Assembly: GCA_900314525.1 (NCBI GenBank)
Contig: OMVN01000024.1
Span: forward strand, 1 to 32,045
Reading direction: 5' to 3'
Source of the DNA: an uncultured Eubacteriales bacterium
Lineage (GTDB): Bacteria > Bacillota > Clostridia > Lachnospirales > Lachnospiraceae
DNA length: 32,045 nucleotides
The stretch's first letter is position 1. Every line of letters starts with the position of its first letter. The notes below the pieces were generated by a model. The model was not told the DNA's origin and ran no database searches. It worked only from the letters and a program-made list of their open reading frames with translations. Of the stretch, positions 1 through 32,045 are shown one piece after another. Both the position numbers and the translations under genes were made by a program.

Positions 1-2
1 AG

Positions 3-125
3 AGGGAAAGGATTCCTTATATTTTGGCATTTTTTGAAAGTTGTTTACTAGAATATTTGAAAAGTCAAGTGGATGTGGATAAAAGTACGGAAACTCAAGA
101 CATGACTAATATTGACATAAATTAG
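3..125 (+). CDS. 3' end of an unidentified gene (partial)
   Basis: An open frame runs from the window edge to a TAG at 123-125 and encodes the last 40 residues of a protein, beginning RERIPYILAFFESCLLEYL and ending in a polar tail (TETQDMTNIDIN). The mix of hydrophobic helix followed by charged residues and the coding-like codon use suggest a real C-terminus. The pyrF promoter overlaps its last codons. I do not recognise the family; the start lies outside the window. Confidence 0.5.
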   Translation, partial: RERIPYILAFFESCLLEYLKSQVDVDKSTETQDMTNIDIN

Positions 126-140
126 CAGATATCGTATTAT
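112..140 (+). promoter_or_regulatory. Promoter for pyrF
   Basis: TTGACA at 112-117 and TATTAT at 135-140 are separated by 17 bases, close to the sigma-A consensus. It lies within the end of the upstream frame and about 60 bases before pyrF. The leader contains only a small hairpin (GCCT-GAAAG-AGGC near 150-163); I see no PyrR-type attenuator. Confidence 0.7.
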
Positions 141-200
141 ATTTAAAGTGCCTGAAAGAGGCTAAAATTCAAATAAAAGTATATATGGAGGAAAAAGAAG

Positions 201-899
201 ATGGGAAGAGACGTAATAGTAGCTTGTGATTTTTCAAGTGCAGAGGAAGTATTTGCATTCCTTGACAAATTTGAAGGAAAGAAACCATTTGTTAAAATTG
301 GTATGGAATTGTTCTATGCAGAAGGACCTGCTATCGTAAAAGAAATTAAGAAACGTGGACATAAGATTTTCCTTGATCTTAAACTTCATGATATTCCAAA
401 TACAGTAAAAAAAGCTATGGCAGTATTATCAAAACTTGATGTAGATATGTGTAATCTTCATGCAGCTGGTGCAACACAGATGATGCAGGGGGCTATTGAG
501 GGATTAACTAGAGAAGATGGAACTCGTCCAATCCTCATTGCTGTAACACAGCTTACATCAACAGATCAGGAAACAATGGAAAGAGATTTACTTATTAAGG
601 AACCAATAGATAAAGTAGTTATGCATTATGCTCTTACAGCTAAAAATGCAGGACTTGACGGAGTTGTATGTTCACCACTTGAAGCTGGAAAGGTTCATGA
701 AACATGTGGAAAAGATTTCATAACAGTAACACCAGGTGTAAGATTTGCAGATGGAGATATTGGAGATCAGAAGAGAGTAATGACACCAGCACAGGCTAAA
801 GAGATAGGTTCAGACTACATTGTAGTTGGTAGACCAATTACAGCATCAGCAGATCCTGTAGCTGCATACGAGAGATGTGTTAGGGAATTTATTGGTTAA
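201..899 (+). CDS. pyrF: Orotidine 5'-phosphate decarboxylase
   Basis: This 232-residue protein is a complete PyrF of the Bacillus type. It decarboxylates OMP to UMP, the last step of de novo pyrimidine synthesis, in the cytoplasm. The catalytic DxKxxD signature is visible as [12 protein letters not shown] near residues 57-68, the N-terminal substrate Asp sits in VACDFS, and the C-terminal phosphate loop is VGRPI. Length is usual for the family (about 230-245). A GGAGG-like ribosome site (atggaggaaaaagaag) sits directly before the ATG. It has its own promoter and a strong terminator just after it, and no other pyr gene is adjacent, so here it appears to be a single-gene unit. No abnormality seen. 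Confidence 0.97.
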
Positions 900-927
900 T
901 AAAGATATATATTGTTGAAAAAGAGTG

Positions 928-963
928 TAGTTCACCACTATTGTGGTGGACTATTTATTTTTT
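928..963 (+). terminator. Intrinsic terminator after pyrF
   Basis: An 11-base stem (TAGTTCACCAC / GTGGTGGACTA, one G-T pair) with a four-base loop is followed by a T-rich tail. It ends the pyrF transcript. Confidence 0.9.
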
Positions 964-1028
964 AGGTAACTACTCAATAAGTGTCTGAAGGTAATCTATG
1001 TTATAAAGTTTTTACTCAGGGAGAATCT

Positions 1029-1664
1029 ATGAAAGAATATTTAGTAAAAGAAACAGTTGGTAGTCCAGTTATAATTTGGGGAATGTATCCCCATTCAGGA
1101 AATGAAAAAGAAAATTTAATTACAAGACTTGAAGAATTATATATTACAAATTGCACAATTATAGCATTGGAGGTAGAAGACTGGAATGCAGAATTTTCAC
1201 CATGGAAAACAGAGTGCGAGGGTGGGGATTTTGCTGGGAATGGAATTCACACAATTAATTATATTAGAGATTATATGATTAAAAAAATTAAGCAAAAATA
1301 CGGAAATGAGGTCAAAATATATTTTATGGGATATTCTCTTGCAGGACTTTTTGCAATCTGGTCATTATTTTTGATTGACGAATTAGACGGAGCAGCTTCT
1401 TGTTCTGGTTCAGTCTGGTTTCCAGATTTTTTAAATTATGTCACAGAGAATATTGATAAAATACATTCAAAAAAAATTTATTTGAGTTTAGGCGGAAAAG
1501 AAAATAATACAGAGAATAAATTATTGTCAACTGTACTGGATAATACTAGAAAACTTAAAACATACTTAGAAGAGCGTAATAATGTTTTCTTTGAAATAAA
1601 TAGAGGAGGACACTTTGCAGATTCGGGAAAACGCCTGGCTAAGGCTATAAGATGGATAGTGTAA
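1029..1664 (+). CDS. Alpha/beta-hydrolase-fold protein, esterase-like
   Basis: The protein has a nucleophile elbow GYSLAG with the Ser in a GxSxxG context, a conserved WNxEFSPW stretch, SVWFPDF after the elbow, and a C-terminal GGHF carrying the likely catalytic His. This matches a small serine hydrolase family common in Lachnospiraceae and usually annotated only as alpha/beta hydrolase; the substrate is unknown. I chose the ATG at 1029 (211 residues) because AGGGAG lies five bases before it and relatives start close to the first beta strand. A GTG at 981 would add 16 residues but has only a weak, distant ribosome site. No signal peptide is visible, so it is probably cytoplasmic. The preceding pyrF terminator separates it from pyrF. 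Confidence 0.75.
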   Translation: MKEYLVKETVGSPVIIWGMYPHSGNEKENLITRLEELYITNCTIIALEVEDWNAEFSPWKTECEGGDFAGNGIHTINYIRDYMIKKIKQKYGNEVKIYFMGYSLAGLFAIWSLFLIDELDGAASCSGSVWFPDFLNYVTENIDKIHSKKIYLSLGGKENNTENKLLSTVLDNTRKLKTYLEERNNVFFEINRGGHFADSGKRLAKAIRWIV

Positions 1665-1668
1665 AATA

Positions 1669-1770
1669 TTAAAATAAATTTAATATTTCATTCTCCATTT
1701 CGAGTTCTTGTATATTCTTTTGGAGTGCCTTGTATTCTTTCACGGAGATTATTTGATTTGTATTTTGTCT
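1669..1770 (-). pseudogene. Fragment resembling an IS3-type transposase OrfA C-terminus
   Basis: On the minus strand an open stretch of about 30 codons ends in a TAA at 1669-1671 and reads IISVKEYKALQKNIQELE followed by MENEILNLF. The pattern EYKxLQKxIQELxMENEIL is typical of the leucine-zipper-like end of IS3-family OrfA. No upstream helix-turn-helix, no OrfB and no clear terminal inverted repeats are present, so this is a decayed remnant at best. It occupies the first part of the 320-base gap between the hydrolase and sulP. Confidence 0.5.
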
Positions 1771-1821
1771 ACAACCCGAAAAGATTCAAGTTGATTTAAA
1801 TTAATATAGTTAGTAGAAATA

Positions 1822-1850
1822 TTGACATTATACAAGTAAAAATGTAAATA
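1822..1850 (+). promoter_or_regulatory. Possible promoter for the SulP transporter
   Basis: TTGACA at 1822-1827 is a perfect -35 box. At 17 bases spacing lies TAAATA, a poor -10 but preceded by TG. The remaining bases to the gene (1850-1971) are very AT-rich and show no other clear element. Confidence 0.4.
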
Positions 1851-1985
1851 ATTTTTAAATATTCTAAAAAAAAATTATGAATTTTAACAATGGTATTTCT
1901 AGTGTATTTGTATTATCATATAAGAGTTCTGCGCAAAAATAATGTTTGCGTGTAATTAATATAAAAAATACAGGAGATAGAAAAA

Positions 1986-3641
1986 ATGAATACCGACCGA
2001 CTAAAACCCATGCTGTTTAGCGTAATCAAGAAGTATAATGCGGGAATGTTCGCAAAAGATGTAGTTTCAGGAATAATCGTTGCAATTATTGCATTACCAC
2101 TTTCAATAGCACTTGCTCTGGCATCAGGTGTTGGACCACAGGAAGGTATTTACACAGCGATTGTAGCTGGATTTATCATTTCATTTTTAGGCGGAAGTAG
2201 AGTTCAGATTGCGGGACCTACAGCTGCATTTGCGACAATTGTTGCAGGTATAGTTGCAAAAAATGGAATGGATGGACTTGTAATTGCTACAATAATAGCT
2301 GGAATTTTACTGGTTGTTATGGGATTTTTGAGACTTGGATCACTGATTAAATTCATACCATATACAATTACAACAGGTTTTACTGCAGGAATTGCACTTA
2401 CAATACTAATAGGACAGATTAAGGATTTCTTAGGTCTTACATATCCTAAGGGAACAGCTACAATTGAGACAATTGATAAAATAAAAGCAATTGTAAAAAA
2501 TATTGGCTCAATAAATACAGAAGCGTTAATTGTAGGAATTGTTTCTCTTATAATCCTTATTGTTTGGCCATATATTTTTGATGCTATTCCAGGTTCATTA
2601 ATAGCAGTAATAGTGGGAATACTTATGGTTAAGTTTATGAATATGGATGTAAATACAATAGGTGATTTATACAAAATCAGTAGCAAACTTCCAGTACCTC
2701 ATGTACCACATATGACTTTTAGCACAATAAAGAGTGTATTTTCTGATGGTGTAACTATTGCGATTCTTGCAGCAATTGAATCTTTATTATCATGTGTTGT
2801 TGCTGATGGAATGATAAATTCGCACCACAGATCAAATATGGAACTTATAGCACAGGGATTTGGAAATATTGGTTCTGCATTGTTTGGAGGAATACCTGCC
2901 ACAGGCGCGATTGCAAGAACTGCAGCTAATATAAAAAATGGTGGACGTACACCAATTGCAGGAATGATTCATTCAATTGTATTAGTCCTTGTACTAGTAG
3001 TACTTATGCCTTATGCAGCTTTAATTCCAATGCCTACAATAGCAGCTATATTATTTATAGTTGCATATAATATGTGTCAGTGGAGAACTTTCTCTCACTT
3101 GTGTAAAACTGCACCAAAGAGTGACATTACTGTTCTTGTTTTGACATTTGTACTAACTGTAGTATTTGATCTTGTTGTTGCAATTGAGATTGGAATGATA
3201 GTTGCATGTGTATTATTTATGAAACGTATGAGTGATGAATCGGAGATAAAGGGATGGAAGTATTATGATCCTGATGATGATCCTGATGGAATTGAACTTA
3301 AAAAAGTTCCAAAACATGTTAGAGTTTATGAAATTACAGGACCTATGTTCTTTGGTGATGCTGATCAGTTAGCAGAGGTAAGAGTAAAAGACTTTACAAA
3401 GGTTTTAGTAATTCGTATGCGTGGAGTTCCAGCATTAGATGTGACCGCAATGCATTCAATGGAACAGCTTTATGATAAGTGTGTTAAATATAATATAAAA
3501 CTTGTATTCTCTCATGTAAATGAACAGCCTATGAATACGATGAGAAAATGTGGTTTTGTAGAAAAAGTCGGGGAAGAGAATTTCAGAGAACATATTGATG
3601 ATGCACTTGAGTGGGCAGAACAATTTGGAAATGAAAAGTAA
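1986..3641 (+). CDS. SulP-family anion transporter with STAS domain
   Basis: This 551-residue protein is a full-length SulP (SLC26-like) permease. About the first 420 residues are a bundle of hydrophobic helices, including the conserved early segment ALPLSIALALASGVGPQEG and the QIAGPTAAF region typical of the anion site. A cytoplasmic STAS domain follows at roughly residues 440-545 (EITGPMFFGDADQL and the later VPALDVTAMHSMEQL). The family moves sulfate, bicarbonate or other anions; the substrate cannot be told from sequence. AGGAGA sits nine bases before the ATG. It is monocistronic: a hairpin with T-tail follows and the next gene has its own promoter. No damage seen. Confidence 0.93.
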   Translation: MNTDRLKPMLFSVIKKYNAGMFAKDVVSGIIVAIIALPLSIALALASGVGPQEGIYTAIVAGFIISFLGGSRVQIAGPTAAFATIVAGIVAKNGMDGLVIATIIAGILLVVMGFLRLGSLIKFIPYTITTGFTAGIALTILIGQIKDFLGLTYPKGTATIETIDKIKAIVKNIGSINTEALIVGIVSLIILIVWPYIFDAIPGSLIAVIVGILMVKFMNMDVNTIGDLYKISSKLPVPHVPHMTFSTIKSVFSDGVTIAILAAIESLLSCVVADGMINSHHRSNMELIAQGFGNIGSALFGGIPATGAIARTAANIKNGGRTPIAGMIHSIVLVLVLVVLMPYAALIPMPTIAAILFIVAYNMCQWRTFSHLCKTAPKSDITVLVLTFVLTVVFDLVVAIEIGMIVACVLFMKRMSDESEIKGWKYYDPDDDPDGIELKKVPKHVRVYEITGPMFFGDADQLAEVRVKDFTKVLVIRMRGVPALDVTAMHSMEQLYDKCVKYNIKLVFSHVNEQPMNTMRKCGFVEKVGEENFREHIDDALEWAEQFGNEK

Positions 3642-3657
3642 TTATTACTAAATATGT

Positions 3658-3699
3658 ATAGTCATCGTGACAATTGTTATGATGACTATTTTTATTTTA
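3658..3699 (+). terminator. Intrinsic terminator after sulP
   Basis: ATAGTCATC pairs with GATGACTAT, and the loop region (tgacaattgtta) can extend the stem. A T-rich run follows. Confidence 0.8.
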
Positions 3700-3723
3700 T
3701 AAAAAACATTTACAATTTATATA

Positions 3724-3752
3724 TTGACTATCTTATAAGTGATTTTTATAAT
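3724..3752 (+). promoter_or_regulatory. Strong promoter for the surface-protein gene
   Basis: TTGACT at 3724-3729, 17-base spacer, perfect TATAAT at 3747-3752. The start codon is 58 bases further on, preceded by AGGGAGG at 3796-3802. The strength of the promoter and ribosome site contrasts with the broken frame behind it. Confidence 0.85.
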
Positions 3753-3810
3753 TTATTTATAATTGCAATTTTAAATATACAATATTTAAGAGAACAGGGA
3801 GGATGATGTT

Positions 3811-6800
3811 ATGAAATTGAACAAACTAGCTAAAAAAGCTGTTGTTGGAATGCTTGCATTTTCTGTTGCATTTTCATCAATAGCACCACTATCTGCCTCG
3901 GCAGATACAGAGAATGTTCCAATTGTAGGCGGTGCAATAACGAGCATTATTACACACAATTTTGGAGCATTAAAATGTGAGTACATTGAACGTACAATAA
4001 TGTTTGCATTAGGAAATGTCAGGCAAATGCAGAAAATGATAATGTAGCTCAGGTATTAAAACTCACAAAGAGGTTACTTGGAAATCCGCAGTCGAATGCT
4101 CTAGGACAGATACAGGCTCTTTGTCAGCAAATTAGCAGAGATCTTAGTATCCTTTCTGCAAATCAACATGCTGATTCAGAGGCAATTAAAGGAATGCTTG
4201 CTAGAATTGACGTTGATTCAAAGAAAGAAAATTATTCTAACATTTGGTCAAAGGTAGATAATGTAAATGGAAGATACACCGAATTGTACAAAATTTTTCA
4301 GGATTTGATAGATGCGGTGGATGAGTATAATCCAGATGATCCAAATTCTTTAAATGCAGTACAGGCAGCCTATAATCGTGTAAATGATCTTTATGAAGAT
4401 GGTGCTAATGGAATTCAGTCACATACACAGATTGAATTTAATTTCCCTAAAGATTTAGCTGCAATTACTGAAAATATTAGTCCATATAACAGTTATGAAC
4501 CAGTTGATTACAGTAAAGATGTATCTGATGAAAGTGGTTGGGGAAGCAAAAATGATAATAAATCTACAGTACTTTCTACATATTATGATTTGGCAACATA
4601 CGTAGATGCATTTGAAAATGAATTATATGATGATATGATTCCACAGATTAATTATTTAGCATATGTTATTAATAATTATATAAGTGTATACAAACTTTAC
4701 ACACAATTTGGAGCAATGAAAATTTATTCTGAGCCTGCAAGTAACAATATTTCCGTAGACAAAAATGATAATTATTCTCCAGAACGTCAGAAACAGGCAA
4801 GAATAGATGAACTCTGGAATAATTATAATGAGACATATTATAAGGCAATGAGAGCTCTTGCACAGGCAATAAGTTTGTATGATTCAAAATTAGAAGGTGC
4901 AATGAGAAGCTATGATACACAATCTGTATTATATTTTAACAATGTAGTTGATTCAGTGACTCCTGCTAATATGCTAGGAATAAGAGACGGAAAGATAAGA
5001 AAGACTTATACTAGTAACAGATAAAAGACAGATAAGAAAATGAAGATATATCAGATGAAACCAATTACATCTAATATTACATATGCACTTAGAACTACAG
5101 AAAACTCTGCATTAAAAGGTACAGATCTTATATTTAAGGGGTTAAGGTACAGTCCACAGTCAGCGGGTTCACCATGGCCTGTTCCTTGGTATAATGATTG
5201 TTATGGATATACATGTGATTATTATAATCTGATGTTAGCTCCTTCTTCACCTACTAAATATGAATTGATTGATGCCAGAGGTGGAATTGAAGGTCTTATT
5301 TCCCCTCCAGCATATGTTTTTGCAAATGAGAATCTTCATACTTACTTGCAGAGTCACGGAGTACAGGGACTTCAGAATGTAAGAAGTTCGGCATCAGATG
5401 CTGGAAAGCTTGGTGAAGGACAATTTATAGTAGGAAAACAGTTTACATGGGATCCTGCAGGACTTAATTATGATGCGGACTTTACATGGCTTAACATATC
5501 TCAGGATCTTAAGCCTACACTTACGGCAGGTAAGGCTATTCAGCTTGATGCAGATTCATTCCATGATAAGAGTGCTGCTAAAGATGAAGTAATGGTTATG
5601 TATTCAGGTCAGCCAGTTGTGTCATTTTATATTCCTACAAGTAATGATGCTGATATAATTGCTACAACAACAACTGACACATCAACACAACTTTCAGAGA
5701 GATCTGTTTTTACAGGCGGTACTACAGTTCTTTTGAAAATCAGACCACATGATGGAAAATATATAAAATCACTTGTAATGAATGATAAACATAAACAGGA
5801 TGAGAATCCAGAAGTGGACAGTAAGGAATATAAATTAGCAGATATTTATTCTGATGATATGTATTCTTTCCAGGCAGAACTTGAGCAGGGTGAAAAGGTG
5901 TGCGACAGCAAATATGATAATGATGCAGGAAACCTTGTATTTACAAATGACAGTGGTGTCGACAAGAAATATTATTATTCTAATGAACCAGTTCAAGTAA
6001 GTGTTATTCCTTATGATGGATATATGTCAGATGGAGTAGAGATAACTGCTGCGGATGGAAGTGTAATAGCATATGAAGATGTAACTGAGCGTAAAAATGA
6101 ATTTACACCTACATGCCGAACATATTCTTTCAATATGCCAAAACAGGATGTTAAAATAAAAGCAAAATATAAGACGGCATACACAGCAACAATAAGTAGT
6201 GCAATAGATATGGCAAATAACTCAGCAGATTATAATGGAGTAGTAACAACAAAGTTTGAAAATGCAGATAGTATGAATCCTTCAATGTGGAATTCAGGAT
6301 CAGTAAATTATGTTGAAGGTTCTTAAGATAATGATTTGAGAAGCATAGAGACAACAGTACTTGATAATGGCAGTATGGGTTATAAGTTCTCAATGCCAGA
6401 TGAGAATGTTACAATTACACCATATTACAGGCTTATTGATGATGATGAACATCTTGCTGAGCTTTCATTTAATAAAGGTGGAAGTGTTTCATTTACTGAT
6501 TGTAATACAGTATCAAATGCTTATATAAATAAAATGCTATAATCCTGAAACAGGACAGTATGATATTGTTTCTATTCAGAATATTCTGAAATACAATCAT
6601 GCAGACCTTGTAATGGCACCTGAACTCATCAGGAAAAAATTTGGAAAATGGCTGGACGAGAATGGAATTGTATTCGATTTCAGTCAGCCTATTACAAGAA
6701 GTATGACATTAGTTGCACAGTATGATGACGTTGAAACGGAAACAACTACCGAGACACAGCAGACAGAAACAATTACAAAAAACAATATAGACAATATTCA

Positions 6801-7005
6801 GAAAAGTACAACAATAACAGATAGTACTAGTAAACCAGATAAGACTGCAGATGTTGTACCTAACACAACTGAAAACAGCAAGGCTCAAGTATCAGGAAAA
6901 AATCCTAAAACTTCAGATAATAGTATGAACACAGCAATAACATTACTAATTATGATGTTAATGTCTATATTTACAGTAATATTTATGAAAAAAACGTACT
7001 GGTAA
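3811..7005 (+). pseudogene. Sortase-anchored surface protein, broken in four places
   Basis: The fragments join into one protein of about 1,060 residues. It starts with a signal peptide (MKLNKLAKKAVVGMLAF, cleavage after SASA near residue 31), continues into a helical N-terminal part, then beta-type repeats ending in F.MP..DV.I...Y (YSFNMPKQDVKIKAKY, YKFSMPDENVTITPYY), then an InlB/Listeria-Bacteroides-like repeat (KKFGKWLDENG...ITRSMTLVAQY), a Thr-rich wall linker, and a C-terminal sorting signal NPKTSD plus hydrophobic segment and KK tail. Breaks: a one-base loss near 4017-4020 (reading GNV then QANAENDN if one T is restored), TAA at 5022-5024, TAA at 6324-6326, and one extra A in the run at 6531-6534 (NKCYNPETGQYD if removed). 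The reading frame continues in phase across both TAA codons. Promoter and terminator are intact. It is presumably an adhesin or wall protein; the ligand is unknown. As read, only a secreted 78-residue stub would be made. Confidence 0.82.
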
Positions 7006-7020
7006 TAATTAAATTAAAAA

Positions 7021-7062
7021 ATGTGTCATCCCAGAAAATTAAGGGATGGCACATTTTATATT
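7021..7062 (+). terminator. Intrinsic terminator after the surface-protein gene
   Basis: ATGTGTCATCCC (7021-7032) pairs with GGGATGGCACAT (7043-7054), one G-T pair, followed by a T-rich stretch. Confidence 0.85.
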
Positions 7063-7090
7063 TGCATAAATACATTCCAACGGTTATAAT
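7062..7090 (+). promoter_or_regulatory. Promoter for the PHP-diguanylate cyclase-nadE group
   Basis: TTGCAT at 7062-7067, 17-base spacer, perfect TATAAT at 7085-7090. It lies just behind the preceding terminator and 50 bases before the PHP gene. Confidence 0.75.
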
Positions 7091-7140
7091 TATTGATAAT
7101 TAATTTCTAAAATAAAAAGACTTGGAAGGATGAGAGATTT

Positions 7141-7941
7141 ATGTATAAATATGATCTTCACTGTCATACAAGAGAAGGTTCTGTTGACGCAAAACTTGGA
7201 ATTGTTACATATGCTTTAATGTTAAAAAATCTTGGGTTTTCAGGTATGCTTGTGACAGATCATAATTCATACAGAGGATACAATTATTTTAATAAAAAGA
7301 GAAAAAATAATGAGTTACCTCACGGCCTCAAAGGTTTTAGAGTATTTAAGGGAATAGAATATGACAGCGGAGATGCGGGACATGTTATAATAATATTACC
7401 AGACGGAGAACATATACCAGTTCTTGAAGTCAGGGGACTGGATATTAGTGAACTTGCAGAAATAGTTCACAGACATAGCGGTATTATTGGAGCTGCACAT
7501 CCGTTTGGAACAGGATATTTTGCGATTACCAATACGAGGATTTATCGAAAAAATCCAGAAATAATGAGATGTTTTGATTTTGTTGAGGGTTATAATTCTG
7601 GTCTTAATAAAAAATCAAATAGGAAAGCAGTTGCATTTGGAAAAAAATTGAAAAAACCAATGACATCTGGTTCAGATTCTCATAATCCAGTGAGAGTTGG
7701 GAGTGCATTTACAGTCTTTGATAAGAAAATTACAGATAATAACAGTCTGATAGAGGCAATTAAATGCAATAAAGTAGTGGAATTTTCAGGAAAATTTCAT
7801 TTGGAAATGACCAAAAAGAAAAATCCTATGCTAGTAAAACTAGGAATAGTAGGTTATGTAGTTTATAATAAAGTAGGCAAGATTATAAGGACGAATAGCA
7901 GGAGAAAGCTATTAAAACATTATTACTATGAAATAAGGTGA
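7141..7941 (+). CDS. PHP-domain phosphoesterase
   Basis: This 266-residue protein has the metal-binding motifs of the PHP superfamily in order: DLHCHT at residues 5-10, VTDHN near 39-43, KGIEYD near 75-80, GHVI, AAHPFG and SGSDSHN near 180. These His/Asp residues bind two or three metal ions for phosphoester hydrolysis. Relatives include histidinol phosphatase, RNase AM/YciV-type nucleases and polymerase-linked domains; the C-terminal 50 basic residues (many Lys and Arg, with a hydrophobic patch LGIVGYVVYNKVG) are not standard and could bind nucleic acid or membrane. It begins a compact group with the diguanylate cyclase and nadE (gaps of about 20 bases), so a link to nucleotide metabolism is possible but unproven. 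Substrate unknown. Confidence 0.85.
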   Translation: MYKYDLHCHTREGSVDAKLGIVTYALMLKNLGFSGMLVTDHNSYRGYNYFNKKRKNNELPHGLKGFRVFKGIEYDSGDAGHVIIILPDGEHIPVLEVRGLDISELAEIVHRHSGIIGAAHPFGTGYFAITNTRIYRKNPEIMRCFDFVEGYNSGLNKKSNRKAVAFGKKLKKPMTSGSDSHNPVRVGSAFTVFDKKITDNNSLIEAIKCNKVVEFSGKFHLEMTKKKNPMLVKLGIVGYVVYNKVGKIIRTNSRRKLLKHYYYEIR

Positions 7942-7960
7942 TATTACATTTGGAGGATTT

Positions 7961-9781
7961 ATGAGATTAAAGAAAATTACAATCTTAATATTATTAGTAA
8001 TCATTTTATTTTCTTTGTTCCCATCTTATATGAAGGTGAATGCAGATGAGAATAATCGTACAGTTGTCCGTGTTGGATATGTTGAAATTGATAACATGAT
8101 GGAAGGTATGAGTGATGATGCGGAAAAATCTGGACTTGGATATGAATATATACAGAAAGTATCATATTACACCAATTGGGATTATGAATATGTGTATGGA
8201 GACTGGGACACCATTTTAGAAAAACTATATAATGGTGAGATTGATATTCTGGCAGGTGTTTCAAAGAATGATGAAACGCAGCAGAAAATACTTTTTCCTG
8301 AATATTCAATGGGGTCAGAAAATTATTATCTTGGGGTTGCAAAAAATAGAACGGATCTCCTGAATCAGCTTAACTGTGCTTTATCAAAGATTTCGTCTAC
8401 AGATCCTAATTTTACAAGAAGACTGACTGATAAGTATCTTTTGGGAGTATCAGTTAATACGCAGATGCAGGAAGATGAACTGAAATGGATAGATCAGCAT
8501 AAGATAATTTGTATTGGATATATGAAGGATTATATGCCATTTTCTGACTGCACCAAGAATGGTGAAGCAACAGGAATAGTAACCGATATTATGGATGAAA
8601 TTCTAAAGGTATTGGATATTCAGGGGAAAATCAAACTGAGATATGTGGCATTTAATAAAAACAAAGATATGATTAAGGCACTTAATAGTGGAAAAATTGA
8701 TGTGGCATTTCCAGTAGAAGATAATGTATCATTAGCTGATAAAAATAAAATATTTCTTACTTCTTCAGTCATTACAACATCAATGAATCTGGCATTTAAG
8801 GGAGATTATGATGAGGGTGATACTAAAACAATTGCTGTCAGAAAAGGAAATACACTTCAAGAAGAATATACACGCACTCATTATCCCAATGCAAAAATAT
8901 TGTATTATGATACATTTGAAGAATCACTTAATGCAGTAATGAGCGGGAAAGCAGGTTCCATTATTATCAATGATTTTCGTAAAGATGGGTACTTAAATAA
9001 TACAAGATATAAAGAGTTAAACACAGCTCAGCTCCCCGATACAAGTAGTCGCTGTCTTGCAGTAAATGCAGGAGAAAATGAGCTTCTGTCAATTTTAAAC
9101 AGAGGCATAACTAATCTGCCAGAAAATTATTCAATAACAGCAACATACAAATATATTGGACGACTTGCAGATTATACAGTTGAGGATTATGTGAATGATC
9201 ATTATTTATTGGTGATTATACTTGTTGCAGTTATAATTGCAGTGATTTGCGGTTTTGTTGCATACATAGTAAATAGTAAAAGTAAAAGAGATATTCTGTA
9301 TGAAATGGCACATAAAGACAGTATGACAGGAATCTTTAACCGCAGGGCATTTGATGAAAAAATGGATGGGTATGGTAAATCTATTGTTGGAGGAAATATG
9401 ATGATTCTTATGATGGATTTAAATGGACTAAAAAAAGTAAATGATACATTAGGACATGAAGTTGGGGACGAAATGATAGAAGGAGCAGCAGGATGTATGA
9501 AAAGAATATTAAGTCCTTATGGTGAAATCTATCGAACTGGCGGAGATGAATTTGTTGCAATTATAAATATAAGAAAATCGGAGCAAAATAAATTAATTAA
9601 ATCTCTAAATAAATCTTTTAGTGAATGGAAAGGAAAGATCTGTGATTCACTTTCAGCTTCTATAGGATATTATTATTGCGACGATGAATCAAAACTTACT
9701 ATGAAAGATTTGATGCTGATTTCAGACCAGCGGCTGTATAAACAGAAAGATATATATTACAATAAAAATAAAGAAATTTAA
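7961..9781 (+). CDS. Membrane diguanylate cyclase with SBP-type sensor
   Basis: The 606-residue protein starts with a signal/anchor segment (residues 6-28), has an extracellular part with amino-acid-binding-protein (SBP_bac_3) character, a transmembrane helix at about 414-437 (LLVIILVAVIIAVICGFVAYIV is its core region), and a C-terminal GGDEF domain. The active-site loop is an intact GGDEF near residues 527-531 and the DxLT-like D/N residues (DLNGLKKVNDTLGHEVGD) are present, so it should make c-di-GMP. The inhibitory RxxD site is absent: the equivalent residues are SPYG. The second SBP unit (about 180-400) looks full length. The first (about 35-170) is short: the early lobe (VVRVGYVEID...YGDWDTILEKL) runs directly into what is normally its end (ENYYLGVAKNRTDLLNQL), which suggests a deletion of roughly 70-85 residues. 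Good ribosome site TGGAGG. Confidence 0.88.
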   Translation: MRLKKITILILLVIILFSLFPSYMKVNADENNRTVVRVGYVEIDNMMEGMSDDAEKSGLGYEYIQKVSYYTNWDYEYVYGDWDTILEKLYNGEIDILAGVSKNDETQQKILFPEYSMGSENYYLGVAKNRTDLLNQLNCALSKISSTDPNFTRRLTDKYLLGVSVNTQMQEDELKWIDQHKIICIGYMKDYMPFSDCTKNGEATGIVTDIMDEILKVLDIQGKIKLRYVAFNKNKDMIKALNSGKIDVAFPVEDNVSLADKNKIFLTSSVITTSMNLAFKGDYDEGDTKTIAVRKGNTLQEEYTRTHYPNAKILYYDTFEESLNAVMSGKAGSIIINDFRKDGYLNNTRYKELNTAQLPDTSSRCLAVNAGENELLSILNRGITNLPENYSITATYKYIGRLADYTVEDYVNDHYLLVIILVAVIIAVICGFVAYIVNSKSKRDILYEMAHKDSMTGIFNRRAFDEKMDGYGKSIVGGNMMILMMDLNGLKKVNDTLGHEVGDEMIEGAAGCMKRILSPYGEIYRTGGDEFVAIINIRKSEQNKLIKSLNKSFSEWKGKICDSLSASIGYYYCDDESKLTMKDLMLISDQRLYKQKDIYYNKNKEI

Positions 9782-9801
9782 ATTTAATAAGGAGAATTTG
9801 T

Positions 9802-10551
9802 ATGGAATATAAATTTGATGTAATATCAGCAACTGATAAGTGCATAAAATGGATTAAGGAGTGGTTTGAGAATAATGGGAGTAACTGCAATGCTATAGTA
9901 GGTATATCAGGAGGAAAAGATTCTACAGTTGCAGCAGCACTGTGTGTAAAAGCTTTGGGAAAAGACAGGGTTATCGGGGTAATGATGCCAAATGGTGAAC
10001 AGGCAGACATAGAAGATTCCAAGTTCGTTTGTGAAGTGTTAGGAATTAGAAATTATACAATTAATATAGCTAGTGCGTATAAATCAATTATTTCAGAGAT
10101 AGAGAAAAATAATATAGAAATACAGCCTCAGACAAAAGTAAACCTGCCTCCAAGACTTAGAATGTCATCACTCTACGCAGTGAGTCAGAGCAATAATGGA
10201 AGAGTGGTGAACACGTGCAACATGTCTGAGGATTATGTTGGTTATTCAACTAGATATGGTGATTCAGCAGGTGATTTTGCTCCACTGGCTAATTTCACTG
10301 TCACTGAGGTACTTGAAATTGGCAGCTATTTAGGATTGCCAGATAAACTAGTAAAGAAAGCACCTTCTGACGGTTTGACAGGAAAGACAGATGAAGATAA
10401 TTTAGGATTCACATATGCAGAACTTGACAGATATATAAGACAGGGAATTGAACCATCAAAGGATAAGAAAGATAGAATAGATTTATTGCATAAAAAAAAT
10501 CTTTTTAAACTGCAGCTTATGCCATCATTTAAAATGGAAAAAGAGGAATAA
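9802..10551 (+). CDS. nadE: NAD synthetase, ammonia-type
   Basis: NadE makes NAD from nicotinic acid adenine dinucleotide, ATP and ammonia. The ATP-pyrophosphatase P-loop SGGKDS is at residues 36-41, followed by the substrate-site stretches RLRMSSLYAVSQ, NTCNMSEDYVGYSTRYGD, and the KAPSDGLTGKTDEDNLGFTYAELD region that is diagnostic for NadE. No glutaminase domain is present, so ammonia is the likely nitrogen donor. Length of 249 residues is normal. It follows the diguanylate cyclase by 20 bases with AAGGAG before the ATG, so co-transcription is likely. The gene appears intact. Confidence 0.95.
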   Translation: MEYKFDVISATDKCIKWIKEWFENNGSNCNAIVGISGGKDSTVAAALCVKALGKDRVIGVMMPNGEQADIEDSKFVCEVLGIRNYTINIASAYKSIISEIEKNNIEIQPQTKVNLPPRLRMSSLYAVSQSNNGRVVNTCNMSEDYVGYSTRYGDSAGDFAPLANFTVTEVLEIGSYLGLPDKLVKKAPSDGLTGKTDEDNLGFTYAELDRYIRQGIEPSKDKKDRIDLLHKKNLFKLQLMPSFKMEKEE

Positions 10552-10553
10552 TT

Positions 10554-10613
10554 ATGACAGAATTGGTAAAGGGATTCAGAATTGCCAAAATCTTTATAAA
10601 ATTAAATTTATAA
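10554..10613 (+). pseudogene. Possible 5' remnant of a lost gene after nadE
   Basis: Right after nadE an ATG with a fair ribosome site (agaggaataatt) opens a 19-codon frame, MTELVKGFRIAKIFIKLNL, that then stops. The start of the peptide looks like a normal protein N-terminus and the end is low-complexity AT-rich sequence. In a window with several internal deletions it may be the head of a deleted gene. It may equally be chance. Confidence 0.25.
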
Positions 10614-10661
10614 TATCTATAGAATAAATTAATAAAAAATTTAGGATATTAGTGTAAATTA

Positions 10662-10690
10662 TTGACAATTTATACAGAATTTTGTATATT
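10662..10690 (+). promoter_or_regulatory. Promoter for the DUF4234-DUF2752 pair
   Basis: Perfect TTGACA at 10662-10667, 17-base spacer, TATATT at 10685-10690. The gene's ribosome site AAGGAGG is at 10708-10714. Confidence 0.8.
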
Positions 10691-10723
10691 ATAGTAAGTA
10701 TTAAATAAAGGAGGACATTGAAA

Positions 10724-11056
10724 ATGGTTAAACAGAGAAATATAGCTTTATGTGTTATTTTTTCAATTATTACATTTGGTATTTATGGAATCTATTGGTT
10801 CATATGTTTAACAAATGACGCAAATGAACTTGCACCTGAAGAGGCAACAGCATCTGGAGGAATGGCAATTTTATTTACAATAATCACTTGCGGTATCTAT
10901 TCAATCTACTGGGTATACAAACAGGGTAAAAAGATTGATGCAGCAAAGGGTGGCGATGGTAACACAGCTATTCTTTACCTCATCCTTGATATCATCGGAT
11001 TATCAATTATTGCAACTATATTAATGCAGAACGAGATTAACAAACTCGCAGCATAA
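10724..11056 (+). CDS. DUF4234-family small membrane protein
   Basis: The 110-residue protein has two similar halves, each with a hydrophobic segment and an FGIYGIYWF / CGIYSIYWVYK motif, followed by a third hydrophobic helix near the C-terminus. The paired G-I-Y-x-I-Y-W motif is characteristic of DUF4234. Its function is unknown; members are found near DUF2752 proteins and envelope genes. The ATG at 10724 lies nine bases after AAGGAGG and is preferred over the TTG at 10718, which is only three bases away from it. It is followed after three bases by the DUF2752 gene, so the two are surely co-translated. Confidence 0.8.
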   Translation: MVKQRNIALCVIFSIITFGIYGIYWFICLTNDANELAPEEATASGGMAILFTIITCGIYSIYWVYKQGKKIDAAKGGDGNTAILYLILDIIGLSIIATILMQNEINKLAA

Positions 11057-11059
11057 TAT

Positions 11060-11455
11060 ATGAGAATTATTAAATCTGAGAATAAGAGATTAATAAAAAT
11101 CATTCATAGAATAAGTCTACTGTTAGCAGTAGGCTTATTTTATAATGTTTTTATTATAGTTACAGGATGGGGGATTCCATGTATAATCCACAGTTTAACA
11201 GGATTTAATTGTCCAGGATGCGGTATTACACGGATGTGTGTCAATATTTCAAAGTTACAATTTAAGAAGGCATTTGAATACAACAGATTTATATTTATTA
11301 CCTGGCCTTTTATTATGTATGAAATCATTTTAGAATTGTATAATTATGTAAATTACAGAAAAACCAAGAGATGCTTATTTCATAATATTGTAATTCTGTT
11401 ATATGTTGTGTTACTGATTACTTGGGGAATTGCAAGGAATTTTTGGGGAATATAA
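11060..11455 (+). CDS. DUF2752-family membrane protein
   Basis: A 131-residue protein with a hydrophobic N-terminal helix, the signature FNCPGCGITRM near residues 49-59, and two further membrane segments. The CPGCGxTR motif defines DUF2752. Function is unknown; the paired cysteines suggest metal binding or redox chemistry at the membrane (inference). It has no obvious ribosome site of its own and begins four bases after the stop of the DUF4234 gene, which suggests translational coupling. A hairpin follows. Confidence 0.85.
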   Translation: MRIIKSENKRLIKIIHRISLLLAVGLFYNVFIIVTGWGIPCIIHSLTGFNCPGCGITRMCVNISKLQFKKAFEYNRFIFITWPFIMYEIILELYNYVNYRKTKRCLFHNIVILLYVVLLITWGIARNFWGI

Positions 11456-11488
11456 ATTATTTAAAACTAATATAGGACAATCTAAAGG

Positions 11489-11530
11489 TGCTCCCTTTTC
11501 TAAAAGTTACGGAAAAGAGAGCATTTATTA
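11489..11530 (+). terminator. Hairpin after DUF2752, probable partial terminator
   Basis: TGCTCCCTTTTC (11489-11500) pairs with GAAAAGAGAGCA (11512-11523) with one mismatch, followed by tttatt. The T-tail is weak and a ribosome site begins at once, so some read-through into the miniprotein gene is likely. Confidence 0.6.
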
Positions 11531-11546
11531 AAGGAGAATAAATAAA

Positions 11547-11654
11547 ATGGGTGATATAGAATTTAATATGATCAAGATATTTATTATTGAAGCAATTATA
11601 CCAATAGCAGCGTATTTGTTATATTTTTCCATAAAAAATATGAGAAAGGAATAA
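11547..11654 (+). CDS. 35-residue membrane miniprotein
   Basis: An ATG ten bases after AAGGAG opens a 35-codon frame: a short acidic start (MGDIEFNMIK), one hydrophobic helix (IFIIEAIIPIAAYLLYFSI) and a basic tail (KNMRKE). This is the plan of a single-pass small membrane protein with the C-terminus inside. It lies just behind the hairpin that follows the DUF4234-DUF2752 pair, so it may be a weakly expressed third member of that operon. No family is recognised. The good ribosome site and clean topology argue against chance. Confidence 0.55.
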   Translation: MGDIEFNMIKIFIIEAIIPIAAYLLYFSIKNMRKE

Positions 11655-11833
11655 TATCAAAAAAATGGTAGATGTTCTTCCACAAATGGGTTCACGGTTG
11701 GCAGATCAATGATTTGTAATGGCAAGAATATACTAGTGGGCTTTTTTAGAGATAAATAATTATGTAGAAAAATTATATACAGTGGGATATAATAACGAAA
11801 AACCTTTAACAAAAGAAATAGGAGGACTTAATA
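11655..11833 (+). other. Intergenic stretch, possibly decayed coding sequence
   Basis: One frame reads MVDVLPQMGSRLADQ then TGA, FVMARIY then TAG, then WAFLEINNYVEKLYTVGYNN up to the bcp ribosome site. The codon use is coding-like and the frame is continuous apart from two stops, so it may be a dead gene, but no family is recognised. No clear promoter for bcp is seen; AGGAGG lies at 11820-11825. Confidence 0.3.
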
Positions 11834-12289
11834 ATGTTAGAAGTAGGAATAAAAGCACCAGATTTTGAATTGCCAGATCAGAATGGAGAATTACATAAAT
11901 TAAGTGATTATTTGGGTAAGAAAGTAATATTGTATTTTTATCCGAAAGATAACACTGCTGGATGTACAAAACAGGCATGTGGATTTTCTGAGAGATATCC
12001 ACAGTTTACGGAAAAGGGAGCAGTAATTCTTGGAGTTAGCAAGGATTCTGTAGCTTCCCATAAAAGATTTGAGGAAAAACAAGGGTTATTATTTACATTA
12101 TTGTCAGATACTGAGCGTAAAGTAATAGAAGCATATGATGTATGGAAAGAGAAGAAAAATTACGGCAAGATTTCTATGGGTGTGGTACGCACCACATATC
12201 TTATTGATGAACAGGGAATCATAATTAAAAGTAATGATAAGGTAAAAGCCGCTGATGATCCAGAGAATATGTTACAGGAGCTTTCATAA
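11834..12289 (+). CDS. bcp: Thioredoxin-dependent thiol peroxidase (peroxiredoxin Q)
   Basis: This 151-residue Bcp/PrxQ reduces hydrogen peroxide and organic peroxides using thioredoxin. The thioredoxin-fold core reads APDFELPDQNG ... VILYFYPKDNTAGCTKQACGF: Cys44 is the peroxidatic residue in the TxxC motif and Cys49 the resolving one, the usual C-x4-C arrangement. The conserved Arg is in the VVRTTYLID strand. AGGAGG precedes the ATG. Its stop codon overlaps the start of yaaA by one base (TAATG), so the two peroxide-defence genes are translationally coupled. Confidence 0.95.
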   Translation: MLEVGIKAPDFELPDQNGELHKLSDYLGKKVILYFYPKDNTAGCTKQACGFSERYPQFTEKGAVILGVSKDSVASHKRFEEKQGLLFTLLSDTERKVIEAYDVWKEKKNYGKISMGVVRTTYLIDEQGIIIKSNDKVKAADDPENMLQELS

Positions 12290-13038
12290 TGAAAATTATT
12301 TTGTCTCCGGCAAAGAAAATGAATGTTGACACAGATAAAGTTGAGGTACTTAGTAAACCAGTATGTTTAGATAAAACAGAAGTAATATTGACTTGGCTTA
12401 GGAGTAAATCCCGTGATGAATTAAAAAAATTATGGGGATGTAATGATAAAATTGCTGAGCAAAATTTTAACCGTATTGAAAATATGGATTTATATAAGCA
12501 GCTTACCCCAGCTGTAATTGCATATGATGGAATAGCTTACCAGTATATGGCACCAGCAGTATTTGAGGATGGACATTTCGAATATGTACAGGAACATCTG
12601 TGTATCCTATCTGCATTTTACGGAGTGCTAAGAGCAATGGATGGAGTTGCACCTTATAGGCTTGAAATGCAGGCTAAGGCTGCTATTGATGACAACAAGA
12701 ACTTGTATGATTTTTGGGGAAGAGATTTATATGATGCAGTTATGGATGACAGCAAAATTATTATAAATCTTGCATCGAAAGAGTATTCAAAGTGTATAGA
12801 AAAATATTTGAAACCAGATGACAGGTATATAACAATTACTTTTTGTGAAAAATCTGGAGATAAACTTGTAACAAAGGCAACTTATGCAAAGATGGCAAGA
12901 GGTGAGATGGTTAGATATATGGCAGAAAAACATATTGAGACTCCAGAAGAAATACGGAATTTTGACAGATTAGGATATATATACAGAGCAGATATATCTT
13001 CTGATTCAGAATATGTGTTTGAAAGAATACTAGTATAA
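12289..13038 (+). CDS. yaaA: Peroxide stress protein YaaA
   Basis: The 249-residue protein is a full-length YaaA (DUF328/UPF0246). It begins with the family's hallmark MKIILSPAKKM and carries the internal YDGIAYQ, LSAFYGVLRAMDGVAPYRLEM and YGxxW-type FWGRDLYD stretches. In Escherichia coli YaaA limits free intracellular iron and so protects DNA and protein during hydrogen peroxide stress; a DNA-binding fold has been described. The coupling to bcp by a TAATG overlap fits this job. It shares no terminator with bcp, and the superoxide reductase follows 92 bases later with its own possible operator. Confidence 0.94.
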   Translation: MKIILSPAKKMNVDTDKVEVLSKPVCLDKTEVILTWLRSKSRDELKKLWGCNDKIAEQNFNRIENMDLYKQLTPAVIAYDGIAYQYMAPAVFEDGHFEYVQEHLCILSAFYGVLRAMDGVAPYRLEMQAKAAIDDNKNLYDFWGRDLYDAVMDDSKIIINLASKEYSKCIEKYLKPDDRYITITFCEKSGDKLVTKATYAKMARGEMVRYMAEKHIETPEEIRNFDRLGYIYRADISSDSEYVFERILV

Positions 13039-13064
13039 TTCCTTGTAAATAAAGTTATTGCATG

Positions 13065-13079
13065 TTAAAATATTTATAA
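13065..13079 (+). promoter_or_regulatory. PerR-box-like palindrome before superoxide reductase
   Basis: TTAAAATATTTATAA matches 12 of the 14 defined positions of the known PerR box TTATAATNATTATAA. It lies between yaaA and the superoxide reductase gene, where a peroxide-sensing repressor would be expected. In AT-rich sequence such matches arise by chance, so context is the main support. Confidence 0.4.
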
Positions 13080-13130
13080 ACAATTTATGTAGTTATACCC
13101 CCTGTGGTATTTAGAAAAGGAGGACTAAAA

Positions 13131-13502
13131 ATGAGATTTTTTGTTTGTGAACATTGTGGAAACATGGTAGAAATGTTAAAGGATTCAGGAGCGCCTATGA
13201 CATGCTGTGGAGATAAAATGAAAGAATTGGTTCCTGGAACATCAGATGGAGCGGTTGAAAAACATGTGCCCGTTGTAGCAGTTGACGGAAATAAAGTAAT
13301 TGTTTCTGTAGGCGAAGCAGAGCATCCAATGGTTGAGGCACACTTTATTCAGTGGATAGCAATTGAGACAAATTCTGGAGTATACAGAAAAGTATTAAAT
13401 CCAGGTCAGACACCAAAAGCAGAGTTTGTTTTATCGGATGGTGAGTCTGTAGTTGCTACATATGCATACTGCAATCTCCATGGACTTTGGAAAGCAGAGT
13501 AG
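13131..13502 (+). CDS. Superoxide reductase (desulfoferrodoxin type)
   Basis: The 123-residue protein has both iron centres of a 2Fe-superoxide reductase. The N-terminal desulforedoxin site is Cys6, Cys9, Cys25 and Cys26 (CEHC ... CC). The catalytic His4Cys site is His45 in the EKHVP loop with the conserved Lys44, His65 and His71 (EHPMVEAHFIQWI), Cys114 and His117 (CNLHGLW). It reduces superoxide to hydrogen peroxide without producing oxygen, a typical solution in anaerobes; the peroxide would go to Bcp. The ATG at 13131 is preceded by AAGGAGG; an earlier GTG at 13104 spans that site and is rejected. All ligands are present. Confidence 0.95.
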   Translation: MRFFVCEHCGNMVEMLKDSGAPMTCCGDKMKELVPGTSDGAVEKHVPVVAVDGNKVIVSVGEAEHPMVEAHFIQWIAIETNSGVYRKVLNPGQTPKAEFVLSDGESVVATYAYCNLHGLWKAE

Positions 13503-13527
13503 GACATAAGTTTATAAATTAAAACAT

Positions 13528-13577
13528 AAATGCCGATGCACATATCATTTTATTTGATATGCTCATCGGCATTTTAT
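13528..13577 (+). terminator. Strong terminator after superoxide reductase
   Basis: AAATGCCGATG ... CATATCA pairs with TGATATG ... CATCGGCATTT across a short loop, followed by a T-rich tail. It ends the oxidative-stress group. Confidence 0.92.
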
Positions 13578-13741
13578 TTTAGTTTCCCCCTTTCTTGAAA
13601 ATGCAGTCTCAACACATTGTATTAATTCTTCTATAATTCTGAAAAATAAATTTGTCAATAAATAATTAAAAAAAATACGTAACAATTTTAAGCTAACATA
13701 CATATTATATTAAAGATTAAAATTTATTTTGAGGTTATATA

Positions 13742-14587
13742 ATGAAATCAATTAAAACATGTTCAGGTACAGCGGATTATTCGAAAGTAACAGGAGACAG
13801 AATCCTCCCATTTCTATTTGTATTAAATGAAGCGGATTCTGTATTAAATCCTGTGGAAGGGGAATTGCAGAAATTTTGTTATGATGTGACTGGAGTTGGA
13901 CAGGATGATGAAATATATGATGATTTAAGTCATTTTGTATTAGGTATTTGTAAGGATATCTCATCAGAAAATATTGCAGCAATAAGTGTAATTATAAATG
14001 GGGTTACGCAGGATGTAGTATTGGGAGAAAATGTGGAAATATTAACGGAGGAAAATCCTGATCCTACAACAGAATGTGCAGGAATAAAGTTTGATTTTCC
14101 TCTTGATAAAGTAGAAGGGGAAATGCAGGTATGCATAACATTTACACAAACATATCCAGTGGGACCAGTGAACGTATGTGTTTTTGGTGGAAATACAGTT
14201 GCTACAGGATTAACAATTTGTGGACCTGTATGTGGATAATTTCAAAGCTGTGAATCTACATTTTATCAGAACGAAACAGTGTGTGTTTCAGTAACTGTGA
14301 CACCATATGCAACATCCAGAAATGCAATTGCACGTTGTTGTGGGAATCCCGTGGTAACAGAACAGAATAGCTGCCCAAGAGGAGAGAGAACATGTACATT
14401 TACAGTAACACAGCCATTATGCATAGAAGTTTCAATTGAATTTGGAGCAGATATAAGTACAGGTGATGCAAGTGTAATATGTGGCGGGGTATCTGAAGAG
14501 GGTTGTGAGTGCAACAGTGACAATTCAGAAACATCAGTTAATGATGAATATAACATTGTTAGAAAAAATAGATTTTTTAATAGATAG
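13742..14587 (+). pseudogene. Cysteine-rich two-part protein interrupted by TAA
   Basis: Two open segments lie in the same frame and are separated only by TAA at 14237-14239. The first (165 residues) is beta-rich with DDLSHFVLGIC, NPDPTTECAGIKFDF and ends VATGLTICGPVCG; the second (about 115 residues) has a second cysteine module (VCVSVTVTPYAT, ARCCGNPVV, SCPRGERTCTFTVTQPLC, VICGG, GCEC). The continuous coding character and absence of a ribosome site before the second part argue for one 281-codon gene with a nonsense codon, or read-through. There is no signal peptide. The architecture recalls paired Cys-rich beta proteins of endospore-forming Firmicutes, possibly spore-surface components, but I cannot name the family. 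GAGG precedes the ATG; flanks are non-coding, so it stands alone. Confidence 0.6.
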
Positions 14588-14610
14588 GATGTAGATATAT
14601 AACTTTAACT

Positions 14611-14657
14611 GACTTCCAATTATATGAATTTATATTCAGATAACATGAGGTCTTTTT
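14611..14657 (+). terminator. Probable terminator after the cysteine-rich gene
   Basis: GACTTC pairs with GAGGTC (one G-T pair), with an inner TGAAT/ATTCA hairpin, followed by seven Ts. Confidence 0.45.
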
Positions 14658-14732
14658 TTAAGTTAAATGTTTTTTATTGAGAAGAATATTTAATTTTGCT
14701 AAAGTTAAAAGTAGAAAGTGTAGAAAATATGT

Positions 14733-14760
14733 GTGACATTTTATATAATATAACTATAAC
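14733..14760 (+). promoter_or_regulatory. Promoter before the peptide deformylase
   Basis: GTGACA (14733-14738) and TATAAC (14755-14760) with a 16-base spacer, each five of six to consensus; the gene starts 38 bases later. Confidence 0.45.
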
Positions 14761-14798
14761 TTTATTTGAAAATACAATATTTGAAAGGGGATTAATTA

Positions 14799-15209
14799 AT
14801 GATTAAACCAATTGTACATGATATATTTTTTCTCGGACAACCATCAGATTCTGCAACAAAAGAAGATATACCAGTGGCTAAGGATTTGTTAGATACGCTG
14901 GCAGCACATACGGAAGAATGTGTTGGAATGGCAGCTAATATGATTGGTGTAAGGAAGAATATTATAGTTGTAAATATAGGTATCATGAACATAGCAATGA
15001 TTAATCCTGTAATAGTGAAGAAATCAGTTCCATTTGAGACGGAGGAGGGATGCCTTTCTTTAAATGGTGTTAGGAAAACAACAAGATACAGGAATATTGA
15101 AGTTGAATATGAGGATATGAATTTTAAAAAACATAGTGGGAAGTTTTCAGGTTGGACAGCACAGATAATTCAGCATGAATGTGATCATCTTGCAGGAATT
15201 ATTATTTAG
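14799..15209 (+). CDS. Peptide deformylase, short second type
   Basis: The 136-residue protein is a deformylase of the short form known as a second copy in lactobacilli and clostridia. The zinc motifs are present: EGCLS at residues 83-87 (Cys ligand) and QHECDH at 125-130 (two His ligands and the catalytic Glu). Motif 1, normally GLAAPQIG, reads GMAANMIG at 43-50, so the usual glutamine that stabilises the oxyanion is Met. Canonical deformylase removes the formyl group from new proteins; whether this paralogue does so, or acts on other N-formyl substrates, is open. AAAGGGG lies before the ATG. It may be co-transcribed with the following isochorismatase-family gene. Confidence 0.88.
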   Translation: MIKPIVHDIFFLGQPSDSATKEDIPVAKDLLDTLAAHTEECVGMAANMIGVRKNIIVVNIGIMNIAMINPVIVKKSVPFETEEGCLSLNGVRKTTRYRNIEVEYEDMNFKKHSGKFSGWTAQIIQHECDHLAGIII

Positions 15210-15285
15210 AAATATAAGTGTGAATAATAATATTAGTTTTGTGAAAAAATAATCTAAAATATAGTTAATAGGGGGGATTATATAT

Positions 15286-15864
15286 TTGGATGAAAGAATA
15301 AAAAAAATGCTGAGTAATCCTACTTTACTGGTGATTGATTTGCAAAATGTCTATTCTAAAGGACAAAAATGGGAGTGTAAAAATTTTGATGAAGTAATTA
15401 AGAATATCAAATTATTACTCAGTAATTTGAAAAATAATAAAGTTGTGTTTACGCGATTTAAAGCAAATCAGAAACCAAAAGGTGTATGGGAAAATTACAA
15501 TATGCAGAATGCAGACGTTAATTCAGATAAATGGTTAAATAATATAGCTGATGGAGTAAAACAATTTTCGGAAAAATATCCATGCTATGATAAATCGGTA
15601 TATTCAGCATATAGTATAAAGTCTATTAGAGAAATAGCAGCAGAGTCATCTTGTGTTGTTATTACAGGTGCAGTTGCAGAATGCTGTGTTTTGTCAACTG
15701 TCATGAGTTTTATAGATGCGGGAGTATATGTAGTATATTTGAAGGATGCCATTGCAAGTATCGATGATAAGGTAAAAAGTGCTACATTAAATGTTTTAGA
15801 CGGATTTGCACCCCTACAGATTAATATTATGGATACAAAAGAGATTTCTGATTTTATGTCATAG
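15286..15864 (+). CDS. Isochorismatase-family cysteine hydrolase
   Basis: This 192-residue protein has the family's catalytic triad: Asp18 in LLVIDLQN, Lys103 in DKSVYSAY, and Cys134 in AVAECCVLST, followed by the usual DAxASIDD segment. Relatives hydrolyse nicotinamide, isochorismate, carbamates or other amides; the DLQN and missing metal-binding DxH pattern make nicotinamidase unlikely, and the substrate is unknown. The start is a TTG at 15286, nine bases after a GGGGGG run that serves as a strong ribosome site; no ATG fits. It lies 76 bases after the deformylase. Confidence 0.88.
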   Translation: MDERIKKMLSNPTLLVIDLQNVYSKGQKWECKNFDEVIKNIKLLLSNLKNNKVVFTRFKANQKPKGVWENYNMQNADVNSDKWLNNIADGVKQFSEKYPCYDKSVYSAYSIKSIREIAAESSCVVITGAVAECCVLSTVMSFIDAGVYVVYLKDAIASIDDKVKSATLNVLDGFAPLQINIMDTKEISDFMS

Positions 15865-15881
15865 ATTTGTCTTAGGTATAG

Positions 15882-15894
15882 TTGTATAATACAA
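15882..15894. promoter_or_regulatory. Perfect palindrome before the helical-protein gene
   Basis: TTGTAT-A-ATACAA is a perfect inverted repeat lying 25 bases before the ribosome site of the next gene. It contains TATAAT, so it may be a -10 box overlapped by a repressor site. Very similar half-sites occur at 19557-19692 and 29800-29813. Confidence 0.4.
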
Positions 15895-15933
15895 TTAACA
15901 AAGATGAGAAAACAATTTAAGGAGGAAATAGGT

Positions 15934-17468
15934 ATGCCAGGAACTAAAGATAATAGTATTTTAAATTACTGAGTAAGGATGATAAAATTAAATTTTTTGA
16001 GAAGTTTAAGAATTTAGTAGAGGAATATAAAAAAGATTTTAATGCATCGATGATAAAAGAAGGGAGAACATCTAGCAACAAATTGAATTATGTTACAGAA
16101 CTTGGAAATATTATAGATGGCATGAAATCTGATATTGAAAAAAAAGGAACTGTAAATTGGGATGAAATTACGAAGGATAATTCAAAAGCTTTATTAATAG
16201 GTCATGAAATTGATAAAATTGCAAACCACATTTCAGATAAATCAGAATTAAGAGATTTATATTTTGCAGTGCTTGGTGGAAAGATACAAAAGGACAGAAC
16301 AGTTGGTAAAGGAAAAATTACTGTAGAACCTTTAAATGAAAATGAGACAATCAATTTTTATAATTCAGTGAAACAATTTGCGAATAAAAAACATATAGTT
16401 TTACATGAAGAAGGTAAAATTAACAATAAAATAGATGAAATGTCAGCAAAAATTGAACAGAATAAAATTATTACTATAAAAAATAAAATTGAAAAAAGTG
16501 ATAGTGTATATTCTACTTTTGAAAAAATTATAAGTTCTGAATTTGATAGAACAGATATTCTTGACAATAACAGATTTTGTGGTGGAAAAGCAAGTAATTC
16601 TAAGGAATGGAATGGATTTGCAAAACAAATTACTGATATGAAAGAATATTTCGACATAATGAGAAATGAAAAAAAGGATGACCTCGAAACTAGTAATACA
16701 CACATGAAGAATGCTATAATTCTGACAGAAGATCTCTCTTTAAAGGCACAGTTATATGTTGTGGAAAAAGAGGGTCAGTTTATTGCAGGTAGTTCTGATT
16801 CTGGAAAGGCACGATTAGAATTTGCCAGAGAAATGATTTCAATTTCGGAGAGAATGAAAATCGCTAATGAGATAATTAAAAATGATAAATTAAATATTGA
16901 TTTATCAGCAAATGGATTAAATATTTCAAAGCAGCAAATGATAGACATGGTAACTAATGGTGAGTATGTAAAATCAACTTACCTTGCATCATATAATGCA
17001 TTTTCTTCAAATGGAATGAAAAATTTAACTTCAGGTAGAATTAGAGACAATGAATCGTTAACAGAATACATATCATCTGCAGTTGCAGCAGAAAAATTAG
17101 CAGACAGAGCAGCTAATCAGGCACTTGCCAAGCAAGGTGGTAAATACAATACACCAGAGAGTAAACAATTTTTTGTTCAGAATTATAAAAAACAATTGTT
17201 TAATTCAACACAATTTATAGATTATCTTAAAAAGAAAAATTTCAATACGCCTGAAAAGGTAGCTGCAATTGATAGTGTAGAAATGAATGCAGATTTTAAG
17301 AAACATGTAATTGACAAAGTCAGTGTAAAGATAGGCGAAAAGGCAGTAAAATCAGCTGATGCAATGAATAAAATGAAAGAAAATCTTCAGAATATTAGAC
17401 AGGCAGGAAATCCAAAAATTAAAAATCCTCAAATCAAAGTTACACAGGCTAAGGGACCAATGGCATAA
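15934..17468 (+). pseudogene. Unknown helical cytoplasmic protein, frameshifted near its start
   Basis: An ideal start (AAGGAGG, eight bases, ATG at 15934) opens MPGTKDNSIL and then stops after 12 codons. In the next frame the protein continues without interruption as FKLLSKDDKIKFFEKFKNLV and on to 17468, about 511 residues in all. Restoring one T to the run at 15959-15962 joins them. The protein is rich in Lys, Glu, Asn and predicted long helices, with no signal peptide, membrane segment or known motif; the C-terminal 90 residues are basic (KKHVIDKVSVKIGEKAVKSA and beyond) and end in GPMA. Nothing in it points to an enzyme. If translated as read, a start inside at 16050 has no good ribosome site. 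No family recognised. Confidence 0.65.
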
Positions 17469-17483
17469 ATATTTAGATATAAT

Positions 17484-17519
17484 GATAAATGGGACACCAT
17501 ATGGTGTCCCATTTATTAT
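17484..17519. terminator. Bidirectional terminator between convergent genes
   Basis: ATAAATGGGACACC and GGTGTCCCATTTAT form a perfect stem with an ATAT loop, and A- and T-rich flanks on the two sides serve both directions. It separates the helical-protein gene from the minus-strand membrane protein. Confidence 0.92.
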
Positions 17520-17542
17520 ATAAACTATGAAATTATTTATTA

Positions 17543-19462
17543 TCAGTAATCAATAACAAGAATACGATCAACAATAGGATTTAATCTGCCTCTGTATGCA
17601 TAGGATCCTGATTCAAAGCAAAGATATAATTTACCTTCATCAGTAGAAATTTGTTCAAGCATTGGAGGGAGAATATAGGTTTTCTTTGCTTTTTTTGTTG
17701 TTTTTATAATATCATTATTTTTGCCACTGTTTGAAAACTCCATAAGTTTGGAATCGGATGGTCCACCAGATTGTGAGATTATTGCAACATCGTTTTCAAT
17801 TGTAAATCCCTGGGCACCGCCGTTAATGAAATCAACATTACAAGGCATTAGAAACGAACTGTTGTCTGATAACAGATAATCTGCAGCTTCGTTTAATGTT
17901 TTTTTAGTTTTTTTGCTTACAGTTTCATATCTGTCATTATCAACATCATCTAAATAGTTATCTATCTGATCTCTAATATTTGAAGCAAAGCCTTCTTTAA
18001 GTGCACCATTGCTGTCTATTTCAAATGCCTGAATTGTTGTAAATTCTTCAAGATTACTAACAAAATTACCTACATATAAGATCCCATCGTTATAATCTAG
18101 AAATGAAGCACGATTAATAGAATATACAGGATAGCTGTACGTATAACCAAGTGGTTTGGCACCCGAATAGCTGTACGTTTTATCCGATTTGTGTGATTCA
18201 TCTAATGAGTAATTTTTAATGTCTCGAAGTGTAATACAGTTTACAAATGCAGTGCTGGTATTTCCATCATAACCGCAAATCCATACGTTATTATGGATAT
18301 TGTCAAAGGTTATTCCTCCAACATGTGGCTTTCCTGGAAGTACAACTTCCTTTATGAATTTATGGGTGTTTTTATCGATTACGTATATTACGGAATTATG
18401 TTCTTTTGCAGAACAATATGCCGAAATAAGCAAATAATCTTTTGCAATGCAAACACCCTGTGGAGTCATAGAAGTACAGCTGCTTAATTTTTTCTTTGAA
18501 TTAATTGACCTTGTACTATACAACCCTGGAATAATATAGCTATCTTTTATTATTTTATCTATATCGTAGTTTTTTCCAAAATTGTAATTATTAAGAAGTT
18601 CTTTTATTTGTTTGTCAGAATAGATGGCTGATGTACTTGTTTTTATGGTACTGATATCACGCTCATGGCTTTTTCTGAATATATAGGCATTATAATAATA
18701 AAAATGATAATCAAAAAATAGAAGTACAATAATTGAAATTATACCTAGAACCAAAATTCGTTTTTTACCAGTAAGTTTATTCTTTAAATGATGGACTATC
18801 ATAAGTACAATTTTGAACAAATAAGTTATAAAACGTTTAATATAAGTAAAAGGTAAAGCTGTAATCAGTGCAATATAGGGATACGGGGTGAGTACAATTC
18901 CAAGATCCATAACACTTTCTTTAAAAAGCTTAAAGTATAAAATATAAATAACAACAAAAGTGCCAGACATCAGCAATTGAGCAATAAATAGTAGTGGAAT
19001 TTTACATTCTGGTCCCTTTATTATATAGATTACAATCTGTAATCCTGCAAGAACAAGAACAATTAAATACAAATATCTATAGATTAATAGGGCATTGAGA
19101 ACTTTATCAATGCCTGATTCAGCGTTATTCGGCAAGGTTTCCGATCCAGTAAGCTGTTTAGTAAGAGTGATAATACCATTGATTCCTTTTGATATTTCAG
19201 ATGAAGTATTATAAAGCTCTTCAGGACCAATTGCACCATCCAATGTATCATTAAGTGATGATCTTATAGAAGTGAGATTAATATTTGTAATATTACTCAG
19301 TTTAACAATTACATCATCAACCATAACGGATGAAGTCGAAAAGACACCTTGGTAACGGCTGAGAACATTACTTTTTATATAGTCTGACTTAAGCAAATTT
19401 ATAGAAAATAATACAAATAAAATTGCTATGATTGTTGTAATAATACGACGTATGATTTTCAT
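17543..19462 (-). CDS. Membrane protein with large C-terminal propeller-like domain
   Basis: The 639-residue protein has an N-terminal helix (IIRRIITTIIAILFVLFSI), an extracytoplasmic loop of about 120 residues rich in Ser/Thr/Asn, three or four helices at roughly 125-240, and a fifth (RILVLGIISIIVLLFFDY) near 260. The remaining 370 residues look extracytoplasmic and beta-rich, with repeated blade-like strands (GVCIAKDYLLISAY, VIYVIDKNTHKFIKEVVLPG, GGITFDNIHNNVWICGYDG, LDYNDGILYVGNF, KLYLCFESGSY). This resembles a YncE/PQQ-type propeller that reads out bound ligand or polymer. The ATG at 19462 is preferred to a TTG 57 bases upstream; its ribosome site is only moderate (AAGGAT). No named family recognised. 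It is monocistronic and divergent from the DUF2798 gene. Confidence 0.7.
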   Translation of the reverse strand: MKIIRRIITTIIAILFVLFSINLLKSDYIKSNVLSRYQGVFSTSSVMVDDVIVKLSNITNINLTSIRSSLNDTLDGAIGPEELYNTSSEISKGINGIITLTKQLTGSETLPNNAESGIDKVLNALLIYRYLYLIVLVLAGLQIVIYIIKGPECKIPLLFIAQLLMSGTFVVIYILYFKLFKESVMDLGIVLTPYPYIALITALPFTYIKRFITYLFKIVLMIVHHLKNKLTGKKRILVLGIISIIVLLFFDYHFYYYNAYIFRKSHERDISTIKTSTSAIYSDKQIKELLNNYNFGKNYDIDKIIKDSYIIPGLYSTRSINSKKKLSSCTSMTPQGVCIAKDYLLISAYCSAKEHNSVIYVIDKNTHKFIKEVVLPGKPHVGGITFDNIHNNVWICGYDGNTSTAFVNCITLRDIKNYSLDESHKSDKTYSYSGAKPLGYTYSYPVYSINRASFLDYNDGILYVGNFVSNLEEFTTIQAFEIDSNGALKEGFASNIRDQIDNYLDDVDNDRYETVSKKTKKTLNEAADYLLSDNSSFLMPCNVDFINGGAQGFTIENDVAIISQSGGPSDSKLMEFSNSGKNNDIIKTTKKAKKTYILPPMLEQISTDEGKLYLCFESGSYAYRGRLNPIVDRILVIDY

Positions 19463-19533
19463 AATTAATAAATATCCTTGTAATATATTATGACCTATTT
19501 TAGCACAGTTATCATCCAAGTGGTATAAAATTG

Positions 19534-19562
19534 TTTACAAATTATATTTTTTCTGATACAAT
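19534..19562 (+). promoter_or_regulatory. Promoter for a short leader RNA upstream of DUF2798
   Basis: TTTACA (19534-19539), 17-base spacer, TACAAT (19557-19562), each five of six to consensus. Transcription would start near 19569 and meet a terminator within about 55 bases. Confidence 0.6.
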
Positions 19563-19568
19563 ACATAC

Positions 19569-19628
19569 AATTATTGGTAGTTGGACTAATGAGTCGAGAC
19601 GAAAGGTTCTCGGCTCATTTTTTGTTTT
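19569..19628 (+). ncRNA. Short terminated leader (attenuator or small RNA)
   Basis: From the inferred start the transcript runs to an intrinsic terminator: ATGAGTCGAGA (19589-19599) pairs with TCTCGGCTCAT (19608-19618) with one G-T pair and an eight-base loop, then a T-rich tail. An alternative stem, GACT-AATG-AGTC at 19584-19595, uses the same left arm and could prevent the terminator. No peptide or known riboswitch is visible. It could attenuate the DUF2798 operon or be a free RNA of about 55-60 bases. Confidence 0.5.
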
Positions 19629-19629
19629 T

Positions 19630-19692
19630 TTACAATAAAATACAAGAAAATTATGATTATTATTGTATTAGTCCTTACATTACAATAAAATA
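19630..19692 (+). repeat. Direct repeat TTACAATAAAATA, two copies 50 bases apart
   Basis: TTACAATAAAATA occurs at 19630-19642 and again at 19680-19692, with an inverted TATTGTA between them near 19661 and further TACAAT copies at 19557 and 19566. The arrangement upstream of one gene suggests operator half-sites, though TACAAT also resembles a -10 box. Confidence 0.4.
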
Positions 19693-19717
19693 TTATATAT
19701 AAGAAATGGAGTTTTTT

Positions 19718-20182
19718 ATGCCAAAGAATTTTTTTGAAGAAGTAGTTTTTACTGCAACAATGGCACTGTGTATGGTGTACGGAATGATTTGCTATAACAT
19801 AGCAATCAATACTGGAGGAATGACAAATAGAGTATTTATTATGGCTCTTGGAGAGCTTAAGATTATGTGGCCAGTTGCCATTCTCATTGAACTGTTAGTT
19901 GTAGGAAAAATTGCACCTATCCTAGCATTTAAAATTGTTAAACCTACAGACAGACCACAATTTATTACATATGCAATTTCTTTTTTCATATGTGCACTTA
20001 TGTGTCCTATTATGTCACTGATTGCAATATTCTTATTTAAGAAACCTAGTCTTGCAACATTTGTACAGACTTGGGCAATGAATCTTCCAGCAGCATTTTT
20101 ATGGCAGTTTGTAGTATGTGGACCATTTGTTAGATTACTATACAGACTTGTGTTTGATAGAAAAGTAAGAGTTGAAGCTTAA
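19718..20182 (+). CDS. DUF2798-family membrane protein
   Basis: The 154-residue protein consists of two similar halves, each with two transmembrane helices (FTATMALCMVYGMICYNIAI and MWPVAILIELLVVG; ITYAISFFICALMCPIMSLI and MNLPAAFLWQFVVCGP). This duplicated four-helix layout is that of DUF2798, a family of unknown function found near regulators and transporters. The ATG at 19718 is preferred because GGAG lies six bases upstream; the ATG at 19706 overlaps that site. The gene ends 17 bases before the hydroxyacid dehydrogenase remnant, so the two were probably one operon behind the leader at 19534-19628. Confidence 0.8.
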   Translation: MPKNFFEEVVFTATMALCMVYGMICYNIAINTGGMTNRVFIMALGELKIMWPVAILIELLVVGKIAPILAFKIVKPTDRPQFITYAISFFICALMCPIMSLIAIFLFKKPSLATFVQTWAMNLPAAFLWQFVVCGPFVRLLYRLVFDRKVRVEA

Positions 20183-20199
20183 TTTACGGAGGTTATATT

Positions 20200-21002
20200 A
20201 TGGAGAAGGTAGAAAAGGAGGCTATATGGCCAGGTCCTGAGGGAATGATTCCCTCACTTCCAAAGGACGCATCAAATGCATCATGGCATACCAGACATTT
20301 TCTGGATGAAATTCTCATTGAAGAGAGAATTATAGGCACAAGGGAAGCAGAGATTACAATGAATTTATTTGGAGAAAAGTTTGCATCCCCAATTATGATG
20401 CCTGCTTTTTCACATCTTAATAAAGTGGGATTATCTCATAAACCTATGCAAGAGTATGCCATGGCGGCAAAAGAGATGAATATCGTGAACTGGGTTGGAA
20501 TGGAAACTGATGAGGAATTTGCAGAGATTGCATCAGTAGGTGCTAAAACAATAAATTTGCGGATTTTCCCCATGAACTAAATCTTCCATTTATAGCCAAG
20601 GGTGTATTAAGTTCTAGAGATGCTGCACTTTGTAAAAATGCAGGTATTGATGGAATAGTTATAAGTCACCATCATGGAAGGCTTCCATTTGCTGTACCCC
20701 CTCTTATGGTATTATCAGAAATTAAAGCTGTATCAGGAGATATGAAAATATTTGTTGACTGTAGTATGGATGATGGCAGGGATGTATATAAAGCAATGGC
20801 ATTAGGCGCTGATGCTGTATCAGTTGGAAGAGGAATTCTTCCAGGCTTGATAAAAGAAGGAAAAGATGGTGTTATAAAGAAAGTATCCAGAATAAATGAA
20901 GAACTACGAGAATTAATGGGGTATACCGGGGTTAAGAATGTATCTGAATTTGATCCTGCTGTTCTTTGGTATCACGGAAGACATTTTACAGATAATAATT
21001 AG
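20200..21002 (+). pseudogene. FMN-dependent alpha-hydroxyacid dehydrogenase with internal loss
   Basis: The N-terminal part (from MEKVEKEAIWPGPEG to GAKTI near 20560) and the C-terminal part (from NLPFIAKGVLSSRDA at 20580) lie in different frames. The C-terminal part keeps the FMN-barrel features: the catalytic-loop SHHHGR, KIFVDCSMDDGRDVYKAMALGADAVSVGRG (FMN phosphate site). Between them only about 12 residues remain where relatives such as lactate oxidase-like proteins have some 70, including the GMDIDH strand. So the gene has probably lost about 180 bases and its frame. The active-site core is missing and the product cannot be functional. Relatives oxidise lactate, glycolate or similar acids. 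Ribosome site GGAGG; it follows DUF2798 closely. Confidence 0.75.
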
Positions 21003-21017
21003 GATAATTCAATTAGA

Positions 21018-21054
21018 AAGGCAGATATATCATTTCAGATATATCTGCCTTTTA
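21018..21054 (+). terminator. Terminator after the hydroxyacid dehydrogenase remnant
   Basis: AAGGCAGATATAT pairs with ATATATCTGCCTT around CATTTCAG, then a T-run. The stem is essentially perfect. Confidence 0.92.
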
Positions 21055-21077
21055 TTGTATAAAAAAAACGTTAAATG

Positions 21078-21086
21078 TGATATAAT
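21078..21086 (+). promoter_or_regulatory. Extended -10 promoter for the MFS gene
   Basis: TGATATAAT is an extended -10 (TGn plus TATAAT). No good -35 lies at 16-18 bases, as is common for this class. The gene starts 32 bases downstream. Confidence 0.55.
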
Positions 21087-21118
21087 TAGTAAAAATTTAC
21101 TGGACTAGAGATGATAAA

Positions 21119-22312
21119 ATGGAAAAAAAGAAAAAATACGTAAAAGGTGCACTGGCATTTATATTTCTTATGGGAATAGTAAGTCTGTTTTCTGACATGA
21201 CTCATGAGGGAGCAAGGAGTATTTTAGGAGAATATCTGAATCTTACTGGAGCCACAGCTGCTACAATTGGATTTGTCTCAGGACTGGGTGAACTTCTTGG
21301 TTATGGACTGAGAATTGTATCAGGACGAATAGCAGACAGAACAAAACATTACTGGACACTTGTAATAATAGGATATACAGTCCAGGTACTTGCAATTCCA
21401 GCACTTGCTTTGGTACCAGAAAATGGTTGGATTCTTGCATGTGGACTTGTTATCATGGAACGAGTTGGAAAGGCAATAAAAAAACCTGCTAAGAACACTC
21501 TTGTCAGTTTTGCTTCGTCGGAAATTGGACAGGGAAAAGGTTTTGCCTATCAGGAATTTCTAGATCAGTTAGGAGCTTTTCTTGGACCAGTTATACTTTT
21601 TATAATCGGATATGTGAAGAAAGCAGATAAGCTCATGTCAACATACAGAATTTGTTTTCTGATTCTTGGAATACCGGCATTGATTACAATTTCTCTAGTA
21701 TTAATTTCAAAATATAAATATCCCCATCCAGAAATGTTTGAAAAAGTAGAAATTTCAGATGACAAGTTCACAATGAGAAAATCATTTATATTTTATATGA
21801 TTGCAATTAGTTTATTTGCATTTGGATTTCTTGATTTCACACTTATTACATTACATGCGGCAAAAACTAATGCTTTTCCAAAGGAATCATTAAGTCTTTT
21901 GTATGCCTTAGCAATGGCGGTTGATGCATTTGCAGCATTATTCTTTGGCTGGATGTTTGATAAGATAGGACTGAGGGCATTGATGATTTCTACACTTATA
22001 AGCAGCTTGTTTTCACCACTTATTTTTCTTTCAGACAATAAAATATTTATTCTTGCTGGAATTGTAGTATGGGGAATTGGAATGGGTGCACAGGAAAGTA
22101 TAATGAAGGCAGCAGTTAGCAGAATTATCCCAAGAAATACGAGATCAACAGGATTTGGAATTTTTGAGACAGGATTTGGAATTTTTTGGTTCCTTGGAAG
22201 CTGGTGTATGGGGGCACTTTATGATATTAATGTTATAGTAATGGTTGGAATTTCAGTAGTAGTGCAGTTGTCAGCAATTATTTTTTACTGGATAGCAAAT
22301 AGGACTAACTAG
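21119..22312 (+). CDS. Major facilitator superfamily transporter
   Basis: A 397-residue protein with twelve predicted helices. The first cytoplasmic loop has the MFS motif A-like GLRIVSGRIADRTKHYW, and the mid-protein counterpart is FFGWMFDKIGLRALM at about 275-290. The N-terminal stretch FSDMTHEGARSILGEYL and the ERVGKAIKKPAKNTLVS segment are typical of a drug/anion exporter-like subgroup often annotated simply as MFS. Substrate is unknown; the neighbours (hydroxyacid dehydrogenase remnant before, LUD protein after) hint at a small organic acid, but this is inference. The ribosome site is weak. The coding frame is intact from start to stop. Confidence 0.88.
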   Translation: MEKKKKYVKGALAFIFLMGIVSLFSDMTHEGARSILGEYLNLTGATAATIGFVSGLGELLGYGLRIVSGRIADRTKHYWTLVIIGYTVQVLAIPALALVPENGWILACGLVIMERVGKAIKKPAKNTLVSFASSEIGQGKGFAYQEFLDQLGAFLGPVILFIIGYVKKADKLMSTYRICFLILGIPALITISLVLISKYKYPHPEMFEKVEISDDKFTMRKSFIFYMIAISLFAFGFLDFTLITLHAAKTNAFPKESLSLLYALAMAVDAFAALFFGWMFDKIGLRALMISTLISSLFSPLIFLSDNKIFILAGIVVWGIGMGAQESIMKAAVSRIIPRNTRSTGFGIFETGFGIFWFLGSWCMGALYDINVIVMVGISVVVQLSAIIFYWIANRTN

Positions 22313-22331
22313 GAATTAAGGGGGGAGAATT

Positions 22332-22528
22332 ATGCAGTAAATGAATTGCATTTAAAACTAAAGTCAGAGATTCTTAATCAGAAGGCACATAATATTTCTG
22401 CGGATAGTGACTGGTAAACAAATGAAATTGGTAAGCATAGATATAGAAATTTGGCAAAAGAGAATAACACTCACATTGTACTTGATAAGCAGTTACTTAA
22501 GCAGACAGATTCAGTAGCAATCGATTGA
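22332..22528 (+). pseudogene. Short broken reading frame before the LUD gene
   Basis: A strong ribosome site (AAGGGGGGAG) precedes an ATG at 22332 that stops after two codons. If one base is restored just after it, the frame reads MAVNELHLKLKSEILNQKAH, then ISADSDW, TAA at 22415-22417, then TNEIGKHRYRNLAKENNTHI and on to a TGA at 22526. The coding-like composition on both sides of the TAA suggests a single small gene of about 65 codons that carries a frameshift and a nonsense codon. I do not recognise the product. Confidence 0.45.
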
Positions 22529-22571
22529 ATTGATTCATTTACAAGGAAATGGTGAGTTAAGGAGATTATTA

Positions 22572-23180
22572 ATGGAACAGATAAAAATATTAGCTGAAGC
22601 TTTGATAAAACAGGGATATATTGTAGAGTGTTTTGAGACAAAGGAAGAAGCAGTTGAGTTTCTTGATGGTGAATTAGATAAAAAGATTATTGGAATTGGA
22701 GGATCTCAGACTGTAGAGCAAATGGGATTATTCCCCGCTCTTGCATCTCATAATACAGTTTACTGGCATGATAAAAAACCAGATAATATGACTATTATGG
22801 AGATAAGACGGGCTGCATCTCGTGCTGCTGTATATATATCATCAGTGAATGCTATATCAGAATTTGGAGATATTGTTAATATTGATGGTACAGGAAATAG
22901 AGTGGCTGCAATTTCATTTGGACCAGATGATATATATTTTGTAGTCGGAAAAAATAAGATAACAAAAGATTACGAATCAGCAATGTATCGAGCAAGAAAT
23001 GTTGCGGCACCATTAAATGCAAAAAGATTAAACAGAAAGACACCATGTGCAATCAATGCAGATAAATGCTATGACTGCAAAAGTTCTGATAGAATATGTA
23101 GAAATTTTGTAGTGTTTAGAAATATGCCATCTGGTGCAAGATATCATGTTATTTTGATAAATGAAAATTTAGGATTTTAA
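22572..23180 (+). CDS. LUD-domain protein (lactate-utilisation type)
   Basis: The 202-residue protein is a stand-alone LUD (DUF162/LutC-like) domain. It has GGSQTVEQMGL at residues 43-53, the conserved AASRAAVYISSVNAISEFGDIVNIDGTGNRVAAI region seen in pieces, and a C-terminal cysteine group NADKCYDCKSSDRICRNF that could bind metal. LUD proteins take part in lactate oxidation or related redox steps. AAGGAG lies seven bases before the ATG at 22572; an upstream TTG at 22530 is not supported. It follows the MFS gene and a broken small gene, and it sits near the hydroxyacid dehydrogenase remnant, which would fit an old lactate-linked cluster now partly lost. Confidence 0.85.
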   Translation: MEQIKILAEALIKQGYIVECFETKEEAVEFLDGELDKKIIGIGGSQTVEQMGLFPALASHNTVYWHDKKPDNMTIMEIRRAASRAAVYISSVNAISEFGDIVNIDGTGNRVAAISFGPDDIYFVVGKNKITKDYESAMYRARNVAAPLNAKRLNRKTPCAINADKCYDCKSSDRICRNFVVFRNMPSGARYHVILINENLGF

Positions 23181-23506
23181 AATATAGTTATGAAAATAGG
23201 GAATATAAAGTTTTTGTTGCTAATGATAACGACGTAGTTACTTCCTCAATGTTTGTATATTTAATACCTAAAACACCAAAGCCAAATAGAAATCAAAAGT
23301 ATATTTCATATTTGACAAATGTGTATACTAGAAAGGAATATAGAAATAAGAATATTGGTACAGAATTATTAGAATATATTAAGGAATATCTGGCAAAACA
23401 GGATTGTGAATTGATATTTGTATGGCCTAGTAGAAATTCTGTTAATTGGTATATGAGGAATGATTTTACTAATGAAAATGAAATATTCCAGCATTCTATA
23501 AAATAA
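23180..23506 (+). pseudogene. C-terminal part of a GNAT acetyltransferase
   Basis: An open stretch of about 105 codons without start or ribosome site reads YSYENREYKVFVANDNDVV, then YLTNVYTRKEYRNKNIGTELL and NWYMRNDFTNENEIFQHSI. The middle is GNAT motif A (R-x-x-x-x-G-x-x-L, the acetyl-CoA pyrophosphate loop), preceded by the usual beta-strand with LTNVYT. The first 50 or so residues of the family are missing: the frame emerges directly out of the end of the LUD gene. This suggests a deletion that removed the 5' part of the gene. Confidence 0.65.
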
Positions 23507-23600
23507 TCGAATATGTAAGCATATATGTGGAAAAAAGAGTAGAAAATCATGTTATGTTGTAGAATAAATTATGTAAAAAGATAATTTTAAGGAGCAGTAA

Positions 23601-23752
23601 ATGTCTGATTTATTAGAAAAACAAGAAAAATAGAGGACGCAATAGAAAGGATGACATCTCAGGAGCCATATCATTGCAGTCCGTTTGATAATCCACCCCA
23701 GTTAAAGAAAAGGGCAAAGGATTTAATGATAAAAAAATATAAGTGGAGGTAA
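23601..23752 (+). pseudogene. Small conserved-type gene with one-base frameshift
   Basis: AAGGAG and ATG at 23601 open MSDLLEKQEK, then stop at TAG. Adding one A to the run at 23626-23630 gives a 50-residue protein that continues IEDAIERMTSQEPYHCSPF and DNPPQLKKRAKDLMIKKYKW, ending three bases before the next gene's ATG. The tight fit to the downstream gene and good ribosome site argue that this was a real small partner gene of the flavodoxin-like reductase. Product not recognised. Confidence 0.5.
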
Positions 23753-23755
23753 AAA

Positions 23756-24304
23756 ATGATTTTATTTGTAAATTGTTGCATAAGAAGTGAGTCAAGAACA
23801 AAAAGGCTTGCAGACAGTCTTCTAGAAAAACTAGGACAATATGAAGAAATAAAGCTTGAAGAAATAAATCTGAAACAAATAAACAGGGAAAGATTAAACA
23901 AAAGGACGTCTTTGATAGAAGATTCAGAATTTGATAATCCTATGTTTAATCTTGCAAAACAGTGGGCAAATGCCGACATAATAGTAATAGCGGCTCCTTT
24001 CTGGGATTTGTCTTTTCCTTCAGAGCTAAAGATGTATATTGAAAATATATATGTCACTGGAATTGTATCAGAATACGGAGATGATGGAAGACCTCAGGGC
24101 CTATGCAAGGCAGAAAAGCTATATTATGTAACTACAGCTGGGGGACCATATAATGATAAGTATGGATATCAATATATAAGAGATATTTCCTTAAATTATT
24201 TTGGGATAAAAGAAACAAAACAGATATATGCTGAAATGCTTGATATAGTTGGAAATGATCCTGAAAAGATTCTTAAAGAAGCTATAGAAAATATTACATT
24301 ATAG
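23756..24304 (+). CDS. Flavodoxin-fold NAD(P)H oxidoreductase
   Basis: The 182-residue protein has a flavodoxin-like fold of the AcpD/NQO type: the FMN-phosphate loop NCCIRSESRTKRLAD at the N-terminus, the second flavin loop APFWDLSFPSELKMYIENI, and the third TTAGGPYNDKYGYQYI. Such enzymes reduce quinones, azo compounds or flavins with NAD(P)H. AGTGGAGG precedes the ATG. It forms a compact group with the damaged 50-residue gene before it and the pyridoxamine-oxidase-like gene 13 bases after it; a redox or detoxification role is likely. The substrate cannot be assigned. Confidence 0.85.
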   Translation: MILFVNCCIRSESRTKRLADSLLEKLGQYEEIKLEEINLKQINRERLNKRTSLIEDSEFDNPMFNLAKQWANADIIVIAAPFWDLSFPSELKMYIENIYVTGIVSEYGDDGRPQGLCKAEKLYYVTTAGGPYNDKYGYQYIRDISLNYFGIKETKQIYAEMLDIVGNDPEKILKEAIENITL

Positions 24305-24317
24305 ATTGGAGAGATAG

Positions 24318-24800
24318 ATGACTGAATTTAGAAAAATGAGAAGATTTAAACAGGAAATTTCAGCAGAAGAATGTGTAGAAGTTTTATGTACGGCACCCCG
24401 TGGAATATTAGCATTTAATGGTGAAAATGGTTATCCATATGCAATTCCAATTAATCAATTTTATGATAAAGAAGATGGAAAACTATATTTTCATTGTGCT
24501 AAGCAGGGACTAAAATTAGACTTGATGGAAAAGGACAATAAAGTCTGTTTCACTGTTATAGATGAGGGATATAGAAAAGATGGAGAATGGGCACTCAACA
24601 TTAGAAGTGTTGTTTGTCTTGGACATTTAGAAGTAATAAATGATCATGGAAAAGTTCTTGACCAATGTCGTAAGCTCGCAGGAAAATTTTACCCAACAGA
24701 GGAATCGATAGAAGAAGAGATTATTAAAGCGGGTGATCGGGTTAATATGCTTGTTATGACAATCGACCGAATGAATGGAAAATTAGTAAATGAATCATAA
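24318..24800 (+). CDS. Pyridoxamine 5'-phosphate oxidase-like (NimA-type) flavoprotein
   Basis: A 160-residue protein with the split-barrel FMN-binding fold: the start MRRFKQEISAEECVEVL, strand APRGILAFNGENGYPYAIPINQFYDKE..KLYFHCAKQGLK, and SVVCLGHLEVI with GKFYPTEE near the end. This layout is that of the 5-nitroimidazole-resistance NimA-like family and related flavin reductases. The Nim assignment describes homology; activity on nitroimidazoles is unproven. GGAGA lies before the ATG. It follows the flavodoxin-like gene by 13 bases and was probably co-transcribed with it. Confidence 0.85.
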   Translation: MTEFRKMRRFKQEISAEECVEVLCTAPRGILAFNGENGYPYAIPINQFYDKEDGKLYFHCAKQGLKLDLMEKDNKVCFTVIDEGYRKDGEWALNIRSVVCLGHLEVINDHGKVLDQCRKLAGKFYPTEESIEEEIIKAGDRVNMLVMTIDRMNGKLVNES

Positions 24801-24805
24801 TAATT

Positions 24806-24964
24806 GTGAAATTATTATTTCCATGGAATTATGACCAGATTGTAAGATCATATTTGCAGGAAGACAAGAAAATCATGGACTATGACACAGGTGGAGCGGA
24901 ATATTTGCTTTCATTGTATGAAGGAACTATACACAGATATCTTATAGTTGCAAAAAAGAAATAG
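24806..24964 (+). pseudogene. Collapsed class I SAM methyltransferase
   Basis: A 52-codon frame from a GTG reads KLLFPWNYDQIVRSYLQ, then DKKIMDYDTGGAEYLLSL, then directly YEGTIHRYLIVAKKK and a stop. The first part is the N-terminus and motif I (D-x-GTGG-E-x-LL) of a common Firmicute methyltransferase family. The last part (HR-[FY]-[IL]-IVA-KK) is its extreme C-terminus. About 180 central codons that should lie between are missing, with the frame kept. It is thus a two-ended fossil formed by one internal deletion. Confidence 0.7.
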
Positions 24965-24988
24965 AAAAAACAAAGGTAATTCACAAAT

Positions 24989-25918
24989 ATGGATAAATCA
25001 AAAAATAATATAGCCTATTATCACCTTCCAGGATTGTTTGAATTCTATGAACTTTACAAAAAATTTCTACCAATTTTTCGTGAACATAGAGAATATTTTT
25101 ATGACTGGTGTGATATCGGATCAATTTACGGTGCTCCATCAGACTGTATTTGGGGTGGAGGACGCATCGAAATTGGAGGACAAAATCCTGAGGAAGTACT
25201 TAAATTAACAGAAGAGTATGGAATATCAGCAAGACTGACATTTAGCAATTCACTGCTAACTCTGGAGCATTTATCAGATAATAAATGTAATGAATTCTGC
25301 AGATTATTTGAACAAAAGTCAAATAAGGAAAATGAAAATAAGATTCAAAATGGAGTTATTGTATATTCAGATTTACTTGTAAATTATCTGAAGAAAAATT
25401 ATCCATCACTTTATCTGATTTCATCAACCACAAAAGTACTAACCAATTTTGATGATTTAATTAATGAGATAAATCGCGCAGAGTTTAAGTATGTTGTTCC
25501 TGATTTTAGATTAAATAAAATTTATGAAAGATTAAGAACAATGACAGAAAAACAAAAAAACAAAGTTGAATTTCTCTGTAATGAATGTTGTTATTATGGT
25601 TGTGCTGACAGAAAAGCATGTTATGAGACTGTCAGCAGACAAAATCTTTTGGAGAATTGCCCAGACCATGTATGCACTGCACCTGGTGCAGAGGAAGGTT
25701 ATGTATTCTCTAAGGCAATGACAAATTCAGGATTTATCGGTATAGATGATATTCAGGAGATATATTTGCCAATGGGATTTTCGAATTTTAAAATAGAAGG
25801 CAGAGGGCTTGGAAGTGCATTGGTTTTGGAATTTCTGCTTTATTATATGACTAAGCCAGAGTATCAGCTAAATGTTAGAGAGAAAATATATTTGGATAAT
25901 ATGCTGGATTTATTCTAA
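24989..25918 (+). CDS. Putative U32-like TIM-barrel protein with cysteine cluster
   Basis: The 309-residue protein has barrel-type alternation of helices and strands (GRIEIGGQNPEEVLKL, NGVIVYSDLLVNYLK, LYLISSTTKVL, KYVVPDFRLN) and a cysteine cluster at Cys197, Cys200, Cys201, Cys205, Cys211, Cys224 and Cys229, in a CNECCYYGCADRKAC context. This resembles the metal or iron-sulfur site of peptidase-U32/UbiV-type proteins, though overall similarity is too weak for a firm call. A later stretch PMGFSNFKIEGRGLGS also fits that family (the KIEGR motif). A role in an RNA- or quinone-modifying or proteolytic reaction is possible. The ribosome site is weak. The frame is intact. Confidence 0.6.
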   Translation: MDKSKNNIAYYHLPGLFEFYELYKKFLPIFREHREYFYDWCDIGSIYGAPSDCIWGGGRIEIGGQNPEEVLKLTEEYGISARLTFSNSLLTLEHLSDNKCNEFCRLFEQKSNKENENKIQNGVIVYSDLLVNYLKKNYPSLYLISSTTKVLTNFDDLINEINRAEFKYVVPDFRLNKIYERLRTMTEKQKNKVEFLCNECCYYGCADRKACYETVSRQNLLENCPDHVCTAPGAEEGYVFSKAMTNSGFIGIDDIQEIYLPMGFSNFKIEGRGLGSALVLEFLLYYMTKPEYQLNVREKIYLDNMLDLF

Positions 25919-25922
25919 TCTA

Positions 25923-25967
25923 TGGTATAATACTAAAGTTAAAATTAAATTAGAACGTTAATTTAAT
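25923..25967 (+). promoter_or_regulatory. Extended -10 promoter and hairpin in the slyD leader
   Basis: TGGTATAAT at 25923-25931 is an extended -10. Downstream, ATTAAATTA (25944-25952) and TAATTTAAT (25959-25967) form a perfect nine-base stem around GAACGT. The hairpin is AT-only and could stabilise the mRNA 5' end. Confidence 0.45.
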
Positions 25968-25998
25968 AAAATTAATCTAATAGAAACGGAGATTTATT

Positions 25999-26550
25999 AT
26001 GGAAGACAATAAGAATTACGAAGAAAATATCGATGAAAACATTACAGATGGTGAGTGTGAGGATTGTAGTGAAGGTAGTTGCAGCAGCTGTAGCGGATGT
26101 GGAAATTATAAGCCTGATTTTGATGGACCAAATGTTGGTAAAAGAGTAAAAGTACATTACAAAGGTACATTTGATGATGGAACACAGTTTGATTCATCTT
26201 ATGACAGAGGACTACCACTTGAATTTGAATGTGGAGCAGGAAGAATGATTCATGGATTTGACAAGGCTGTAGCAACAATGAATGCTGGAGAAACAGTAAA
26301 TATTCACTTAACACCTGATGAAGCTTATGGGGAAAGAAATCCTGAGGCAATTATTAATGTTAAAATAAGCGAATTACCAGGAGCAGATAATCTTAATGTA
26401 GGGGATCATGTTGCATTAACTAATTCTTTTGGACAATCATTTCCTGTAATTGTTATTGAGAAAGATGATGATAATATAGTATTTGATGCTAATCATGAGA
26501 TGGCTGGCAAGGAACTTAATTTCCAGATAGAATTGGTAGAGATTTTATGA
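25999..26550 (+). CDS. SlyD-type FKBP peptidyl-prolyl isomerase with N-terminal cysteine motif
   Basis: The 183-residue protein has an FKBP domain (VKVHYKGTFDDGTQFDSSYDRGLPLEF, then MIHGFDKAVATMNAGET) with the IF insert-in-flap region of SlyD (TPDEAYGERNPEAIINVKI ... GVGDHVALTN-like), and it folds proline bonds. Unlike Escherichia coli SlyD, whose metal-binding His/Cys tail is C-terminal, it carries an N-terminal extension with Cys20, Cys23, Cys28, Cys31 and Cys34 in a CxxCx4CxxCxxC pattern. This suggests metal binding at the other end of the protein. It overlaps the next gene by four bases (ATGA), so the two are coupled. Ribosome site GGAG. Confidence 0.92.
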   Translation: MEDNKNYEENIDENITDGECEDCSEGSCSSCSGCGNYKPDFDGPNVGKRVKVHYKGTFDDGTQFDSSYDRGLPLEFECGAGRMIHGFDKAVATMNAGETVNIHLTPDEAYGERNPEAIINVKISELPGADNLNVGDHVALTNSFGQSFPVIVIEKDDDNIVFDANHEMAGKELNFQIELVEIL

Positions 26551-27041
26551 TTAAAGAAGAACTGATTACTAAGATGACTGAATTTAATGCAGGAGATCCA
26601 AAACAGATTCAGCATCTTATCAAAGTATATGAGTTTGCACATACGATAGGAGTTAAGGAGTGCATAGACCAGGGGACTCTTCGTATTCTTGATATTGCAT
26701 CAATAATGCATGATATTGGTATAAAGCCAGCAAGAGAAAAATATGGAAATACAAATGGAAAACTTCAGGAACAGGAAGGACCAGCATATGCTAAGATAAT
26801 GCTTGGTGAATTTAAAGACATTTCGGATGAAGAGATAAATAGAGTATGCTACCTAATTGCACATCATCACACATATGAAGAGATTGATGGTATTGATTAT
26901 CAGATTTTACTGGAGGCAGATTTTCTTGTAAATGCTTTTGAGGATAGGCTTGAAAAAGAAGAAATAAGTCATTTTAGAAATAAGATTTTTAAAACAAAAA
27001 CGGGAATATATTTGCTAAATACAATGTTTGGATTGGAATAA
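26547..27041 (+). CDS. HD-domain phosphohydrolase
   Basis: A 164-residue protein with a complete HD signature: His23 in IQHLIKVYEF, His55-Asp56 in ASIMHDIGIK, the paired His in LIAHHHTYE, and Asp in LLEADFLVNAFED. HD proteins cleave phosphate esters of nucleotides; this small form is seen widely and its substrate is unknown. It overlaps slyD by ATGA, so the product is made in step with SlyD. Length and motifs are intact. The next 180 bases hold only a possible remnant. Confidence 0.88.
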   Translation: MIKEELITKMTEFNAGDPKQIQHLIKVYEFAHTIGVKECIDQGTLRILDIASIMHDIGIKPAREKYGNTNGKLQEQEGPAYAKIMLGEFKDISDEEINRVCYLIAHHHTYEEIDGIDYQILLEADFLVNAFEDRLEKEEISHFRNKIFKTKTGIYLLNTMFGLE

Positions 27042-27080
27042 TTTTTGATTAATGTTAACCACCAGGTTTGATTTAGATAA

Positions 27081-27170
27081 ATAAATCATTTTGCAATTTG
27101 TGAACGACAGGATTTAATTGGTGCAAAAAATCACTGCCTTGATATTTTAAGAAAAGAGAAAAGTTTATAG
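27081..27170 (+). pseudogene. Possible coding remnant before xpt
   Basis: One frame is open for 29 codons, reads INHFAICERQDLIGAKNHCL and then DILRKEKSL, and ends in TAG at 27168. The composition is coding-like and it has no start or ribosome site, so it looks like the tail of a lost gene. Product not recognised. No purine riboswitch is seen in 27042-27261; a short hairpin (AAAGTTT/AAACTTT) lies at about 27159-27177. Confidence 0.3.
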
Positions 27171-27261
27171 AAACTTTCGTGGTAAGGTATATCGTCATAT
27201 GTTACAATTTTTTATAGAATAATAAATGTTATGCTTGAAGATAAACCGAAAGGAGTTTTAT

Positions 27262-27573
27262 ATGAATTTTCTAGAAAATAGAATTGCAAAGGATGGGGCA
27301 GTTAAGGAAGGAAATGTATTAAAAGTTGGAAGTTTTCTTAATCATCAGATGGACATAAGGTTATTCCAGCAAATGGGAGAAGAATTCAAAAGGCGATTTG
27401 AAGAAAAGGAAATAAATAAAATTTTGACAATAGAATCATCAGGAATAGGGATTGAAAAGGGTTTTCAGCCAGGAGGCACAATTATAAGAAATCTTGGATA
27501 TCAGCTTGAATCACTAGCAATTGTTGAATCAATGGATGCAGAAACTGGAACAATTACATTTAGAGAGCAATAA
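27262..27573 (+). pseudogene. xpt: Xanthine phosphoribosyltransferase with internal deletion
   Basis: The N-terminal part (NFLENRIAKDGAVKEGNVLK, then VGSFLNHQMDIRLFQQMGEEF and NKILTIESSGI) and the C-terminal part (EKGFQPGG ... GYQLESLAIVESMDAETG) are those of Xpt, but they are joined directly. Against the Bacillus subtilis enzyme (194 residues) this 103-residue form lacks about 90 central residues, including the VVFARKHKS base-binding stretch and the VLIIDDFLANG PRPP loop. The frame is kept. It cannot bind PRPP, so purine salvage by this enzyme is lost. AAAGGAG precedes the ATG. It is followed two bases later by the permease that also has an internal deletion. Confidence 0.85.
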
Positions 27574-27575
27574 TT

Positions 27576-28208
27576 ATGGGTGAAGGAATGTATAAAAAAT
27601 CAAGTGTGGATTATATTTATAAATTAGATGGAAGAGTTCCTTTATCAAAAGCAATACCATTTGGATTGCAGCACATTCTGGCAATTTCGGGATTGGATAG
27701 AAATGTTCAAGAAAAAGAAACATCTGGGGCTATAGCTTGTGATGGTTTTGTAAGTGCATTTTCAACAGTGTTTGGATGCATTCCAATTACATCATTTAGT
27801 CAGAATATTGGTTTGATAGCAATGACAAAAGTTGTTAATAGAATGGTGATTTCGACAGGTGCAGTTATAATGCTTTTAGCAGGTATATTTCCTAGTATAG
27901 GAGCAATACTTGCAACCCTCCCAGATGCAGTACTTGGTGGATGTACTATAATGATGTTTGGAAATATTGTTATCAGTGGATTACAGATGCTTGGAAGATG
28001 CGGCTTTTCGCAAAGAAATATTACAATTACAGCACTGTCATTAAGTGTGGGTATTGGCTTTACACAGGTTCCGGAAATATTTGCAATTTTTCCAGAAACA
28101 ATACAGAATGTCTTTGCACAGAATTGTGTTGCTATTGTATTTTTGATGGCAGTTGTTTTGAATCTGATTTTACCTATGAAAAAGGAGAATTCAAATGGCA
28201 CTAAATAG
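27576..28208 (+). pseudogene. Xanthine/uracil permease with internal deletion
   Basis: The start (VPLSKAIPFGLQHILA) is the first-helix motif of the nucleobase:cation symporter family (PbuX-like). It runs straight into ISGLDRNVQEKETSGAIACDGF and the later PITSFSQNIGLI, which normally lie around residue 265. About 240 residues, including helices 1-7, are missing; the rest through the C-terminal helices is preserved and in frame. The 210-residue product should not transport. It was the partner of xpt for taking up xanthine. Its end overlaps the next gene's start by 14 bases. Confidence 0.85.
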
Positions 28209-28968
28209 AAAAGAAATTAAAAAAGTTTTTGAGACATATACTTCCAATTATGATATAAATGATATTAAAGTGAAGCTAAAGGTGGATCATACATACCGAG
28301 TTGCAAGCTTATGTGACAAGATAGCAAAAAGTTTGAATATGAATGCTAGTGACTGTGATTTTGCATGGATGTCTGGAATATTACATGATATTGGAAGATT
28401 TGAACAGTTGAGAAGATTTAGTACATTTCAGGATAAAGATTCAGTAAATCATGCTGCGCTTAGTGCAGACTTATTATTTAATGAAAACCTAATTTGTGAA
28501 TTTACAGATGAGGATGAAATTGACTATTCATGTATGGAGAAAGTTATAAGATATCATAATGTATTGGCATTGCCAGAAAATCAGGAAGAACGAGAGCATA
28601 CTTTTTGTGACATATTGCGTGACGCAGATAAGATTGATATTTTGAGGGTAAACTGTGAAACCCCAAGAACAGAGATTTATGATTTATCAGAAGAGAAATT
28701 TGCTTATTCTAGTATAACTGATGCTGTATTTGAAGATATAATTAGCGGTCGAAGTGTGGACAGGAGAAACAGCAGGACTGGAATTGACTTTATATTGGGA
28801 CATATAGCATTTGTTTATGGATTAAATTTTGAAGAGAGTTTTCGTGAAGTTAAACGTCAGGGATATCTTCAAAAATTACTTGATTTTAAAAGTGAAAATC
28901 CAGATACTGCAGAAAAAATGAGACAGATTTCTGTCAAAATAAATAAATATCTTAAAGATAATATTTGA
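28195..28968 (+). CDS. HD-domain phosphohydrolase
   Basis: This 257-residue protein has His32 in VDHTYRVASLCD, His64-Asp65 in GILHDIGRFE, the downstream His in IRYHNVLAL, and the Asp in LRDADKIDILR, which complete the HD metal site. It differs from the other HD protein of the window in size and C-terminal helices (RNSRTGIDFILGHIAFVYG). Substrate unknown, probably a nucleotide. AAGGAG precedes the ATG inside the end of the permease frame, so it was coupled to the xpt-permease operon. It is intact while its upstream partners are not. Confidence 0.86.
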   Translation: MALNRKEIKKVFETYTSNYDINDIKVKLKVDHTYRVASLCDKIAKSLNMNASDCDFAWMSGILHDIGRFEQLRRFSTFQDKDSVNHAALSADLLFNENLICEFTDEDEIDYSCMEKVIRYHNVLALPENQEEREHTFCDILRDADKIDILRVNCETPRTEIYDLSEEKFAYSSITDAVFEDIISGRSVDRRNSRTGIDFILGHIAFVYGLNFEESFREVKRQGYLQKLLDFKSENPDTAEKMRQISVKINKYLKDNI

Positions 28969-29007
28969 AATAATATTCTGATAAAAAATGAATTGAGAGG
29001 TGTTGAT

Positions 29008-29670
29008 ATGTCAGCATATTTTTCTTTGACGTTTGAAGTTAATAAAACCAGTAATGTAATTAAAAATTTTTATAACGCATTAATTAATTCGGGCCTTATT
29101 TTTAAAAGTGGTTATTTTGAAAGTAAAGATGACACCTATGAGGATATAGTTGAGTGGAATCAAAAGAAATTAGATGACGATTTTGTTCTGGGATATAAAG
29201 AACATTGCTCAAATGACTATAAACAATTATTATTTAATTATTATGATTTTTCAGAGGTTAGATTATTTATAATGAATCACAGGGAAAAATCAAGTTTTAC
29301 TTTTGAACTAATTGTGCCAGAGGAAGATTTAATCGAATATGAAAAAGAAAATACTGGCAATACGGAATACAAAATAGCTGAGAGAATGGAGTATCTTAAA
29401 TATCTGGCAAAACAAGTGTGGATGAAGGATGATGTGTTAGCAATACAGTCTGGATGGGAAAATAGCGATGTTCCGCCGTATGCAGAAGAGATCGAGGAGG
29501 GAGCCAGACCCCAGCTGGAGCCATTTTGTATTATAAATTCCCTTTCGAATCTGAAAGAGCCAGGGTGGATGTTTGAGAGTACCGAGAAAAATGGGGTATT
29601 TATTGAAAATACAGAGCACTGGTATAATAAATTGGATGAACTGGTTATCTGTGAGGATAAAGATTTATAA
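29008..29670 (+). CDS. Hypothetical cytoplasmic protein
   Basis: A 220-residue acidic protein without signal peptide or membrane helix. It has an N-terminal part MSAYFSLTFEVNKTSNVIKN typical of a small alpha/beta domain, then FRSFTFELIVPEED and a C-terminal GARPQLEPFCIINSL region. Aromatic residues are frequent. I do not recognise a family. The ATG at 29008 is chosen because GAGAGG lies before it; the TTG at 28993 overlaps that site. It is followed by a terminator. It stands 39 bases after the HD gene and may share its transcript. Confidence 0.6.
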   Translation: MSAYFSLTFEVNKTSNVIKNFYNALINSGLIFKSGYFESKDDTYEDIVEWNQKKLDDDFVLGYKEHCSNDYKQLLFNYYDFSEVRLFIMNHREKSSFTFELIVPEEDLIEYEKENTGNTEYKIAERMEYLKYLAKQVWMKDDVLAIQSGWENSDVPPYAEEIEEGARPQLEPFCIINSLSNLKEPGWMFESTEKNGVFIENTEHWYNKLDELVICEDKDL

Positions 29671-29686
29671 AGTTATATTGATAGAA

Positions 29687-29714
29687 AAGAGTGATTTAAA
29701 TCGCTCTTTTTTTA
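29687..29714 (+). terminator. Terminator before the GntR-ABC operon
   Basis: AAAGAGTGA pairs with TCGCTCTTT (one G-T pair) around a short loop, followed by a T-run. Confidence 0.8.
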
Positions 29715-29782
29715 TATACATAAATTTTGAAATGGGTATTATGCTCAATTATTAGAACGTTATATAAATAATAAAAAATATA

Positions 29783-29813
29783 TTGACAAAGCAAACACGA
29801 TACACTATTGTAT
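29783..29813 (+). promoter_or_regulatory. Promoter with palindromic operator for the GntR-ABC operon
   Basis: TTGACA at 29783-29788 and, 17 bases on, TATTGT at 29806-29811. The palindrome ATACACTATTGTAT at 29800-29813 (12 of 14 symmetric) overlaps the -10, and a wider dyad GTATT-N16-AATAC lies at 29810-29835. YtrA-type GntR regulators bind such dyads before their own ABC operon. Confidence 0.65.
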
Positions 29814-29879
29814 TGAGTAAGTAGTACAGTAATACAAGATTATTTGTAGATACATTAATATTTCGGAAGGAGGTATGAC

Positions 29880-30236
29880 ATGGCATGGGAATTTAAGAGT
29901 GACAGACCTATATACACTCAATTATTAGAGAAGATACAGCTAATGATAATTTCAGGAAAATATAAGCCTGGAGATAAATTACCATCGGTAAGAGAATTTG
30001 CATCAGAAGCAGCTGTAAATCCTAATACAATACAAAGAGCCATGGCGGAATTAGAACGAATAGGTCTAGTTTATTCTAATAGAACCAGTGGAAGAATGAT
30101 TACTGATGATTTAGAAAAAATTAAGGAGATTAAGAAGGAACTTGCTAAGGAATCTGTAAATGAGTTTATGCAGAATATGGGCCGACTAGGTTACAGTGAG
30201 GATGATATTATAGAACTTATTCAGAAATATAAATAA
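29880..30236 (+). CDS. YtrA-type GntR transcriptional regulator
   Basis: The 118-residue protein is a short GntR regulator. Residues 5-75 form the winged helix-turn-helix (PIYTQLLEKIQLMIISGKYK, PGDKLPSVREFASEAAVNPN, TIQRAMAELERIGLVYSNRT), followed by a small helical C-terminus rather than a ligand-binding domain. This is the YtrA subfamily, which represses ABC transport operons in response to cell-envelope stress or antibiotics. AAGGAGG precedes the ATG. It is the first gene of an operon with an ABC ATPase and permease; the dyad at 29800-29835 is its likely operator. Confidence 0.92.
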   Translation: MAWEFKSDRPIYTQLLEKIQLMIISGKYKPGDKLPSVREFASEAAVNPNTIQRAMAELERIGLVYSNRTSGRMITDDLEKIKEIKKELAKESVNEFMQNMGRLGYSEDDIIELIQKYK

Positions 30237-30267
30237 TCGAGTATATTAGAGGGAATGGAGGAAGAAA

Positions 30268-30969
30268 ATGAGTGAAATAATTCTGGAAACAAAAAATTTA
30301 TGTAAAAAATATGGAAGCTTCAATGCACTTAATGGTTTGGATTTAACAGTAGAAAGTGGAAAATTAATTGGACTTTTGGGTCCGAATGGAAGTGGAAAAA
30401 CAACATTAATTAAGCTATGTAATGGTCTGATTCAAAAATCCAAGGGTGAACTAAAAATATGCGGAAACGATATTGGCGTTGAAACTAAGAAAATAGTTTC
30501 ATACTTGCCAGAGAGAACATACCTTGATGTAAATCTCTCGCCTTCTGATATGATAGAATTTTTCTCGGATTTTTATGAGGATTTTAATGCTGACAGGGCA
30601 GTAGAAATGCTCACTAATCTTAATATTAATCCTAAAGCAAAGATAAAAACAATGTCAAAGGGTACAAGAGAGAAGGTTCAGCTTATTCTTGTAATGAGTC
30701 GTGAAGCAAAATTATATTTGTTAGATGAACCAATTGGTGGTGTTGATCCAGCAGCGCGAGATTATATTTTAAATACAATAATTACAAATTATAACCCAGA
30801 TGCAACTGTTATTATTTCAACACATTTAATTACAGATATTGAATCAATACTAGATGAAGCGATTTTCATAAAAGACGGAAAATTGGTTTTACATAAAACT
30901 GTAGATGAAATAAGAGAAACAGAAGGGATGTCAGTTGACGGATTATTTAGGGAGGTATTTAAATGTTAA
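30268..30969 (+). CDS. ABC transporter ATP-binding protein
   Basis: A 233-residue ATPase with Walker A GPNGSGKT at 38-45, a modified signature MSKGTREK, Walker B KLYLLDEP and the H-loop STHL. It belongs to the ABC-2/YtrB-like exporter type, normally paired with a separate membrane subunit. It is preceded by GGAGG, 31 bases after the GntR gene, and its stop overlaps the permease start by seven bases, so a stoichiometric complex is expected. Substrate is likely an antimicrobial or envelope compound (inference from the operon type). Confidence 0.94.
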   Translation: MSEIILETKNLCKKYGSFNALNGLDLTVESGKLIGLLGPNGSGKTTLIKLCNGLIQKSKGELKICGNDIGVETKKIVSYLPERTYLDVNLSPSDMIEFFSDFYEDFNADRAVEMLTNLNINPKAKIKTMSKGTREKVQLILVMSREAKLYLLDEPIGGVDPAARDYILNTIITNYNPDATVIISTHLITDIESILDEAIFIKDGKLVLHKTVDEIRETEGMSVDGLFREVFKC

Positions 30970-31799
30970 GAAAATTAATAAAACATGAATTTAAAGCTAA
31001 CTGGAAGACATTCGGATTAATATATGCAGCATTACTTATATTAACTTTGGTGACAAGGGGTATATATGAATTGGATTTTGAGAGTGAGATTTTTAAGCTT
31101 ACTAAATATATATGTACCTTTGCATATGTACTTGTGGTGGTCTTTGTTGCATTTTTCAATATTATAATAGCAGTGGTAAGATTTTATAGGAATATGCTAA
31201 AAGATCAGGGATATCTTATGAATACAATTCCAGTAAAGACCAGACATAATATTGCTGCGAAGACACTTACTTTCACCATATGGGGAATAGCTAGTTTTGC
31301 AGCAGCACTATTTTCAATCTTTATATTTTTTGTTGGTAATGATAAATATAGTTTGATAATGAAACAAATAGGAAATACAATTTCAGATGTATTCAAATAT
31401 CCATCATTAGGTGCAGGATTTATCCTTTTTATAGGAATAGTAATTATTCAGTATGCTGCAAATCTTTTAGGAATATATGCGGCGTTATCTATAGGACAGA
31501 TATTTAACAAACATAAGATTTTAGCAGCAGTAATTTGTTATTATGCCCTTAATAATATAATATCAGGAATTTTTATGTTTTTGGGAATATTAATTCAACC
31601 TTTGATTGATAAGTTGGATAATGTTCAAATTCAGGCGACTAGCATCAATAATTCTACAAGATTTGTTTCGGAAATTAATGCAAATTTTGGCCCAATATTA
31701 GGAATACTTATATTTAGCTTTATTGCAAATATAGTATTATTAATAATTTATTATTTAATTTCAAATTATTTTCTTTCAAAAAAATTGAATTTAGAGTAA
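30963..31799 (+). CDS. ABC transporter permease
   Basis: The 278-residue membrane protein has about six helices (WKTFGLIYAALLILTL, ICTFAYVLVVVFVAF, FTIWGIASFAAALFSIFIFF, FILFIGIVIIQYAANLLGIYA, HKILAAVICYYALNNIISGI, ILGILIFSFIANIVLLIIYY). The N-terminal LIKHEFKANWKTFG is typical of ABC-2-type subunits, as is a long loop after helix 1. It pairs with the ATPase with which it overlaps. GGGAGG lies before the ATG inside the ATPase frame. Confidence 0.9.
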   Translation: MLRKLIKHEFKANWKTFGLIYAALLILTLVTRGIYELDFESEIFKLTKYICTFAYVLVVVFVAFFNIIIAVVRFYRNMLKDQGYLMNTIPVKTRHNIAAKTLTFTIWGIASFAAALFSIFIFFVGNDKYSLIMKQIGNTISDVFKYPSLGAGFILFIGIVIIQYAANLLGIYAALSIGQIFNKHKILAAVICYYALNNIISGIFMFLGILIQPLIDKLDNVQIQATSINNSTRFVSEINANFGPILGILIFSFIANIVLLIIYYLISNYFLSKKLNLE

Positions 31800-31821
31800 A
31801 TAGGTTAATATATAAAATCAG

Positions 31822-31889
31822 AACCCAATGTGTCTAATAAATATATGTGTCCGTTTTGAACAGATATTAAAATTGGACTACGTTGGGTT
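31822..31889 (+). other. Long-looped inverted repeat after the ABC operon
   Basis: AACCCAATGTGTCT and GGACTACGTTGGGTT pair except for small bulges, with a loop of about 40 bases in which GTGTCC offers a second partner for GGAC. A T-rich stretch follows. It may be the operon terminator or the edge of a lost mobile element; no transposase is present in the window. Confidence 0.4.
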
Positions 31890-31971
31890 TTGGTTTTAGG
31901 TTTATAATGAAATAAAATTAAATTTTACATAAATGTCCAAATATGTTCCTGTCTTTGACAGTTGTTGAAAT

Positions 31972-32019
31972 AAAAAATCGCTACAACCATTGTATTTACT
32001 GGCTTGTAGCGATTTTTTT
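31972..32019. terminator. Bidirectional terminator near the window end
   Basis: AAAAAATCGCTACAA pairs with TTGTAGCGATTTTTT around a loop of about 17 bases, with A- and T-runs on opposite sides. Confidence 0.9.
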
Positions 32020-32045
32020 CGTTGTCATGAAGTTTAGTAATTTTT

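Follow-up and report, generated by a model that had tools for sequence, protein, structure and literature searches.

The window analysed here, a stretch of 32,045 nucleotides, makes up the entire contig 31 in a draft genome (G000; 2.36 Mb, 72 contigs, 99.66% complete), and it was compared with nine congeners of G000. Between positions 20,200 and 28,208, damaged genes form a local cluster on the forward strand. They encode an FMN-dependent alpha-hydroxyacid dehydrogenase (FMN_dh), a GNAT acetyltransferase, a methyltransferase, a xanthine phosphoribosyltransferase (xpt), and a xanthine permease (pbuX). The genes hit by deletion are accessory and patchy within the genus. The stretch itself is marked as accessory by gene 21119-22312, presumably a transporter of the MFS type, which has a match in none of the nine congeners. 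For gene 26547-27041, the closest named relatives among the matches listed (80 loci) share 67-73% identity with it and belong to MAGs that bear the names Lachnospiraceae or Eubacterium; two of these MAGs come from horse faeces.

FMN_dh is split into two abutting pieces that lie in different frames. The PF01070-like 5′ piece (20200-20559, forward strand) corresponds over 20203-20559 to residues 19-137 of a 338-residue homologue (L208, from genome G052) at 69% identity, and the 3′ piece (20556-20999, forward strand) corresponds over 20556-20987 to residues 195-338 at 67% identity. Compared with this best homologue, 57 residues are missing at about 20556-20562, and the frame is shifted. The family search matched 44 of 150 genomes, including G000, many of the matches being more distant paralogues. 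A full match was found in none of the nine congeners, and the homologues in other genera are full length. A 40-residue match in G007, considered as a case of parallel decay, was dropped, as it sits close to a locus end and shows no similarity to the window copy.

The methyltransferase and GNAT genes are more reduced remnants, both on the forward strand. Aligned to a methyltransferase of 253 residues (L228), the piece at 24821-24916 represents residues 38-69, and the piece at 24917-24964 represents residues 241-253 or thereabouts (24923-24961) and the stop; the 171 residues between them are gone, in frame. Residues 1-37 were looked for upstream of the first piece and were not found. The original prediction held that four genes keep both ends and lack their centre; this is correct for FMN_dh, xpt, and pbuX and wrong for the methyltransferase, whose first 37 residues are also absent. 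The methyltransferase family search matched 10 of 150 genomes, including G000. The GNAT frame (23186-23503) opens at 23186 with no start codon of its own, and seven homologues carry 25-56 more N-terminal residues, a rough estimate given their 24-38% identity. The 5′ loss proposed for this gene is thus supported. Its family search matched 51 of 200 genomes, again including G000.

In xpt (27262-27573, forward strand), 90 internal residues are missing in frame, leaving 103 amino acids where G001, G004, and G006 have 193. The deletion takes out the segment VLIIDDFLANG, which we take to be the PRPP-binding loop. pbuX (27576-28208, forward strand) aligns as two pieces, 27603-27686 and 27678-28205, with the junction at about 27678-27687; 235 of its roughly 441 residues, more than half of the length, are lost, also in frame. 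Both frames are open and free of stops, and a ribosome-binding-like sequence lies upstream of xpt. The G000 assembly contains no intact xpt or pbuX, the only permease of the pbuX family found in it is the damaged copy, and the missing middles of both genes were not found elsewhere in it. At gathering score, Rfam gave no match beside xpt in the window or in G001, G004, or G006, and no purine riboswitch appeared in the window at a loose threshold.

Only three of the nine congeners (G001, G004, and G006) have xpt over the family cut-off, and the same three have close pbuX matches (67-71% identity); the others show just weak matches to related phosphoribosyltransferases. The short form of xpt or pbuX occurs in none of the three. 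The retained part of xpt is 81-85% identical to the intact copies, which are 80-91% identical among themselves, and this comparable similarity suggests little decay after the cut. For pbuX, the retained part is 63-66% identical to intact copies, a figure somewhat lowered by about 14 misaligned residues, compared with 74-82% among intact copies; its C-terminal piece alone is 70% identical to that of G004. The lower identity of pbuX could reflect longer decay.

The aligned losses of 57, 171, 90, and 235 residues come close to the sizes of about 60, 180, 90, and 240 first estimated for FMN_dh, the methyltransferase, xpt, and pbuX. As had been proposed, three of these four deletions are in frame, FMN_dh being the frameshifted one, and the alignments to longer homologues bear out breakage by internal deletion with few stops. 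Relatives sharing the short architecture would have counted against the original prediction, and none was found for xpt, pbuX, or FMN_dh: xpt and pbuX are full in three congeners, and FMN_dh is full in other genera.

The neighbouring genes checked look intact, as the original prediction stated, with near-full coverage of profiles or homologues. The alignments cover profile positions 3-189 of 189 in the LUD gene, 3-194 of 198 in the flavodoxin-like gene, and 2-151 of 153 in the Nim-like gene. Gene 24989-25918 is matched across nearly its full length in G003, G004, and G008, and 163 of 164 residues of the HD gene (26547-27041) are covered in G009. The Nim-like gene (24318-24800), of the 5-nitroimidazole reductase kind, scores 113 bits against a cut-off of 260 and is therefore a relative of that family rather than a called member. 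Two further forward-strand segments are possible remnants: 22313-22528, where one frame is broken by a stop and no Pfam match exceeds the cut-off, and 23601-23752, spread over two frames and with no Pfam match. A further open frame, presumably HD-domain-like, lies at 28195-28968 on the forward strand, and its start overlaps the pbuX stop.

The junctions were examined for direct repeats by comparing the longest exact run and the 18-base match count with sampled same-gene position pairs, relatives standing in for the ancestral sequence; those of FMN_dh and the methyltransferase are too distant to judge. At the xpt junction, the window has a single copy of a 13-base motif (27442-27454, forward strand). 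G006 has two imperfect copies, alike at 11 of 13 bases, at the matching places: GGAATTGGTATTG and GGAATTGCAATTG mark either end of what the window has lost, in register with the deletion, and one copy is left in the window. The longest exact runs for xpt are 7 bases in G006 and 5 in both G004 and G001, reached by 0.5%, 4.4%, and 5.3% of pairs, respectively. For pbuX, runs of 3 bases (G006) and 6 bases (G004) are reached by 39% and 1.5% of pairs. The 18-base match counts correspond to 5% (G006), 14% (G004), and 35% (G001) for xpt and to 6% (G006) and 14% (G004) for pbuX. The repeat signal therefore varies with the relative chosen as reference. Repeats at the deletion ends, a suggested check, give a suggestive signal for xpt with G006, a weak one with G004 and G001, and none for pbuX with G006. 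The xpt junction is suggestive of deletion between imperfect 13-base repeats, whereas the indications of short repeats at the pbuX junction are mixed. Ku-type end joining is unlikely, as G000 has no Ku match; one of the ten genus genomes (G009) has one. Three in-frame deletions out of four have a probability of 0.11 by chance, which is not significant.

How general such deletions are was assessed in 880,071 readable bases sampled from G000 (37% of the genome, the window among them), with comparison samples of 722,106 bases from G003, 215,808 from G004, and 1,381,102 from other loci. G000 stretches reading as N (31,210 bases: L115-L118 and L134) and all-N stretches of G003 and G004 were excluded from the sample and later counts. 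References for the window genes were deliberately sought, so window and remainder yield no fair rate ratio. In G000, the short or split sites L126, L135, L142, L149, L251, and L255 stand as flagged, as do the events in G003 and G004 apart from the reciprocal of L152, which was inspected. At 45% identity, window included, short sites number 15 of 118 in G000, 4 of the 15 being window genes, 8 of 99 in G003, and 3 of 54 in G004. At 50% identity, with the window and its references removed, the counts are 7 of 97, 4 of 86, and 3 of 49. At 60% identity or above, again without the window and its chosen references, they are 3 of 63, 0 of 54, and 3 of 39. One of the three G004 sites in this last count is the reciprocal of the length-variable gene L152, and two were counted by shortness alone, one of these lying 44 bases away from the end of its contig. 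Open frames cover 0.867 of the G000 sample and 0.851 and 0.848 of the congener samples. In uncovered sequence, 30 of 153 overlapping bins exceed the 8-kb stretch, so the stretch is not extreme.

Among the three G000 sites at 60% identity or above, one is a real large deletion. This trpB-like gene (L243:5246-6379; G000:C42, about 25.2-26.4 kb) lacks its first 196 residues, and its start aligns with residue 197 in relatives. Members of its family exceed the cut-off in seven of nine congeners but in none of G000, G001, and G006; G000 contig 17 carries another, more distant member of about 400 amino acids. A T-box-like leader remains upstream of the cut gene, with no Rfam match at the gathering score of 93 and a score of 88.4 bits (E = 5.1e-20) at a looser threshold. 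Other candidates were rejected: L152:18928-19584, presumably a MerR-like protein, has a variable middle; the L148 reference has too long a start; L120, L139, L150, L152:14106-14699, and L254 show domain-level or end differences at about 47-55% identity; and the frame of the L144:6448 phosphoesterase runs on upstream to a TTG. At L147:6980-8035 (G000:C45), two secreted-protein genes are seemingly joined in one frame, with one partial Pfam match, and a run of 45 N lies nearby at 8463-8507. L249:7866-9248 (G000:C35) encodes a 461-residue protein with a partial match to a polymerase III alpha domain (PF07733, 2-111 of 260), and it could represent a remnant or, alternatively, a short paralogue.

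Several clean junctions in one 72-contig draft, plus the trpB-like one, could arise from assembly errors in which contig ends were joined over unassembled sequence. This explanation is unlikely. The overlaps at the xpt and pbuX junctions are short and imperfect, and such overlaps are shorter than the usual assembly words. Gaps in this assembly are written as N, with three runs in the 880,071 sampled readable bases and none in the window. The short overlaps and the absence of N speak for real deletions. The lack of the xpt and pbuX middles in the rest of the assembly points the same way, as does the preserved frame at three of four joins, although the latter alone is not significant. That xpt and pbuX are working reduced proteins is highly improbable. 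Their stop-free frames and the ribosome-binding-like sequence ahead of xpt would fit such a role, but VLIIDDFLANG is gone from xpt, more than half of pbuX is lost, and none of the three congeners with these genes has the short form.

If repair or recombination were defective throughout the lineage, making internal deletion unusually frequent, this would account for four damaged genes and possible remnants lying together within 8 kb, for the cut trpB-like gene outside the window, and for the higher G000 count at 45% identity, window genes included. Such a defect is nevertheless very unlikely, given the similar open-frame coverage and the counts at 60% identity or above outside the window, where just one of the three G000 sites is real. 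The general recombination or repair bias raised by the original prediction, and with it a genome-wide deletion bias, is not shown by the 37% sample and its few references. A more specific idea, also very unlikely, is that large deletions between short imperfect repeats have become more frequent in this lineage, so that genes are lost by excision of their centres while the frame and the expression of downstream genes are preserved, with the 8-kb stretch as a hot spot.

The explanation is probably neutral decay, recent in origin, in which dispensable genes lose sequence through RecA-independent deletion between short repeats. An accessory chromosome stretch would carry metabolic genes that the lineage has ceased to need, and gene centres or 5′ ends would have been removed by deletions of about 170 to 700 bases, producing recent pseudogenes. 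As the likely mechanism, short imperfect direct repeats would slip or anneal during replication, independently of RecA. The genes are dispensable, as xpt and pbuX are patchy in the genus (three of nine) and no congener has a full FMN_dh. Accessory, patchy genes and a hardly decayed xpt remainder fit fresh neutral loss, and the longer homologues of all four genes and the further large deletion in the trpB-like gene also speak for this explanation. The somewhat more diverged pbuX remainder and the repeat signals that are weak or absent with some relatives count against it. The patchy presence of xpt and pbuX speaks to dispensability only and does not separate selective from neutral loss of salvage. 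Selection for loss is possible, as is selection to retain the frame, given the overlap between the pbuX stop and the next open frame, which starts at 28195.

The locus offers a snapshot of salvage and redox gene loss in a Lachnospiraceae-type bacterium, with clean cuts and few point lesions, the module being present in some relatives and absent from others. The locus also carries a warning: a short gene that stays in frame, as xpt and pbuX do here, may be annotated in a draft as working even though its core is gone. The process resembles ordinary, ongoing gene loss of a kind documented elsewhere rather than a new one. For Sodalis endosymbionts, the published account describes inactivation followed by loss of pseudogene sequence via deletions under relaxed selection (PMC11137140). 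The genes described here likewise shed sequence through deletions, but in a 2.36-Mb Lachnospiraceae-type genome whose sampled coding fraction is like that of its congeners. For the fish-adapted ST261 branch of Streptococcus agalactiae, the published account attributes 76 gene disruptions to deletions, 21 to insertions, and 19 to replacements; it ascribes most indels to RecA-independent recombination between repeats and describes reduction as ongoing (PMC3637634). Whereas 621 simple indels were mapped among close strains of that species, the present case comprises four or five genes of a single draft genome, for which no relative closer than the genus was available; what it shares with ST260-261 is reductive evolution by deletion (PMC3637634).
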